Assembly (NCBI RefSeq): GCF_000242255.2
Contig: NC_017033.1
Location: 2,243,110 to 2,307,109, forward strand
DNA from: Frateuria aurantia DSM 6220
Lineage (GTDB): Bacteria > Pseudomonadota > Gammaproteobacteria > Xanthomonadales > Rhodanobacteraceae
Direction: 5' to 3'
Length of the DNA: 64,000 bases
In this document: in pieces, positions 1-64,000 of the stretch
Position numbering within the stretch: the first letter of the stretch is position 1
Layout: every line of letters starts with the position of its first letter
Position numbers and translations under genes: made by a program
The notes under the pieces: generated by a model
Told to the model about the DNA's origin: nothing
Databases searched by the model: none
Seen by the model: the letters and a program-made list of their open reading frames with translations, nothing else

Positions 1-219
1 GCAGCAAAACTTACGCGTGCAAAAAGCTACCCGGCGACATGAGGGCCCAGCGGTCGGCGCGCACGCGAAGTCATCCCGGAGGCCATGCGGGCTCCAGTCA
101 GAACGGTGGCGGTATAGACGGCTTCGGACATCATCACTCCCAAGTAATGTCTTGCATCATGACCGGAATCGGACGCCGGCGCAAGCCTCGGCGTCGACAA
201 TTCCATCAAGAGCCGGCGA

Positions 220-765
220 TCAACCGGCCGGGCCTACGCTGACCCGGATACGCAGGCGCTCGCCGGGATCGTAACTGAGCCGGCTGACATAGACATCGCC
301 ATGATAACGATACTGCACGTCATAGCCGATGATCTGCTGCTGTCCGACCGTGGCGGTCTGCCGGCAGGTGGTCTGGGTGGTCTGGTATTGCCCGCCACTC
401 TGCCCGCCCAGCTTGTTGCCGGCCACACCGCCGCCGACCGCTCCCACCACCGTGGCCAGGCTTCGACCGCCGCCATGACCGATGGTATTGCCCAGTACGC
501 CGCCCACGACCGCGCCCAGCACCGTGCCGATGCCGCTGTGTCCCGGCTTCTGCTCGACCACGGTCTGGTTGTAGCAGGTCTGGGCGGGAACCTGGACCGT
601 GCCATAGACCGGATCCACCCGCAGCACATCGGCCCAGGCGAAATGCGCGGCCGAATCAGCCTCCATCTCGGTGCCTGAAGGCGGCCCCGGGCCATTCATA
701 TCCTGAGCCGCCGCCGACAGGGACAGCATGGCCCCCAGCGCGAACACCCCGATTGACTTGATCAT
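220..765 (-). CDS. Glycine-zipper (17 kDa antigen-like) envelope protein
   Basis: The 181-residue product starts with a short signal peptide (MIKSIGVFALGAML, cleavage near AAAQ). A central run of about 45 residues carries repeated G-x3-G spacing (GTVLGAVVGGVLGNTIG, then VVGAVGGGVAGNKLG). This is the glycine-zipper 2TM pattern of the Rickettsia 17 kDa surface antigen/SlyB/OsmB families, which sit in or against the outer membrane. There is no lipobox cysteine, so it is probably not a lipoprotein. Two cysteines flank the zipper (TCYNQ, TTCRQ) and could form a periplasmic disulfide. It is transcribed away from cysS as a single gene. Family assignment is solid; the cellular role is unknown. Confidence 0.8.
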   Translation of the reverse strand: MIKSIGVFALGAMLSLSAAAQDMNGPGPPSGTEMEADSAAHFAWADVLRVDPVYGTVQVPAQTCYNQTVVEQKPGHSGIGTVLGAVVGGVLGNTIGHGGGRSLATVVGAVGGGVAGNKLGGQSGGQYQTTQTTCRQTATVGQQQIIGYDVQYRYHGDVYVSRLSYDPGERLRIRVSVGPAG

Positions 766-936
766 AGACTTTACCCTGACAATCTCACTGACGCTCAGAC
801 GCGCCCTGCGCCTATTGCATCAAACTCACGCTGAATCGGTGCTTAGAGCGTGATGAAGAAACACGCGCGTCCGAGGACTTGTTAATATATACGGTCCGCC
901 GGATGCCTGGCCGCCGGATCCCCTGGAACGAGTTCT

Positions 937-2307
937 ATGCCGATCACGCTTTACAACAGTCTGACCCGGACCAACGATGCGTTTGTCCCTCTCGATCCGC
1001 AACGGGTGACCATGTACCTGTGCGGACCCACGGTCTACAACTACGTCCATATCGGCAACGCCCGCGGGCCTGTCGTCTTCGACGTCCTGGTCCGACTGCT
1101 GCGGAAAACCTACCCCAAGGTGGTTTTTGCGCGCAACATCACCGATGTGGACGACAAGATCAATGCCGCCGCCGCCCTGCAGCAGGTACCGATCCAGGTC
1201 ATCACCGACCGCTTCGCCCAGGCCTACCGGCAGGATATGGCCGCACTGGGTGTCATGCCGCCGGATATCGAACCCTGTGCCACCGACCATATCCAGACCA
1301 TCATCGAGATGATCGGACAGCTGCTGGCGAACGGCCATGCCTATGCCGCCGAGGGTCACGTGCTGTTCGACGTGCCCAGTTACAAGGACTACGGACGACT
1401 GTCCGGGCGCGACACCGAGGAAATGATCGCCGGCGCCCGCGTCGAAGTCGCGCCCTACAAGCGCCACCCCACCGATTTCGTGCTGTGGAAGCCCTCCAGC
1501 GATGATCTTCCCGGCTGGGACAGCCCCTGGGGCCGCGGCCGACCCGGCTGGCATATCGAATGCTCGGCGATGACGGCCGCCCACCTGGGCGAGACCATCG
1601 ATATCCATGCCGGTGGCGTCGACCTGCAGTTTCCGCATCACGAAAACGAGATCGCCCAGTCCAGCTGCGCTCATGGTGGCAAGCTGTTCGCACGCTGGTG
1701 GCTGCACAACGGCCTGCTCAGCTTCGAAGGGCGCAAGATGTCCAAGTCGCTGGGCAATGTGCTGCTGGTGCATGAGCTGGTGCAGCGGTATCCGCCCGAA
1801 GCCCTGCGCCTGATGCTGCTGCGCGGCCATTACCGGCAGCCGCTGGACTGGTCCGAGCATGCCATCACCCAGGCCATCCAGACGCTGGATGGCTGGTATC
1901 GCGTGCTGCGTGACGGCCCTTGCCTGCCGGACGGTCAGGAGCAGCCGATCGCCGCCGCCGTCGAAGCGGCACTCGCCGATGACCTGAATACTCCTCTGGC
2001 CCTGGCCGAGCTCTCGGCTCTGGCCGATCTGGCCCGTACCGAGGCCAGTGTCGAAGCCACTGCGACCCTGCGTGGCTCGGCGGCCCTGCTGGGTCTGCTG
2101 CAGCAGGATCCCGAGGACTGGTTCAAGCAGGGACAGGCGGATGCCGTGGACGAGACCCGCATCGAGGCCTTGCTGACCGAACGACGTGAAGCCCGCGCCA
2201 ACCGCGATTTCGCCCGAGCCGATGCCATCCGTGACGAACTCACGACCATGGGTATCGCGATCGAGGATGGTGCGCAACAAACCCGCTGGAGTGTAATCAA
2301 GGCATGA
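937..2307 (+). CDS. cysS: Cysteinyl-tRNA synthetase
   Basis: Class I aminoacyl-tRNA synthetase that charges tRNA-Cys in the cytoplasm. At 456 residues it has the usual family length. The HIGH signature appears as HIGN near residue 34 ([11 protein letters not shown]) and the KMSKS loop as [10 protein letters not shown] near residue 266. Zinc-site residues expected in CysS are visible (LCGPTVY; ECSAM; HHENE). The C-terminal helical anticodon-binding region ends in RADAIRDEL, typical of CysS. The ATG is preceded by a weak GGAACGAG. It overlaps the next gene, a SufE homologue, by ATGA, so the two are translationally coupled. Confidence 0.97.
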
Positions 2308-2747
2308 CCGAGCCGCTGGAACCCACCGCCGCCGCCGCCCAGGAGGCGATCGCCGATGAATTCGCCCTGTTCGGCGACTGGAGCGAGCGCTATCAGTATC
2401 TGATCGATCTGGGCAAGCAACTGCGCCCTCTGGACGAGGCCGACAAGACCGAGAGCTACCGCATCATCGGCTGCCAGTCCCGGGTCTGGCTGGTACCCTC
2501 GGGCACCGCCGAACGCTTGCATTTCGAGGCCGGCAGTGATTCGGCCATTGTCTCCGGCCTGATCGCTCTGGTACTGCGCGTCTATTCGGACCGGCCGGCC
2601 AGCGAGATCCTCTCCACCGAACCGGACTTCATTCAGGCCATCGGGCTGGCCAGGCACTTGTCACCGACCCGCTCCAACGGCTTGGCCGCGATGCTGGTCA
2701 AACTGAAGGCCTATGCGGCCAGCCTGGCCGGTACCGCACCCGCCTGA
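2304..2747 (+). CDS. sufE: SufE-family cysteine desulfuration protein
   Basis: A 147-residue protein of the SufE/CsdE family. Family members accept persulfide sulfur from a cysteine desulfurase (SufS/CsdA) on one conserved cysteine and pass it to Fe-S or thiocofactor assembly. That cysteine is present in [11 protein letters not shown] around residue 58, after the family signature [11 protein letters not shown]. The ATGA overlap with cysS couples it to cysteinyl-tRNA synthetase, so both genes draw on the cysteine pool. No sufS, sufB, sufC or sufD gene is in the window, so the partner desulfurase must lie elsewhere. It could be CsdE-like instead of SufE; sequence alone does not decide. Confidence 0.88.
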
Positions 2748-2885
2748 TTCCGTCATGTGATGCCCAGCAGCTGATGTGCCGGGGCATCCGGACCGGCTAG
2801 GCGGTCGAGTGCGTCACCTCCCCCGCTGCCGACACGCATCGTCCCCGAACGGCCTATCACCGATCGGTCTACAACCAGCGCCCAT

Positions 2886-2920
2886 CCCCGGCCGGCATGA
2901 GCCGGGGGCTGGCCGTTTTT
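2886..2920 (+). terminator. Rho-independent terminator after cysS-sufE
   Basis: A GC stem (CCCCGGC at 2886-2892 pairing with GCCGGGG at 2901-2907; an alternative fold pairs CGGCC with GGCCG) is followed by GGCCGTTTTT. It lies about 140 bp downstream of sufE. It also argues against starting the next gene at the in-frame ATG at 2897, which falls inside the stem. Confidence 0.7.
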
Positions 2921-2980
2921 CGTCGATTCCTGGTCAGACCGGCTCAGACCGGCCTCCAGTCAAGTTCAAGGCAAGATTGC

Positions 2981-3745
2981 ATGCAGCACTGCTCGACCCC
3001 GCTCCGACCCCGTTCCGCCCGCAAAAACTGGTTGCCGCCGATGGCCGGCCTGCTGCTGAGTCTGGTCATCAGCTCACCGGCCCATGCCGCCTTTGAAGCC
3101 TGTCGCGCCCTTTTCCCCCATCACCATGTGCCTGCCGTACCGGCCGGCCGGTTCGGCAAGACCCGGGACCTGTGTTTCGACGACTTCGCGGTACTGTACT
3201 CACCGACAAGCCGTACGCCCGTCTACGGCGTCGAACGTCTGAACAAGCACGCGCTGCTCGACCACCAGAAGCGCACCAACCGCTTTTACGAGGAAGCCCG
3301 GCTCCGACCCGGCGAACGCTCCAGCCTGGCCGACTACCGGGCCACGCTCGGCATCCAGCATTTCGACCGCGGCCATATCGTGCCGGCGGGAGATCGCAGC
3401 ACGGAAGCCGGCATGGCCCAGAGCTTTTCGCTGGCCAATATGACGCCGCAATACCCCTCGTTCAATCGTCGCACCTGGGCCGGCGTCGAGCGTGCCACCC
3501 GCAAGTATGTGATGCGTGCCAAGGGCGATGTCTACGTGTTCACCGGACCCTATTACGGCTCGCACCCGCAAAAACTGGGTCCGGACCAAGTCTGGATTCC
3601 CGACTATGTCTACAAGCTGGTGTATGACCCGACCACCGGCCGCTCCTGGGCCTTCTGGCTGCCGAACCTGCAGCAGGTGCGGATGCAGCCGCCCATTTCC
3701 TATCAGGAACTGGTCCGTCGCACCGGCATCCACTTTCTGGACTGA
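2981..3745 (+). CDS. Secreted DNA/RNA non-specific endonuclease (NUC1 family)
   Basis: About 254 residues from the chosen ATG. The open frame extends upstream to 2897 but that ATG is inside a terminator; 3041 is another possible start. Following a basic N-terminus, MAGLLLSLVISSPAHA is a convincing signal peptide, so export is expected. The beta-beta-alpha metal catalytic motif of the Serratia nuclease family is present as DRGHIVPAGD, with the downstream Asn-containing helix (FSLANMTPQYPSFNR) expected to ligate Mg. This is most like the EndA/NucA extracellular nucleases used for nucleic-acid scavenging or biofilm DNA turnover. It is monocistronic. Confidence 0.88.
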   Translation: MQHCSTPLRPRSARKNWLPPMAGLLLSLVISSPAHAAFEACRALFPHHHVPAVPAGRFGKTRDLCFDDFAVLYSPTSRTPVYGVERLNKHALLDHQKRTNRFYEEARLRPGERSSLADYRATLGIQHFDRGHIVPAGDRSTEAGMAQSFSLANMTPQYPSFNRRTWAGVERATRKYVMRAKGDVYVFTGPYYGSHPQKLGPDQVWIPDYVYKLVYDPTTGRSWAFWLPNLQQVRMQPPISYQELVRRTGIHFLD

Positions 3746-3778
3746 GTACCGCCGGGATTTGCAGCGACCCGGCAATCC

Positions 3779-3834
3779 TGCAAGCCCCCCCGAAGTTTCT
3801 CGTTGTGGATGTCCAGACTTCGGGAAGGCTTGCA
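3779..3834. terminator. Long imperfect inverted repeat between convergent genes
   Basis: TGCAAGCC-cc-CCCGAAGT (3779-3796) pairs with ACTTCGGG-aa-GGCTTGCA (3817-3834), giving 16 paired bases around a 20-nt loop. It sits between the nuclease (+) and hydrolase (-) stop codons. There is no T-run, so a bidirectional transcription block or RNA stabiliser is only inferred. Confidence 0.5.
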
Positions 3835-3853
3835 GTCGCACTCCAAGGATCAA

Positions 3854-4735
3854 TCAGTTGATCGCCTCGCCCAGCACTTCGACGATCCGGTCGGCGATGT
3901 ACTGGACGTGGGTCTCCAGCGCGAAATGCCCGGTATCCAGCAGCTCCACGACGGCATTCGGGTTGTCCCGCTGGTAGGCCTCGGCTCCCGCTGGGATAAA
4001 GAAAGGATCACCCTTGCCCCAGATAGCCAAGGTCGGCAGCTTGGTGGTTCGGAAGAACTGCTGGAATGCAGGATAGAGCTTCAGATTGTTCTGATAATCA
4101 TAGAACAGATCGAGCTGGATCTCTTTGTTGGCCGGCCGCTCTAGCAGCAGTGCATCGAGATAGTACGACTCAGGGGCAATCTGGCCAGGATCACCTACCC
4201 CCTCCACATACTGCCAGCGGGTCCCCTCCAGATTCAGAATTGCATCGCTGATGGCTTGCCGGCTTTCCGGCAGGCCATCTTCCCAGTACTTGCGGATCGG
4301 CGCCCAGGCCTCACCCAGGCCTTCCAGGTAAGCATTGCCGTTCTGGGAAATGATCGCACTGACACGCTCCGGATGTGCAAGAGCCAAGCGCAGACCCGTC
4401 GGCGCACCGTAGTCGAAGAAGTACATGGCGTAGCGCTTGAGGCCCAGCTTCTCGACGAAATCGCCGATCGTCCTGCCGATCGCATCGAAGGTGTATACAT
4501 ACTCTCGCTCGGCCGGGACTTCGGTGAAGCCAAAGCCAGGCAAATCTGGAGCAATGATCCGATAACGGGATGCCAGCAGAGGGATCAGATCACGAAACTG
4601 GTGCGATGAGCTCGGGAAGCCGTGCAAAAGAAGGAGCACAGGAGCGTCAGGCGCACCGGCCTCTCGATAGAAGACACGGACGCCATCAGCTGCGGCGAAT
4701 TTGAACGCGACATGGGTGTGCTTGGACGGGGTCAT
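3854..4735 (-). CDS. Alpha/beta-fold hydrolase (epoxide hydrolase/dehalogenase-like)
   Basis: Cytoplasmic alpha/beta hydrolase of about 293 residues. The oxyanion motif LLLHGFPSSSHQFRDL is near residue 35. The nucleophile elbow position reads FFDYGAPTGLRLAL, so the nucleophile is Asp, as in haloalkane dehalogenases and epoxide hydrolases rather than esterases. The catalytic His is in LDTGHFALETH near the C-terminus. I moved the start from the upstream ATG (4759) to 4735 because AGGAG lies 8 nt before it. It is divergent from a CGNR zinc-finger regulator across about 125 bp containing paired repeats, which suggests control by that regulator. The substrate is unknown. Confidence 0.82.
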   Translation of the reverse strand: MTPSKHTHVAFKFAAADGVRVFYREAGAPDAPVLLLLHGFPSSSHQFRDLIPLLASRYRIIAPDLPGFGFTEVPAEREYVYTFDAIGRTIGDFVEKLGLKRYAMYFFDYGAPTGLRLALAHPERVSAIISQNGNAYLEGLGEAWAPIRKYWEDGLPESRQAISDAILNLEGTRWQYVEGVGDPGQIAPESYYLDALLLERPANKEIQLDLFYDYQNNLKLYPAFQQFFRTTKLPTLAIWGKGDPFFIPAGAEAYQRDNPNAVVELLDTGHFALETHVQYIADRIVEVLGEAIN

Positions 4736-4771
4736 TGCTCCGGCTCCTGTAACTTTCATATAGAGTTTTAG

Positions 4772-4836
4772 GGGTTACAATGACCCATTCTGCACGACAT
4801 CTGTAACTAGTCAAACTATTTTTATGGGTTACCATG
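4772..4836. promoter_or_regulatory. Direct repeats GGGTTACMATG in divergent promoter region
   Basis: GGGTTACAATG (4772-4782) is repeated as GGGTTACCATG (4826-4836), with GTAAC half-sites also at 4749-4753 and 4803-4807. The repeats lie in the short AT-rich region shared by the hydrolase (-) and CGNR (+) genes. They are a candidate operator for the CGNR regulator; this is inferred from position and repetition only. Confidence 0.4.
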
Positions 4837-4861
4837 GCCATGGACACCCAATGGAGCCCAT

Positions 4862-5449
4862 ATGCCCGCCCCTGATCCTGCAGCGAACCTTCCGGCGCCT
4901 TACATGCTGGCAGACCATCCGGCGCTCGACCTGCTCAATACGGTAATGATGGTGGACGGACGAAAGACGGACCTTTTGAACAGTGATGAGCAAGCCAGCA
5001 CATGGCTGGCTCAAGCTGGTTTTGGTCCGGCATCTTTACCATCGGCGAAAGGCGGAGTGCTGCTATCCAAGCTCCGCACCCTGCGGGAGGCGGTTGAGGT
5101 CCTCGTGCATGCACGGCGCGAGGAGCGCGGCGCCGACCCTTCGGTGCTCAACAGTTTCTTGCGTCATGCCGTACCGCAGTTGACATGGGGTGCACACCAA
5201 CCTGAGCTGGACCGTTTTCATCACCACGATGAAGCCGGCCGCCAGCTCGCAAGGCTGGCGTACTCAGCAGCAGAGTTGCTGGCAGAGGGTGATTTCCGTC
5301 TTGTAAGGCAATGCGAGAGCCCGGACTGTTCACTCATGTTCTATGACCGAACCAAATCCCACAAACGACGCTGGTGCAGCATGGCCTTGTGCGGGAACCG
5401 TCACAAGGTGGCTGAGTTCCGAAAACGCCGCCAAGGCCAAACGGGATGA
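4862..5449 (+). CDS. CGNR zinc-finger (ABATE-domain) regulator
   Basis: A 195-residue protein. The N-terminal about 140 residues match the ABATE arrangement, beginning HPALDLLNTV near residue 20. The C-terminal CGNR zinc finger is clear: CESPDCSLMFYD, then RRWCSMALCGNRHKVAEFRKRR, giving the Cys-x4-Cys...Cys-x4-Cys ligand set and the basic CGNR tail that contacts DNA. These proteins are presumed stress- or substrate-responsive transcription factors. GGAG precedes the ATG by 5 nt. It is divergent from an alpha/beta hydrolase, its probable target. Confidence 0.85.
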   Translation: MPAPDPAANLPAPYMLADHPALDLLNTVMMVDGRKTDLLNSDEQASTWLAQAGFGPASLPSAKGGVLLSKLRTLREAVEVLVHARREERGADPSVLNSFLRHAVPQLTWGAHQPELDRFHHHDEAGRQLARLAYSAAELLAEGDFRLVRQCESPDCSLMFYDRTKSHKRRWCSMALCGNRHKVAEFRKRRQGQTG

Positions 5450-5689
5450 ATCAGCTTGTCAGCAGCAGGCCTCGCAACGATTTGTAGGCCGGAGTAAAGC
5501 CGGGGCGTTGTTGCCAGCACGCCGAATCAGCTGGAGGCGGATTCAACCACCAACGCCTGCTCGGATCGGCCGGCTATACCACGCCGGCAAAGGCCGGAGC
5601 AAACGACGACCCCAAATTCGCTGGACAGGCGGCCAAAGATCTGGACGCACAGGAGAACGATCTGCGCACGGGGAGCGCGAGCTGCCTCA
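5450..5689. other. Non-coding stretch next to IS scar
   Basis: About 240 bp between the CGNR gene and the transposase remnant. A plus-strand frame reads LLGSAGYTTPAKAGANDDP and continues AKDLDAQENDL with plausible composition, but it has no start codon or ribosome site and runs into the IS remnant. It may be the tail of a gene destroyed by the insertion. I could not assign a family. Confidence 0.3.
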
Positions 5690-5871
5690 CCACACGATGT
5701 ATCGCTTCCCGAAGGATGTCGGCACTCATCTGCGATTCGGCATACATCTTCTTGAGCCGCCGGTATTCCTCCTTCAGCTCCTTCATGTGTCCCATCAGAT
5801 ATCCCACCGTACTTGGATCGCTGCCTGTGGAAGGTGGCCGGGCTGATGCCGTGCTGCCGGACAAGCGTCAG
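5690..5871 (-). pseudogene. Remnant of IS3-family transposase OrfA, frameshifted
   Basis: Two pieces of an IS3-family OrfA in different frames. In the frame of the codon at 5865-5863 the sequence reads LVRQHGISPATFHRQRSKYGG, the helix-turn-helix end of OrfA. From about 5786 a second frame continues MKELKEEYRRLKKMYAES...ADILREAI, the OrfA leucine-zipper segment (compare the usual ENRRLKKMYAE). The join needs a one-base shift. The upstream part is missing: a stop lies near 5880, where the fragment abuts the GNAT stop codon. No OrfB or terminal inverted repeats were seen. It is a dead insertion scar. Confidence 0.72.
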
Positions 5872-5877
5872 GCACGA

Positions 5878-6399
5878 TCAGACCAGATATCGCCGCCAGA
5901 TATCCAGGGGCCGGCCGGCATGGCTGGCCCTGGCCTCCCATTGAAAGCCGGCACGTCCCGCCAGCCGAGCCGAGACGATGTGGTCGGGATCCATGATTGC
6001 ACTCAGTACACCGCCCGGCCAGCGCAGCTGCGCCCAGTCCAGTGCCGCCTGCAAGGCTTCCAGCGCATAGCCCCGTCCCTGCATCGCCGGCCGCAGCGCC
6101 CAGCCGGCCTCTGGCACGATACACATCGGCGGCTGCAGCGCCCTTCGATAATCGAAGAAACCCAGCTCGCCCACGTAATGACCACTGGAGCGCTCGATGA
6201 TGGTCCACGAGCCATAGCCCATGACCTGCCAATGACCGATCTGCATCAGCAGTCGCCGCCATACGGCTTCGGCCTCCATCACCTGACCGCCGATGCAATG
6301 CACCACCTGCGGATCCGACCACAGCTCAAGGCTGGTCGAGAAATCATCCGTGTTGACCGGCCGCAAGAGCAGCCGCGCAGTCTGAAGAGAACGGTTCAT
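5878..6399 (-). CDS. GNAT-family N-acetyltransferase (RimJ/RimL type)
   Basis: A 173-residue acetyl-CoA-dependent acetyltransferase. The order of elements is that of RimJ/RimL-like enzymes: RLLLRPVNTDD at the N-terminus, HYVGELGFFDYR (beta-4), and the acetyl-CoA loop RPAMQGRGYALEALQAAL (the Q/R-x-x-G-x-G/A motif). The substrate could be a ribosomal protein N-terminus, an amino acid or a drug and is not predictable. It lies 37 bp downstream of radA on the same strand, so it may be co-transcribed. The C-terminus abuts the IS3 remnant but looks complete. Confidence 0.85.
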   Translation of the reverse strand: MNRSLQTARLLLRPVNTDDFSTSLELWSDPQVVHCIGGQVMEAEAVWRRLLMQIGHWQVMGYGSWTIIERSSGHYVGELGFFDYRRALQPPMCIVPEAGWALRPAMQGRGYALEALQAALDWAQLRWPGGVLSAIMDPDHIVSARLAGRAGFQWEARASHAGRPLDIWRRYLV

Positions 6400-6436
6400 G
6401 CCCCCTCCTTGGCACGGCGCTCAAGGCCGTCAAAGT

Positions 6437-7816
6437 TCAGCGGCAAGCGTCGATCGCCTGCGCCAGCCGCTCCACGCCGATGACTTCCAGATCACCCAGC
6501 TTGCCCGATTTGGGTGCATTGGCCTTGGGCACGATGGCGCGCCGAAAGCCATGGGTCATCGCCTCCTTCAGACGCTCCTCGCCATTGGGCACCGGCCGGA
6601 TCTCGCCGGACAGGCCGACCTCCCCGAAAGCCACCGTGTGCTCGGGCATGGGCCGGTCGCGCAGGCTGGACAGCACCGCCAGCAGCACCGGCAAATCGGC
6701 GGCGGTTTCCTGCACCCGGATGCCGCCGACCACATTGACGAAGACGTCCTGGTCATAGGCCGCCACCCCGCCATGGCGATGCAGCACCGCCAGCAGCATC
6801 GCCAGCCGGTTCTGCTCCAGGCCAAGGGTCACGCGACGCGGATTGCCCAGCGATGACTGGTCGACCAGAGCCTGCACCTCGACCAGCAGCGGCCGGGTGC
6901 CTTCGCGGGTGACCATCACCACACTGCCCGGCGTCGGCCCCTGATGGGTGGACAGGAAGATCGCCGAGGGATTGGCGACCTCGCGCAGGCCCTTGTCCGA
7001 CATCGCGAACACGCCCATCTCGTTGACCGCGCCAAAACGGTTCTTGAAGGCGCGCAGGATCCGGAAGCGGCTACCGGGATCGCCCTCGAAGTACAGGACG
7101 GCATCGACCATGTGCTCAAGTACGCGCGGCCCGGCGATGCCGCCCTCCTTGGTGACATGGCCGACCAGGAATACGGCCGTGCCGGTCTCCTTGGCGAAGC
7201 GGGTCAACTGGGCCGCCGACTCGCGGACCTGGCTGACCGAGCCGGGCGCCGCCGTCAGGGTCTCGGTCCAGATGGTCTGGATCGAGTCCACGATCAGGAC
7301 CTTGGGCCGGGCTTCGGCCGTCTGCTCCAGAATCCGCTCGATGCAGGTTTCCGCCAAGGCGGCCAGCGGCCCCAGCGGCAGGCCCAGGCGCTGGGCCCGC
7401 GCGGCCACCTGGCCCAACGATTCCTCGCCAGTGACATACAGACCGGCCACGCCGGCCCCCACCTCGCCCAGCATCTGCAGCAGCAGGGTGGATTTGCCGA
7501 TACCGGGATCACCGCCGATCAGGACCACCGAACCTTCGACCAGACCGCCACCCAGCACCCGGTTCAACTCACCGATGCCGACGCTGATCCGCTGCTCTAC
7601 CGCGGTGGCCACTTCGGCCAGGGGCGTGGGCCGGGCGCGCTGGCTGGCGCCACCGGCATAACCGCTGCGGCGACCGGCCGCCGCATTGGGCCGGCTCGGG
7701 CCCAGGCTGATTTCACTCAAGGTGTTCCAGGCACCGCATTCAGGGCACTGGCCCTGCCACTTGCTGGACTCACCCCCACACTCACTGCATACGTAGGCTG
7801 TTTTCGCCTTGGCCAC
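6437..7816 (-). CDS. radA: DNA repair protein RadA (Sms)
   Basis: Full-length 459-residue RadA, a RecA-like ATPase that drives branch migration of recombination intermediates. It opens with the C4 zinc finger (VCSECGG...CPECGAW), followed by Walker A GGDPGIGKSTLL near residue 100, Walker B KVLIVDSIQT, and the RadA-specific KNRFG motif (FKNRFGAVNE). The C-terminal Lon-protease-like domain lacks a catalytic dyad, as is normal for RadA. A GNAT gene follows 37 bp downstream and an ArsR regulator lies 27 bp upstream on the same strand. Confidence 0.97.
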   Translation of the reverse strand: MAKAKTAYVCSECGGESSKWQGQCPECGAWNTLSEISLGPSRPNAAAGRRSGYAGGASQRARPTPLAEVATAVEQRISVGIGELNRVLGGGLVEGSVVLIGGDPGIGKSTLLLQMLGEVGAGVAGLYVTGEESLGQVAARAQRLGLPLGPLAALAETCIERILEQTAEARPKVLIVDSIQTIWTETLTAAPGSVSQVRESAAQLTRFAKETGTAVFLVGHVTKEGGIAGPRVLEHMVDAVLYFEGDPGSRFRILRAFKNRFGAVNEMGVFAMSDKGLREVANPSAIFLSTHQGPTPGSVVMVTREGTRPLLVEVQALVDQSSLGNPRRVTLGLEQNRLAMLLAVLHRHGGVAAYDQDVFVNVVGGIRVQETAADLPVLLAVLSSLRDRPMPEHTVAFGEVGLSGEIRPVPNGEERLKEAMTHGFRRAIVPKANAPKSGKLGDLEVIGVERLAQAIDACR

Positions 7817-7843
7817 GACTCACCCTGCAACACTCGACTGGAT

Positions 7844-8182
7844 TCAGGCCGCAGTTTCGCATGGGTCTGTCTCAGAGGACGAGACAAGCTGCTGCAGAAT
7901 CGGATCCAGCAGCCCCGGGAACACCTGCTCCAGATCTTCGCGACGCAACCGGTTCTGATGCGTGGTGCCCTGGATCCGGGTCTCGACCAGACCCGCCTCC
8001 CGCAGGATTCTGAAATGGTGGGACATGCTGGACTTGGGACGCCCGCCATCCAGCGCGGCACAGCTGGCCGACTCGACGCCGGCCAGCTTGCGCACGATGT
8101 CCAGCCGTGTGGAGTCGCTCAAGGCGTAGAACAACCGCTCCAGCGTGAAGGCCTCGATGACGGGATGTTTGTAGGAACGCAT
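7844..8182 (-). CDS. ArsR-family winged-helix regulator
   Basis: A 112-residue ArsR/SmtB-type repressor. The winged helix spans FYALSDSTRLDIVRKLAG...SSMSHHFRILREAGLVETRIQG, with the recognition helix at SSMSHHFRILREAG. It lacks the CxC metal site of ArsR/CadC; its single cysteine (ESASCAALD) lies just before the recognition helix, where it could act as a redox or electrophile sensor. It is divergent from an Old Yellow Enzyme, with a palindromic operator candidate between them. A known parallel is CyeR, the ArsR-type thiol-redox repressor of an OYE gene in Corynebacterium glutamicum. Redox sensing here is inferred. Confidence 0.85.
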   Translation of the reverse strand: MRSYKHPVIEAFTLERLFYALSDSTRLDIVRKLAGVESASCAALDGGRPKSSMSHHFRILREAGLVETRIQGTTHQNRLRREDLEQVFPGLLDPILQQLVSSSETDPCETAA

Positions 8183-8215
8183 GGACAGATGATAATCGAA
8201 GCCGCACTATATCCA

Positions 8216-8237
8216 TAGTTCGCGTATTATCGAACTA
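8216..8237. promoter_or_regulatory. Palindromic operator TAGTTCG-N8-CGAACTA
   Basis: A perfect 7-bp inverted repeat, TAGTTCG (8216-8222) and CGAACTA (8231-8237), lies in the 84-bp gap between the divergent ArsR and Old Yellow Enzyme genes. A related half-site, TAATCGAA, lies nearby at 8192-8199. Position and symmetry suit an ArsR-family dimer site controlling both genes. Confidence 0.6.
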
Positions 8238-8266
8238 CAATTTTCCTCAACGCCATGGAGTCGAGC

Positions 8267-9364
8267 ATGTCTGCCTTGTTCCAACCCTTGAAGCTCAAGG
8301 ACATCACCCTGCGCAACCGCATCGCGGTGCCGCCGATGTGCCAGTACATGGCCCATGACGGCCTCGTCAATGACTGGCATCTCAGCCACCTGGCCGGTCT
8401 GGCCCGCGGTGGCGCCGGTCTGGTCGTGGTCGAGGCCACCGCCGTGGCCCCGGAAGGCCGGATCACCCCGCATTGCGCCGGACTGTGGACCGACGAACAA
8501 GCCCAGGCCTTTGTGCCCGCGGTCAAGGCCATCAAGGCCGCCGGCTCGGTTCCCGGCATCCAGATCGCCCACGCCGGTCGCAAGGCCAGCGCCAATATCC
8601 CCTGGGAAGGCGACGACCACATCCCCGAAGGGGACCCGCGCGGATGGCCGACGCTCGCCCCGTCGGCCATCGCCTTCGGCGGCAACCTGCCCAAGGTTCC
8701 CAAGGCCATGAGTCTGGAAGACATCAAGCGCGTACAGCAGGACTTCGTGGCCGCCGCCAAACGTGCTCTGGACGCCGGTTTCGAATGGCTGGAACTGCAT
8801 TTCGCTCATGGCTATCTCGCCCAGAGCTTCTTCTCGGCCCATTCCAACCAGCGCACGGATGCTTACGGCGGCAGCGCGGCGAATCGCCACCGCTTTCTGC
8901 TGGAGACTCTGGCCGCGGTGCGTGAAGTCTGGCCGGAGCATCTGCCGCTGACCGCCCGTTTCGGGGTGCTGGAATATGACGGCCGGGATGAGGCGACGCT
9001 GGCAGATTCCATCGAGCTGGCCCGCCAGTTCAAACAAGGCGGTCTGGATCTGCTGAGTGTCAGCGTCGGCTTCACCATCCCCGAAACGCATATCCCCTGG
9101 GGGCCGGGCATGCTGCTGCCGATTGCCGAGCGGGTCCGTCGCGAATCCGGTCTGCCGGTATCCTCGGCCTGGAATATCGATACCCCGGAACTGACCGAGG
9201 AAGCCATTGCCAACGGCCAGCTGGATCAGGTGCTGGTCGGTCGCGCGCATCTGGCGGATCCGCACTGGCCTTACAAGGCCGCCAAAGCCCTGGGTATCGA
9301 CAAGCCCTCCTGGGTGCTGCCGGCGCCTTATGCCCACTGGCTGGAACGCTATCGTCAAGGCTGA
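8267..9364 (+). CDS. NADH:flavin oxidoreductase, Old Yellow Enzyme (YqjM/XenA class)
   Basis: FMN-dependent ene-reductase of about 365 residues that reduces alpha,beta-unsaturated carbonyls, quinones or nitro-compounds with NAD(P)H. Family landmarks are LKDITLRNRIAVPPMCQY at the N-terminus (the Cys in PPMCQY is the redox-tuning Cys of the YqjM/XenA class), the substrate HxxH-type pair in QIAHAGRKA, the catalytic-loop region HFAHGYLAQSFFS, and RFGVLEYDG. I chose the ATG at 8267 rather than 8255 because GGAG lies 6 nt before it. It is divergent from, and probably repressed by, the ArsR protein. Confidence 0.92.
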   Translation: MSALFQPLKLKDITLRNRIAVPPMCQYMAHDGLVNDWHLSHLAGLARGGAGLVVVEATAVAPEGRITPHCAGLWTDEQAQAFVPAVKAIKAAGSVPGIQIAHAGRKASANIPWEGDDHIPEGDPRGWPTLAPSAIAFGGNLPKVPKAMSLEDIKRVQQDFVAAAKRALDAGFEWLELHFAHGYLAQSFFSAHSNQRTDAYGGSAANRHRFLLETLAAVREVWPEHLPLTARFGVLEYDGRDEATLADSIELARQFKQGGLDLLSVSVGFTIPETHIPWGPGMLLPIAERVRRESGLPVSSAWNIDTPELTEEAIANGQLDQVLVGRAHLADPHWPYKAAKALGIDKPSWVLPAPYAHWLERYRQG

Positions 9365-9373
9365 GTCGATGGC

Positions 9374-9407
9374 CGTCTCTGCCGCTCCGAGGGGATCGGC
9401 AGAGACG
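9374..9407 (+). terminator. Hairpin after Old Yellow Enzyme gene
   Basis: A perfect 11-bp stem CGTCTCTGCCG / CGGCAGAGACG with a 12-nt loop begins 10 bp past the stop codon. There is no T-tract; it is terminator-like by position. Confidence 0.5.
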
Positions 9408-9564
9408 CCTGCCTCGCCGGACCCGGCCCATGACGAAAGTCCAGGCTGCCGCCCGGTCCTCTGGACCGGCCAGGTCCTTCGAGTGGATGATGACGGACTC
9501 GCCCGGGGTGGCCGCTTGCGGCCGATCCCTGCCCGCAAGCACTTGCCCAGGTCCCGCCCAAGCC

Positions 9565-10041
9565 ATGACTGAACTGCCCAAAGCCTTGCTGACCAAGGCC
9601 ACCATCCAGGCCATGCCCGCCACACGCCGCGTTCACGACCTGAATCCGAATGCCGTTCGCGATGTCCGCCGACTGGGCGAGGCCACCGGCCTCAGTCGAC
9701 TCGGTGTCAATCTCGTCACGCTGCAGGACGGCCATGAATCGTCCGAATATCATCGCCATCACTACGAAGAGGAAGCCGTCCAGGTGCTTTCGGGCCAAGG
9801 CATCGCCACCCTCGACGAGACGGAGCATCCCATCGCCGCAGGTGATTTTCTGGGGTTTCCGGCCGGAGGCCCGGCCCATGTGATCCGCCAGCAAGGCAAC
9901 GAGCCACTGGTCTTGCTGGTCATCGGACAGCGCCTGGAACACGACGTCTGCGATTATCCACGCCTTGGCCAGCGCCTGTATGTGGCCGGAGAGATGGAGG
10001 CTTTCGTCGCCCTGCCGGCCCCGCCGGTTTCTGCTCCCTGA
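9565..10041 (+). CDS. Cupin-domain protein
   Basis: A single-domain cupin of about 158 residues. Cupin motif 1 is represented by HRHHYEEEAVQVLSGQG (metal ligands H-x-H...E) and motif 2 by AGDFLGFPAGGPAHVI. The metal site therefore looks intact. Such small cupins are often isomerases, dioxygenases or sugar-binding regulators; none can be chosen from sequence. The open frame extends back to 9430, but homology-like sequence begins near the ATG at 9565, which has no strong ribosome site; 9613 is an alternative start. It stands alone between the OYE gene and a convergent large gene. Confidence 0.72.
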   Translation: MTELPKALLTKATIQAMPATRRVHDLNPNAVRDVRRLGEATGLSRLGVNLVTLQDGHESSEYHRHHYEEEAVQVLSGQGIATLDETEHPIAAGDFLGFPAGGPAHVIRQQGNEPLVLLVIGQRLEHDVCDYPRLGQRLYVAGEMEAFVALPAPPVSAP

Positions 10042-10077
10042 CTCGCCAGCCGAACATGGATGGTCCGGCCGGCCGGC

Positions 10078-12969
10078 TCAGCTGATCAGGCCGCGCCCAC
10101 AGTAGTCGTCATCCAGAATAATGCGTGTCGTCACCCCGCCTCGCTGCCCCAGATGAGCCAGGATCAGACGGGTATAAAGCGCATCGGCCACCTCGGGGGG
10201 TACGGTGAATCCGGGATGGAGCTGCTGGCGCAGTGCCACCGCCTCTGCCACGAAGGCCATGCAACCCCGCTGCAACTCGGTACGGATCGCCCGGGACTGG
10301 CACTCCTCGGCACTGAGGGACTTGAACTCCCGCGCCAGATCACCGCTGTCGCCCAATACATATTTGCGGACCTGGGCATCATCCGAGCTCAGCAGCTTCT
10401 CCAGCTCGAAACTGTCACTGAGCATGCGGGAACCGGCGGACACAGGCTCGCCCTCGTCCACAAAACAGCCCCGTGCCCGCACGCTGGCCGGCAGACCCTT
10501 GCCGATGGCATCGGAAGTCGCCATGTAATAGCCGTCCACCGGTCCGCTGCCCAGCCGGTTCAAAGCCTTCTGGATGGTGCCCGAATAACCGACGTCCACC
10601 ACCGCCGCATGCTGCGCCGACACCAGCCCCTGCTGTTCCAGATAACTCAGCAAGGCAGCCTTTTCCTGCGCGGCCTCCACCTGCATGTCGGGAAACAGCT
10701 CCCGCAGCAACGGCTCGATACGCCGGACATCGCGGGCCTGCACTTCCAGCGGCCTGCCCGCCCGCCAGATCCCCCGTCGATGGATGTCATCCCAGCGCTC
10801 ACCGCTCAGTCTGAGACCATAGCGTTCATACAGAAAACTGGCCGCAGGTCCCGAATGGAAGACCTCCCGGGCAATCGCCAGTGCATCCTCGAAAGTCTCC
10901 AGCGTCGGCACGTTCACGGCACGCCGCGACACCTGCAGATAATGACTGCGCGGTGCCTCCCGCCGTCCGGCGCTCCAGGCATCGTAGACCTGCTTGATCA
11001 GCTGCCCTTCGCGGGCCAGAAAATAGAGATCCTCGATGCCGTCCTGGCGTGCCTGCTCCAGCACCCAGTCACAGAACGACACCAGCACCGGCCCCACGAT
11101 ATTGAATCCTGTACGGAAAGCGTCACCACCCAGCAGATCTGCATCTTCGGCATGGAAGTCCGCGATCTTGTTCAAATGGCGCCGCACCAGCAGGCCAGCC
11201 GTCAGCTCGCGATTCAGGGCCTGACCGGGTGCGCCCTCTTCCAGCCGCTGCAGGCTCTTGATCCAGCCACGGTAATCGGGAAGACAGCGCGCCAGATCCC
11301 GGGCCTTCAGCACATGCAGCACCTGAGCACCGAAGCGGTCTACCGGAATCTGCAGATCGGAGCGCTCGTTGTCGCCAACCATCAGCACCTGGTCACCGCG
11401 AACGGCTTCCTCAGCCAGCATCAGATCGTACAGCCGGCCATCGTCCTTGCGCACGCCTCGCTCACCGGAGAGATACAGCTGCTGCCAGCCACTGATATCG
11501 TGTCTGGCCAGCATGGTCTCGATCACCGACCGCTCCAGAAACATGTCGCTGATCAAAATAACCCGGCGCCCCGCTGCCACCGCCCGCCGCAACAGCGCCA
11601 CCACCTCGGTACGCGGCGATACCGAGGCGATCTCGACCGCCTCCTCTTCGGCGCGGATCCGCGCCAGCCGATGCTCATCGCAAGCCGACAGCCGCTGGAA
11701 CTGCCGGTAGATCTCCGTCAAGCCTACATCCCGTCCGGCCAGCTGGCGCGCCTGCGCTTCGGCGGGACCGCGGCAGCGGCTGAACACATCTCCGTCCTCG
11801 CGGCCCAGCCGGAGGGCAATCAGTTGCTTGGTATGATCGGCCTCAAGCAAAGGGCGAACCAGCAAGGTGTCGAAGATATCAAACGCCACCAATCGCAGGC
11901 CGGCATCCTGCTCGATCCGGTCGAACGTCGCGGAGGAACGGGCCAGATATTGCTGATCGACCCGGAAGGGTGACCAGGAGGGATGCACTTCGTCGGCGAT
12001 GATGCAGGTCCGGTAACCGCGTGCCGTCGGCACCCACCCCAGCAGACGCTCCAGTGCATGGGCCGTGGTGCCGTCGGTCTGGCCCTGCTCCGGCGGAAAA
12101 TCCTCCAGCCCCAGCTGCAGCTCGAACAAAGGACGCAGGCTCTCGCCTCTGGCCCAGAACATGGAGCCGGCCGGAAAATCGAAGTAATCCGACGGCATCG
12201 CGACGCCCAGCCGACTGCACAGCCGGGCGCCCTGATCGCGGTTCGCCAGCCAGCTGAAGGCGTAATAAGGCACCGACACATGGGTCTGCGGATAAATCAT
12301 GCCCAGTCCGGGATCTCGCTGGAACAGGCCGAAGATCCGCCTCACGTTTTCCGGCGAACCCAGCAGGCCCTGCAGCAGATATTCGCGCCAGCCCTGGGTC
12401 GCACCGCCGTTGTAAAGCGACTTCTTGCTCTGGATATGACCGATGAAATCGTAACCGGCCAGAACCGCGCCGAACTCCACCAGCATCGGGGCGATATCGC
12501 GACCGCGGTTGGCGACCACCGAGACCTTCAGCTGCCGCACCTTGGCCAAGGCGCCGAAGTCCTTGCTGCAGCGCCCGGCCAGTTCATCGGTCGGTACCGA
12601 GACATACAAGTCGAACGGGTAAGGCATGGCTTGCAGCTGGCCGAGGAACTCCCCCAGCAGGTCGGCGTAGAACAGGTGACAATGCAGTGCAATACGCCCC
12701 GGCGCCTGCACCGGGCCGTCCGCAGCCTCGCTCAGGACCGTCAGGCCCGAGTCAGCGGGGTCCGGCATGTCCGCCCACTGCCGCTGAAACGAAGGATGGT
12801 GCCGGAACCAGCTTGGCCGCAACCGGAAGGCGAATTGCAGCAAAAGTCCGCGCCAGCGCAAGGGCGTGCGGTAGTAAAGCCGCCTGAGGCCCCGCCGGAC
12901 GAGCCACTTCAAACCTTGGTGGCGAGCGCCTTCAGCGCCAGCCGACTCGCCGCCCCGCAATGCTCCCAT
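10078..12969 (-). CDS. Rhamnan-synthesis F (RgpF)-like protein with HAD domain
   Basis: About 963 residues in three parts. Residues ~60-330 resemble the RgpF/rhamnan-synthesis F family: ALHCHLFYADLLGEFL, YVSVPTDEL, VVANRGRDIAPML, FIGHIQSKKS. Residues ~355-570 are a HAD-like phosphatase domain with all motifs visible: AFDIFDTLL, ILISDMFL, and VGDNERSD. The ~390 C-terminal residues (VLEQARQDGIEDLYFLAREGQ...) are unassigned but recur in polysaccharide-cluster proteins with this architecture. A role in surface glycan assembly is inferred, yet no other polysaccharide gene is nearby. The ATG at 12969 has AGGA 5 nt upstream. A TTG at 12912 is an alternative start, overlapping the stop of a small upstream frame. 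Confidence 0.75.
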   Translation of the reverse strand: MGALRGGESAGAEGARHQGLKWLVRRGLRRLYYRTPLRWRGLLLQFAFRLRPSWFRHHPSFQRQWADMPDPADSGLTVLSEAADGPVQAPGRIALHCHLFYADLLGEFLGQLQAMPYPFDLYVSVPTDELAGRCSKDFGALAKVRQLKVSVVANRGRDIAPMLVEFGAVLAGYDFIGHIQSKKSLYNGGATQGWREYLLQGLLGSPENVRRIFGLFQRDPGLGMIYPQTHVSVPYYAFSWLANRDQGARLCSRLGVAMPSDYFDFPAGSMFWARGESLRPLFELQLGLEDFPPEQGQTDGTTAHALERLLGWVPTARGYRTCIIADEVHPSWSPFRVDQQYLARSSATFDRIEQDAGLRLVAFDIFDTLLVRPLLEADHTKQLIALRLGREDGDVFSRCRGPAEAQARQLAGRDVGLTEIYRQFQRLSACDEHRLARIRAEEEAVEIASVSPRTEVVALLRRAVAAGRRVILISDMFLERSVIETMLARHDISGWQQLYLSGERGVRKDDGRLYDLMLAEEAVRGDQVLMVGDNERSDLQIPVDRFGAQVLHVLKARDLARCLPDYRGWIKSLQRLEEGAPGQALNRELTAGLLVRRHLNKIADFHAEDADLLGGDAFRTGFNIVGPVLVSFCDWVLEQARQDGIEDLYFLAREGQLIKQVYDAWSAGRREAPRSHYLQVSRRAVNVPTLETFEDALAIAREVFHSGPAASFLYERYGLRLSGERWDDIHRRGIWRAGRPLEVQARDVRRIEPLLRELFPDMQVEAAQEKAALLSYLEQQGLVSAQHAAVVDVGYSGTIQKALNRLGSGPVDGYYMATSDAIGKGLPASVRARGCFVDEGEPVSAGSRMLSDSFELEKLLSSDDAQVRKYVLGDSGDLAREFKSLSAEECQSRAIRTELQRGCMAFVAEAVALRQQLHPGFTVPPEVADALYTRLILAHLGQRGGVTTRIILDDDYCGRGLIS

Positions 12970-13141
12970 AGCGTCCTGACTCTGGTAATGACTGCTGCCA
13001 TGCAGGCCCTGGCCGGAATCTCCACGAGCCAAGTCCCGCCGAATCCGGAGGCCACCACCCGCGCAGGCTTCGATGCCAAGCCTTTGTCGCTGCAGCATAT
13101 CACCCCCCACGAGCACCATGCCATGCCGGCGGGCCGGAGGC

Positions 13142-13969
13142 TCACCCCCCCACCCACAGCATCCAGCCATCGGGCGTAGCCACCCGACGGGTAGCAATGC
13201 CATAGACAGCACTGACCTGCGCGGCGCTCAGCACCTCGTCCGGATGACCGGCCGCCACCTGCCGTCCTTGCTGCAGCAGCACGACCTGGTCGGCGTAGCG
13301 AGCTGCCAGCGAGAGATCATGAATCGCCGCGATCACGCCGTAACCTTGGCAGGCCAAGGCCTGCAGGCGGCGCATCAAGGCATGCTGGTGGGCGATGTCC
13401 AGCGCTGCTTCAGGTTCGTCCAGCAACAGCCAGGCCGGCCCCTCGGGCGCGCCCCAGATCTGGGCCAGCACGCGGGCCAGCTGGACCCGCTTCTGCTCGC
13501 CCCCGGACAGTTCGGGGTACAGCCGCCCGACAAAAGTTTCGGCCTGGGCAGCCTGCATCGCCCGCTCCACGATCTGCCGGTTGCGGGATGCATCATCCCG
13601 ACCTCGATACGGGCTGCGGCCCAGCATCACCACCTGTTCGGCATGGAATGCGAATTCCATCCGGCTGTGCTGGTTCAGCAAGGCCCGGCGCCTTGCCAGC
13701 TGCACAGGCAACCAGTCCGGCAAGGCCATCCCGTCCAGACTGACCTGTCCTTCGGTCGGCTCGATCAGACCGGCCAGCACGCCGAGCAGGCTGCTTTTGC
13801 CGGCACCGTTGGGCCCGGTCAGCACGGTCAGTTGTCCCGGCCGCAGCGTCAGCCGTATATCCTGCAGGACCACCCGGTGACCGCGTCGCAGCGCTACCGC
13901 CTCGGCCTGCAGCCATCCCGAGACAGCCGAGGCGGAGGCCGCCCGACAAATCGAAGCCACTGGGTTCAC
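13142..13969 (-). CDS. hmuV: Heme ABC transporter ATP-binding protein
   Basis: The ATPase of a heme importer, about 275 residues, acting on the cytoplasmic face with HmuU. Walker A is TGPNGAGKSSLL, the ABC signature ELSGGEQKRVQLARVLAQ, Walker B AWLLLDEPEAALD, and the H-loop IAAIHDLSL. The frame is open far upstream, but the GTG at 13969 overlaps the hmuU stop as GTGA, giving the usual family length and coupling. It is last in the hmuRSTUV order known from Yersinia. Vitamin B12 or siderophore transport (BtuD/FecE) would be possible on sequence alone; the hmuS neighbour favours heme. Confidence 0.9.
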   Translation of the reverse strand: MNPVASICRAASASAVSGWLQAEAVALRRGHRVVLQDIRLTLRPGQLTVLTGPNGAGKSSLLGVLAGLIEPTEGQVSLDGMALPDWLPVQLARRRALLNQHSRMEFAFHAEQVVMLGRSPYRGRDDASRNRQIVERAMQAAQAETFVGRLYPELSGGEQKRVQLARVLAQIWGAPEGPAWLLLDEPEAALDIAHQHALMRRLQALACQGYGVIAAIHDLSLAARYADQVVLLQQGRQVAAGHPDEVLSAAQVSAVYGIATRRVATPDGWMLWVGG

Positions 13970-15030
13970 AAGCCTGCCCCCTGTCGTCTGGCCCTGAACA
14001 GCAGCCACAAGAAAAACGGTGCCCCCAGCAGCGCGGTCAGGATGCCAACCGGCAACTCGGCCGGCGCCACCATGCAGCGCGCCACCGTATCGGCACCGAT
14101 CAACAGGCTGGCGCCGGCCAGCGCCGAGGCCGGCAGCAACGGGCGGTGATCCGGCCCGACCAGCATCCGCATCACATGCGGCACCAGCAATCCGACAAAT
14201 CCGATCACCCCGCAGCAAGCCACGGCCGTACCGGTGGCCAGCGCCACCAGCGCGATCAGCTCGGCCCGCAGCCGGCGGGGCGCGAATCCCAGCAGCTGGG
14301 CATCAGCCTCGCCCAGCAACAAGGCATTCAAGGCCGCAGCCCTGCGCGGCAGCAGCCATACCGCCACCAGCTCCAACGGCAGCACCAGCCGGACATGGCG
14401 CCAATCGGCACTGGACAGACTGCCCAAGGTCCAGAAACTGAGGTCACGCAACTGCTTTTCATCGGCCAGATAGGTCAGCAGTCCCACCCCCGCCATCGCC
14501 ATCGCATTGATCGCGACGCCGGCCAGCAGCAGCCCGGAGACGCCACTCAAGCCACGCCCCAGGGCATACACCAGCATGGTGGCCAGCATCGCACCTGCAA
14601 AAGCGGCCAGCGAGACCCCGGACATCGCCAGCAACGGAAACGCGGCCAGCGCCGCCCCACCGAGCACGATCATGCCGATGGCGCCCAGCGCCGCGCCGGC
14701 CGAGATACCGACCAGCCCCGGCTCCACCAGCGGGTTGCGAAACAGCCCCTGCATCGCGGCGCCGCTGGTCGCCAGACCCGCACCGACCGCCGCGGCCAAC
14801 AATACTCTCGGCAGCCGCAAACCCAGCACGATGCCATCCATGGGCTCCGGCACCGCGCCACCGAGTCCGCGCAGCAGCGCACCGACCACTTCGCCGGGGC
14901 TCAGCCACATCGCCCCGCAACCGATACCGGCCACCAGCGTGGCCAGCAGCAGCACCAGCAAGGCAGCCAGTCGGCCACGGCCGGTACGGCGACGCATGCG
15001 AGTACCCAGCGCAGATGCCGGGATGCTCAC
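13966..15030 (-). CDS. hmuU: Heme ABC transporter permease (FecCD family)
   Basis: A 354-residue inner-membrane permease of the FecCD/BtuC family with roughly ten hydrophobic segments. It begins with a basic RMRRRTGRGR stretch and the first helix LAALLVLLLATLVAG. Characteristic BtuC/FecD sequence is present: LRLPRVLLAAAVGAGLATSGAAMQGLFRNPLVEPG near residue 75, and the C-terminal GFVGLLVPHVMRMLVGPDHR that contacts the ATPase. The start is GTG, overlapping the hmuT stop (GTGA); the gene in turn overlaps hmuV by GTGA. It transports heme across the inner membrane. Confidence 0.93.
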   Translation of the reverse strand: MSIPASALGTRMRRRTGRGRLAALLVLLLATLVAGIGCGAMWLSPGEVVGALLRGLGGAVPEPMDGIVLGLRLPRVLLAAAVGAGLATSGAAMQGLFRNPLVEPGLVGISAGAALGAIGMIVLGGAALAAFPLLAMSGVSLAAFAGAMLATMLVYALGRGLSGVSGLLLAGVAINAMAMAGVGLLTYLADEKQLRDLSFWTLGSLSSADWRHVRLVLPLELVAVWLLPRRAAALNALLLGEADAQLLGFAPRRLRAELIALVALATGTAVACCGVIGFVGLLVPHVMRMLVGPDHRPLLPASALAGASLLIGADTVARCMVAPAELPVGILTALLGAPFFLWLLFRARRQGAGL

Positions 15031-15875
15031 GGCACCACGGCCGCCAACCGCTGCTGCAGATCCAGCTCACGCTCGGCGTTGCGCGGTCCGAAACCCAGCA
15101 AGGCCTGTCCGTCGACCATGATCAGCTGATGCTTGCGGGCCGCCGGCGTATCCGCGATGCCGGGCAGGCTCAGCACCGCCTCGGCACTGCTGTCTGCACG
15201 CTCGCTCATCAACAGGATGACCTCCGGTGCCAGCGCGGCCAGCGCCTCGGCAGACAAAGGCTTGTAGCCCTTGAAGCCGACCGCCACGTTCCGGCCACCG
15301 GCCAGCCGGATGGCCGCATCGGCGGCCGTATCCTGCCCTGCCGCCAAGGTACCGGCCGTGCCGGCCGACATCAGGAACAGCACACCCGGATGCCGTGTCA
15401 TGGCTTCGGTCTTGCCGGCCAGCTGCCGGTATTGTCCGTCCAGCCGGCCGGCCAGTCTGGCGGCGCCCTGGTCGCGCTCCAGCCAATGCCCTGCGCTGCG
15501 GACCTTGGCCAGCACGGCCTGCGGATCTCGTGCTTCGGGCAGGATCCGCACCTTGACACCGGCATCCTGCAGCTGGCGGATCACGACCGGCGGCCCGGCA
15601 TCGTGGGTCGCCAGAATCAGCCCGGGCCGCAAGGCCAGAATGCCCTCGGCGGCCAGCTGTCGCACATAGCCTACCTGAGCCAGCTTGCCGGCCTCCGCCG
15701 GCCAGGTGCTGGTCAGATCGACACCGACCAGTTCCGATTGCGCCTGCAGGGCATAGACGATCTCGGTGACATCCCCGCCCAGCGAGATCACCCGCTGCGG
15801 ATCGGCCGCGGCGGCGGACATCGCCAGCGATGCCAGCAGCAAGGTCGCCAGAGCGCACAACCTCCGGCGCATCAT
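15027..15875 (-). CDS. hmuT: Periplasmic heme-binding protein
   Basis: A 282-residue substrate-binding protein of the BtuF/HmuT type. The signal peptide is MMRRRLCALATLLLASLAMSA with cleavage near AAA. The mature N-terminus (QRVISLGGDVTEIVYALQAQSELVGVD) is the class III binding-protein start; HmuT homologues usually hold heme with a Tyr or His in this half. The protein delivers heme to HmuUV. It overlaps hmuS (ATGA) and hmuU (GTGA), so all cistrons from hmuS to hmuV are translationally coupled. Confidence 0.9.
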   Translation of the reverse strand: MMRRRLCALATLLLASLAMSAAAADPQRVISLGGDVTEIVYALQAQSELVGVDLTSTWPAEAGKLAQVGYVRQLAAEGILALRPGLILATHDAGPPVVIRQLQDAGVKVRILPEARDPQAVLAKVRSAGHWLERDQGAARLAGRLDGQYRQLAGKTEAMTRHPGVLFLMSAGTAGTLAAGQDTAADAAIRLAGGRNVAVGFKGYKPLSAEALAALAPEVILLMSERADSSAEAVLSLPGIADTPAARKHQLIMVDGQALLGFGPRNAERELDLQQRLAAVVP

Positions 15876-16978
15876 GCGGCCTCCTCGACATGATCCGGCA
15901 GGCTGTCCGCCAGCGATCGCCAGCCGGCCAGTTCGGGCAGGCCCGGCTTGCGGTAGCCAAAGACCTGCACGATCAGTCGCCCGTCATTGTCGTAGAGTTC
16001 CAGCGAGGTGACTTCGCCTTCCGGGCCGGGTTTGCGGACCTGCCAGCTGCTGGCGACATGGTCCTCCCGCAGATGCAGGTTGAAGTCATCATCCAGCACG
16101 TTCAGCCACGGCCCCATCCGCTGTATGCGCCGGACCGGACCGGCATGGATCTGCACCACCCCGGGCGAGCCGACAAAGACCATCAGCCCCAGGCCACTGG
16201 CCGCCGCCGACTCCAGCACCCGGCCGATGCTTTCATTGGCCAGCCGTCGTGCCATCGGCGTTCCGACCAGTCGCAAGGCTTGCAGACGCCCCAGCTTGTG
16301 ACGCCTCAACAAGCCGACAAACTGGTGCGGATCACGCAGCTCACGCCAGTCGGCCTGCAACTGCGGCACATCGATGGCATGGTCATCCTGCTGCTGCAGA
16401 TAACTTTCGGCGACCGGTCGCAGTTCCGGCGAAGCCACCTGCAGAGGCGCCGTGAACTGGACAACCAACTGCAGCCAGGCCTCCATGTCGGTGTCTTCGG
16501 TAGCGTAGATCTTGTGCACGGCCCGGCCGTCGGCATCGAAGACCTGCAGACTGTGCAACAGGCCGGCCCGTCCCTGTTCGGTCACGGCATAGGCGTGAAT
16601 CCAGTGCTTCAGCAGCAGGCGCAGGTCAATCGCGTCATTCAGAACCAGCCCCATCGACTGGGTGATGCTGATATGTGCGAAGCAGCCCTTTTTTTCATGC
16701 ACGCAGCTTTCATTGCGGGTCAGCACCATCACCCGCCCCAGCCTCTCCAGACCATGGATGAGGGCCGACCAGGAAGGACTCAGACAGGTCACATCTTCGC
16801 CGCAACGACAGGCTACCAGCTCGGCCTCGCTGACATGCAGCCGGGCCGCCAGTTCGCGCGCGCGCAAGGCCGGCTCGGCTTCGCGCAGCGCTTGCGCACG
16901 CTGACGCAGCAGCAGCGGATCAGCCACGGGGCTCGCCATCGGGATGGCGGGGGAATCTTGATGGATGGAAGGATTCAT
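15872..16978 (-). CDS. hmuS: Hemin-degrading / heme-trafficking factor HmuS
   Basis: A 368-residue cytoplasmic protein of the HmuS/ChuS/PhuS family, which contains a tandem repeat of the same fold and either degrades heme or hands it to heme oxygenase. The two repeats can be seen from parallel segments ending in motifs such as CVHEKKGCFAHISI in the first half and VGSPGVVQIHAGPVRRIQRMGPWLNVLDDDFNLHL in the second. The His in QIHAG is the likely heme ligand. It lies 15 bp downstream of the receptor gene and overlaps hmuT by ATGA. Confidence 0.9.
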   Translation of the reverse strand: MNPSIHQDSPAIPMASPVADPLLLRQRAQALREAEPALRARELAARLHVSEAELVACRCGEDVTCLSPSWSALIHGLERLGRVMVLTRNESCVHEKKGCFAHISITQSMGLVLNDAIDLRLLLKHWIHAYAVTEQGRAGLLHSLQVFDADGRAVHKIYATEDTDMEAWLQLVVQFTAPLQVASPELRPVAESYLQQQDDHAIDVPQLQADWRELRDPHQFVGLLRRHKLGRLQALRLVGTPMARRLANESIGRVLESAAASGLGLMVFVGSPGVVQIHAGPVRRIQRMGPWLNVLDDDFNLHLREDHVASSWQVRKPGPEGEVTSLELYDNDGRLIVQVFGYRKPGLPELAGWRSLADSLPDHVEEAA

Positions 16979-16993
16979 GATGGGGTGCGCTCC

Positions 16994-19342
16994 TCAGAAA
17001 ACAATGCGGGCAGTCATGCTGAAAGTCCGGCCAGGCATGCTCAGGCGATCCACCGGCACGCCATTGGCGCCGGCATCGTTCAGACCGTTGCCTGAAACCA
17101 GCCCACCCAGCGTGCCGCCATTGAGATTGCCCCAGTCCCAATACTTGCGGTCGGCCAGATTGCTGATGCCCGCATACAGCTCCACATGCTGGTCCGGGGA
17201 ATAATGGGCATACAGATCCAGGGTGGCGTAACCGGGAGGCCGGTAGGTGCTGGCCTGATCCAGGCGGTTGTGCCGCCTTACCGCCGTGGCGGTGAACTCG
17301 GCGCCCCAGTGGCGGGCGTCATAGGTGACGCCCGCCACCAGCTTGGCCGGGTCAACGGTATTGAGGGGGGTGTAGCCGCTCTGGCCCGGCTGGATCAGAC
17401 GGCCTGTGGCCACGGCCGCGCTGCCGCGGACCGCCCAGCCTTCCAGCGCCTCGCTGAAATATCCCAGCCGCAGACTGCCGCTGGCCTCGGCGCCCTTGAT
17501 ATACGCCTTGCGGGCGTTCACCGCCTGATAGAACATGTTGAGGAAAGCGCCCTGGGATATCTGATAGGCCCAGGCCGGGACCTTGTCGTCAGCCAGCGGA
17601 TAGCCGGACCAGATGAAATTGCGGTAGCGGTCGTAGTAGCCGCCGGCACTGAACCAGCCCATGTCGCCCTTGCCGCGAATGCCGATTTCCACATTGCGGC
17701 TGGTTTCCGAGCGCAGATCGGCATTGGGCAGGTAGGCGATATTGATGCCGGCCACCGGCTGCTCGTTCCAGGCACCCGAGACCTCGCTGTACAACGGCGG
17801 CCGGAAACCGTGCGAATAGTCCAGATAGGCACTGAAAACATCATTGATATGCCACAGCACGCCGAATTTCGGCGAAGCATGGGTCTCGATATAGCTGGCA
17901 GCCACATAATCGCCGTTGTACTTGCGATACATCGCGTCATCGGACGGCTGATACTCGTAGTGGTCCAGACGCAGGCCCGGCGTGACGACGAGACGGCCGT
18001 CCATAAAGCTCAGTTCATCCTGGCCGAAGAGCGAATACCTGCGGGTGGAACTGGTCGGTATCAGATGCAGCGGATACGAGCCGGGAAGAAAGTCCTTGCC
18101 GCTGCCGGTGGCGCCGGTGAGCGTGTTGACGCCGTAGCCCGTCACATTCGCCGAATCGAAGGTGGCCGACACTTCGGCACCGTAACTGATCAGCTGACTG
18201 ACCGCCTCGCCATCACCCAGAGCCTTGACGGCCACCAGCTTGCCGCCCAGCACGCGTTCGTTGGTCGGGGTGTTGTCATAAAAGCGCTGCACTACCCCGC
18301 TGCGGGTTTCGGTGCGGGTATGCGCCTTGCTCTGCTGCCAGTACGCGTCCCATTTCAGGGTATCGGCCAGCACGCCATCCAGATGGGGAAACCACTGGCC
18401 GACACTGGCCCGCAGTCGTCGATTGTCGTCCTGCGACTGGTAATAGGGAACGCTGGCGGTGATATTGGACAAGCCATCGGTGCGCGTCCGCCGGTCATTG
18501 CCTTCCACCGTATAACGATCCACCCGGCCGCTGTCGGCGGTGTGCACGTATTTCATCAGAAAGCTGGTCTGATGATAGGTCATCGGATCCACCCGCGTGC
18601 GACGGGCGCCGACACCGCCGACCGTGCCCATGCTGGAGGCCTCATGGCCATCGGTGTGATTCATGATCACCATCAAGGCATCACGGGCATTGCCGCCGGC
18701 CACGGTACCGGATGTGCCGAAGCTGCGGTCCGAACCGTCATAGGTTTCCTTCAGCGCCGCATACACCGGTTTGCCGGCTTGCAGGTAGTCACCCGGATCC
18801 TTGGTCACCATCGCTACCGTGCCGCCGAGGGCATCGGACCCGTACAAGGCCGACGCCGGACCGCGGATGATCTTCACGCTCTGCATGTCATCCAGATCCA
18901 TGTAGTCGCGCCCCGTGCGGAAACTTCCGCCGGCGACATTGGCCCCGAACGAGGCCGGCATCGGAATGTCATCGACCAGCATGGCCGAGCGATTGCCCGA
19001 CAGGCCGCGGATATTGAAGCTGTCCAGCCCGAAACGGCCGGCCGTGCCGATGACCGAAACTCCGGGCTCGTACCGGATCAGCTCACGGATATTGGTGACC
19101 AGATGGCGGTCCATCTGCTCGCGGGTAATCACCGAGATGGTGCCCGGCGCGTCGAGCTGGATCGAACCGCCGAGATTGCCGACGACATTGACGCCCGGCA
19201 GCGAGTGAACCTGGGCCGGGACGGGCTTCTGCCCGTCACGCGCGAGGCCGGAATCGTGACGGTCAGCCGTGCGCTGGGCCGAGACCGCCACGGGAAACAA
19301 GGCCGCGCCCAACAGCAGGGCCAGCGGTTTCAAACGAATCAT
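16994..19342 (-). CDS. hmuR: TonB-dependent heme/hemoglobin receptor
   Basis: Outer-membrane receptor of about 782 residues that brings heme into the periplasm using TonB energy. The signal peptide is LKPLALLLGAALFPVAVSAQ. The plug domain (ISVITREQMDRHLVTNIRELIRYEPGV, then NIRGLSGNRSAMLVDD) precedes a 22-strand barrel that ends in the aromatic terminal residue of ARIVF. The FRAP and NPNL landmarks of heme receptors occur in altered form as HGFRPPLYSE and NADLRSETS. I set the start at 19342 (AGGA 9 nt upstream) instead of the in-frame ATG at 19387. It heads the hmuRSTUV operon, behind a Fur-box-like palindrome. Confidence 0.9.
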   Translation of the reverse strand: MIRLKPLALLLGAALFPVAVSAQRTADRHDSGLARDGQKPVPAQVHSLPGVNVVGNLGGSIQLDAPGTISVITREQMDRHLVTNIRELIRYEPGVSVIGTAGRFGLDSFNIRGLSGNRSAMLVDDIPMPASFGANVAGGSFRTGRDYMDLDDMQSVKIIRGPASALYGSDALGGTVAMVTKDPGDYLQAGKPVYAALKETYDGSDRSFGTSGTVAGGNARDALMVIMNHTDGHEASSMGTVGGVGARRTRVDPMTYHQTSFLMKYVHTADSGRVDRYTVEGNDRRTRTDGLSNITASVPYYQSQDDNRRLRASVGQWFPHLDGVLADTLKWDAYWQQSKAHTRTETRSGVVQRFYDNTPTNERVLGGKLVAVKALGDGEAVSQLISYGAEVSATFDSANVTGYGVNTLTGATGSGKDFLPGSYPLHLIPTSSTRRYSLFGQDELSFMDGRLVVTPGLRLDHYEYQPSDDAMYRKYNGDYVAASYIETHASPKFGVLWHINDVFSAYLDYSHGFRPPLYSEVSGAWNEQPVAGINIAYLPNADLRSETSRNVEIGIRGKGDMGWFSAGGYYDRYRNFIWSGYPLADDKVPAWAYQISQGAFLNMFYQAVNARKAYIKGAEASGSLRLGYFSEALEGWAVRGSAAVATGRLIQPGQSGYTPLNTVDPAKLVAGVTYDARHWGAEFTATAVRRHNRLDQASTYRPPGYATLDLYAHYSPDQHVELYAGISNLADRKYWDWGNLNGGTLGGLVSGNGLNDAGANGVPVDRLSMPGRTFSMTARIVF

Positions 19343-19484
19343 GCGCGAACATCCTTTGCCTGGAATGGAATCGTCCAAAGCTGGCAAAGATGTTCCTCAT
19401 GGAATCATCGGGCTGGCTGATCTGTCATTGACGGGAGGCACCGCCCAAGGCCGCGCCCGTTCCCCCGCGAGACCTTGCTGTCTC

Positions 19485-19515
19485 GCCGCAAATGCGAATA
19501 TATCTCATTTGCGGC
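19485..19515. promoter_or_regulatory. Fur-box-like palindrome upstream of hmuR
   Basis: GCCGCAAATG (19485-19494) and CATTTGCGGC (19506-19515) are perfect inverted arms. The core at 19490-19510 matches the gammaproteobacterial Fur consensus AAATGAGAATNATTCTCATTT at all but three positions by my count. On the minus strand a TATATT -10-like hexamer falls inside it, so bound Fur-Fe would block hmuR transcription. It is about 145 bp upstream of the hmuR start. The A-run beside it is on the wrong side for a terminator in either direction. Confidence 0.72.
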
Positions 19516-19557
19516 AAAAAAACAGCCGCGTCCGTCTGCCCGCGATCGGGAACAGGC

Positions 19558-20973
19558 TCAGCCGCCGCCGGCCGTGATCTCCCGCGCCAGCACCGAGTAG
19601 ATGTCAGGCGCCAGCGACTGGGATACATTGAAGCGCAGATAGCTGTCGGCATCGGCCGCCTGGCTGAAGCTGCCCCCCGGTGCCAGCATCACCCCGGAGG
19701 CCAGTGCCCGGCGGGCCAGATCGCTCGCACTGATGCCCTGCGGCAGCCGGCACCACAGGAACATCCCTCCACGCGGCTCGGCCCAGGGCACGATGCCCAG
19801 CTCGCCCAATTGACGAATGGTATGGGTCATGGCCTCGGCCAGGCGCTTGCGCAGACCCTCCATATGCCGGCGGTAGGCCCCGCTACGCAACAGCTGCAGC
19901 AGCATCTCGGCGGAGAAGTGCCCGGACTCGAAGGCCGTCGCCAGCTTCAGGTCAACCAGTCCGGCCACCTCCTTCACCCCGGCCGCGATGTAACCGCAGC
20001 GTACCGAGGCCGACAAGGTCTTGGAAAAACTGCCGGTATGGATCACACGCTGCAGACCGTCCAGCGCCGCCAGCCTGGGCGCCGGCCGCCATTCGAAATC
20101 GGCCAGCACATCGTCCTCGATGATCCACATCTCGTGCTGCTGCGCCAGTTGCAGCAGGCGATGCGCCACCTCGAAACTCAGGGCGGCCCCCGTCGGATTC
20201 TGCAGACCCGAATTGGTGATGTACAACCGCGGCCGATGTCTGGACAGGCATTGCTCGAAAGCGGCCAGATCCGGCCCGTTCGGGGTATAAGGCACGCTGA
20301 CCACGCTGGCGCGATGCGCCCGCAACATCGCATGAAAACTGAAATAGCAGGGATCGTCCACCAGCACCGTATCGCCCGGCTCCAGCAGATAACGGCACAG
20401 CAGATCCACCGCCTGGGTGCCTGATTCGGTCAACAGCAATTGCTCGGGACCAGCACTGATGCCCCGCTCGCCGATGCGACGGCACAGCAGCTGGCGCAAG
20501 GCCGGCAATCCCTGCGGCGTACCATAGGCAGTCAGCGGCGCCAGCGGCTGCCTCGCCATCGCCCGCAAGGCCCGCCGGATATCCTGATCCGGCATCCAGT
20601 CCGCAGGCAGCCAGCCACAGCCCGGCTTGTGCATGGCCTCACCGGATTCCAGTGCCTGCCTCGCCACCCAGACCGGATCACTGACATGCGAGCGGCGATC
20701 ACCGGCATCATTCAGCGACAAGGGCACCAGCCGGTCACTGACATAAAAGCCGGAGCCGCGCCGCGCCTCGATCACACCTTCGGCCACCAGCCGGTCATAA
20801 GCATCCACCACCGTGGACACCGACACGCCGTGCATCTGCGCGCAGGCACGTACCGAAGGCAGTCGCGCCCCCGCCGCCAGGCTGCGGCTGGCAATCCGGT
20901 CCCGCATGTCCTGCATCACGCTTTCAGTGCGGCTGCCCCGGCGTGCGGCGGCTGTCGGATACGTCACGGCCAC
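19558..20973 (-). CDS. pdxR: MocR-family regulator, probably PdxR
   Basis: A 471-residue fusion of a GntR-type winged helix (residues ~10-78: MRDRIASRSLAAGARLPSVR...VSVSTVVDAYDRLVAEGVIEARRGSGFYV) to a fold-type I aminotransferase domain. The PLP-binding lysine is in TGSFSKTLSASVRCGY (near 318) and the pyridine-N aspartate is in IIEDDVLADF. MocR proteins use PLP as effector and seldom catalyse transamination. It is divergent from pdxST, the arrangement of known PdxR activators/repressors in actinobacteria and Gram-positives, and the shared region has four CTGTA repeats. A YdcR-like role unrelated to PLP is the alternative. Confidence 0.85.
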   Translation of the reverse strand: MAVTYPTAAARRGSRTESVMQDMRDRIASRSLAAGARLPSVRACAQMHGVSVSTVVDAYDRLVAEGVIEARRGSGFYVSDRLVPLSLNDAGDRRSHVSDPVWVARQALESGEAMHKPGCGWLPADWMPDQDIRRALRAMARQPLAPLTAYGTPQGLPALRQLLCRRIGERGISAGPEQLLLTESGTQAVDLLCRYLLEPGDTVLVDDPCYFSFHAMLRAHRASVVSVPYTPNGPDLAAFEQCLSRHRPRLYITNSGLQNPTGAALSFEVAHRLLQLAQQHEMWIIEDDVLADFEWRPAPRLAALDGLQRVIHTGSFSKTLSASVRCGYIAAGVKEVAGLVDLKLATAFESGHFSAEMLLQLLRSGAYRRHMEGLRKRLAEAMTHTIRQLGELGIVPWAEPRGGMFLWCRLPQGISASDLARRALASGVMLAPGGSFSQAADADSYLRFNVSQSLAPDIYSVLAREITAGGG

Positions 20974-20975
20974 CT

Positions 20976-21044
20976 CTGTACCGGCTGATCTGTATCGGTG
21001 ATTATACCTGTACAGTTCACTGAAATTGTATGGGTCTGTACCTG
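20976..21044. promoter_or_regulatory. CTGTA repeat array between pdxR and pdxS
   Basis: CTGTACCGG (20976-20984), CTGTATCGG (20990-20998), the palindrome CTGTACAG (21008-21015) and CTGTACCTG (21036-21044) line up on the plus strand. Mixed direct and inverted repeats of this sort are the usual MocR operator form. The first repeat touches the pdxR 5' end, so autoregulation is expected. Confidence 0.6.
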
Positions 21045-21088
21045 CCGCCTTGGCAGCAGACCGGGCATGGTATTCTCACAGACCCATA
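21029..21088. repeat. 11-bp inverted repeat spanning the pdxS promoter
   Basis: TATGGGTCTGT (21029-21039) and ACAGACCCATA (21078-21088) are perfect inverse copies separated by 38 nt. A plausible promoter lies between and inside them (TTGGCA at 21050-21055 and TATTCT at 21071-21076, 15-bp spacing). It could be a looping operator for the regulator, or a leader RNA stem. Confidence 0.45.
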
Positions 21089-21136
21089 CCGCCCGCGCGG
21101 ACTGGCCTTCTCCACCTCAAGACAGTGACTGGATTC

Positions 21137-22069
21137 ATGAGCAGCATCACCACTTCCACCACCGACTCCCGCCCGACCCTGCGTCTGAAGCTCGGCCTCG
21201 CCGAAATGCTGAAAGGCGGCGTCATCATGGACGTCTGCAACGTCGAACAGGCCGTGATCGCCGAAAAGGCCGGCGCCACCGCCGTGATGGCGCTGGAGCG
21301 CGTTCCGGCCCAGATCCGCGCCCAGGGCGGCGTGGCCCGGATGGCCAATCCGAAGCTGATCAAGGAGATCATGGCGGTCACCTCGATTCCGGTGATGGCC
21401 AAGGCCCGCATCGGCCACTTCGCCGAAGCCCAGGTCCTGCAGCACCTCGGTGTCGACTTCATCGACGAAAGCGAAGTGCTGACCATGGCCGACGAAGTCA
21501 ACCATATCGACAAGCATGCCTTCGAGACCCCCTTCGTCTGCGGCGCCCGCGATCTGGGCGAAGCCCTGCGTCGCATCGCCGAAGGCGCGGCGATGATCCG
21601 CACCAAGGGTGAAGCCGGTACCGGCGACGTCGTTCACGCCGTCAAGCACATGCGCCAGATCATGCGCGACATCCGCCAGCTGCAGTCGATGAGCCGCGAC
21701 GAGCTGTATGTCGCCGCCCGCGACCACCGCGCACCCTACGAGCTGGTTGCCCTGGTCGCCGAACTGGGCAAGCTGCCGGTGCCGAACTTCTCCGCCGGCG
21801 GCATCGCCACCCCGGCCGATGCGGCCCTGATGCGTCAGCTGGGCGCCGAAGCCGTGTTTGTCGGTTCCGGCATCTTCATGACCGATGGCAGCACCTTTGC
21901 CAGCGCCGAGGAAGCCGAAGCCCGCGCCCGCGCCATTGTCCGCGCCTGCACCCATTATGACGATCCGGCCGTGGTCGCCGAATGCAGCGAAGCGGTCACC
22001 GGTGCCATGCGCGGTCTGGCTGTGACCAGCCTGGAGCCCACCGAGCTGATGCAGGCTCGCAGCTGGTGA
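21137..22069 (+). CDS. pdxS: Pyridoxal 5'-phosphate synthase, lyase subunit
   Basis: The 310-residue synthase subunit that builds PLP from ribose-5-phosphate, glyceraldehyde-3-phosphate and ammonia (deoxyxylulose-independent route). The (beta/alpha)8 signatures are unmistakable: [41 protein letters not shown] (Schiff-base lysine), GEAGTGDVV (phosphate loop) and [16 protein letters not shown] use the ATG at 21137; the frame continues upstream into the promoter region. It overlaps pdxT by GTGA. A 12-mer of PdxS with 12 PdxT glutaminases is the known complex. Confidence 0.97.
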
Positions 22070-22629
22070 GTGCCCGCCGGCTTGGCGTCCTGACACTTCA
22101 GGGCGCCTATGCCGCCCATGCCCAGGTCCTGGAGCGCCTCGGCGCCCAGGTCCGGCCGGTCCGTCTGCCCGCCGACTTCGAGGGGCTGGACGGGCTGGTG
22201 ATACCGGGCGGTGAATCGACCACGATGCTGCGACTGCTGGAGCGTGACGAGATGTTTGCCGCGCTGCAGAACTATGCCCGTCACAAGCCCTGCCTGGGCA
22301 CCTGTGCCGGCGCGATTCTGCTGGCCCACCAGGTCAGTCCGGCCCAGGCCAGCCTGGATATTCTGGATATCGACGTGCAGCGCAACGGCTACGGCCGCCA
22401 GCTGGATTCGGCCATCATCAGCGGTCCGACCGCCCTGCCGGGTGGCCCGCTGGAAATGGTGTTTATCCGTGCGCCCCGCTTCACCCGCATCGGCAAGGAT
22501 GTCGAAGTGCTGGCCGAGCGGGACGGCGAGGCCGTGCTGGTCCGTCAGGGCCGTCATCTGGCCGCCAGCTTCCATCCGGAGCTGGGCGAGGATCCTCGCG
22601 TGCATCAGGCCTTTCTGGACGGACTCTGA
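22066..22629 (+). CDS. pdxT: Pyridoxal 5'-phosphate synthase, glutaminase subunit
   Basis: Class I-type glutaminase of 187 residues that supplies ammonia to PdxS. The start is a GTG overlapping the pdxS stop (GTGA), giving the N-terminus [15 protein letters not shown], standard for PdxT. The catalytic triad is visible: oxyanion loop PGGESTT, nucleophile in [12 protein letters not shown], and the His-Glu pair in SFHPEL. It ends just before a strong terminator. Confidence 0.96.
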
Positions 22630-22651
22630 GTCAGGGCTGTCTCGTAACGGA

Positions 22652-22687
22652 AAACGACAAGGCCGCCCATGGGTGGCCTTGTCGTTT
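22652..22687 (+). terminator. Terminator after pdxST
   Basis: A perfect 13-bp stem, AAACGACAAGGCC and GGCCTTGTCGTTT, with a 10-nt loop, starts 22 bp past the pdxT stop. A-rich left and T-rich right flanks allow it to work from both directions. Confidence 0.85.
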
Positions 22688-22912
22688 CAGATCCGATAGG
22701 CATCCGGATGCGGCCAGCGCGGCAACCCGCCCTGCCCTGAACGCGGATGGAAGTCCGGCGAGGGATACCGACAGCTGCATGGCCCCGGCCACCAGCCGCT
22801 TGCGCTGATCGAGCCGATGCCCTGCATCAAGCTTTCCGCCCCCTTCAGCAACCGCAGCACCGTCACCAGACCGGACACTGGCATGCCTCCCGGGCACTGA
22901 AGACCGGCAGAG

Positions 22913-24343
22913 TCAACCACGCGAACCACGTACCGCTCGCGTGGCGGCCGGCTGCCGCCTGCCCTTGATCACCTGTTCCCCGGCCCCGGGCCGCAACCAC
23001 AGGCTGTCGACCACCCCCAGCAGCGAGACGCCGGCCACCACCAGAAACGCGATATGGAAGGCCGCTACCGAATGGCTCCCCGAAGTCAAGGCACTGCCCA
23101 GACGCCACCCCATCCCGCCCAAGGCCACGCCCAGGCCCATGGCCAGCTGGAACACCGTCGAAAACAGTGTATTGGCCGCGGTCATGGCCGGCTTTTCCAC
23201 ATCGGCAAAGGCGATACTGTTGAGTGCGGTGAACTGCATGGATCGCGCCATGCCGCCGAAAAACAGTACGGCACAGATCAGCCACAGCGGCGTCGCTGCC
23301 GTGAACAGAGCACAGACCGCGATCAGCAGACCGTTCAACAGCCCATTGCCCAGCAGCACCGGACGGAACCCCCAGCGCCGCATCACCGGTGTGGTCATGG
23401 GCTTCATCAGCAGATTGCCGGCGAACACCGCCATCAGTACCATGCCTGCCGACTCGGGCCGGTAGCCGAAGCCCAGCTGCAGCATCAACGGCACCAGGAA
23501 GGGAATGGCCCCGATGCTCATCCGGAACAAGGAGCCACCGACCAGGGCGGTGGCAAAGGTCGGAATCCGCAACGCGGCCAGCTCGAAGACCGGTGCCGAG
23601 GTCCGGCCAAGATGCCGCCAGGCAAGCGCCAGCAGGATCACGCCGAGGGCCAGCAAGCTCATCACCGATGGCATTGACGCCCCTTGTCGTGACAGCCATT
23701 CACCGGCCAGCATCAGACAGAGCAGCCCACCGCCGCACATCAGGAAACCGGGCCAGTCGAATCGGCGGCCGCCTTCCGGCTGCAAGCGTGGCACCCAGCG
23801 CAACGCCAGCCCCAGGGCTATCGCGCCCAGCGGCAGGTTCAACAGGAAATTCCAGCGCCAGTCACCATGTCCCGCGATCAATCCGCCCAAGGGCGGGCCC
23901 AGCACCGGGGCGATCAGCGCCGGCCAGGTCAATATCGCAATGGCCTTGACCAGCCCCTCTTTCGGCGTCTCGCGCAACACCAGCAAGCGTCCGACCGGCA
24001 CCATCATCGCCCCTCCCATGCCCTGCATGACCCGGGCCAGCACAAAGGACCAAAGACCGGTGGCAAGCCCGCACAGCAGCGATGCGACAGTGAACACCGC
24101 GATCGCCAGCGCGAAGATGCGCCTGGGGCCGAAACGCTGTGCGGCCCAGCCACTGACCGGAATGAACACGCCCAGGGTCAGCAGATAGGCGGAAACCCCG
24201 ACATTGAGATCCACCGGCGCCACCCCGAAGCTGGCCGCCATCGCCGGAATGGCCGGCATGATGATGGTGGCATCGAGGTTTTCCATGAAATAGGTGCCCG
24301 CCACCAGCAGGGCCAGCACGGTACGGGATACACCGGACTTCAT
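22913..24343 (-). CDS. MFS drug/solute exporter, DHA2 (EmrB/QacA-like) family
   Basis: About 476 residues with many hydrophobic helices across the whole length. The DHA2 motif D1 analogue LDATIIMPAIPAMAASFG is in helix 1, motif A appears as WAAQRFGPRRIFALA, and motif C-like GPPLGGLIAG follows at the fifth helix. These are proton-driven exporters of hydrophobic compounds. I start at 24343 (AAGGTGG 6 nt upstream) rather than the longer frame at 24394. No membrane-fusion partner (EmrA) is adjacent, so it likely acts alone. It is followed upstream by an SDR on the same strand, with a 91-bp gap. Confidence 0.85.
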   Translation of the reverse strand: MKSGVSRTVLALLVAGTYFMENLDATIIMPAIPAMAASFGVAPVDLNVGVSAYLLTLGVFIPVSGWAAQRFGPRRIFALAIAVFTVASLLCGLATGLWSFVLARVMQGMGGAMMVPVGRLLVLRETPKEGLVKAIAILTWPALIAPVLGPPLGGLIAGHGDWRWNFLLNLPLGAIALGLALRWVPRLQPEGGRRFDWPGFLMCGGGLLCLMLAGEWLSRQGASMPSVMSLLALGVILLALAWRHLGRTSAPVFELAALRIPTFATALVGGSLFRMSIGAIPFLVPLMLQLGFGYRPESAGMVLMAVFAGNLLMKPMTTPVMRRWGFRPVLLGNGLLNGLLIAVCALFTAATPLWLICAVLFFGGMARSMQFTALNSIAFADVEKPAMTAANTLFSTVFQLAMGLGVALGGMGWRLGSALTSGSHSVAAFHIAFLVVAGVSLLGVVDSLWLRPGAGEQVIKGRRQPAATRAVRGSRG

Positions 24344-24434
24344 GGATCCACCTTGGCCGCGCCGTCGTCGGTACGTACTGCCGCGCGGGCACACAGACCG
24401 GACAAGCGGCCGGCGGCATATTCATGCCCGCCGC

Positions 24435-25478
24435 TCAAGGTATCAGACGCCGGCGACGCATGGCGTCCAGATGTGCCAGCAATACCTCGTCCGAGCGCCG
24501 GACCATGCCTTGGAATCCGGCCTGCCGCGCCTTGGTGACATCGAAAATCGCATCGGTCTGCACATGGAAGATGAAGTCGCCGAAGCCGCCCGGTCCGAGT
24601 CGATGCAGATCCGGCTCGACCAGTGCGTGCCGGACGGCCAGACTTCGCCACTGCGAGGCAAGGGCACGCAGCCGCTGATCCAGCGAGATGGGCTGCGGCT
24701 CGCCGATGTCCAGGCCAAACCAGTCCGCCAGCTTCGGCCAGACATGAGCCCAGCGGAAGACATCGCCATTGGTAATATTGAAGGCCCCGTCAGCTCCGGT
24801 TTCGACGGCCCATACGGCCGCCTCGCCGAGCACCTCGGCGCCGGTGATATTCACCAGCACATCGCGATAGGCCGCGGCCGGGCCCGGAAACTGCATGGCC
24901 GTCCCGGTCGCCTTGCACAAGCTGCCGTAGACACCGATGAGATGGCCGAGATTCATCGCCGAACCCAGGGAATGTCCAATGACGATATCCGGGCGCAGCG
25001 CCGTCCAGCGGATGCCCTCGCGCTCAAGTGAACGGGCGAAATCCTCGTGCCGGAAATAGAGATTCGGCGGGAAGTGGCGGCTGTCGTCCTCGCGAGCCGG
25101 CGTCTTGTAGACGCCGAGATGGGCACCGTAGACCTTGCCGCCCTGGATAAAGATCAGTCGCTGCAAGGAGGCGCCGGCCTGCAGCAGTGCCTTCACCAGA
25201 TGCTCCAGCATCGCCGCGTTGAGATCCGCTTCCGCACCCGGGTCGGGATCCGGCTGCAAGGCGGCATAAAACAGGTGACTGACGCGTTTCAAGTCCCGGG
25301 CATGGACCTCCAGACTGGCCGGCTCCGCCAGATCCGCCTGCAGATGCCGCACGCCGGCAGGTCCGCGTGCCGCCCGACCCAGCGTCGATACTTCCCAGCC
25401 AGCCGCCTGGCAGGCCTGGACTGCCGCCAGCCCGACCACGCCGCTGGCGCCGGCGATCAATACATGCTCGTCGCTCAT
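24435..25478 (-). CDS. NAD(P)-dependent epimerase/SDR (PRISE-like reductase)
   Basis: A 347-residue extended/atypical short-chain dehydrogenase. The Rossmann dinucleotide motif is HVLIAGASGVVGLAAVQ at the N-terminus. The catalytic tyrosine region resembles the progesterone-5beta-reductase/iridoid-synthase (PRISE) subgroup: FIQGGKVYGAHLGVYKTPAREDD, followed by LYFRHEDFARS. That group reduces activated C=C bonds. Start chosen at 25478, with GGAGG 6 nt before it. It could be an epimerase; the substrate is unknown. It shares its strand with the adjacent DHA2 exporter. Confidence 0.78.
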   Translation of the reverse strand: MSDEHVLIAGASGVVGLAAVQACQAAGWEVSTLGRAARGPAGVRHLQADLAEPASLEVHARDLKRVSHLFYAALQPDPDPGAEADLNAAMLEHLVKALLQAGASLQRLIFIQGGKVYGAHLGVYKTPAREDDSRHFPPNLYFRHEDFARSLEREGIRWTALRPDIVIGHSLGSAMNLGHLIGVYGSLCKATGTAMQFPGPAAAYRDVLVNITGAEVLGEAAVWAVETGADGAFNITNGDVFRWAHVWPKLADWFGLDIGEPQPISLDQRLRALASQWRSLAVRHALVEPDLHRLGPGGFGDFIFHVQTDAIFDVTKARQAGFQGMVRRSDEVLLAHLDAMRRRRLIP

Positions 25479-25571
25479 GATGGCCTCCATCCTGTTTCGC
25501 CAAGTATATCGACGCATCTGAACCACCATAAGCGCTTGCAGGCGAAGCTTTCCTCCAGCGGCTCCGGGTCA

Positions 25572-25601
25572 TCGGCAGGCTCGCCCGCCTCGGCCTGCCG
25601 A
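25572..25601. terminator. Hairpin between SDR and LysR genes
   Basis: TCGGCAGGC (25572-25580) pairs with GCCTGCCGA (25593-25601), a perfect 9-bp stem with 12-nt loop, 40 bp past the LysR stop in the direction of transcription. No T-run. Probably ends the LysR transcript. Confidence 0.4.
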
Positions 25602-25642
25602 TCGATGTCGCCAACCAAGGCAAGCCGGACCAGGACGGCCCG

Positions 25643-26575
25643 TCATGGGCGAACGACGACCGCTCGGCCGTCATCTTCTCCGACGATGGCCAGAAACTGG
25701 CGCACGGTGGGAGTCTCCCTGTCCTGATGCCAGACCAGCCACAACTCGCTGTTGACGGGCGGTTTCAATACGCGCGCCACCACGCTGCGGCTGGCACGCA
25801 AGGCGGCATGATCCGGCACGATGCCGATCCCCTCGCCCGAAGCCACCAGACCCAGCACACTGCCCACCGTGGTCACCCGCCAGCTGACCTGCAGTTCGAC
25901 ACCTGACTGCTGCGCCAGCTCGCGAACCATCGGCGTGATGCCGATCGTCTGGTCATCTTCGGCATAGTCCACCAGCACATGCGCGGCCAGCTGGCTAAGG
26001 TGGATACCTCGTGATCCCGCCAGAACATGGCCACGCGGCATCACCACCACCAGCTTCTGGCTGGAGTGCACCCGATGACGGAGATAAGCTGGCAGTTTCA
26101 ACGGCGCGCGCAACAAGACCAGATCCAGATCACCGGCAGCCAGGGCTTCCAGCAGACGACGGCCGCCAGCCTCGCGCAACCTCATGTCCACGCCTGGAAA
26201 GCGTTTGCGCATGGCTTTCAACTGGCCGGCCAGCGGACGCACGAACATGGCCGAACCGACATGGCCGATCGCCAGCCGGCCCATCTCGCCCCGGGCGATA
26301 CGACCGACCCGCTCCAGCATGTCGTGATGGGCCTGCAGCAGAGCCCGTGCCTCGATCAGCAACTGCTGGCCGGCCTCGGTCAGATCGATGGCGCGGCGGC
26401 GGCGATGGAACAGCCGAAACCCCAGCGCCTGCTCCAGGCCCTGGATCTGCTCGCTCAGGGATGGCTGGCTGATACCCAGCCGTTCTGCCGCACGCGCCAT
26501 GTGCATGGTGTCGCAGACGATAGAGAAGGTATGGATCTTTCTCAGAGAAACCGATATCAGCGACGGCCTGTTCAT
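25643..26575 (-). CDS. LysR-type transcriptional regulator of the aromatic cluster
   Basis: A 310-residue LTTR. The N-terminal winged helix reads RKIHTFSIVCDTMHMARAAERLGISQPSLSEQIQGLEQALG, followed by LFHRRRRAIDLTEAG. The effector domain starts near residue 95 (GRLAIGHVGSAMF). It is divergent from the UbiD/UbiX/dehydroshikimate-dehydratase cluster across 148 bp, the standard LTTR position for an activator responding to a pathway compound (QsuR for quinate/shikimate in C. glutamicum is a named precedent). A small inverted repeat ATAGG-N6-CCTAT straddles its start codon (26574-26589) and may be an autoregulatory site. Confidence 0.9.
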   Translation of the reverse strand: MNRPSLISVSLRKIHTFSIVCDTMHMARAAERLGISQPSLSEQIQGLEQALGFRLFHRRRRAIDLTEAGQQLLIEARALLQAHHDMLERVGRIARGEMGRLAIGHVGSAMFVRPLAGQLKAMRKRFPGVDMRLREAGGRRLLEALAAGDLDLVLLRAPLKLPAYLRHRVHSSQKLVVVMPRGHVLAGSRGIHLSQLAAHVLVDYAEDDQTIGITPMVRELAQQSGVELQVSWRVTTVGSVLGLVASGEGIGIVPDHAALRASRSVVARVLKPPVNSELWLVWHQDRETPTVRQFLAIVGEDDGRAVVVRP

Positions 26576-26723
26576 AGGCTGGATCCTATCAATTGACCCG
26601 GGTTTCCGCCATCGATTCCGGCAACGGCTGACTGCATAGTGGCTCGGTCACCGACCATCCCCGGCGCCCTCGGCGCCAGCCACCGGGCCATGCCGACACG
26701 CTGGGTCCGGGAAGGAGTTCAGC

Positions 26724-28214
26724 ATGAGCACCGCATCCCCCACCCTGCCCGTCACGGATCTGCGCTCGGCCATCGCCCGCCTGCAGACCTTTGCCGACGA
26801 ATATATCGAAACCGATGTCACCGTCGATCCGGAAGCCGAGCTTTCCGGTGTCTATCGCCACGTGGGGGCCGCCGGCACGGTACAACGGCCCACCCGTCGC
26901 GGGCCCGCCATGATGTTCAACAGCATCAAGGGCCACCCGGACTTTCGCGTGCTGATCGGCCTGCTGTGCTCCCGTCAACGGGTGGCACGCCTGCTGGACG
27001 TGCCGGCACAGGCACTGGGGCAGCATCTTCTGCAGGCCGTCCAGCACGCCGTAGCGCCCAGGCTGATCGAGGATGCACAACCCGCTTGCCAGCAAGTCGT
27101 GCATCGGGCCGAGGATCCGGGCTTCGATCTGCGACGTCTGCTGCCTGCGCCTACCAATACGCCGGAAGATGCCGGTCCGTATTTCACCATGGGCCTGGCC
27201 TATGCCGCCGATCCCGAGACCGGTGCGCACGATGTCACGATCCATCGCCTGTGCGTCCAGGGCAAGGACGAGATTTCGATGTATTTTGTCCCCGGCCGTC
27301 ATCTGGATCAGTTCCGGATCAAGGCCGAACAGGCCGGCAAGGCCTTGCCGATCACCATTTCCATCGGTGTCGATCCGGCGATCGAGATCGCCACCTGCTT
27401 CGAACCGCCGACGACTCCGCTGGGCTTCGATGAACTGTCCATTGCCGGAGGCCTGCGCGGCAAGGCCGTGGAACTGGTGAGAGCCGTTTCCGTCGACGCC
27501 CGCGCCATCGCCCATGCCGAAGTGGTGATCGAGGGCGAGCTGGTTCCCGACTACCGCGTCAAGGAAGATCAGAACACCGGCACCGGCAAGGCCATGCCCG
27601 AATTCCCCGGCTATACCGGCGAGGCCAAGCCGGCCGTGCCGGTCATCAAGGTCAAGGCGGTCCCCCATCGCCATCAACCCATTCTGCAGACCTGCATCGG
27701 GTCATCGGATGAACATACCAATCTGGCCGGCATTCCCACCGAGGCCAGCATTCTGGGGATGACCGAAAAGGCCTTGCCCGGATTTGTGCTGAATGTGCAT
27801 TGCCCTTCACCGGGGACCGGCAAATACATGGCCGTACTGCAGGTCAGGAAACGTTCGGCCAATGACGAAGGACGCCAGCGTCAGGCTGCCTTGCTTGCTT
27901 TTGCCGCCTTTTCCGAACTCAAGCATGTCTTTCTGGTGGACGAGGATGTCGATCCCTTCGATCTCTCCGACGTGATCTGGGCGATGACGACCCGCTATCA
28001 GGCCGATGTCGATACCATCATGATTCCAGGGGTACGCTGCCACCCGCTGGATCCCTCCCAGGACCCTGCATTCAGCCCCAGCATCCGCGGCCATGGCATC
28101 AGCTGCAAGACGATTTACGATTGCACCGTGCCCTTCGACCTGAAAGACCGGTTCCAGCGCTCCCGGTTCATGGATGTGGATGTCGCCCGCTTTGTGCCGG
28201 GATTCCGGGACTGA
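26724..28214 (+). CDS. lpdC: UbiD-family aromatic decarboxylase (gallate/protocatechuate type)
   Basis: A 496-residue prenylated-FMN-dependent decarboxylase. It closely follows, as I recall the sequence, Lactiplantibacillus LpdC (gallate/protocatechuate decarboxylase) and AroY along its whole length: [83 protein letters not shown] (a catalytic Glu is expected here, ~293), [11 protein letters not shown], and [11 protein letters not shown]. This subgroup makes catechol from protocatechuate or pyrogallol from gallate, unlike ubiquinone-pathway UbiD. AAGGAG lies 7 nt before the ATG. Its stop overlaps the UbiX start (TGATG). Substrate preference is inferred from family and neighbours. Confidence 0.9.
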
Positions 28215-28810
28215 TGGCCGACAGTCCGTCCAGACCCAGGGTCATCGTCGGCATCAGTGGGGCCAGCGGGTTCCAGTACGGCGTCAAGGTGCTGCAGTTG
28301 CTGCGGGACATGCAGGTGGAGACCCATCTGGTCATGTCGCGCGCCGCCGGCCTGACCCGTCAGCACGAAACCGGCTGGGACCGCGGCAGCGTCGAGGCAC
28401 TGGCCGATATCTGCCATCCCTCCGGTGCCGTGGACGCCCCCATCGCCAGCGGATCGTTCCTGACCCAGGGCATGATCGTGGCCCCCTGCTCGATGCGGAC
28501 CCTGGCCGCCATCGCCAACGGCATCAGCGACAGCCTGCTGACCCGGGCCGCCGATGTGTGCCTGAAAGAACGTCGCCGACTGGTCTTGATGGCCAGGGAA
28601 ACACCCCTGCATCTTGGCCATCTTCGGCATATGGCTGCGGTGACAGAGTATGGCGCCATGGTCTTCCCGCCCGTGCCGGCCATGTATGCCATGCCCGAAT
28701 CCATCGATGCCATGATCACCCACAGTGCGGCCCGCGCCATCAGCCTGCTGGGTCTGCAGCATCCCGCCATGCCGCGCTGGGGCGGCGACCCGGAACTGCC
28801 ATCCGGCTGA
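28214..28810 (+). CDS. lpdB: UbiX-family flavin prenyltransferase
   Basis: A 198-residue flavoprotein that makes prenylated FMN from FMN and dimethylallyl (pyro)phosphate, the cofactor of UbiD enzymes. Signatures: [21 protein letters not shown] at the N-terminus (FMN phosphate loop), [45 protein letters not shown] in two consecutive motifs, [16 protein letters not shown] and FPPVPAMYA. The ATG overlaps the decarboxylase stop by one base, so cofactor enzyme and client are made together. This is the LpdB/VdcB-type pairing; a general UbiX for ubiquinone synthesis may exist elsewhere. Confidence 0.92.
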
Positions 28811-28859
28811 CATCACGAACAGCCACTCACGCTCAATCCGCCCAGGAGTCGATTCGAAG

Positions 28860-29675
28860 ATGCAACCCTTGTTTCTCAATACCATTTTGCTGGGCGGAAC
28901 CACCGCCGAAAAGATCGAGGCCGCTGCCGCTGCCGGCTTCGACCAGATCGAACTCTGGCGCCAGGATGTCGAGCAGGCCGACGGCGATGCCGCAGCCGTC
29001 GCCGGTCGCCTGCAGCAGGCCCGCCTGGGACTGACCGACTACCAGGTCCTGCTGGATTTCGATGGCGCGCCTGACGGCAAACGCGAGGCCAAGCGGGCTG
29101 AAGCCATCGCCATGCTCGATACCGCCGTCACCGTGGGTGCCGGGACCCTGCTGGTGCCCGCCTCCACCGACTATGCCTGTCGCCCGGAGCGCGTGGTCGA
29201 GGACATGCGCTGGCTGGCCCGCGAGGCCGCGAACCGGGGGCTGAACGTAGCCCATGAAGGAATGGCCTGGAGCACGGTGCATCACAGCCTGCCGGCGGTC
29301 TGGCAGGTGGTGCAGGAGGTCGACGAACCCAATCTCGGACTGGTAGTCGATGCCTTCCATATCTTCGTCCGTGACAGCACCGCCGCCGACCTGGACGGCA
29401 TTCCCCTGGACCGGATCTTCCTGGTCCAGCTTTCGGATCTCAATATCGAAGCCAGTCCGGGCACGGTGGTGGACATCGCCCGCCATCATCGCCTGCTGCC
29501 TGGCCAGGGCCATTTCCCCATCCATTCCCTGATGGACAAGTTGCAGGGATATCACGGCCCGATCGGTCTGGAAGTCTTCAATGACGACATGAAGTCACGT
29601 CGTCCGGCCGAAGTCGCCGTCGAAGCCATGGCGGCACTCAGAAAAGTGCTGCCACAGGCAGCGGAGGCCACCTGA
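28860..29675 (+). CDS. 3-Dehydroshikimate dehydratase (AsbF/QuiC-type TIM barrel)
   Basis: A 271-residue xylose-isomerase-like TIM barrel. It resembles the single-domain 3-dehydroshikimate dehydratases, which convert 3-dehydroshikimate to protocatechuate: TILLGGTTAEKIEAAAAAGFDQIELW at the N-terminus, NVAHEGMAW (Glu133), LGLVVDAFHI (Asp164, His167), FLVQLSD (Gln190, Asp193) and IGLEVFND (Glu238). Those residues can provide the divalent-metal site. Generic 'sugar phosphate isomerase' is the fall-back name. Flanking aroD and protocatechuate-decarboxylase genes make the specific call likely. AGGAG is 11 nt upstream; the next gene starts 3 bp after its stop. Confidence 0.83.
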   Translation: MQPLFLNTILLGGTTAEKIEAAAAAGFDQIELWRQDVEQADGDAAAVAGRLQQARLGLTDYQVLLDFDGAPDGKREAKRAEAIAMLDTAVTVGAGTLLVPASTDYACRPERVVEDMRWLAREAANRGLNVAHEGMAWSTVHHSLPAVWQVVQEVDEPNLGLVVDAFHIFVRDSTAADLDGIPLDRIFLVQLSDLNIEASPGTVVDIARHHRLLPGQGHFPIHSLMDKLQGYHGPIGLEVFNDDMKSRRPAEVAVEAMAALRKVLPQAAEAT

Positions 29676-29678
29676 ATC

Positions 29679-30887
29679 ATGGCTGCAGCCATGTCCGCGC
29701 CGGCCAGCGGCCAATCACCGGGCCATCCCGTCCTGCTCGGCATGCTCGGCGTCAGTCTGGTCGCCCTGAATCTGCGTACGGCGGTGGTCTCGCTTTCGCC
29801 ACTGTACGACTTCATGCGCCGGAGCTTTGCCGTCAGCCACTCGGCCCAGGGCATCATGGGCACGCTGCCGGTACTGTGCTTCGCCGCGTTCGGCCTCTTC
29901 GGTCCGCGCATCGGCCGGACCATCGGCCTCGAGCGGGGCATGGTGCTGGCCCTGCTGATGATCGCCGCCGGCGAGGTGCTGCGCGCCGCATTCAGCCCAT
30001 CCATCGGCGTCTTCGGCCTGATCTCGGTGCTGGCCCTGGGTGGCATCGGTCTGGGCAACGTGCTGCTGCCGCCAGCCATCAAGGAGTTGTTTCCCGATCA
30101 TGTCGGTGCCTTGACCAGCCTGTATCTTGTGCTGGTAGCCGTCAGTGCCGCCGCGCCGCCGATGCTGGCCGTTCCGCTGGCGCATGCCTTCGGCTGGCGG
30201 CTCGCGATCGGAAGCTGGGCCTTGCTGGCGATTGTCGCAGCGCTGCCCTGGCTGCTGATTGCGCGCCGCAGCCACACACCACATGAGGCCGGCCCCGCTG
30301 CCAGCACCTTGCAAGCCTGCCGCTGGCCAACCGCCTGGGCCATCACCGCCCTGTTTGCTGTCGGAGCCCTGGCCATGTATGCGCTGATTGCCTGGATGCC
30401 CCGCCTGCTGACCGAGCAAGCCGGCGTCGATGCCGCCACGGCCGGGACCATGCTGGCCATCTACAATCTGATCGGGTTTCCGCACAGTCTGGTCGTGCCG
30501 ATGATTCTGGAGAAGGACCGCCATCCGGGCTGGGTCATCCTGTTCGCGACCACCTGTCTGTGCTGCGGCGTGCTCGGCCTCGGCTTTGTGCCGAGCGCAT
30601 CCTGGCTCTGGATTTTCCCCGCAGGGCTGGGCGCCATGTTCATTCCCATCGGCCTGACCCTGGTCAATCTGCGCAGTCGGACCAAGGAAGGCACGGCGTC
30701 GCTGAGCAGCTTCGTGCAAAGCGCCGGCTATCTGATTTCGGCCAGCGGCCCCCTGCTGTTTGGCTGGCTGAACCAGCTCAGCGGCGGTTGGCGAGTGCCC
30801 TGCCTGTTTCTTGCCGCCTGCGGCATCGTGGCCGGCGCGGCCGGCATGATCGCCATTCGCCCCGTTTTTATCGAGGATGCAAGGTGA
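29679..30887 (+). CDS. MFS transporter, CynX/NimT-like
   Basis: A 402-residue membrane protein with about twelve hydrophobic helices. The first helix and following loop (LLGMLGVSLVALNLRTAVVSLSPL) are typical of the cyanate-transporter (CynX/NimT/YycB) branch of the MFS, whose members carry small anions. It starts 3 bp after the dehydroshikimate dehydratase and overlaps the next gene by GTGA, so it is firmly within the operon. Uptake of quinate, shikimate, dehydroshikimate or protocatechuate, or export of catechol, are the sensible hypotheses; sequence does not choose among them. Confidence 0.82.
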   Translation: MAAAMSAPASGQSPGHPVLLGMLGVSLVALNLRTAVVSLSPLYDFMRRSFAVSHSAQGIMGTLPVLCFAAFGLFGPRIGRTIGLERGMVLALLMIAAGEVLRAAFSPSIGVFGLISVLALGGIGLGNVLLPPAIKELFPDHVGALTSLYLVLVAVSAAAPPMLAVPLAHAFGWRLAIGSWALLAIVAALPWLLIARRSHTPHEAGPAASTLQACRWPTAWAITALFAVGALAMYALIAWMPRLLTEQAGVDAATAGTMLAIYNLIGFPHSLVVPMILEKDRHPGWVILFATTCLCCGVLGLGFVPSASWLWIFPAGLGAMFIPIGLTLVNLRSRTKEGTASLSSFVQSAGYLISASGPLLFGWLNQLSGGWRVPCLFLAACGIVAGAAGMIAIRPVFIEDAR

Positions 30888-31363
30888 ATATCAAGCACCT
30901 GGCGCACGATCATCTCCTCGGGATTCCGGTCGAGATGCTCGACTATCTCGAGCAACAACATGTACTGTCGCTTGCCGTCTGCGTGAACCAGCAAGTCTGG
31001 GCGGCGTCGGTATTCTATGCACTGGATCGACGCGAAGGCCTCCTGATCTTCCTTACTGATCCCGACACCCGGCATGGCATGGGAGCGGCCCTGCAGCCCC
31101 TTGTCGCCGGCACCGTCAGCGATCAATCGCTCGATATCGCCAGCTTGCAGGGCCTGCAGCTGACCGGCATCGCCACCGCCGTGGAAGACGCCGACACCTG
31201 CCGGGAGTTGCGGACGATCTATGACCTGCGCTTTCCTTTTGCCGAGGGCAGAACCTCGACCCTGTGGCAGCTTCGGCCGGACTATCTGAAGCTGACCGAC
31301 AACCGTCGTGGTTTCGGTCACAAGATCGACTGGTCACGACGTCCGCCCGGCAACACTCCGTAG
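30884..31363 (+). CDS. YhbP-like (UPF0306) split-barrel flavin-binding protein
   Basis: A 159-residue protein starting at a GTG that overlaps the MFS stop (GTGA). It matches the YhbP/UPF0306 family of pyridoxamine-phosphate-oxidase-like split barrels: LEQQHVLSLAVCVNQQVWAASVFYALD, LIFLTDPDTRHGMG, VAGTVSDQSL, LQGLQLTGIA, YDLRFPF and LTDNRRGFGHKIDW. The family has no established reaction; members bind FMN or F420-like cofactors. Because its neighbours depend on (prenylated) FMN, a role in flavin handling or quinone/catechol reduction is possible but speculative. Confidence 0.8.
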   Translation: MNIKHLAHDHLLGIPVEMLDYLEQQHVLSLAVCVNQQVWAASVFYALDRREGLLIFLTDPDTRHGMGAALQPLVAGTVSDQSLDIASLQGLQLTGIATAVEDADTCRELRTIYDLRFPFAEGRTSTLWQLRPDYLKLTDNRRGFGHKIDWSRRPPGNTP

Positions 31364-31460
31364 ATCAGGCGAGCCGGAAATCACCTTCGCTGCGAACCGC
31401 TCACGCCGACATCCTGGCCCGATCCGTGGCCACTGAGCCCCTCACCTGCAGGAGTCATTG

Positions 31461-32315
31461 ATGCCCTCCCCAAGTCCGTCACCCGAGTCCGTACAGACCG
31501 GCAAAAGTCTGCCCACCGCTCCGGTTCGTTTCAGACAGGCCACACCGATCGATATCCGCGGATTGCGGATCGGGCACGGCCGTCCAGCCATCATCGTGCC
31601 AACGACCGCCGACCATGTCGCCGGCCTGCTGGCCGAAATCGAGCGCATCCGCAACGAACCCGCCGCCGGCATGATCGAGTGGCGGATCGACTACCTGACG
31701 GATGCCTGTGATGCTGCAAGCCTGATGCCGCTGTGCGAGAGTGTCCGCCGCCATGCAGGGAACAAGCCTGTACTGCTGACTTTCCGCACCGCGGCCGAAG
31801 GTGGCGCCCGCGCCATCAGCGACAAGGAGTACGCCCGGCTGTATCACAGCCTTATCGAGGCCGGCGGCATGGATCTGATCGATATCGAGATGTTCCGCGA
31901 TGCCGAAACCGTCCGCTCGCTGGTGAGCGCAGCCCATGCACAAGACATCAAGGTGGTGATGTCCAGCCATGATTTCCACAGCACGCCTGCGGCCAACGAA
32001 ATCGTGAGCAGGCTGCGGGCGCAGGACGCCTGCGGTGCAGATATCCTGAAGATCGCCGTGATGCCGCGACATACCGGTGATGTGCTGGAGCTGTTGCAGG
32101 CGGCACGGACCCTCCGCGAGGACTATTCCGACAAGCCCATGCTGCTGATGTCCATGGGTGGACTGGGCGCCATCACTCGCCTGGCCGGCGAGGTCTTCGG
32201 CAGCGATCTTAGCTTTGGCTGTCTGGGTGCCGCCTCGGCGCCCGGCCAGATCGAGGTGACATCCATGCACCAGGTCCTGGATATCATCCATCAGTCCATG
32301 CAGGGTATCGACTGA
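31461..32315 (+). CDS. aroD: 3-Dehydroquinate dehydratase, type I
   Basis: A 284-residue type I (Schiff-base) dehydroquinase that converts 3-dehydroquinate to 3-dehydroshikimate. The catalytic His is in VVMSSHDFHSTP and the Schiff-base Lys in ADILKIAVMPRH. Other family segments are EWRIDYL, LTFRTAAEGG and SMGGLGAITRLAGEVFGSDLSFG. There is an N-terminal extension of about 30 residues rich in Ser/Pro. AGGAG stands 6 nt before the ATG. Many gammaproteobacteria use a type II enzyme (AroQ) for biosynthesis; a separate type I copy next to dehydroshikimate dehydratase fits a catabolic job. A 97-bp gap separates it from the upstream genes. Confidence 0.95.
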   Translation: MPSPSPSPESVQTGKSLPTAPVRFRQATPIDIRGLRIGHGRPAIIVPTTADHVAGLLAEIERIRNEPAAGMIEWRIDYLTDACDAASLMPLCESVRRHAGNKPVLLTFRTAAEGGARAISDKEYARLYHSLIEAGGMDLIDIEMFRDAETVRSLVSAAHAQDIKVVMSSHDFHSTPAANEIVSRLRAQDACGADILKIAVMPRHTGDVLELLQAARTLREDYSDKPMLLMSMGGLGAITRLAGEVFGSDLSFGCLGAASAPGQIEVTSMHQVLDIIHQSMQGID

Positions 32316-32457
32316 GATCCGGACCCTCAGCCCGACGGGAAACAAGGCAGGTCCGAGCGGAGATCCGCCCCGTTCCAGATCGGGGCCGGCAAGACCGAAG
32401 CCCCTCCGGACCCGGTCAAGAGTCGAAGGCACCATCCGCAACACGGCCCGCAGCCAC

Positions 32458-32485
32458 CCTTGATGCAGCAGCTCCTGCATCAAGG
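32458..32485. terminator. Perfect hairpin downstream of aroD
   Basis: CCTTGATGCAG (32458-32468) and CTGCATCAAGG (32475-32485), an 11-bp stem with a 6-nt loop, between the convergent aroD and EAL genes. No T-tract follows. Confidence 0.55.
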
Positions 32486-32547
32486 GGTTCCCGCAGCATA
32501 TCGATGCGGAACATGTCGTTGCGAAGCAGACCGCGCCGGACAGATTT

Positions 32548-32571
32548 GCCCTGAATCAGATCATTCAGGGC
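32548..32571. terminator. Second hairpin in the aroD/EAL gap
   Basis: GCCCTGAAT (32548-32556) and ATTCAGGGC (32563-32571) form a 9-bp stem with a 6-nt loop, directly beyond the stop of the EAL gene for minus-strand transcripts and preceded on that side by AGAACAGCC. Likely a terminator for the EAL transcript. Confidence 0.55.
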
Positions 32572-32579
32572 GGGCTGTT

Positions 32580-33455
32580 CTAGATCACGCTGAGATCGTG
32601 TGCATCACGCCAGGAGGCCTCGGACATCGATGCCCGCCGCTGCCGCTTGGCATAGCCCAGCTCGATCATTCTGGACACCAGCCGTTCGATCTCCACCGGC
32701 TTTGAGAACAGATAGCCCTGGAATTTCTGCATGCCCATCGCCCGCAATTCGATGAACTGGTCGCGGTCCTCGACACCTTCGGCAATCAGCGATACGCCCA
32801 TCAGGCGGCAGTAATAGACAATGGTCTTGATCAGGGCAAAGTCCTTGACGCTGGTGCGGTAGGAAGTGCAGATGCTCATGTCGAGCTTGATGGCACGCAG
32901 ATCAAAATGGCGAATCGGAAAGGTGGTGCTGTAGACCGAGAGAAAATCATCCAGGGTGAACTCGTAGCCCAGTCTGGAAATTTTCCGCGTCGCCAGCTCC
33001 AGCCGCTCATTGGTCGCGAAATCGATGCTTTCCGAGATCTCGAAAACGATGGCGCAGCGCGAACGGATCAGCGTCCTGGCCCGTGCCTTCAACAAGGGGA
33101 ACACGGCAGGGTTCAGCAGGTCATGCTCGCTGATGTTGATGGCAATCGTCACGTCCCGGATACCCATGTGGATGATCCGCTCCGCCGCATCCAGCGAGGC
33201 CTGCAGAATGGCGAAATAGGAATCCCGTTCACGGATGTTTTTCATGAACCGTCCGGCAGCCACCACCCCCAGCCCGGGATAATTCAGCCGCAACAGCAGC
33301 TCGATGCCGGCCACCAAGCCATCAGCCCCCACGACCGGCTGGGCCACATTGAAAACCTGCCCCGCCTGGAAGCACGCCATCAGATCCTCATCGGAAAACC
33401 AGCTCTCGATCTGGTCCAGCGGCCGCACCTTGTCCACTACCTTGAGCATTGTCAT
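32580..33455 (-). CDS. EAL-domain c-di-GMP phosphodiesterase
   Basis: A stand-alone EAL domain of about 291 residues with no visible sensor or membrane part. The signature is ELLLRL in place of EALLR, which retains the metal-binding Glu. Other catalytic positions look intact: Asn in AININISEHD-like AINISEHDLL, Glu in VFEISES, the Asp pair in TLDDFLSVYS (where DDFG has become DDFL), Lys in AIKLDMSI, Glu in IAEGVED and Gln in QGYLFSKP. It may be active; the loop-6 change could weaken it. Start at 33455 follows GGAGGCGGGGTG. It is convergent with aroD. Confidence 0.85.
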   Translation of the reverse strand: MTMLKVVDKVRPLDQIESWFSDEDLMACFQAGQVFNVAQPVVGADGLVAGIELLLRLNYPGLGVVAAGRFMKNIRERDSYFAILQASLDAAERIIHMGIRDVTIAINISEHDLLNPAVFPLLKARARTLIRSRCAIVFEISESIDFATNERLELATRKISRLGYEFTLDDFLSVYSTTFPIRHFDLRAIKLDMSICTSYRTSVKDFALIKTIVYYCRLMGVSLIAEGVEDRDQFIELRAMGMQKFQGYLFSKPVEIERLVSRMIELGYAKRQRRASMSEASWRDAHDLSVI

Positions 33456-34133
33456 CACACCCCGCCTCCCGGCGGCCTCCACTGCAAGCCATTGACCATC
33501 GCGGCAGTAGTCGGCGGCAGACCGCCCCTGTCGAGACTCCCCTCAGAACTCATCGAACGCGAGGGACATGTGGCAGGCCGCAGGTCGTGGAGACCCGGTT
33601 GCGGCGTTCAACCCTGATCCATCTCAATGCGATGTACTTCACCATCCGCCGTGCGGAACCGGCTTTGACCTTTTCAACCAAGGCGGTTTGGAGGCAGTAT
33701 AGTCCGGATATACTGAATGACGACACAAGATAAACGTGACGCACATCACGAATATGCCGTCGCCGAAGGGTTTGTCTGCCGCGGCTGCATCATGTGCAGG
33801 GCGATCATCGAAGCAAGGGTCCGCATGGCGACCGATGGCAGACCGCAATGGCCTCCGCCGACTCGACCAAGGCTTCGGCCGCCTTGTGGCAAGCCGGGGT
33901 CTGGCCAGCTGCCTCACGGATCGGAGCGGTGACGGCAAAGCCATCCGGTCTGCCATGCCAGCCCGCACGCATCGAACCCGCGACCGATGCCACGGCCGCC
34001 CCATGTGCACCGGTGCCGCCTCATGCAGCGACGCCATTCCAAACGTACCAAGCCGCCCACCTGGCCGCCTCGGAAAGCATCGCTCCGGCGCGGCGATCCG
34101 CCATACGCCGGATGCCTGGCCCGGCTCCGGACA
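33456..34133. other. Intergenic region without a supported gene
   Basis: About 680 bp between the EAL gene and the rplS terminator. A short plus-strand frame from 33717 (MTTQDKRDAHHEYAVAEGF, with two CxxC-like cysteines following at RGCIMC) sits downstream of an AT-rich promoter-like stretch (GTCCGGATATACTGAATG). It is only 71 codons and its second half is compositionally unlike protein. I regard it as unproven. Longer minus-strand frames here are Arg/Pro-rich shadows. Confidence 0.3.
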
Positions 34134-34166
34134 CGAAAACGCCGACCGCAAGGGTCGGCGTTTTCG
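34134..34166 (-). terminator. Terminator of the rpsP-rimM-trmD-rplS operon
   Basis: CGAAAACGCCGACC and GGTCGGCGTTTTCG form a perfect 14-bp stem with a 5-nt loop, ending 35 bp from the rplS stop. The inner T/A tracts give a classic intrinsic terminator for minus-strand transcripts. Confidence 0.85.
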
Positions 34167-34201
34167 CACATCTGCCGTCGCCAGACGACAGCCTGCCGAA
34201 A

Positions 34202-34606
34202 TTACTCGGCAGCGGCAGCAGCGGCAGCAGCCTTGGCCGAAGCCTTGGCAGCCGCGGCAGCGGCGATGTCTTCCTTGATGCGAGCCGCCTTGCCTTCCAG
34301 GCCACGCAGATAGTACAGCTTGGCGCCGCGGACCTTGCCCTTGCGCTTCACTTCCACCGAGTCGATGGCAAAGCTGTTGGACTGGAACACGCGCTCAACG
34401 CCGGTACCGTGGGAAATCTTGCGGACCGTAAAGGCCGAATGCAGACCGCGGTTGCGCTTGGCAATCACGACGCCTTCGAAGGCCTGCACGCGTTCGCGAT
34501 TGCCTTCCTTCACTTTCACATTGACCACCACGGTATCGCCAGGGCCGAAATCCGGCAGCTGGCGGGTGATCTGCTCGGCTTCGAACTGTTCGATAATCTT
34601 GTTCAT
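34202..34606 (-). CDS. rplS: 50S ribosomal protein L19
   Basis: A 134-residue L19, located at the 30S-50S interface. Core family sequence is complete: [35 protein letters not shown] in overlapping segments, [10 protein letters not shown] and [20 protein letters not shown]. The C-terminus is extended by an Ala/Lys tail ([20 protein letters not shown]) beyond the roughly 115 residues of E. coli L19; such tails are common in Xanthomonadales. It is the last gene of the rpsP-rimM-trmD-rplS operon, 41 bp after trmD. Confidence 0.97.
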
Positions 34607-34647
34607 GGCACACCCGTCAATTTTTAAGTGCTGCGACCTGCAGGGCC

Positions 34648-35394
34648 TCAGCGTGTAGCCGCGTACTCGCGGCGGAATTCATCCAGCAACGCTCTGGATT
34701 CTTTGTCCAGGGAACGTCGCGCCAAAAGGTCCGGTCGCCGCAGCCAGGTCCGTCCCAGAGCCTGCTTGAGGCGCCAACGGCGAATCGCCGCATGGTCGCC
34801 CGACAGCAACACCGCCGGTACGTCTCCGAATGCGTCCTGCACCGGCCGACTATAGTGGGGACAATCGAGCAGGCCATCCGAAAACGAGTCCTGCTGTGCC
34901 GACTGGGCATCGTTCAACGCCCCATCCTGAAGTCTGCCTATCGCGTCGATCATGACCGCGGCAGCCAGTTCGCCTCCGGAGAGCACATAGTCGCCGATGG
35001 AGATTTCCTCGTCGACCTCGTGCGTCAGCAAACGCTCATCCACACCTTCATAACGCCCGCACAACAAGGTCAATCGCGGCATCGCTGCCAGACGGGAAAC
35101 CCTGTCCTGCGTCAGACGTGCGCCCTGCGGACTCAGATAGACCACATGCGCAGGCCCAGCTTCAACCTCTCGTACGGCCTGCAAGGTCCGCCGCAACGGC
35201 TCGATCAGCAGCACCATGCCGGGACCGCCCCCGAAGGTGCGGTGATCCACGGTACGGTGAGGATCGTCGGTAAAATCGCGCGGATTCCAGGTTTCCACCT
35301 GCAGCAGCTTGCGCTGCTGGGCCCGCCCGACCACACCTACTGCGGCCGACTGGCGCACGAAGTCAGGGAACAACGTTATGACATCAATGCGCAT
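34648..35394 (-). CDS. trmD: tRNA (guanine-N1)-methyltransferase
   Basis: A 248-residue SPOUT-class methyltransferase making m1G37 in tRNAs. Seen motifs: [12 protein letters not shown] at the start, [41 protein letters not shown] (SAM-binding trefoil knot), [15 protein letters not shown], and DCPHYSRP with the catalytic Asp region just before it. It lies 39 bp downstream of rimM in the conserved ribosomal-maturation operon. Confidence 0.97.
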
Positions 35395-35433
35395 TCACAG
35401 TCCTCGGAACCTGAACAACGACGCCCGCAGGCT

Positions 35434-35949
35434 TCAGAATTCAGGATCCCAATCCACCACCATGCGCCCGCCAGACAAATCCACCGAACGCACATACTCG
35501 CCCTGGACGAAGGGAATCAGCCGCTCACGCGTGCCGTCCTTCACGACCACCACATCATTGGCACCGGTGCCGAACAGGTGACTGACCCGTCCCAAACCGA
35601 TTCCATCGATGGTCACGACCTCAAGTCCTTCAAGGTCAACCCAGTAATACTCATCTTTGCCGGGTGGGGGCAGCGCCGAGCGGTCCACGAAAATATCAAG
35701 TCCCACCAGCGCTTCCGCCTGATCCCGATCGTCGATACCAGAAACCTTGGCCACCAGGCCCTTGCCCTGGGCGCGCCCGACAGCACCTGTCACTGCGCGC
35801 TCCGCCTTGCCTTCGGCATTCAGCCACCAGCTGGCGTACTCGAAAATGCGGGTCCGGGGGTCAGTCCATGACTCGATCTTGAGCCAGCCCTGCACACCGT
35901 ACAACCCGACGATGCGCCCGACGAGGACGCGTCGTCCGGCTTCACTCAT
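35434..35949 (-). CDS. rimM: 16S rRNA processing protein RimM
   Basis: A 171-residue RimM, which binds ribosomal protein S19 and assists 30S head maturation. N-terminal RimM domain: VLVGRIVGLYGVQGWLKI; C-terminal PRC barrel: EYYWVDLEGLEV...GRVSHLFGTGANDVVVV and LIPFVQGEYVRSVDL. The frame extends upstream into rpsP; the ATG at 35949 overlaps the rpsP stop by one base (TGATG) and gives the family N-terminus. Confidence 0.95.
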   Translation of the reverse strand: MSEAGRRVLVGRIVGLYGVQGWLKIESWTDPRTRIFEYASWWLNAEGKAERAVTGAVGRAQGKGLVAKVSGIDDRDQAEALVGLDIFVDRSALPPPGKDEYYWVDLEGLEVVTIDGIGLGRVSHLFGTGANDVVVVKDGTRERLIPFVQGEYVRSVDLSGGRMVVDWDPEF

Positions 35950-36200
35950 CAGGCAGCCTGCTTGCCGGCTTCCTTCACCAGAGCCGCGACCTTGTCGGTC
36001 AGCTGCGCGCCCTTGCCAACCCATTCCTTGACGCGGTCGACGTTCAGTTCTAGACGCTTGTCGTTGCCCGAGGCCACCGGGTTGTAATAACCCAGGTTCT
36101 CGATGCTGCGGCCGTCGCGCTTGTTGCGCTGATCGGTCACGACCACGTGATAGAACGGACGACCCTTGGCGCCGCCGCGCGAAAGACGAATCTTAACCAT
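35949..36200 (-). CDS. rpsP: 30S ribosomal protein S16
   Basis: An 83-residue S16 with standard start [21 protein letters not shown] and NLGYYNPVA. It is the first gene of the rpsP-rimM-trmD-rplS operon. The upstream neighbour is not ffh, as usual, but a divergent tauABCD cassette; the promoter must therefore lie in the 227-bp AT-richer gap 36201-36427. Confidence 0.97.
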
Positions 36201-36427
36201 ATCGAAAAACTCCAGAATTGCCGTATCAGCGGCAGCCGCACGGACACCGTGCGCGGTAAATCCGGCATTTTAGCTGAATGACGAAAAAAAGAAAGAGGCC
36301 AAGCTGAATATTCAGGGCCGGATCCACACCGCCGCACCCTCCGGGCTCCGGAGCGGTGCGTCAGCCATAACCACATGAACTCTGGCTATTTCAGTGCCGG
36401 AAGATCGCGTGACTATGGTGGGTGACC

Positions 36428-37495
36428 ATGAGTTTAGCACGCCACTCCCGATTGGCACTGGTTTTGGCAACGTTTGCTTGCCTCGTCAACGCCTGCAGCC
36501 AGCAGCATGACATGACCCCGCCTGCGTCGGCTGATACCGGGGCCGTGACGGTCGGCTATCAGACCTTGATCGATCCGGGCAAGGTGCCTCAGGCCGATGC
36601 CCGGCTGCGCCAGGCGCTGGGCGGCCAGGTGCAGTGGCAGCTGTTCAGCAGCGGCCCGGCCGTGGTGGCGGCCCTGGCGTCCGGTGCGATCCAGATCGGC
36701 CATATCGGCTCGGTGCCGCTGGCCACCGCCCTGTCCCGTCATCTGCCGATCATCGTCTTCATGATCTCCTCGCAGACCCGGGGGGCCGAGGCGCTGGTGG
36801 TGCGGCCATCCATCACGGCGCCCGATCAGCTGAAAGGACGTCTGATCGCAACCCCCTTCGGCAGTACGGCACATTACAGCCTGTTGAACGCCTTGCTGCA
36901 TTGGGGCATTCCCGCCAACCAGGTCCGGCTGGTGAATCTCAATCCGGGGGATATCGCGGCCGCCTGGCGGCGAGGCGATATCGATGGCGCCTATGTCTGG
37001 TCACCGGCACTGAGTCTGCTGCAGCAAAATGGGCGGACCCTCGCCGATTCCAGCCAGGTCGCCCGCTGGGGCGCACCGACTTTCAATGTCTGGGTCGTCC
37101 GCACCGAATACGCCAGGGACCACCCCGCCTCCCTGCGCCGTTTTGTCGAGGTGCTCCAACAGGACTATGTAGCCTACAACCGCAACCCGCCAGGTTGGGC
37201 ACGCGCCCATGCGGAGCAGATCAGCCGGCTGACCGGCGTGCCGGCCACCGAGGTACCCGCCATGCTGGCGGGCTCCATCTATCCGGAGCTTCGGCAGCAG
37301 GCTTCGAAGGCGTTGCTTGCCGGCGGCGCCGCGTCGCAGACGGCGGCCACCGCCCGCTTTCTGCAGCAGCAGAACGTGATCCAGAACACCCTGACGGATT
37401 ACCGCCCCGGCTTCAGTGCGGCCTATCTCGGCAATGCCTCCGCCCCGGCGTCCGGCGCCGTCGAATCTCCAGCCTCCCGTCCGGAATCACCATGA
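36428..37495 (+). CDS. tauA: Taurine/sulfonate ABC transporter binding protein
   Basis: A 355-residue periplasmic binding protein of the TauA/SsuA family. The N-terminus (ALVLATFACLVNAC) has a lipobox-like LVNAC, so it is probably a lipoprotein. Binding-domain segments include VTVGYQTLIDPGKVPQA, ASGAIQIGHIGSVPLATAL, LKGRLIATPFGSTAHYSLL and DIDGAYVWSPALSLL, typical for sulfonate binders. Start is the ATG at 36428 (a GTG lies 6 nt upstream). It overlaps tauB by ATGA. It captures taurine or related alkanesulfonates under sulfur limitation. Confidence 0.9.
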   Translation: MSLARHSRLALVLATFACLVNACSQQHDMTPPASADTGAVTVGYQTLIDPGKVPQADARLRQALGGQVQWQLFSSGPAVVAALASGAIQIGHIGSVPLATALSRHLPIIVFMISSQTRGAEALVVRPSITAPDQLKGRLIATPFGSTAHYSLLNALLHWGIPANQVRLVNLNPGDIAAAWRRGDIDGAYVWSPALSLLQQNGRTLADSSQVARWGAPTFNVWVVRTEYARDHPASLRRFVEVLQQDYVAYNRNPPGWARAHAEQISRLTGVPATEVPAMLAGSIYPELRQQASKALLAGGAASQTAATARFLQQQNVIQNTLTDYRPGFSAAYLGNASAPASGAVESPASRPESP

Positions 37496-38289
37496 GTCAA
37501 TTGACTGCGCGAGATCTGCATCTTGCCTACGGCCCCGCGGCACAGCGGCAACCGGTGCTGCAGAATCTGGACCTGAGCCTGGGGCCCGACGAGATCCTGG
37601 TGCTGCTGGGCCCGTCAGGCTGTGGCAAGACCAGCCTGCTGCACGTGCTGGCCGGGCTGCAGGCACCGGATGCTGGCGAGATCCGTATCGATGGACAAGC
37701 AACGACCACGTCGGACGGGCGTCGTGGCGTGGTGTTCCAGGAACATGCCCTGCTGCCATGGCTGAATGCCGCCGACAACCTGACCCTGGGCCTGCGCCTG
37801 CGCGGTCTGGGCCGCCACCAACGACGCCAGGCCGCTGAAGACTGGCTGGCCAGGATCGGCATGGCCGACCTGGGGCGCCGCCGGATCGACGCACTTTCCG
37901 GCGGCCAGCGACAACGCCTGGGCCTGGCTCGTGCACTGGCCACGGAGCCCGATTTCCTGCTGCTGGACGAACCCTTCGCCGCACTGGATGCCATCACCCG
38001 CGAGCGCATGCAGGTCTTGCTGCTGGATCTGGCCCGTCGCAGCCATCAAGGGCTGCTGCTGATCACCCACAGTGTGGAAGAGGCCTTGTTCCTGGCCAGC
38101 GAGCTCTGGCTGCTGGAAGGCCCTCCGCTGCTGGTCCGGCGGCGAATGAGCCTGGATTTCTCGCAGCGCCACGTGGCAGGCGAGCCGGTTCGTGACATCG
38201 TCACCGATCCCCGGTTCCAGGCCCTGAGCCAGGAATTGCTGCAAGCCATGCCCGCCCCGTCAGGTCGCTCCTCCGGCAGGGCCGCATGA
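37492..38289 (+). CDS. tauB: Taurine ABC transporter ATP-binding protein
   Basis: A 265-residue ABC ATPase. Walker A is LLGPSGCGKTSLL, Q-loop VVFQEHALLPWLNAADNL (the LLPWL sequence is typical of TauB/SsuB), signature ALSGGQRQRLGLARALA, Walker B FLLLDEPFAALD, and H-loop LLITHSVEEALFLA. The ATG overlaps the tauA stop (ATGA) and its own stop overlaps tauC (ATGA). It powers import through TauC. Confidence 0.94.
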   Translation: MSQLTARDLHLAYGPAAQRQPVLQNLDLSLGPDEILVLLGPSGCGKTSLLHVLAGLQAPDAGEIRIDGQATTTSDGRRGVVFQEHALLPWLNAADNLTLGLRLRGLGRHQRRQAAEDWLARIGMADLGRRRIDALSGGQRQRLGLARALATEPDFLLLDEPFAALDAITRERMQVLLLDLARRSHQGLLLITHSVEEALFLASELWLLEGPPLLVRRRMSLDFSQRHVAGEPVRDIVTDPRFQALSQELLQAMPAPSGRSSGRAA

Positions 38290-39080
38290 TCCGCGACTCA
38301 GCCACCTTGTCGCCCGCCGCTTCAGCGCCCTCCCATCGACGTCTGGGCGCCGCCGGCCTGCTCGGTCTGCTGCTGACCTGGTGGCTCATCACGGCCGCCG
38401 GCTGGGTCGAGCCCTTGTTCCTGCCTTCGCCCGGACAGGTGCTCGCCGCCCTGTGGCGGCTGCACAGGCAAGGGTATATGGGCAGCAGTCTGGGCAGCCA
38501 TGTACTGGCCAGCCTGCAGCGGCTCCTGGCCGCCCTGCTCGCCAGCCTGGCCAGCGCCCTGACCCTGGGTCTGGCCATGGGGCTGCTGCCACGACTGCGA
38601 GCCGTGATCGACCCCTGGGTAGAACTGGTGCGCCCCCTGCCGCCGCTGGCCTACCTGCCATTGATCGTGATCTGGTTCGGCATCGGCGAGCCGGCCAAGA
38701 TCCTGCTGATCTATCTTTCGATGTTTCCGCCCCTGCTGGTCGCCACCATCAGCGGCGTCACCCGGATCGAGCCGGCCCGTTTGCAAGCGGTACGCAGCCT
38801 GGGGGCCAACCGCTGGCAGCTGATCCGCTGGGTCATCCTGCCTGGCGCTGCACCCCCGTTGCTGACCGGGCTGCGGATCTCGCTGGGCATCGGCTGGTCC
38901 TGCCTTGTCGCTGCCGAGCTGGTCGCCACCAGTCGCGGCCTGGGCTTCATGATCCAGTCTGCGGCCCAGTTTCTGGCCACCGACATCGTACTGGCCGGCA
39001 TCGTGCTGATCGCCGTATTTGCCCTGGGCGGTGAATGGGGGCTGCGCTGGCTGCAGCACCGCTATATCCACTGGAACTGA
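38286..39080 (+). CDS. tauC: Taurine ABC transporter permease
   Basis: A 264-residue inner-membrane permease with about six helices. The binding-protein-dependent EAA loop is AVRSLGANRWQLIRWVILPGAAP, followed by LLTGLRISLGIGWSCLVAAEL, the family signature of TauC/SsuC. The ATGA overlap with tauB ensures coupled synthesis. The C-terminus YIHWN precedes tauD by 50 bp. Confidence 0.93.
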   Translation: MIRDSATLSPAASAPSHRRLGAAGLLGLLLTWWLITAAGWVEPLFLPSPGQVLAALWRLHRQGYMGSSLGSHVLASLQRLLAALLASLASALTLGLAMGLLPRLRAVIDPWVELVRPLPPLAYLPLIVIWFGIGEPAKILLIYLSMFPPLLVATISGVTRIEPARLQAVRSLGANRWQLIRWVILPGAAPPLLTGLRISLGIGWSCLVAAELVATSRGLGFMIQSAAQFLATDIVLAGIVLIAVFALGGEWGLRWLQHRYIHWN

Positions 39081-39130
39081 ATCACCGTTGCCAACCCCTT
39101 CATGCCCCGTCATGCGCAAGGAAGCCGCCC

Positions 39131-40006
39131 GTGAGCTACGACATTTCCCTGTTGAGTCCCACCCTCGGCGCCGTGATCACGGGCCTCGATCTGGGTGCAG
39201 AACTTGACGGCATCCCTCTGGGCCGGATCCAGGCCGATCTCGACCGGCATCGCGTGCTGTTTTTCCGGGAGCAGTCATTGACGCCGACGAAGCAACGCGA
39301 TCTGGCCGCCGCCTTCGGCCCTTTGCACCGGCACCCCATCTATCCGCACAGCGAAGGCCTGCCGGAGGTGCTGGTGCTGGATACCCTGCAGGATGATCTG
39401 CGCGACAACGCCGTCTGGCACAGCGACGTCAGCTTTCTGCCCGCACCCGCCGCCATGGCCGTGCTCCATGCCGACATCGTGCCTGACGTGGGTGGCGATA
39501 CCCTGTGGTCCTGCCAGCATGCCGCCTGGCAAGCACTGTCTGCACCGTTGCAGCGATGGCTGGGCGGATTGCAGGCCATCCATCGTCTGGACCAGTCCTT
39601 CCCGCCCCAGCGCTTTGGCGATACCCCGGAACGCCGGGCTCGCCGCGAAAAAGCCCTGGCCCAGCACCCGCCCGTCAGCCATCCCGTCGTGCGCCGACAT
39701 CCGCGCACCGGCGAGGCCTCGCTTTATGTCAACGAAGGCTTTACTGCCGAAATCGAAGGCTTGGCGCCCGCAGAAAGCCGGGCCTTGCTGCAACTCCTGT
39801 TCCAGCACAGCCAGCGGCCCGAATTCCAGATCCGCTGGTCATGGCGACCCGGCGATGTCGCGATCTGGGACAACCGCAACACCTTGCACTACGCCTGCGA
39901 TGATTATCGGCCGCAACATCGACGGATGCGGCGCGCCACCATCCTGGGGGAACCGCCGCTGGCCATGGCCTCGCAAGACCGGGCACGCTCGGCAACACCG
40001 GCCTGA
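39131..40006 (+). CDS. tauD: Taurine dioxygenase (alpha-ketoglutarate dependent)
   Basis: A 291-residue Fe(II)/2-oxoglutarate dioxygenase that releases sulfite from taurine. Metal ligands: His and Asp in AVWHSDVSF, distal His in NTLHYACDD; the 2-oxoglutarate-binding Arg lies in RRMRRATILGE. N-terminal LSPTLGAVITGLDLG is characteristic of TauD. The start is GTG at 39131 with AAGGAAG upstream; the frame continues back into tauC without a better start. Together with tauABC it forms a complete taurine-sulfur scavenging unit. Other TauD-family substrates (alkyl sulfates, 2,4-D) are possible. Confidence 0.9.
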   Translation: MSYDISLLSPTLGAVITGLDLGAELDGIPLGRIQADLDRHRVLFFREQSLTPTKQRDLAAAFGPLHRHPIYPHSEGLPEVLVLDTLQDDLRDNAVWHSDVSFLPAPAAMAVLHADIVPDVGGDTLWSCQHAAWQALSAPLQRWLGGLQAIHRLDQSFPPQRFGDTPERRARREKALAQHPPVSHPVVRRHPRTGEASLYVNEGFTAEIEGLAPAESRALLQLLFQHSQRPEFQIRWSWRPGDVAIWDNRNTLHYACDDYRPQHRRMRRATILGEPPLAMASQDRARSATPA

Positions 40007-40099
40007 CCCGCATGGTGCACTCGCCGGACCCGCCACCCACGCAGTCACCCGTCGCGCCGGACCCCCGATGCCGACTTTCCAGTTGCCTGGCATTGAAAC

Positions 40100-40129
40100 G
40101 ACAAGACCCCGCCGAGGCGGGGCCTTGTC
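40100..40129. terminator. Terminator between tauD and ffh
   Basis: GACAAG-a-CCCCGC and GCGGGG-c-CTTGTC form a stem with one mismatch and a CGAG loop. On the minus strand it is followed by GTTTC, so it mainly serves ffh; it also lies beyond tauD. Confidence 0.75.
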
Positions 40130-40206
40130 TGCAGCTTGCCTGACCGTGAACCGGTCCCGACGGTGAACTCGACCGGCCATGTCGCCACAGCCGAGCGAGG
40201 CCGGAC

Positions 40207-41592
40207 TCAGCCGCCCATCGGCGGGAAGCCGCCACCCATGCCGCCCATGCCCTTCATGGCGCCGCGCATCTGCCGCAGCAAGCCCTTGCTGCCGCCCTTG
40301 GACAGCTTGCTCATCATCTTTTCCATCTGCATGTACTGCTTCAGCAGACGATTCACGTCGGCCGGCAAGGTCCCGGAGCCGCGTGCGACACGGGCACGAC
40401 GCGAGCCGTTCAGCAGATCGGGATGGCGGCGCTCCTTCTTGGTCATCGAACCGATGATGGCCACCATCTTGTGGATTTCCTTGTCATTGACCTTGGACTT
40501 GACGTTGTCCGGCAGGCTGGCCATGCCAGGCAGCTTGTCCATCAGTCCGGCCAGGCCACCCATCTGGGTCATCTGCTGCAGCTGGTCACGCATGTCGTTC
40601 AGGTCAAAGCGCTTGCCCTTGATGACCTTCTCGGCCAGCTTCTGGGCCTTCTCGTGATCGACCTTGCGCTCGACTTCCTCGACCAGCGACAGCACATCGC
40701 CCATGCCCAGAATCCGCTGGGCGACACGATCGGGGTGGAACGGCTCCAGCGCATCGGTCTTCTCGCCGGCACCCAGAAACTTGATCGGCCGGCCGGTGAT
40801 ATAGCGCACCGACAAGGCGGCACCGCCACGGGCATCGCCATCCGTCTTGGTCAGCACCACGCCGGTCAGCGACAGCGCATCGGAAAATGCCTTGGCGGTG
40901 GTGGCGGCATCCTGGCCGGTCATCGAATCGACCACGAACAGGGTTTCCACCGGATTGATCGCGGCATGAATGGCCTTGATCTCGGCCATCATCGCCTCGT
41001 CGACATGCAGACGGCCGGCCGTATCGACCAGCAGCACATCGGCGACTTCGCGCCTGGCGGCCTGAACGGCGGCCTTGGCAATCTCGACCGGATCCTGTCC
41101 CGCCTCGGAGGGGAAGAAGCTCACCTTCACCTGTTCGGCCAAGGTCTGCAGCTGGGCAATTGCGGCCGGGCGATACACGTCGCAGCTGACCACCATCACC
41201 TTCTTGTGCTTGCGCTCGGTCAGGAAGCGGGCCAGTTTGGCCACCGTGGTGGTCTTGCCCGCACCCTGCAGGCCGGCCATCAACACCACGACCGGCGGCG
41301 CGGCGGCCAGATTCAGCTCGGTATTGGCCGTACCCATCACCGCCGTCAGCTCGTCGCTGACCACCTTGACCAGGGCCTGGCCCGGGCTGAGGCTCTTGAT
41401 CACATCCTGGCCCACGGCCCGGACCTTGACCCGCTGGATCAGGGCCTGCACCACCGGCAGAGCCACATCGGCCTCCAGCAGGGCGATCCGTACTTCGCGC
41501 AGGCTTTCGCGGATATTTTCTTCGGTCAGGCGGCCGCGGCCGCGCAGGCGGTCAACAGTGGCGGACAGGCGCTGGCTCAATGATTCAAACAT
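40207..41592 (-). CDS. ffh: Signal recognition particle protein Ffh (SRP54)
   Basis: A 461-residue GTPase that binds 4.5S RNA and signal sequences for co-translational targeting. N domain FESLSQRLSATVDRLRGRGRLTEENI; G domain P-loop LMAGLQGAGKTTTVAKLA; DTAGRLHVDEAMM; TKTDGDARGGAALS; and the Met/Gly-rich M domain at the C-terminus (MRGAMKGMGGMGGGFPPMGG). It is complete. In E. coli and relatives ffh sits directly upstream of rpsP and divergent from ypjD; here both intervals contain inserted genes. Confidence 0.98.
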   Translation of the reverse strand: MFESLSQRLSATVDRLRGRGRLTEENIRESLREVRIALLEADVALPVVQALIQRVKVRAVGQDVIKSLSPGQALVKVVSDELTAVMGTANTELNLAAAPPVVVLMAGLQGAGKTTTVAKLARFLTERKHKKVMVVSCDVYRPAAIAQLQTLAEQVKVSFFPSEAGQDPVEIAKAAVQAARREVADVLLVDTAGRLHVDEAMMAEIKAIHAAINPVETLFVVDSMTGQDAATTAKAFSDALSLTGVVLTKTDGDARGGAALSVRYITGRPIKFLGAGEKTDALEPFHPDRVAQRILGMGDVLSLVEEVERKVDHEKAQKLAEKVIKGKRFDLNDMRDQLQQMTQMGGLAGLMDKLPGMASLPDNVKSKVNDKEIHKMVAIIGSMTKKERRHPDLLNGSRRARVARGSGTLPADVNRLLKQYMQMEKMMSKLSKGGSKGLLRQMRGAMKGMGGMGGGFPPMGG

Positions 41593-42188
41593 AGCGGATC
41601 GGGTTCATCGTACGGGAAACTCCAAGTATATCAGTCGCCAGCGTTTCGCGTGTTCTCGCTCGCCGCCGGAACAGGCCCCGGCGGATGGGCCATGTACGAT
41701 GTACGTGATCAGCCGGAGAGGGCCTGGCCGTTGCCGGAAGTTGATGAACACGATACGGACCAGGACGGAATCTCCAGTGCCGTCGTTCCCTTGGGCCGCA
41801 GCAGGATCGCCTTTGCCATCAACCCGTATCAGGGCCGGCCGCCAGTCGACAGCTTGCGACGGCCATGCCGGCGGGGCCGCATATCCCTTGCTTTCGCGCA
41901 AGCACCACGACGGAGGCTTTGGCCGTTCGCGTCAACCGTGGGCCCGGCAACAGACGCTCAATCATGCGCTGATCACATGAAGATCACGCGCCTTGGCCCT
42001 CAGGTCAAACAGGCTCGGTCCTGCCTGCCCGGCAGCGTCGAAGGCCCCGCAATCCATCCGATACGGGATAGCCATACTCCGTGATCGTCGCCCCAAGCCA
42101 GGCCGCTGCCATCCATCATTACTGGCGCACATCCACGATGTCCTGGCCGGCTGATGCACGCCTGAAACCTCTTGCCTGCGGTGCACCG
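41593..42188. other. Intergenic region upstream of the CPBP gene
   Basis: About 600 bp between divergent ffh and the CPBP gene. No frame shows convincing protein character. The ffh promoter and the CPBP promoter must be here. I saw no repeat or terminator of note. Confidence 0.4.
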
Positions 42189-43070
42189 ATGCAAAATCCG
42201 CTTTCGCCCCAACGCAACAGGCCCGGGATTGCCACGACGATAGCCCGGGCTTTCGCCGCCTCCGGGAAAAGCCTGGGCCTGTCCGCCAGATACGCGGCAT
42301 CGCGTCACTATCTGATGTTTCTGGGCTTGATCGTGGCCGCCAACTGGCTGCTCGATCGCGTCTTTGATCATTTCCATTTCAATGACCGGAGCGGCTTTGT
42401 CGGCAGCTTTTTTACCATTGCCTGCGGGGCCATGTATTTCCGTCCCGGATGCAAGCCGGCAAGACCGCTGACATGCCTGGTCCAGCTAACCCTGGCGGCC
42501 CTGCTGGCCAATCTGATCGACTACGCCTCCATCTATGCCGTCTACATGATCAAGCTCTACCACATCAAGATGACGCTTGCCCCGCAGGTACTGCAATTGC
42601 TCCCCGCCACCCGGGATATCACCTATGCCGCCTTGTCCGAAGCCATGGGCGGAGGGCCGATCCGCTTCCTGATCATGGCCTGCCTTTCCGCGCCCTTGTG
42701 GGAGGAATTGATCCGAGGCCTGGTCTACAAGGCCGCCCAGCCCTGGATGGCACCCGGCATGGCCTTCGGCCTGGCGCTGCTGCCGTCGCTTCTGACCCAT
42801 GTCCGGCTCCCCTGCTTCACCATCGGCTTTCATATGGCCATGGGATATCTGCTGATGTGGAATTACTCCTGGCTTGAAAGAGCCGTCATCCACTCCCTGT
42901 GCAATCTCCTCAGCATCGCGAATCTGCTCTGGCTTGGTCTGCTTGCCGTCGATGTCGATTTCCATCTGAGTCTGCCCCGTTTCTTATCCGCCGTGGCCGT
43001 TCTGGTACTCAGCTGCATCGCACTTGCCCGCCTGGCTAGGCGCAAACCCTTCCGGAGGATCATGATTTGA
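42189..43070 (+). CDS. CPBP-family intramembrane protease (Abi/Rce1-like)
   Basis: About 293 residues with several membrane helices. The three CPBP motifs are present in order: EExxxR as PLWEELIRGLVYKA, FxxxH-like segment in LLTHVRLPCFTIGFHMAMGYLLMW, and HxxxN as HSLCNLLSI. Bacterial CPBP proteins are putative glutamic-type intramembrane proteases, often linked to bacteriocin self-immunity or peptide maturation. The frame opens at 42081 (GTG) with other ATGs at 42138 and 42189; no start has a strong ribosome site. A small Gly-rich cistron follows 24 bp downstream with its own AGGAG, suggesting a functional pair. Confidence 0.78.
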   Translation: MQNPLSPQRNRPGIATTIARAFAASGKSLGLSARYAASRHYLMFLGLIVAANWLLDRVFDHFHFNDRSGFVGSFFTIACGAMYFRPGCKPARPLTCLVQLTLAALLANLIDYASIYAVYMIKLYHIKMTLAPQVLQLLPATRDITYAALSEAMGGGPIRFLIMACLSAPLWEELIRGLVYKAAQPWMAPGMAFGLALLPSLLTHVRLPCFTIGFHMAMGYLLMWNYSWLERAVIHSLCNLLSIANLLWLGLLAVDVDFHLSLPRFLSAVAVLVLSCIALARLARRKPFRRIMI

Positions 43071-43093
43071 ACGGCCAAACAGGAGCCATCACC

Positions 43094-43584
43094 ATGGAAA
43101 ACCAAGATACCACCGCCGCGGGAACCACCGTACTGCAAGCGGATGGCGGAGCAAGCATTCGCATCGAGAATGATGAGAGAGTGATATCCGCAAGATCAGC
43201 GCCCCCGAATCCAGCTCTGTCATATCAAGTGTAGGCCCCATCCACTACGAAGGACCCGCCAAAGACTTTGCCGCCGGCTGGGAAGGCCTGCAAACATCCA
43301 TCAAGGCCTTGGGCATCCATCTCTTGCAAGGACTGGAGCTGGTTATCGCCGGCATAGCCTGCGCCATTGATATCGGTACGATCTGCTCTCAAGCCAGCGA
43401 TACAGTGGATTTCACCATGTCATTGAGCGCCGTCAGAAAAGCCAAAGCCAGCGCGGAACAGCCGCCCCCGCCCAACCCTCCCGTCGAGATACCCGCTGGT
43501 GGCGGTGGCCATGGCGGCGGCGGCACTGTCGTTGTCGGGCCCTTGCAACCCGCAGGTCCACCGAGTCACGACAGGGATAAATGA
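43094..43584 (+). pseudogene. Small Gly-rich hydrophobic protein with a frameshift at GAGAGAG
   Basis: AGGAG is 8 nt before ATG 43094, which opens a frame (MENQDTTAAGTTVLQADGGASI...) that stops at 43234. From the GAGAGAG tract at 43175-43181 another frame continues SDIRKISAPESSSVISSVGP, then a hydrophobic helix (LELVIAGIACAIDIGTIC) and a Pro/Gly-rich tail (PPPPNPPVEIPAGGGGHGGGG) to 43584. Removing one AG unit (2 nt) joins both into a sensible protein of about 162 residues. No family recognised. It is either a broken gene, a phase-variable one, or two overlapping cistrons; the partner CPBP protease suggests a membrane-active or processed peptide. Confidence 0.55.
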
Positions 43585-44020
43585 CCGCAGACCCCTTCAA
43601 TCGGACAACGCCGCCATCACTGGCAGCCCGAGTCCCGACAGAACAGGCCCCGGCTATCGCCTCGCCTTGACGAGCAAGTCGTGTTAGGAGCTGAGGGGTA
43701 GCGAGTCCCGGCGCTGCCCGCCAGCCCTTGCTGCACGAGGATCCGGGGATCCGGATACCGCAACGTGCAGCGCGATCCGGCCCGATCGGCCGCATGCCGA
43801 CTGGAAACCCGGCAGTCCATACAAGCTCTTCCGCCACCAGCGTCCCGCGGTGGGCATTCCGCCACCCCGGGATCCGCGCTGACGGCGGTGGATACATGCT
43901 TTGGGCATATCGCCATCACCAAGACTTATGAGTACATACCTCGACGCGTGCTAGCTTGCCTGTTCGCAGGGGATGTCGGCACGCATCCCGATAAGGTATG
44001 GAACACGGGGGAAGTCATCT
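43585..44020. other. Intergenic region before the thioredoxin-TPR gene
   Basis: About 435 bp with no supported gene. An inverted pair CTGCACG / CGTGCAG brackets 43731-43771 and encloses GGATCCGGGGATCC, which could fold. Frames here on both strands are Arg/Ser/Pro-rich and lack ribosome sites. Confidence 0.35.
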
Positions 44021-45691
44021 ATGGGGTCTATCGAGAGCATGCATGTCTCAACATCTGCAGGCTCGCGGAGGGTCTGTCCCGCTCTTCGTCTATTGCCGGG
44101 CCTGAGCCTGCTCGGTCTGTGCCTGCAGCTGCCGGCACAAGATCTGCAGTTCAAGCAAAGCACGCATTCCGACAAACAGATCTTTGCCGCGGCACGCGGT
44201 ACGGAGGACGCCAGCGCCAAGGTTGCCGCACTGCAAAGCTTTGTCCGCGCTTATCCGCAAAGCCACTTGGTCGAGCGCGCGCAATGGGAAGTCTTCAGCA
44301 CGCTGGTCAAGCGCCTGCCGCAGCGGCTGCCGGCTATCCAGTCCCAGGCCAGGCTGCTGATCAGCCACGCCGATGCAGGCCTGGACAGCATCGAGACCCG
44401 CGCCGAGATCGCCGACAGCCTGGCCAACGCCGGCGTGGATCTGACTGACGCCGAGTCATGGGCCAGCTCGGCAGCCGCAAGCTTGACCGAAGCCCGGTGG
44501 CAGCAATGGCAGCGCGACCAGCATCAGGCGCCTGCCGACGCGGCGGCACAGGCAGAATCCGGCCGCCAGTTCCATGAATCCCGGGCCGAAGTCCTGGCTG
44601 CGCTGGCCAATGTGCAATGGCATCAGGGCAAGGTCCAGGCCACCGCAGCCACCTTGCGGGAAGCCGCCGCGCTGGACCCTGACTCGGACGAGGTCAATGC
44701 CTTGAGCGGCGAAGTCGCCTACGCCGCACATCAACCGGCCGTCGCGCTGGATGCCTATGAACGCGCCCAGCTTGCCGGCGAGCTGCAGCCCCTCCAGCAC
44801 GAGCACTTCCTTGCCGCCTATCGCGACACCCATGATGGCCGTCTTGACGGCCTGGAGCAGGCACTGGATGCGCGCTATGCGACCAGCTACCCCTTGCCTA
44901 TTCCCCGCCAGCCAGCACCCTCCGAAAAAGGCAACCGCACCGTACTGGTCGAATTGTATACCGGTGCCGGCTGCCCGCCTTGCACGGCCGCCGATCTGGC
45001 CCTGGAAGGCGTGCAGAACAATGCCCCCCGAAAGCAGGTCGTGGTGCTGGCCTTCGACCAGCATATTCCGCGGCCGGACCCGCTGGCCACCCCGCAAACC
45101 GTGGCGCGAGCCAAGTGGTACGGGATCCTCGGCACTCCGACCTTCTATGTCGACGGCCGCCAGGCCGATGTCGATGGCGGTGGTCGCAGCCATGCGCTGG
45201 CGACTTATCAGGCCTTGTCCAGGTCGATCCAGCAACAACTGAGCACGCCGGCCCCGCTCGCCCTCACAGCCCAGGCCACCCAGAATGCCGAGGGCAAGGT
45301 CCAGGTGCAGATCCGGCAAACCGCAAGCTCGCAAGACCAGCTGCTGCCACCGGCCGACCTGCACGTGGCCCTGGTCGAGGATCATGTGCGTTACAGCGGC
45401 CAGAACGGGATACGCTTCCACGAAGCCCTGGTCCGTGCATTGAGCCATGCCGACGGCACGGCCACCGCAAGCCGGGCCAGTTTCGATATCCCTGCCCTGG
45501 AACGGCAGCAGCGCACCTACCTGGATGCCTATGAGCAGCACAATGATCGCTATGGCCCGATCCAGTTCCTCAACAAGGACATCCCTCTGGATCCACGGCA
45601 TCTGGCTGTGGTCGTGTTCGCCCAGGACCCCGTGACCAAGATGGTGGCACAGGCCCGCTACATCCCCCTGACGCCGCCGGCAGGAACCTGA
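44021..45691 (+). CDS. Exported TPR-like / thioredoxin-fold protein
   Basis: About 556 residues. A hydrophobic stretch LLPGLSLLGLCLQLPAQ near residue 25 acts as signal peptide. The N-terminal ~270 residues are helical and Ala-rich with TPR-like pairing (VLAALANVQWHQGKVQATAATLREAAALDPDSDEVNALSG). A thioredoxin-like domain follows from ~290: TVLVELYTGAGCPPCTAADLAL (active site CPPC), and cis-Pro region GILGTPTFYVDGR. The C-terminal ~150 residues look like beta-rich unknown sequence. A periplasmic thiol-disulfide role is inferred. GGGGAAG is 7 nt before the ATG. A stand-alone nDsbD gene starts 4 bp after its stop. Confidence 0.72.
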   Translation: MGSIESMHVSTSAGSRRVCPALRLLPGLSLLGLCLQLPAQDLQFKQSTHSDKQIFAAARGTEDASAKVAALQSFVRAYPQSHLVERAQWEVFSTLVKRLPQRLPAIQSQARLLISHADAGLDSIETRAEIADSLANAGVDLTDAESWASSAAASLTEARWQQWQRDQHQAPADAAAQAESGRQFHESRAEVLAALANVQWHQGKVQATAATLREAAALDPDSDEVNALSGEVAYAAHQPAVALDAYERAQLAGELQPLQHEHFLAAYRDTHDGRLDGLEQALDARYATSYPLPIPRQPAPSEKGNRTVLVELYTGAGCPPCTAADLALEGVQNNAPRKQVVVLAFDQHIPRPDPLATPQTVARAKWYGILGTPTFYVDGRQADVDGGGRSHALATYQALSRSIQQQLSTPAPLALTAQATQNAEGKVQVQIRQTASSQDQLLPPADLHVALVEDHVRYSGQNGIRFHEALVRALSHADGTATASRASFDIPALERQQRTYLDAYEQHNDRYGPIQFLNKDIPLDPRHLAVVVFAQDPVTKMVAQARYIPLTPPAGT

Positions 45692-45695
45692 GCCC

Positions 45696-46187
45696 ATGCG
45701 CCCCCTCTTGCACGCCGCACTCTGCATCGGCTTCGCGACCAGCCCGACCCTGTTGCAAGCCAGCAGTACAGACCCCGAGCCGGTACGCTGGACCACCAGC
45801 CCGACCCAGGTCCCGGTCAGTGCCGGGCAGACCGTCAACGTCATCCTGCATGCCGATATTCAAGCCGGCTGGCATCTCTATGCCCTCAACGAACCCGATG
45901 GCGGACCCCATGCCACGGAAATCGGAGTAGCACAGGGCGATATACCCGACCTGCTCAGCGTCAGCGAGAATCCACCGGTCGAGCGCTATGACAGGGTCAT
46001 GGCCCGACGCCTGCGTTTTCATCTGGATCGTGCCGACTTCAAGCTGCAACTCAGCCTCCCCGCCGACAGTCCCACCGGTCCGCACACCGTGCACTTGCTG
46101 GCCCGTTTTCAGGCCTGCAGCGACAAGCTGTGTCTCCCCCCGCGAACCCGAAGCGTCACCACCGTGCTGACGGTCCAGGCCATCTGA
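45696..46187 (+). CDS. Stand-alone DsbD N-terminal (nDsbD-like) domain protein
   Basis: A 163-residue secreted protein: signal peptide LLHAALCIGFATSPTLLQAS, then an immunoglobulin-like domain matching the N-terminal domain of DsbD. Recognisable are VSAGQTVNVILHADIQAGWHLYALNE and the redox-active pair in RFQACSDKLCLPPRTR, equivalent to the Cys pair of nDsbD. In normal DsbD this domain is fused to an eight-helix membrane domain and a thioredoxin domain; neither follows. Located 4 bp after the thioredoxin-TPR gene, it probably exchanges electrons with that protein. The electron donor across the membrane is missing from the window. Confidence 0.8.
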   Translation: MRPLLHAALCIGFATSPTLLQASSTDPEPVRWTTSPTQVPVSAGQTVNVILHADIQAGWHLYALNEPDGGPHATEIGVAQGDIPDLLSVSENPPVERYDRVMARRLRFHLDRADFKLQLSLPADSPTGPHTVHLLARFQACSDKLCLPPRTRSVTTVLTVQAI

Positions 46188-46514
46188 AGGCGACTGAAAG
46201 CGAAAGCAGGCCACGGCGGCGGCTGCAGCAAGGCAAATGATACGGGGCAGGCAGAGCCGGCTCCCATCGCTTGCACGGCAAGCGGCCTCTTGCCTGCCTT
46301 CCGCCATCGGAGCCAGCGGCCAGCCGCCCCGTCTGGCGCCGCGGGCCAACACAGCAAACCAGATGGTTCAGCAGGCCGCGAGCACAATCCATGGCGAATA
46401 GCGGAGCTCGGCAGCACAGGCTTGCGCCATCAAGGGGGCCGTGCGAGCAGGCCTCCGCGTCGCAGCCCGGCCTGCGCCGTTCCCGGCCGTGTCCCGGTGT
46501 GCGAAACTCACGCC
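46188..46514. other. Intergenic region upstream of ypjD
   Basis: About 327 bp without a supported gene. Open frames exist on both strands but are compositionally non-coding. It should contain the ypjD promoter; no clear hexamers were recognised. Confidence 0.35.
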
Positions 46515-47312
46515 ATGATCGTGCATTTCTATACTCCGCTCGCCATCCTCTGCTACCTGATCGCCACCGGTCTGCTGGTACGCCCCCTGCTGAACGCCGG
46601 CCCGCCGCTGACCAAACCGGCCATGGCCGCGGCACTGGTGGCCGTGCTGCTGCAACTGGCCGTGTCGCTGGGCCTGCATCGCGGCGCGCTGGATCTGCAT
46701 TTCTTCGCGGCCTTGGGTCTGGTCGCCGGCACCATGTCGGCACTCACGGTCCTGGTGAACATGGCCCGCCCTGTCGCGGCCCTGGGCGTGATCGTATTTC
46801 CGTTGACGGCGATCCTGCTGGGCACCGATGTGTATCTGGCGCCTGCCACCACGCCGTTGCAGATCGACTGGCAGATCAAGCTGCATGTCACCATTGCCCT
46901 GCTGGCCTTTGGCGTGCTGCTGATTGCCGCTCTGCTGGCGATTTTTCTGTCGATGCAGGAGCGCGCCTTGCGGCGACACCGCTTCAATGGCTGGCTGCGG
47001 GTACTGCCACCACTGACCCTGACCGAGGGGCTGCTGTTCAAGCTGATCGGGGCCGGCTTCGTGTTGCTGACTGCCACCCTGATCACCGGCGCCCTGTTCG
47101 TCGACAACCTGTTCGGCCAGCATCTGGTCCACAAGACGATCCTGTCGATTCTGGCCTGGCTGGTGTTCGGCGCCCTGCTGTTCGGTCGCTGGCGCTACGG
47201 TTGGCGGGGCCGGCCGGCGGTCAATCTGACGCTGATCGGGATGGGCATGCTGATGCTGGCTTTTCTGGGCAGCAAACTGGTGCTTGAACTGATTCTTCAC
47301 CGGGTCAACTGA
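46515..47312 (+). CDS. ypjD: CcsA-family inner-membrane protein YpjD
   Basis: A 265-residue integral membrane protein with about eight helices of the cytochrome c assembly (CcsA/CcmC-like) family. Conserved histidines occur in LHRGALDLHFFAALGL and in IKLHVTIALLAFGVLL. In gammaproteobacteria this gene (ypjD/corE) is the divergent neighbour of ffh, as here apart from an inserted block. Its biochemical role is unclear; a link to heme handling or Mg2+/cation homeostasis has been proposed for relatives. Start at ATG 46515; the frame extends upstream without homology. Confidence 0.85.
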   Translation: MIVHFYTPLAILCYLIATGLLVRPLLNAGPPLTKPAMAAALVAVLLQLAVSLGLHRGALDLHFFAALGLVAGTMSALTVLVNMARPVAALGVIVFPLTAILLGTDVYLAPATTPLQIDWQIKLHVTIALLAFGVLLIAALLAIFLSMQERALRRHRFNGWLRVLPPLTLTEGLLFKLIGAGFVLLTATLITGALFVDNLFGQHLVHKTILSILAWLVFGALLFGRWRYGWRGRPAVNLTLIGMGMLMLAFLGSKLVLELILHRVN

Positions 47313-47402
47313 TCACCCCGGCTTGATCGCCGCCGCCTGAAGATAACCTGTCTTGAACCGTCTGCTTGAAGCTTCCCGCAGGAAGCCAAGGAATCCCCTC
47401 CT

Positions 47403-48260
47403 GTGAGTGCAGTTGTCGATTACCTCCTGACCTTGTCCTGTCCGGACCGCCCCGGCATCGTCGCCGCCGTGACAGGTGCTCTGGCTGCCGCCTCCGGCGA
47501 CATTCTGGAAGCCCAGCAGTTCGGCGATCGCGAGACTGGCAGATTCTTTTTGCGGATCGCCTTCCAGGCCCCGGAGCGCGATCAGGCCGGGTGGACACAG
47601 ATCCTGGCCACGGTGACCCGCCGCTTTGAGCTGCAATGGGCCTTGCGACCCCGACATGCCTGCCGCCGCGTACTGCTGCTGGTCTCGAAGTTCGACCACT
47701 GCCTGGCTGACCTGCTGTATCGCTGGCGCATCGGTGAACTGGCAATGGAGCCGGTGGGCATTGTCTCCAATCACCCCCGCGAAACCTATCCACATCTGGA
47801 TTTTGACGGCATTCCCTTCCACTACCTGCCGGTCGGCGTGGATGGCAAGGCGGCCCAGGAGGCCCGGCTGTGGCAGCTGATCGAGTCCAGTGGCACCGAG
47901 CTGGTGGTGCTGGCCCGCTATATGCAGATTCTCTCCGATGAACTGGCCGAAAAACTGCAGGGACGCTGCATCAATATCCATCACTCCTTCCTGCCCGGCT
48001 TCAAGGGCGCCCGTCCCTATCATCAGGCCCACCGGCGAGGGGTGAAGCTGATCGGCGCCACCGCCCACTTCGTGACCGCCGACCTGGACGAAGGCCCGAT
48101 CATCGAGCAGGACATCGAGCGAATCACGCATCTTGATACGCCGGAGGACATGATCCGGATCGGACGCGATATCGAACGCCGCGTACTGGCGCGCGCTTTG
48201 CGCCTGTACCTGGACGACCGGGTCCTGATCGATGGTCACAAGACGGTGGTGTTCACCTGA
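47403..48260 (+). CDS. purU: Formyltetrahydrofolate deformylase
   Basis: A 285-residue enzyme hydrolysing 10-formyl-THF to formate and THF, balancing one-carbon pools and feeding formate to PurT. The N-terminal ACT domain is [21 protein letters not shown]; the formyltransferase-like domain has the catalytic Asn-His-Asp set in [17 protein letters not shown] and [13 protein letters not shown]. The start is GTG with AAGGAA upstream. Followed 27 bp later by a GST gene on the same strand. Confidence 0.95.
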
Positions 48261-48287
48261 GCTGAGCCGACTTTCACGGAGGAAGCC

Positions 48288-48908
48288 ATGAAGCTGATCG
48301 GAATGCTGGATTCGCCCTATGTCCGCCGCACGGCGATCTCGCTGCGCCGGCTGGGCATTGCTTTCGAACACCAGTCGCTTTCGGTGTTCCGCGATGTGGA
48401 GGCTTTTCGCCTGATCAATCCGGTGATCAAGGCACCGACCTTGGTCCTGGATGACGGCACGGTGCTGTGCGATTCCAGTCTGATCATCGATTACGCCGAA
48501 ACCCTCACCGGCCACAGCCTGCTGCCGCTGGCGGCACCGGCCCGGGCCCGCGCACTGAGACAGGTCGGGCTGGCCTTGCTGGTCTGCGAAAAGACGGTGC
48601 AGTGGATCCATGAAACCCGGCAGCGCCCGATCGAGGCACAGTTCGAGCCCTGGCGGGAACGAGTGCTGGCGCAACTGCGGGCTGGCCTGCAGGCACTGCA
48701 GACCGAGATGGAAAACCAGCCCGATCAAACCTGGCTGGCCGGTCCCGAGCCTGGCCAGGCCGATATCAGCCTGAGTGTGGCCTGGACCTTCCTGCAGCAT
48801 GTGCAGGCACTTCCGGGCGCTGAGACGACGCGGGCCTATCCGGCCATCGCCGCACAGGCCGCCCGCGCCGAGCAGCGCCCTGAATTCAAGGCTTTCCCCC
48901 TGAACTGA
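48288..48908 (+). CDS. Glutathione S-transferase family protein
   Basis: A 206-residue GST. The thioredoxin-like N-domain begins MKLIGMLDSPYVRRTAISLRRLGIAFEH with the glutathione-site segment INPVIKAPTLVLDDGTVLCDSSLIIDYAE (cis-Pro and Ser contact). The all-helical C-domain follows with LAGPEPGQADISLSVAW, the N-capping box region. Conjugation or peroxidase activity on unknown substrates is likely. AGGAAG lies 7 nt before the ATG. Confidence 0.9.
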   Translation: MKLIGMLDSPYVRRTAISLRRLGIAFEHQSLSVFRDVEAFRLINPVIKAPTLVLDDGTVLCDSSLIIDYAETLTGHSLLPLAAPARARALRQVGLALLVCEKTVQWIHETRQRPIEAQFEPWRERVLAQLRAGLQALQTEMENQPDQTWLAGPEPGQADISLSVAWTFLQHVQALPGAETTRAYPAIAAQAARAEQRPEFKAFPLN

Positions 48909-48920
48909 ACACCGTGCCGC

Positions 48921-48945
48921 CCTGCTGCCACGATGCGGCAGCAGG
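48921..48945. terminator. Hairpin between convergent GST and dksA
   Basis: CCTGCTGCC (48921-48929) and GGCAGCAGG (48937-48945) form a perfect 9-bp stem with a 7-nt loop between the two stop codons. No T-run; a shared bidirectional stop is inferred. Confidence 0.5.
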
Positions 48946-48960
48946 ATGGTCGCAGCGGAT

Positions 48961-49812
48961 TCAGTCGCCCATCTGCTTCTGCAGATGCTCGCGACGTTCC
49001 TGCGCATCCAGCGACAAGGTCGCGATCGGACGCGCATCCAGACGCTCCAGACCGATTTCCTCGTCAGTTTCTTCGCAGAACCCGTACCGGCCTTCCTCGA
49101 TCCGGCGCAGGGCCTTGTCGATCTTGGAAATCAGCTTGCGGTAGCGGTCACGGGTGCGCAGTTCCAGCGAGTTCTCGGTCTCCCGGGTAGCCCGCTCGGC
49201 CTCGTCACCGACATCGCGCACTTCGTCACGCAGGTTTTCCATCGTCTGCCGTGACTCCTCCACCAGCTGGTCACGCCAATCGCGCAGCTTGTTGCGGAAA
49301 TAGGCCAGATGACGGGGATTCATGTACTCCTCGTCGTTCCGCGGGCGGTAACCAGCGGGCAGCTCAATCGTGGTGGTCGACGGCAAGGCATAACGGCCGT
49401 CTTCGCGGGTCACGCCGTTTTCGAGAGTCGCTTCTTTACTGTTCATCGGTAACGTCAAAGGCTTGTTTGAGGTGGATAGTACAGGGCTGGCGACGGATGT
49501 CACCAACTCCGCAACGGGGGGCTCCGGCGGCAATGCCGCGGCATGGATCTGCTGTTGGTGACCTGTACCCGTCGCGGAGGGCTTCGGCGCCGCCCGCTTC
49601 GAACCGGTCTTGGTGGGAGTGGCACTGGATCTGGATCGAGACGGGGCAGGCTCCGGCTTGATGGCTGCAGTCTTGCGGCTTCCGGCCTTGTCGGCTCCGG
49701 CCGCAGGCTTCCCCGCCCCGGTCCTGGCAGCCCGTTTTGCAACCGAGGGCGCGAGCGGCTTGTCCGTCGCGCCGGCTTTCCCAACGACATCAGTCGTCTT
49801 TGCCATATCCAT
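48961..49812 (-). CDS. dksA: RNA polymerase-binding protein DksA, degenerate zinc site
   Basis: A 283-residue DksA that works with ppGpp in the RNA polymerase secondary channel. The C-terminal ~150 residues carry the coiled coil with its acidic tip (NLRDEVRDVGDEAERATRE) and RDRYRKLISKIDKALRRIEEGRYGFCEE. The zinc finger retains only one Cys: the C4 set reads C-ETD...S-LDA, a zinc-independent variant as in DksA2-type proteins. The first ~135 residues are an Ala/Lys/Pro/Ser-rich, basic, probably disordered extension, common in Xanthomonadales. An internal ATG at 49449 would remove it but has no ribosome site. Confidence 0.92.
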   Translation of the reverse strand: MDMAKTTDVVGKAGATDKPLAPSVAKRAARTGAGKPAAGADKAGSRKTAAIKPEPAPSRSRSSATPTKTGSKRAAPKPSATGTGHQQQIHAAALPPEPPVAELVTSVASPVLSTSNKPLTLPMNSKEATLENGVTREDGRYALPSTTTIELPAGYRPRNDEEYMNPRHLAYFRNKLRDWRDQLVEESRQTMENLRDEVRDVGDEAERATRETENSLELRTRDRYRKLISKIDKALRRIEEGRYGFCEETDEEIGLERLDARPIATLSLDAQERREHLQKQMGD

Positions 49813-49946
49813 GTACCTAATCGGCCCGGCAGCCCAGCGTTATAACTGATGTCGTATGGCCCAGCAACCATCTTTCTGTGATAATCAGCTGTCCGGCCCC
49901 TCTGGGCCGGGCCATCTGCCGCCACAAACGGAGCCCCGGCCCTCCC

Positions 49947-50207
49947 GTGACCCGCATCCTGATCTGGCTGCTGAAAGGCTACAAGCGCTGGCTGAGTCCC
50001 TTGCTGGGACAGCGTTGCCGCTTTCATCCCAGCTGCTCCCAATATGCCCAGACCGCGATTGCCCGGTTTGGCCCCATGCGTGGCTGCATCCTCACCGGCT
50101 GGCGCCTGCTGCGCTGCCAGCCGCTCTGCGAGGGTGGCCATGACCCCGTTCCCGAACGCTTCCACTTGCGTGGTTGCCGCACCCGAGAGATGACCGATGC
50201 CCAATGA
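49947..50207 (+). CDS. yidD: Membrane protein insertion efficiency factor YidD
   Basis: An 86-residue YidD with the conserved cysteine-rich core [31 protein letters not shown] and [24 protein letters not shown]. It associates with the inner membrane and aids YidC-mediated insertion. Start is GTG at 49947; the open frame reaches further upstream. Usually it sits in rpmH-rnpA-yidD-yidC; here it is separate and overlaps pyrC by 11 bp, an unusual location. Confidence 0.92.
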
Positions 50208-51534
50208 CTGGCTGATCAAAAACGCCGAACTGATCAACGAAGGCCGCCGTTTTCAGGCCGACCTGCGCGTTCGTGACGGTCGCATCGACAAGATCGCTGC
50301 CGACATCACCGCCCTGCCCGGCGAGCAGGTCATCGACGCCAGCGGCCTGTGGCTGCTGCCCGGCATGATCGACGATCAGGTGCATTTCCGTGAACCGGGC
50401 CTGACCCAGAAAGCCGACATCGCCCATGAATCCCGCGCCTGCGCGGCCGGCGGCATCACCAGCTACATGGAAATGCCCAATACCCGTCCGCCGGCCCTGG
50501 ACCGCGAAACCCTGGAAGCGAAGTACAGCCGCGCGGCCGAAGTGTCGGCGGTCAATTACGCCTTCTACATGGGCGCCAGCAATGACAACCTGGAGGCGAT
50601 CAAGAATCTCGATCCGAAGGCGGCACCGGGCGTGAAGGTATTTATGGGTGCCTCCACCGGCAATATGCTGGTCGACGATCCCGAGGTGCTGGACGGCATT
50701 TTCAAGCATGCGCCGACGCCGATCATCACCCACTGCGAAGACACGCCGATGATCGACGCGCTGCATCAGGCGGCGCGCGAAAAATACGGCGAGGCGATTC
50801 CGGCCCGCGAGCATCCGCTGATCCGTTCGCGCGAGGCCTGCATCAAGTCGACCCGGCTGGCCCTGGAGCTGGCACGGCGCCACGACAGCCGGCTGCACGT
50901 GCTGCACATCTCCACCGCCGACGAACTGGCCTTGTTCGAGCCCGGTCCGCTGGAGGGCAAGCGGATCACGGCCGAGACCTGCGTGCATTTCCTGCATTTC
51001 AGCAGCGATGATTACGAGCGCCTGGGCTTTCTGATCAAGTGCAATCCGGCGATCAAGGATGCCGCCGATCGCGATGCCATCGTCCGCGCTCTGGCCGAGG
51101 GCCGCATCGACGTGCTGGCCACCGATCACGCGCCGCATCTTCTTGCCGAGAAGGAGCAGGTCTATGACAAGGCTCCCTCTGGCCTGCCGCTGGTGCAGTT
51201 CGCCTTGCAGGCCGCGCTGCAGCAGGTCTTTGCCGGGCATCTCAGCCTGGAACGGGTGGTCGAGGCGGTCAGCCATGCCCCGGCGACCTTGTTCGATGTC
51301 GACCGACGCGGCTTTCTTCGCGAAGGCTATGCCGCCGACCTGGTGCTGGTCGATCCCCGCAAGCCGCATCGGGTGACCCGCGAGGAAGTGCTGTCCAAGT
51401 GCGCCTGGTCACCGTTCGAAGGCACCCGTTTCGATGCCTCCATCGTCTCGACCTTCGTCAATGGCCAGCGGGTCTGGGACGGCCGTCAGATCGCCCCCGA
51501 CGTGCGCGGTCAGCGGCTGCAGTTCGACCGCTGA
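50197..51534 (+). CDS. pyrC: Dihydroorotase
   Basis: A 445-residue amidohydrolase forming dihydroorotate in pyrimidine synthesis. It is the long AllB/PyrC class I type: metal-site [10 protein letters not shown] (HxH replaced by VHF-R as in this class), carboxylated-lysine region [34 protein letters not shown], and catalytic Asp in [14 protein letters not shown]. It overlaps yidD, so it may depend on the same transcript. A dihydropyrimidinase/allantoinase function is a lesser alternative. Confidence 0.92.
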
Positions 51535-51556
51535 GCCACGCAGGACTGGTCCGGAC

Positions 51557-52396
51557 TCAGCCGGCCGGCGGCGATGCCGCCACCAGCTGGGCCCGGATCA
51601 GACGCAGTCTGGCCTTGACCCGGGCCTCATCCGCCGGCCCCAGCCGTATCATCAGCTTCTGGCCGGCGGACAGGTCCTGCAATTGCGGATTCGCATAACG
51701 ATACAACGGCGCCGCACTGGTCAGGGCCACGGGATCCGTCACATTGGGTGCCGCCAGCAGGTGATCGATCACGGCGACCAGACGGTCGTTGAAATAGGCA
51801 TGCGGATAGCCCAGGTCGCGATAAGCCTGCTGGAACAAGCTGTAATGCTGCAGATACCAGGCCACCACGGCATGCGGATCAGCCTGCTCCAGCAACCGCA
51901 GATAACGCTCGTAACGCCTGGCATTGGCCGGACTGATGACCGGACCGGTCGGTGTCTGCTGGACCTGGAAGCTGCCCTGGGGCACGCGCAGGGGCAGGCT
52001 GAACAAGGGTACCATCTGGCGGGGCAAGGCATCGACGGTACTGACACAGCGCTGGACCAGATCGCCACTGACCAGCAGGCTGTCCAGCAGGGATCCGGTG
52101 AACAAGGCCCGCAGACTGCCCAGCGTCTCTTCCGGCCCGGGATGGGCCAGCGGAATCAGCGGCTGGGCACTGCTGGCGGCCGCGGCAGGCGCCTGCGCCA
52201 CGGGATGCTCGACGGCGGGTGCCGGCGCGGAACCCGGGACGGCGACGGCGGTCGATGTGGTAGCCGCTGCGGGATCGGCAGCCGCCGGGTGCAGCTTGCG
52301 CCAGATCAGCAAACTTCCCGCGATCACCACCACCACGGCCAGAATCACCAGCCAGGGTCCCGTCGACTTGTTGCGTCTTGCGTATTGCGATGCCAT
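51557..52396 (-). CDS. DUF3014 membrane-anchored protein
   Basis: A 279-residue protein with one N-terminal transmembrane anchor (WLVILAVVVVIAGSLLIW), a Pro/Ala-rich linker (~60 residues) and a globular periplasmic region with the DUF3014 pattern (LVQRCVSTVDALPRQMVPLF, RYERYLRLLEQADPHAVVAWYLQHYSLFQQAYRDLGYP, YFNDRLVAVIDHLLAAP). No biochemical role is known for the family. Start set at 52396, with AAGGTG 6 nt before it. It lies 126 bp downstream of the DUF455 gene on the same strand. Confidence 0.85.
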   Translation of the reverse strand: MASQYARRNKSTGPWLVILAVVVVIAGSLLIWRKLHPAAADPAAATTSTAVAVPGSAPAPAVEHPVAQAPAAAASSAQPLIPLAHPGPEETLGSLRALFTGSLLDSLLVSGDLVQRCVSTVDALPRQMVPLFSLPLRVPQGSFQVQQTPTGPVISPANARRYERYLRLLEQADPHAVVAWYLQHYSLFQQAYRDLGYPHAYFNDRLVAVIDHLLAAPNVTDPVALTSAAPLYRYANPQLQDLSAGQKLMIRLGPADEARVKARLRLIRAQLVAASPPAG

Positions 52397-52522
52397 CTCA
52401 CACCTTGTGCGTGAGCAGGTACCCCGGACGTCGCCTCCGGTCAGCCGATACGGGGGCCTGCCATTGAAATCAGTCCCCACTCTAACGGATTCACGGTGCC
52501 AGCGGGGCCCGGATTCGAACGC

Positions 52523-53371
52523 TCAAACCGAAGGCGCCGCGCCCGGCGGCTCCAGGGCCAGCTTCGCCAGCCGGTCCAGCTCCTCTTCGAGGAAGCCGGC
52601 CTCGACACGGGCCGGGCGATTGAAGGGCCCCCGCAGCTGGGTCCCCATATGCTGGCGCACCAGTCCGAGAAAGGTTTCGATCGGCTCCCGGCCTTCCAGA
52701 TCGCAGGCATGGCGGAACCAACGGGTCCCTGCCTTCACGTGGGCGACCTCCTCGCGCAAGATGACTTCCAGCACCGCCACCGTGTCATCGTCACCCACCG
52801 CCTGCAGGCGAGTGATCATGCCGGGCGTCACATCCAGTCCGCGCGCTTCCAGCACGCGAGGCACCAGCGCCATCCGTGCCAGCAGGCTGTCGGCTGTACG
52901 GCAGGCCATCTCCCACAGACCGTTGTGGGCATCGAACTGGCCATAGTCCGAGCCCATCGCCCGCAGCCGCTGGCGCACCATCACGAAATGGCGCGCCTCG
53001 TCGTCGGCGCAATCGATCCAGTCCTGATAGAACGCCGGCGGCATGCCACGGAATCGGTACAAGGCATCCAGTGCCAGATCCACTGCGTTCAGCTCGATAT
53101 GCGCCACGGCATGCACCAGTGCCTGCCGCCCTTGCAAGGTGCCCAGGCCGCGCTGGGCCAGGGTCCGCGGCGAGACCAGTCGCGGCAGCGCGGGACGCCC
53201 GGGCGCCGGCATCGGCTCCGCCGCCGGCGCATCGAGGTCAGCGAGATGCAACTGGCCCGCCATCCAGGCTCGACGAAGCGCCTGCGTCAGCCGGATCTTC
53301 TCGTCCGGGTCGCAGGCCTGCAGGCCCTGCAGAGCACAGGCCTGCAGCTGGTCCGGAATCAGCCCGCTCAC
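52523..53371 (-). CDS. DUF455 ferritin-like domain protein
   Basis: A 282-residue ferritin-like protein. Di-iron-type ligand segments are visible: [37 protein letters not shown], and [16 protein letters not shown], i.e. repeated E..H and ExxxH motifs on a four-helix bundle. Related MiaE-like hydroxylases and tRNA-modifying proteins share the fold; the function of DUF455 itself is unknown. The start is GTG overlapping the purF stop (GTGA), so it is translated with PurF. Confidence 0.85.
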
Positions 53372-54843
53372 ACGCTGCGACGGGCAGCCTTGGCACTGTC
53401 CGAACGCGCCTGCTCGATCTGGCGCAGATAGCTGTCGTCGAGACCGGTCACATATTCACCGGAGAAGCAGGAAGTATCGAAGTGCTTCAGATCTTCGTTG
53501 CCATCCTGCACGGCCCAGACCAGATCCTTCAGATCCTGATAGATCAGCCAGTCAGCGCCCAGGTACTGCTCGATCTCGGGTACGGTGCGCCCGGCGGCCA
53601 CCAGTTCGGAGACCGCCGGCATATCGATGCCGTAGACATTGGGGTAGCACACCGGCGGTGCCGCCGAAGCAAAGAACACCTTGCGTGCGCCCGCCTCGCG
53701 CGCCATCTGGATGATCTGCTTGGAAGTGGTGCCGCGGACAATGGAGTCATCCACCAGCAACACGTTCTTGCGCCGAAACTCCAGGCTGACCGGATTCAGC
53801 TTGCGGCGCACCGACTTCACCCGTTCTTCCTGGCCGGGCATGATGAAAGTACGGCCGACATAGCGGTTCTTGACGAAACCCTCGCGAAACGGCACGCCCA
53901 GTGCCTCGGCCAACGCACTGGCGGCCGTGCGCGACGTGTCGGGAATCGGAATCACCGCCTCGATGCCGTGGTCGGGGCGCTCGCGCAGGATCTTTTCGGC
54001 CAGCTTCTCGCCCATCCGCAGACGGGCCTTGTAGACCGACACGTCCTCGATCATGGAGTCGGGACGGGCCAGATAGACATATTCGAAAATGCAGGGGCTG
54101 TGCACTTCGCCCTCGGCGCAGCGACGCGAGAACAGCTGGCCATCGCGGGTGATCAGTACGGCCTCGCCCGGCTCGATGTCGCGCACCCGCTTGAAGCCCA
54201 GCACGTCGAAGGCCACCGATTCGGAAGCCACCGCATATTCCTTGCCGGTCGCGGTCTCGCGTTCGCCCAGTACCAGCGGACGGATCCCGTTCGGATCGCG
54301 GAACGCCAGCAGGCCATAGCCCAGCACCAGGGTGACGCAGGCGTAGCCGCCGCGAGCCCGCTTGAAGACCCGTGTCACCGCGTCGAACACCTGATCGGGA
54401 CTGACCGCCATGCTGCTGCGCACCTGCAACTCATGAGCCAGCACGTTCAGCAGCACCTCCGAGTCGGAGTCGGTATTGATGTGACGCAGGTCGTCCTCGA
54501 ACATCTCCCTGCGCAGGGACTCGGTATTGACCAGGTTGCCGTTGTGGGCGAAGGCCAGGCCATAGGGCGAATTCACGTAGAACGGCTGGGCCTCGGCCGA
54601 ACCTTCCGAGCCGGCCGTGGGATAGCGGCAATGGCCGATGCCGATATTGCCGCGCAGGGCGCTCATCGACTCCTGGTTGAACACGTCGCGGACCAGACCC
54701 TTGCCCTTGTGCAAGCGCAACCGGGCGCCATCCTCGGTCGCGATGCCGGCGGCATCCTGGCCGCGATGCTGCAGCACGGTCAAGGCGTCATACAACGCCG
54801 AAGCCACCTGGCTGGTACCCACAATACCAATGATTCCACACAT
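53368..54843 (-). CDS. purF: Amidophosphoribosyltransferase
   Basis: The 491-residue first enzyme of purine synthesis (PRPP + Gln to phosphoribosylamine). Start fixed at 54843 because the mature N-terminal nucleophile must follow Met directly: MCGIIGIVG. Glutaminase features: [40 protein letters not shown]-binding loop [18 protein letters not shown]. The gene lies 14 bp after cvpA, the E. coli order, and overlaps the DUF455 gene. Confidence 0.97.
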
Positions 54844-54857
54844 GAGCTTTACCTGTT

Positions 54858-55460
54858 CTATGTCGCAACCGAAGGCGAAAGAAAGGCCTCCGGTGAAGAA
54901 GTGGCTGCCGGCGGCGCAGGCCTGCGCTCCGGAACAGATGTTGGCGCGGCAGGCCAATGCCGCAGCAGACGGGCCGGATTCAACTGTTGATAAATATCGG
55001 CGGGCAGCTGCGAACTCAAGCGGGCAGCCACATTTTCAAAGCGAGGCAGCAATTGCGACTGCTGCCACCAGGGATCACGGGCGAAGGCGGTAAAGCCAAG
55101 CAGGAAGACCGTCAAAGTCACCAGCAGCACGCCCCGCACCAGCCCGAAGACCATCCCGAGCAAACGGTCAGTGCCGGCCAGCCCGGTGCTCTCGATCAAA
55201 CGGTCCAGCACGAACCGCAGCAAGGCTCCGGCCACCAGCACCGCAACGAAACACAGCAGATAACCACTGATGATCCGCGCCGAAGGCAGGTCGAGGGAGG
55301 CCGGCAGCCTGGCCGCGACCATGGGGCCGTAATGCCAGGCCAGCCAGGTCGCCACCATCCAGATGCCCAGCGCCATGATTTCGGAGACCAGTCCACGCCA
55401 CAGTCCCACCAGCACGGACAGCAGCAGGACAGCCAGAATCAGCTCATCGGTCCAGTTCAT
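54858..55460 (-). CDS. cvpA: CvpA-family inner-membrane protein
   Basis: A 200-residue protein with four hydrophobic helices: [48 protein letters not shown], and [24 protein letters not shown] are clear. CvpA is needed for colicin V production in E. coli and is implicated in envelope/bile tolerance; molecular role unresolved. The Ala/Pro-rich C-terminal tail (~40 residues) is variable. It lies 14 bp upstream of purF in the conserved cvpA-purF pair. Start at 55460 lacks a strong ribosome site. Confidence 0.92.
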
Positions 55461-55574
55461 GGAGAGTATCGGTGGTTCCGGGCCAGACAGGGCGGCGGAG
55501 AGCGGCACCATGCACCCGGCCCTCCGTAAAGTCCGACATGATACCGCGACTCCTGCCCGAACGGGGCTGCGGTA

Positions 55575-56624
55575 TCAGGGCGCGCTGACGATATTGCCGC
55601 TGATGCCCAGCTTGCCACGGATTGCCTCGCGGACACGGCTCGCATCGGCGCGCTGAGTCTGCGGACCGGCACGTACGCGCCACAGCCGCTTGCCGGAGAC
55701 CGCCACCGAGTCTACATAGGCATCGAAACCATTGGCACGCAGGCGATCACGCAAGGCATTGGCATCGGCCTGGGTGCCCATCGCGGCCAGCTGCACTGCC
55801 CAGCCGCCGGCGCGACCTGCCGCCGGGGTCGCCGCCGCTGCCCTGGGTGCGACAGCCGCGGCATCACCCGCCTGGTTGCTGGCCCCGGACTGCAGTCGGG
55901 CCGGCACACCCGGCACGCTCTGCACGATTTTCAGTCTGGCTGCCTCGGCGGCAGCGCGGCTCTCGAAGGGACCGGCCGTCACCAGCGCCAGGGTCCGCCC
56001 GGACTGCGTGATCGGTCGAGCCTGCGCCGGATAACCCAGCGCCTGCACCCGGGCAATCAGATTGCGGGCGCTGGCCGACGATCCATAGGCACTCAGATTC
56101 AGGCTGTAATGGCCATGCGCCGCCTGCGCCGTCGGGGCAGCCGCACGCGGCGCAGCAGCGGATGGCGCAGGCGTCGGTGCCGCCCTCACGGGCGCGACAG
56201 GCGCCGGAGCCGGATGGCGACGACGATCCGGTATCACCGGCTCGCTGCCCTGCCCGGTTTCCACATCGGCCGGACTACGCGACTGGATATCCACCCGGGC
56301 CAGATCACCGCCCCCCTTGTGCGCGATCACCGGCTCGTTGGCCGCAGGCTGGGCCGCTGACGACGAGACCTGCGCCGCCGGCGCCTGGGTTGCTGCCGGC
56401 GGCGTCTGAACCGCCGGCGTGCTGACGGCGCCCGCCGGCGCCGGCGGTGCATTCGAGGTCAGGTCCATGGTGCGGGTCTGCATATCCGCCGAAGGCTCGG
56501 CCGGAATATCCAGACTCACATTCTTGTCGCCTCCCGGCGGCGTAGGATTGCTGGAAAAGAACATCGGCACAAATATCACGGCCAAGGCAATCAGTACCGC
56601 AGCTCCCAGCAGTCGCGTTTTCAA
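55575..56624 (-). CDS. dedD: SPOR-domain cell-division protein, DedD-like
   Basis: About 349 residues: short cytoplasmic start, one transmembrane helix (RLLGAAVLIALAVIFVPMFF), a long Pro/Ala-rich periplasmic linker, and two SPOR repeats (YSLNLSAYGSSASARNLIARVQALGY... and WAVQLAAMGTQADANALRDRLRANGF...). SPOR domains bind denuded septal peptidoglycan; E. coli DedD has one. I propose a TTG start at 56624 preceded by GGGAG; an ATG at 56711 would add a poor N-terminal stretch. It sits between folC and cvpA as in many gammaproteobacteria. Confidence 0.85.
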   Translation of the reverse strand: MKTRLLGAAVLIALAVIFVPMFFSSNPTPPGGDKNVSLDIPAEPSADMQTRTMDLTSNAPPAPAGAVSTPAVQTPPAATQAPAAQVSSSAAQPAANEPVIAHKGGGDLARVDIQSRSPADVETGQGSEPVIPDRRRHPAPAPVAPVRAAPTPAPSAAAPRAAAPTAQAAHGHYSLNLSAYGSSASARNLIARVQALGYPAQARPITQSGRTLALVTAGPFESRAAAEAARLKIVQSVPGVPARLQSGASNQAGDAAAVAPRAAAATPAAGRAGGWAVQLAAMGTQADANALRDRLRANGFDAYVDSVAVSGKRLWRVRAGPQTQRADASRVREAIRGKLGISGNIVSAP

Positions 56625-56869
56625 ATCAGGCTCCCAAGCGGCTTGGCCATGAACAGAGCGCTGATTATAGCGGTCCCGCCGGCAACGCCAAGCGCAGCAA
56701 ACCGCCACCATTCATCCTGCATCGACGCCGGCAAGCGCCATGACGATGGATGACGAGGGGGCCACCCCGCTCCGGTCCTCGCGCGCCCGTTCCCATGCGA
56801 CGGCAGGGGCGGCCGCTTGCACACGTGGCGCCGGCTGGCCAGACAGGCCCGGCCGGGGCCACATCGGCC

Positions 56870-58171
56870 TCAGCCGTCGTCCGGAAACAGCTCCAGCACC
56901 TGACTGGCCACATGAAACGACCCCAGCGCCAACAACAGCTCGTCCTCGCGCCGCGCGGCCGCGGCGCGCGCGCCCGCCAGTGCCGCGGCCAGATCGGGAT
57001 AGATCGAATAGCCCGCCTGCGGTGCGCTTCGGTGCAGCGCCTCGGCCAGGGCAATGGCAGGGAGCCCACGCGGCGTCACCCCATCCAGACCGATCAGATG
57101 CCAATGATCGATCCGGGCATCCAGCGCGGCAATCACGCCCCCGACATCCTTGTCCGCCAGGGCGCCATAAACGGCCTGTACCGGAGCGGCCCCTCGCCGG
57201 ACCAGCCAGTCCGCCAGCGATGCGGCCGCCTGCGGATTGTGCGCCACATCCAGGTACAGCTGCGGACCCGGCTCGCCCATGTCCACCGGCTGCAGCCGGG
57301 CCTGGATCCGGACGCTGGCCAGGGCGCGGGCCAGCGCGGCCGGCACCAGCCACGGCGGCGACTGCGGCCGGGCCTGGTCGCGGACTCGCAGGGCCGCGAT
57401 CGCCGTCGCCGCGTTGTCCCGCTGCACCGGCGCCAGCAGGGCCGGAGACGGCAGGTCAAGAACGTGGTCGGTGCCGAACCACCAGCGCCAGCCATCGTCC
57501 AGCGGGCGTGCACCAAAATCGAGATCGATGCGCCACACTTCGGCACCGGCCTCGGCCGCTGCCTGCAGCAAGCCCTGCGGCGGCTGATGATCGCCGATCA
57601 GCAACGGTCGCCCGGCACGGGCGATGCCGGCCTTCTCGCGGCCGATGCTGTCGCGGTCAGCCCCCAGCCAATCCATATGATCCAGATCGACGGTGGTGAC
57701 GACGGCGATGTCGGCATCCACGATATTGATGGCGTCGAGCCGCCCGCCCAGACCGACCTCCAGCACCGCCACGTCCAGCCCGGCGCGCGCCAGCAGATCC
57801 AGTGCCGCCAGCGTGCCGAACTCGAAATAGGTCAGCGGCAGCCCCGCGCGGGCATGTTCGATCCTCTCGAAGGCGGCCACCAGCTCGGCATCGCCAACCT
57901 CCCGGCCATCGATACGGATCCGCTCGTTGTAGCGGATCAGATGCGGCGAGGTATAAGTCCCCACCCGCTGCCCGCTGGTGCGCAACATGGCATCCAGCAA
58001 CGCCACGGTCGAACCTTTGCCATTGGTGCCTCCCACCGTGATGACTTCGGCCGCCGGACGCGGACGACCCATCCGCTGCCAGACCTCGCGGACACGCCCC
58101 AGACCCAGCTCGATACTGTTGGGATGGGTTTGCTGCTGGTAATCCAGCCATTCTGACAAGGTATGGGGCAT
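56870..58171 (-). CDS. folC: Folylpolyglutamate synthase / dihydrofolate synthase
   Basis: A 433-residue bifunctional Mur-ligase-family enzyme adding glutamate to dihydropteroate and to folates. P-loop: ITVGGTNGKGSTVALLDAML; the second signature is EVGLGGRLDAINIVDADIAVVTTVDLDHMDWLG with substrate Asp/His. The start at 58171 (MPHTLSEWLDYQQQTHP) is the usual FolC N-terminus; the frame upstream is unrelated. accD, often adjacent in the accD-folC pair, is absent; a HAD phosphatase gene lies 136 bp upstream instead. Confidence 0.96.
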   Translation of the reverse strand: MPHTLSEWLDYQQQTHPNSIELGLGRVREVWQRMGRPRPAAEVITVGGTNGKGSTVALLDAMLRTSGQRVGTYTSPHLIRYNERIRIDGREVGDAELVAAFERIEHARAGLPLTYFEFGTLAALDLLARAGLDVAVLEVGLGGRLDAINIVDADIAVVTTVDLDHMDWLGADRDSIGREKAGIARAGRPLLIGDHQPPQGLLQAAAEAGAEVWRIDLDFGARPLDDGWRWWFGTDHVLDLPSPALLAPVQRDNAATAIAALRVRDQARPQSPPWLVPAALARALASVRIQARLQPVDMGEPGPQLYLDVAHNPQAAASLADWLVRRGAAPVQAVYGALADKDVGGVIAALDARIDHWHLIGLDGVTPRGLPAIALAEALHRSAPQAGYSIYPDLAAALAGARAAAARREDELLLALGSFHVASQVLELFPDDG

Positions 58172-58307
58172 ATCGAATCCGCAGCTGCCTGCCGGCTCGG
58201 TCAGCGCCGGCGAAGGATAAAGACCGGAGCGTACGGCCCAGGCCGTTCGCTTGATGGAAGTAGCCGGGCTCGGAAGGGTGCAGGCCGGCCGCGAGGAGGC
58301 ACGGGAC

Positions 58308-58997
58308 TCAGCGCCAATCGACCCGGATGATGCTGCGCCCCAGCGCCTTTTCGATCTTTTTGCAGACCTGCGGGGTGCCATTGACCACCACGGCCTTGTC
58401 CGCCAGCTTCAACATAGGCACATCGTAGGCCGAATCGGTATAGGCCATGGCCGAGCGACGAATACCGGAGGCCGCCAGCGACTCGACCTTCAAAGCCGAA
58501 AAATTGTGACGCAAGGTGGTCATGCCCAGCCAACCCGGACGCAACTGCGAAGCCAGTATCTGCAACCCTTCCAGACCCAGCTCGTCCAGGATGCCGGTGA
58601 CCAGATGCTCTTCGCAGCCGGTAACCACCACGACCTGATCACCACCGACCTGATGCCGCCGCAGCGTCGCCAGCCCCTCCCGGCAGAACAGGCCGGGACG
58701 CCGCACCAGCTCGGCGGCGAACACCCGAGCGACCCGTCGGTAGGCCTCCGGGTCCAGACCCAGCAAGCCGAAGCGGATCAGACCGTGAATCGCACGGCGC
58801 CGCGAAAACATCGCCGTCAGCAGCAGCAAGGGCGAACAGCCGATTACCAGCGCCCGGCGCCACCAGGCCTTCGCGTAGAAATGACGAACCAGCAGCGTGA
58901 AGGCGTCACCATGAATCAGCACCCCGTCGAAATCGAACAGGATGATGCGCGCGCCCATGCCCGGGGCCTCCGGCGTATCCGCCACCTCGCTGTGCAT
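58308..58997 (-). CDS. HAD-family phosphatase, PgpC-like
   Basis: A 229-residue HAD hydrolase with a membrane-interacting hydrophobic stretch (LVIGCSPLLLLTAMF). Motif I is IILFDFDGVLIHGDAF (DxDG rather than DxDGT), motif II VVVVTGCEEHLV, and motif IV AMAYTDSAYDVPML. Layout resembles phosphatidylglycerophosphatase C (PgpC/YfhB) and SerB-like enzymes. It begins 2 bp after the trpC stop in the same direction, so it is co-transcribed with trpGDC. Lipid phosphatase function is inferred. Confidence 0.78.
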   Translation of the reverse strand: MHSEVADTPEAPGMGARIILFDFDGVLIHGDAFTLLVRHFYAKAWWRRALVIGCSPLLLLTAMFSRRRAIHGLIRFGLLGLDPEAYRRVARVFAAELVRRPGLFCREGLATLRRHQVGGDQVVVVTGCEEHLVTGILDELGLEGLQILASQLRPGWLGMTTLRHNFSALKVESLAASGIRRSAMAYTDSAYDVPMLKLADKAVVVNGTPQVCKKIEKALGRSIIRVDWR

Positions 58998-58999
58998 GA

Positions 59000-59794
59000 T
59001 CAGAGCTGGCCGAACAACCGCTGCAGTTCACTGCCCGGATCCGGCGCGCGCATGAAGGCCTCGCCGACCAGAAAGGCATGCACCCCTTCAAGCCGCATGC
59101 GGGCGACATCTTCCGGTGTATGGATGCCGGACTCGGTGACCAGGATCCGCTCATCGTCCACCTGATCGCGCAGCATCAGCGTCGTGTCCAGCGAAGTTTC
59201 AAAAGTGCGCAGATTGCGATTGTTGATGCCCAGCAAAGGTACGGGCAGCTGCAGCGCCCGCTCCAGCTCGGCCTGATCATGCACTTCGCACAACACGTCC
59301 AGATCCAGCTCGGCGGCCAGCAACGCCAGCTCCATCAGCTTCTCATCATCCAGAGCAGCCACGATCAGCAAAATGCAATCAGCACCCAGCACCCGCGATT
59401 CATAGACCTGGTAGGGGTCGATCACGAAGTCCTTGCGCAGGATCGGCAGCTCGCAGGCGGCCCTGGCCTGGCGCAGATAGGCATCACTGCCCTGAAAAAA
59501 ATCCACATCCGTCAGTACCGACAGACAGCAGGCGCCGCCTTCTTCATAACTGCGCGCAATGGCCGCCGGATCGAAATCCGGCCGGATCACACCCTTGCTG
59601 GGGCTGGCCTTCTTGACCTCGGCGATCACGGCCGGGCGGCCGTGGTGGATGCGGGACTCCATCGCGGCCGCAAAGCCGCGGGTCAACGGCAGATGCGGTA
59701 TGCGGGCTGCCAGATCGGCCAGCGGCAGACGCTCGTGGCGCTCGGCCACCTCCTCCACCTTGCGGGCCAGAATACGTTCAAGAATATCGCTCAT
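59000..59794 (-). CDS. trpC: Indole-3-glycerol phosphate synthase
   Basis: A 264-residue TIM barrel closing the indole ring in tryptophan synthesis. Seen: [16 protein letters not shown] at the start, [15 protein letters not shown] (catalytic Lys), [46 protein letters not shown] and ILVTESGI. It is monofunctional (no TrpF fusion). It overlaps trpD by ATGA. Confidence 0.97.
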
Positions 59795-60867
59795 CGTGCC
59801 GTCCCGCCCGCCAATTCGCGGGTCGCAGAAACAAAGTCACGCATTTTCGCACGAGCCGAGCCATCCGCAATCACCCTGGCAGCGATATCGACACCTTCAA
59901 GCATCGAATCGGCCCGCCCGGCCACATAGATCGCGGCTCCGGCATTGAGACAGACGATGTCGCGGGCAGGCCCCGACTGGTTGTCCAGCGCCGACTGCAG
60001 CATGGCCAGCGACTCCTCCGCCGACTCCACCCGCAAGGCGTCCATCCGGCCCCATTCGATACCGAAGTCGACCGGCGCGATTTCGTACTCGTGAATCCGG
60101 CCGTCTTTCAACTCGCCCACCAGGGTCCGTGCCCCGATGGAAATCTCGTCCAGTCCATCGCTGCCCCAGACCACCATCGCCCTTTGCGCCCCCAGCGACT
60201 GCAGTACCCGGGCCTGGATACCGACCAGGTCAGGATGGAACACGCCGTGCAGAATCGCCGGCGCATCGGCCGGATTGGTCAGCGGCCCCAGAATATTGAA
60301 GAGGCTGCGCACGCCCAGTTCGCGCCGCACAGGCGCCACCACCTTCATGGCCGGATGGTGATTGGGGGCGTACATGAAGCCGATACCCGTCTGCCGCATG
60401 CTTTGTGCCACCTGCTCGGGACTCAGGTCAATCACCACCCCCAGCGCCTGCAGCACATCGGCACTGCCCGAGGTCGACGATACGCTGCGTCCGCCATGTT
60501 TGGCGACGCAGGCGCCGGCGGCGGCGGCCACGAACATCGAGGCGGTGGAAATATTGAACGTGCAGGCACCGTCACCGCCGGTGCCGACGATATCCACCAT
60601 ATGCTCGCGGATCGAGACCCCGTCCGCCCCGACCTGCGGCAGCGGCACCTTGGCGGCCAGCTCACGCATGACCATCGCCGCGCCGGTGATTTCGCCGATG
60701 CTCTCCTTCTTGACCCGCAGCCCTGCGATCAGGGCCGCCACCATCACCTGACTGACTTCGCCCGTCATGATCTGGCGCATCAGCGAGACCATCTCGTCCT
60801 GGAAGATTTCCCGATGCTCGATCACCCGCTGCAGGGCGGCACGCGGCGTGATATGCAGCTCGTTCAT
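59791..60867 (-). CDS. trpD: Anthranilate phosphoribosyltransferase
   Basis: A 358-residue enzyme transferring phosphoribose to anthranilate. PRPP-site motif: [18 protein letters not shown]; also [17 protein letters not shown] and [11 protein letters not shown]. The ATG at 60867 overlaps the trpG stop (ATGA); the open frame runs far upstream into trpG but that part is a shadow. It is not fused to TrpG as in E. coli. Confidence 0.96.
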
Positions 60868-61469
60868 GCCGACGGCTCCCGTGGCAGGCCCAGGAAGTTG
60901 CGCAGCATGTCGTGACCGTGCTGGGTCAGAATCGACTCGGGGTGGAACTGCACACCCTCCACCGGCAGGCTGCGATGGCGCAGGCCCATGATCTCGTCCA
61001 GCGAGCCATCCGGATGCTCGGTCCATGCCGTCACTTCCAGACAGTCGGGCAAGGAAGCCTGCTCGACCACCAGGGAATGGTAGCGCGTGGCCTCGAAGGG
61101 ATCCGGCAGCCCTGCAAACACGCCCTGATCCCGATGAAAAACCGGCGAGACCTTGCCGTGCATGATCTGCTTGGCGCGGATCACCTTGCCGCCGAAGGCC
61201 TGACCGATGGCCTGATGCCCCAGACAGACACCGAACACCGGAATCTCTCCCGCCAGTCCGCGCAGCACATCCAGCGACACGCCGGCCTCGTCGGGGGTGC
61301 CGGGTCCTGGCGAGATCATGATGTGATCGGGTGCCAGCGCGCGAATCTCGTCCACCGACATGGCGTCGTTGCGAACCACCTGCACCTGCTGGCCCAGCTC
61401 GCCCAGATACTGGACCAGATTGAAAGTGAACGAATCATAGTTGTCGATCATCAACACTTTATTCGACAT
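60864..61469 (-). CDS. trpG: Anthranilate synthase glutaminase subunit
   Basis: A 201-residue class I glutamine amidotransferase. [14 protein letters not shown] at the start, [12 protein letters not shown], nucleophile in [12 protein letters not shown], and the His-Glu pair in [11 protein letters not shown]. It may also serve as PabA for folate. No trpE (component I) lies immediately upstream in the window, so the large subunit is encoded elsewhere. I saw no Trp-rich leader peptide or attenuator upstream. Confidence 0.95.
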
Positions 61470-62048
61470 AATTGCCTGTCCAGTAAGGAAAATAGCCGCT
61501 GTACTTCAATTCTGTCCCCGCATCGGCACCCGCCCGTCAGTGGACTCGACGGTCTTGGCAGTGCCGGTACGAGAAGCGGCCAAGAGCGGGCACGAGCCGG
61601 CTTCGTCCTTTGACGACACCTGCTGGCCGGACTGAAAGATTGAGTGCATGGATGGAGACTCCTTGGAAAATCCGGGAGCCGCCTGGCCGGGGAATCGATC
61701 TGCGAATGACATCCTGTCCACCGGGTCGGGCGGCAAGATGCGGCGCAAGCCGCGACGTCTGGCCGCTTCCTAGAAGAAGCGCCACCAACGGACGAGGCAA
61801 AAGCTTGCGAAAGGGATCATGAAACGGCCTGTTCTGCATATGGATCGGCGCCGCCATCTACCTTGGGTAGACTGACCGTGCCGATGCCGACCGATTCTAA
61901 CCACTGCGGCGTGCGGGTGTCGATAGCCCGGCCGGTGGCGAAGCGCCGCGCGAAGACCAGGCGCCGGCTCAGCCCACACCGATCTGCCAAAACCCGTCGC
62001 CTGGCGATGGCCCCTTTCCGGGCGACCCTACCTGCGCCCATCAGGACA
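61470..62048. other. Intergenic region upstream of trpG with a possible small ORF
   Basis: About 580 bp. On the minus strand a 47-codon frame from ATG 61649 to 61506 (MHSIFQSGQQVSSKDEAGSC...) is preceded by AAGGAG 9 nt upstream and ends 37 bp before trpG. It has no Trp codons, so it is not an attenuator leader. It might be a small protein co-transcribed with trpGDC. The rest shows no supported gene. Confidence 0.35.
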
Positions 62049-62514
62049 TCAGCGTCGATCGTCCGGGGGATCATCGATGCAGCCCGGCAGACCTCCATGC
62101 ACGCGCTCTGCCCGCCAGCGATCCGCATTCGACATGACAACCCGCAGTGCATCCACGACATGGTAGCTGCCCCCGAACAACGCTCCGGGCGCCGCCAGCG
62201 CACGGTCGACCAGACAGACATCCAGTTGCCTGCCATGGCGTGCAACCACCCCGACTGACATCAGCCATGACCGGTCCTCAAGCTCCAGATCGGCCCCGTC
62301 CGCCTTCCAGGTGATGCGTGTGAATCCGTAATCCGCGAAGTGATGCCTGCCAGGTTCGCGGCGCGGCCCGATGGAGTTGGGAAAGCTGGTCACATCCAGA
62401 TGCCGTACCAGTGCCCGCACATCCTCTGACGGCGCCTGGATCGCCCATGCGGGTGCACCAAGCAGCAGCCAACCCATGTTCCACCATGCTTTTTTTCCGT
62501 AACGACATGCGCAT
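62049..62514 (-). pseudogene. Secreted hypothetical protein split by an A7 tract
   Basis: The frame 62477-62049 encodes about 142 residues of good protein character (EDVRALVRHLDVTSFPNSIGPR, HHFADYGFTRITWKADGADLELEDRSW) but begins inside its own signal peptide (MGWLLLGAPAWA). Just upstream, ATG at 62514 or 62508 starts MRMSLRKK in another frame. Deleting one A from the A7 tract at 62490-62496 joins the two as RMSLRKK-AWWNMGWLLLGAPAWA, a textbook signal peptide. It is thus a frameshifted gene, a slippage-dependent one, or a sequencing error. The 62477 ATG may still give a product. No family recognised. Confidence 0.6.
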
Positions 62515-62896
62515 GCTCTCCGGTTTTACGGCGTTGCGGAACAGCTTTCTGCCATACCAAGCCAGGCTCTCGACATCGGACACCGATGACCAGAAACCAC
62601 CGCGCCCTGACCATCGATTGATTGTCACCTTCAAGGGGACAGTGTTTGGCAGTTTGCCCGCTTTCCATCATCGATGTCGTCCGCCAAGATGACAACCACA
62701 GCCCGCCGGTCATGACGAGCTTCAGGCCAGACCAACGCACCTGAAGCCGGCATGACCAGGTGGCGGCCTGCAAGACCGCAAGATCCCGTCTGCGGCTTGT
62801 CAGGCCACAGATGCACGACTTAGCGTGTAACGGCTCGCGTAGTTCCAGACCCCGGCCCAAGGGCCATCGCGGTTTCACTTGAAGAGGATCACCGAC
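62515..62896. other. Intergenic region before the chloroperoxidase-like gene
   Basis: About 380 bp separating divergent genes. Only shadow frames of the flanking genes are open. Nothing else recognised. Confidence 0.35.
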
Positions 62897-63718
62897 ATGT
62901 CCAGCATCACCACCAAAGATGGCACCCGCATCGCCTACAAGGACTGGGGCAAGGGCCAGCCCATCCTGTTTTCGCATGGCTGGCCGCTGGCCGGCGACGC
63001 CTGGGATGCCCAGATGCTGTTTTTCGCCCAGCATGGCTACCGGGTGATTGCCCATGACCGGCGCGGTCACGGACTTTCCGACCAGCCCTGGGAAGGCAAC
63101 AACATGGACCAGTACGCCGATGATCTGGCCGAGCTGATCGAAAAGCTGGATCTGAAGGACCTGATCCTGATCGGCCATTCCACCGGCGGCGGTGAAATCG
63201 CCCATTACGTAGGCCGTCATGGCAGTGCGCGGGTGGCCAAGCTGGTGCTGGTCGGCGCGGTACCGCCGCTGATGCTGAAAACCGCCGACAATCCGGAAGG
63301 CACGCCGCTGGAAGTGTTTGACGATATCCGCAAGAACACCGCCCACGGTCGTTCGGAATTTTTCCGCAATCTGGCCATTCCCTTCTACGGATTCAACCGT
63401 GACGGTGCCAGCGTGATCGAAGGGCTGCGTGAAAGCTTCTGGCGGCTCGGCATGCTCGGCGGCATCAAGGCCGAATACGACTGCATCCATGAGTTCTCGG
63501 AAGTCGATTACACCGCTGACCTGAAGAAGATCGACAAGCCGACCCTGGTCATCCATGGCGACGATGACCAGATCGTGCCGATCGCCGCCTCGGGTGAAAA
63601 AACCGCCAGGATCGTCGCCGACGCGACCCTCAAGGTCTACCCGGGTGCGCCGCATGGCCTGGCCCAGACCCATGTCGAGCAGTTCAACCGGGATGTGCTG
63701 GCCTTTATCAAGGGCTGA
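62897..63718 (+). CDS. Alpha/beta hydrolase, non-heme chloroperoxidase/arylesterase type
   Basis: A 273-residue hydrolase close in pattern to Pseudomonas non-heme haloperoxidase/aryl esterase. Oxyanion segment [30 protein letters not shown]; nucleophile elbow [21 protein letters not shown] (Ser); Asp in [12 protein letters not shown]; His in [12 protein letters not shown]. It is an esterase with incidental perhydrolase/halogenating activity in the family. Start at 62897 follows AGAGGA; a TTG at 62879 is in frame. A strong hairpin follows. Confidence 0.9.
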
Positions 63719-63745
63719 GCCTGCGGGTCAGGCTCCTTCGCCCGG

Positions 63746-63778
63746 AACAAGAGGTCGCCGCAGGCGACCTCTTGTTCG
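63746..63778 (+). terminator. Terminator after the chloroperoxidase-like gene
   Basis: A perfect 15-bp stem GAACAAGAGGTCGCC / GGCGACCTCTTGTTC with a GCA loop lies 27 bp past the stop and between convergent genes; it is likely bidirectional. Confidence 0.75.
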
Positions 63779-63824
63779 GTTGTCTGGCCGGGCATGTCGA
63801 AGCCACTGACAGCCGGGAACCCGC

Positions 63825-64000
63825 TCAGAACTGGTAATTGAAATTGACGATGCCGGTACGGCCGGCCGCCACTGTCGCATAATGCGCGGCATAGGCCTTG
63901 TCGAAATAATACTTGTTGGTCAGATTCTGGATATTGACCTGCACACTGAGATTTCGATTGACCGCATAGCTGGCCATCAAGTCCAGCCGGGTATAGCCGG
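63825..64000 (-). CDS. TonB-dependent siderophore receptor, C-terminal end (partial)
   Basis: The last ~58 codons of a minus-strand gene that continues past the window edge. The sequence is the closing strands of a TonB-dependent barrel: GYTRLDLMASYAVNRNLSVQ, VNIQNLTNKYYFDKAY, and a final aromatic residue in VNFNYQF, as required for Bam-mediated insertion. The NxxNxxD/KxYF pattern favours the FhuA/FpvA siderophore-receptor group. The ligand cannot be told from this fragment. Confidence 0.8.
   Translation of the reverse strand, partial: GYTRLDLMASYAVNRNLSVQVNIQNLTNKYYFDKAYAAHYATVAAGRTGIVNFNYQF

Follow-up and report, generated by a model that had tools for sequence, protein, structure and literature searches.

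A divergent CPBP/Rce1-like gene and an apparently frame-disrupted orphan small gene in probable accessory DNA between ffh and ccsA of Frateuria aurantia DSM 6220

Results

The interval between ffh and ccsA of F. aurantia DSM 6220 carries a gene for a divergent CPBP/Rce1-like protein followed closely by a small gene, and the reading we favor, at a probability of roughly 60%, is that both are accessory cargo and that the small gene is an orphan whose frame was disrupted by a shift at or close to a GAGAGAG tract. A first-pass annotation of this DNA had described a CPBP protease paired with a frameshifted small peptide; a CPBP-related gene and a nearby frameshifted small gene are indeed present, but adjacency is the sole link between them.

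The window that we analysed is a 64-kb stretch of the 3,603,458-base genome, which forms one contig, and positions given without a contig name are those of the window. Here ffh starts at 41592 on the reverse strand and ccsA starts on the forward strand at what we took to be about 46500, leaving ~4.9 kb (41593-46499) that carries, besides the CPBP and small genes, one TPR/DUF1223 and one DsbD_N gene. The ffh locus was read in 7 of the 12 relatives having ffh, and the distance from ffh to ccsA is 93-379 bases in five of these seven and ~2.5 kb in two (G006 and G008). Because the gap is nearly empty in five of seven relatives and holds other cargo in G006 and G008, we judge from this comparison of gene order that the CPBP and small genes occupy accessory DNA, in a place where other cargo is inserted as well.

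Several further observations concern the same interval. By Pfam, the G006 gap encodes an ArsR-family regulator, an SdpI-family protein and a hydrolase, and the frames in the G008 gap resemble those of G006 by eye. In the window, positions 43973-46187 encode a TPR/DUF1223 (thioredoxin-like) protein, for which a search of 30 relatives at E 1e-10 gave no match, and then a DsbD_N domain protein. A 20-base direct repeat (18 of 20 bases identical) lies on both sides of the CPBP and small genes, at 41663-41682 and 43635-43654; these are its only occurrences in the window at up to three mismatches, one of 100 shuffles gave two matches, and its 14-base core has exactly two copies genome-wide, both at this locus. 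The repeat may mark a border or may be due to chance. No promoter or terminator patterns were found in 41550-44050, and an Rfam match to gabT (E 0.45, below the gathering score) was taken as chance.

The CPBP/Rce1-like membrane protein gene runs from 42189 to 43070 on the forward strand (ATG at 42189, TGA at 43068-43070) and encodes 293 residues; its start is uncertain, an alternative GTG lying in frame at 42081. Its assignment comes from a PF02517 match and from its motifs. The Pfam match barely exceeds the cut-off (23.0 bits against 22.4, E 9.8e-5), and in a genome-wide search the gene scored 26.6 bits. The motifs of the CPBP family are given as EExxxR, FxxxH and HxxxN in the available text of three sources (PMC11980579, PMC9298176, PMC3578759). 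In the protein encoded here, the first motif reads E172-E173-L-I-R176 (EELIR), with two residues of spacing in place of three, the second reads S200-xxx-H204 (SLLTH), in which the F is absent, and the third, H235-xxx-N239 (HSLCN), conforms to HxxxN. The earlier description of these motifs as intact therefore holds for the EE, H and HxxxN residues but not for the arginine spacing, which is one residue short, nor for the missing F.

As controls we read the motifs of 32 PF02517 loci, namely L001, L002, L044 and 29 best-scoring loci. EExxxR is present in 31 of the 32, and among these 31 the second motif has F in 30 and W in one (L044); the set is biased to the standard motif, since 30 of its members (L001 and the 29 loci) were chosen as the best PF02517 matches. 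The remaining locus, L002, is without a recognisable motif set. It lies in the same genome as the window (G000:C1:979579-979785, reverse strand) and its PF02517 score of 34.4 bits is above the cut-off, while the motif scan returned no EE set. An AlphaFold2 model of the CPBP-like protein, built from an alignment of only three sequences, had a mean pLDDT of 40, and phmmer found no solved relative among PDB sequences. On present sequence evidence the protein is best called a PF02517-related variant and not a proven protease, and its catalytic power is uncertain because motif 1 is shortened.

The only clear relative of this protein is a second copy in the same genome, which matches it at G000:C1:2638124-2638841 on the reverse strand with 30% identity. 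The corresponding gene (G000:C1:2638079-2638892, reverse strand; L028 6080-6893) also carries a frameshift, close to a stretch of nine T, and its longer frame alone scores 22.2 bits against PF02517, just below the cut-off. Its first motif, EELVR, has the same short form, its second is LVIMH and its HxxxN is HAVSN. That both copies keep the short motif suggests a CPBP subfamily rather than a random defect, and the fact that copies sharing just 30% identity both retain E, E, H and HxxxN points to a continuing role for catalysis. The second copy has 41.7% G+C against 63% for the genome. Upstream of it lies a transposase gene (Pfam HTH_38 and rve), which we take to be of IS30 type, and on its 3' side we recognised no small gene; a short IS-like frame stands there, presumably resembling an IS3-type orfA.

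Beyond the two copies, no close CPBP relative was found in 61 near, 369 class, 233 family and 398 phylum genomes, sets that partly overlap and of which the last was searched with a two-copy profile. Searches of plasmids and phages found none, nor did pattern scans of GTDB contigs and IMG/VR, which reach close relatives only. The only hit to reach E 9.3e-6 apart from the two copies, obtained with the two-copy profile among the 398 phylum genomes (G716), was rejected as a short-motif relative, its motif being an ordinary EELVVR. PF02517 proteins in general are common, with at least one in 56 of the 61 near genomes. We thus found no conserved pairing of CPBP gene and small gene: the second copy is unpaired, and relatives elsewhere were not found.

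The small gene follows the CPBP gene in the same direction after 23 bases. The first-pass annotation had placed a small cistron with its own AGGAG 24 bp downstream; the cistron and its putative ribosome-binding site (43081-43085, forward strand, 8 bases before the ATG at 43094) are as described, and the spacing is corrected by one base. Two forward-strand frames make up the region. The upstream frame (43094-43234) has 46 codons and a TAG at 43232-43234, and the downstream frame (43177-43584, TAA at 43582-43584) encodes a hydrophobic helix and then a Pro/Gly-rich tail. The two overlap by ~57 bases, and TGATGA at 43171-43176 closes the downstream frame on its upstream side.

We scored these frames by log-odds codon usage, trained on 22 window genes. 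A single -1 switch scores highest at 43178, inside the GAGAGAG tract at 43175-43181, with 12.5 bits, the next best being 43184 with 10.6 bits; read straight through, the 46-codon frame gives -1.6 bits. Within that frame the first 28 codons score well and the other 18 badly, and the shifted frame is good from the switch onward. Since codon usage places a single switch at 43178, the best reading of the two frames is one small gene that now appears to be out of frame, and the join at GAGAGAG proposed earlier agrees with this placement. The length of ~162 residues given for the joined product follows from one of several possible changes, among which the sequence cannot tell. The predicted product has the single membrane helix and Pro/Gly-rich tail that the annotation had assigned to it, with a hydrophobic stretch whose best 19-residue mean is 1.88 and a tail of ~60 residues; a structure model of the downstream frame (mean pLDDT 63) contains one long helix.

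Two controls bear on how far the two-frame score may be taken. None of 2000 dinucleotide shuffles reached it (best -20.3), mostly because shuffles contain stop codons, and the antisense strands of real genes reached it in 72 of 130 stretches, so that the score indicates gene-like DNA and not by itself the strand. To assign the strand and to call this a gene, we therefore also rely on the ribosome-binding site and the flanks, 41620-42180 and 43590-43970, which are negative in all six frames.

Searches of 61 near genomes and 233 family genomes, among which the genus is represented by one genome, and of plasmids, phages, GTDB contigs and IMG/VR returned nothing above noise that is related to the small gene. 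Matches to the small frame in 43 of the 61 genomes (E up to 1) were rejected as noise; the best outside the own genome had E 0.002, several lay in frames with stops and many fell mainly on the Pro/Gly-rich tail. When the tail was removed, one of 233 family genomes matched, namely the own genome. Neither frame matched a family in Pfam, NCBIfam, PHROGs or PADLOC, and neither matched a precursor of a known peptide family.

Discussion

The simplest reading of the broken frame in this one strain is that the small gene is decaying, and the other accounts of the break differ in what they make of the tract. We think it unlikely that the 46-residue frame has nothing to do with the downstream one, or that neither is a gene: the lack of detectable homologues and the antisense control would fit this, but codon usage favors the upstream frame only up to the tract and the shifted frame right after it, and the negative flanks also speak against it. 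A 7-base dinucleotide repeat is not a typical 454 error, which argues against a sequencing or assembly error that would leave the gene intact in the living strain. Such an error would need to change only two bases, or one, in a short repeat, and 454 reads made up part of the data; however, the available account of the published assembly describes 537x Illumina coverage and polishing and puts errors at fewer than 1 in 100,000 (PMC3910546), so we regard an error as quite unlikely. The same account reports 99 pseudogenes for the genome (PMC3910546). Ribosomal frameshifting, by which both frames would be joined and the gene would be intact, has in its favor that the switch falls at the rare codon AGA and that the frames overlap by ~57 bases. 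The shift required is nonetheless -1 (or +2), and a -1 slip at AGA would need re-pairing with GAG. The canonical -1 slippery heptamer has the form X XXY YYZ, and there is none in 43170-43190. We consider frameshifting very unlikely. The first-pass annotation had also raised phase variation, which the tract speaks against: GAGAGAG comprises just 3.5 dinucleotide units and occurs once in the window against 7.5 times expected from dinucleotide shuffles, and, being rarer than chance, it does not belong to an overrepresented group of slippery tracts.

A more specific proposal is that the small gene encodes a bacteriocin-like or signal precursor which the CPBP protein processes or guards against, and that this gene is switched off by slippage in GAGAGAG. 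Consistent with this, the two genes are adjacent and co-directional, the small one has a good ribosome-binding site and its predicted product a membrane helix, and there is a precedent in Streptococcus anginosus, where, in the portion of the source available, bacteriocin activity depends on SilX, a CAAX protease of a bacteriocin region for which processing of the signal peptide SilCR has been proposed (PMC9298176). SilX likewise is a CPBP-type gene beside a small-peptide gene and likewise departs from EExxxR (EExxxQ); unlike the protein described here, it keeps the three-residue spacing and FxxxH and sits with bacteriocin and signal-peptide genes, whereas our small gene is an orphan with a broken frame (PMC9298176, as available). 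Against the proposal stand the failure to find relatives and any leader or bacteriocin family match, the second CPBP copy with no recognisable small gene after it, the short and unenriched tract, a motif 1 that is one residue short and a motif 2 without F, and the fact that no export gene was recognised among the neighbours tested with Pfam. We judge it unlikely, and a bacteriocin or peptide-maturation role for the pair is unsupported.

Comparison with other members of the family places the CPBP-like protein at some distance from its characterized relatives. Like the type II CAAX/CPBP glutamic intramembrane proteases (PF02517; MmRce1, MrtX/myxosortase), it is multi-spanning and has EE, H and HxxxN in order, but both copies here have EExxR for EExxxR and lack the F of FxxxH. 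The targets of JDVT-CTERM systems end in a C-terminal motif, a helix and a basic tail; in our small protein, by contrast, the helix is internal and is followed by ~60 Pro/Gly-rich residues, and no JDVT match was found in NCBIfam. Otherwise the arrangement of a CPBP gene adjoining one small gene is like that of MrtJ, which, in the text available, is a CPBP sorting enzyme adjoining a single target in beta- and gamma-proteobacteria (PMC11980579). Abx1 and SpdC, two histidine-kinase-binding Abi/CPBP proteins, are reported in the available text to act without need of the catalytic motifs or while lacking them (PMC3578759, PMC9298176); they too are membrane CPBP-family proteins, but no histidine kinase was recognised among the neighbours tested here.

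If the locus is accessory cargo, as we favor, the orphan gene would once have encoded a small protein with a single membrane helix and a tail rich in Pro and Gly, probably on one transcript with the CPBP gene. A frameshift in or near GAGAGAG would then have left a 46-residue product that lacks the helix, so that any joint function with the CPBP protein would be lost or fading, and we infer that the small gene is truly inactivated. The CPBP-like protein, for its part, may work chiefly through binding to a partner in the membrane, as is reported for Abx1 and SpdC, or may have a modified active site; had the two ever cooperated, the small protein would most plausibly have been an intramembrane binding partner or cleavage target of the CPBP protein. 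An alternative that we hold to be improbable is a new CPBP subfamily, marked by the short EExxR in two copies 30% identical, together with a dedicated small Pro/Gly-tailed membrane protein, both lying on accessory DNA inserted between ffh and ccsA, with the pair frameshifted off in the type strain.

As it stands, the locus appears to be a decaying accessory locus of one species. The roles of the CPBP family in prokaryotes are described as poorly defined in the available text of PMC11980579. Should the short motif be real and the protein active, the motif would put to the test how rigid the EExxxR arginine spacing has to be in glutamic intramembrane proteases, and if the small gene encodes a substrate, the two would add a gram-negative enzyme/substrate pair to the CPBP family.
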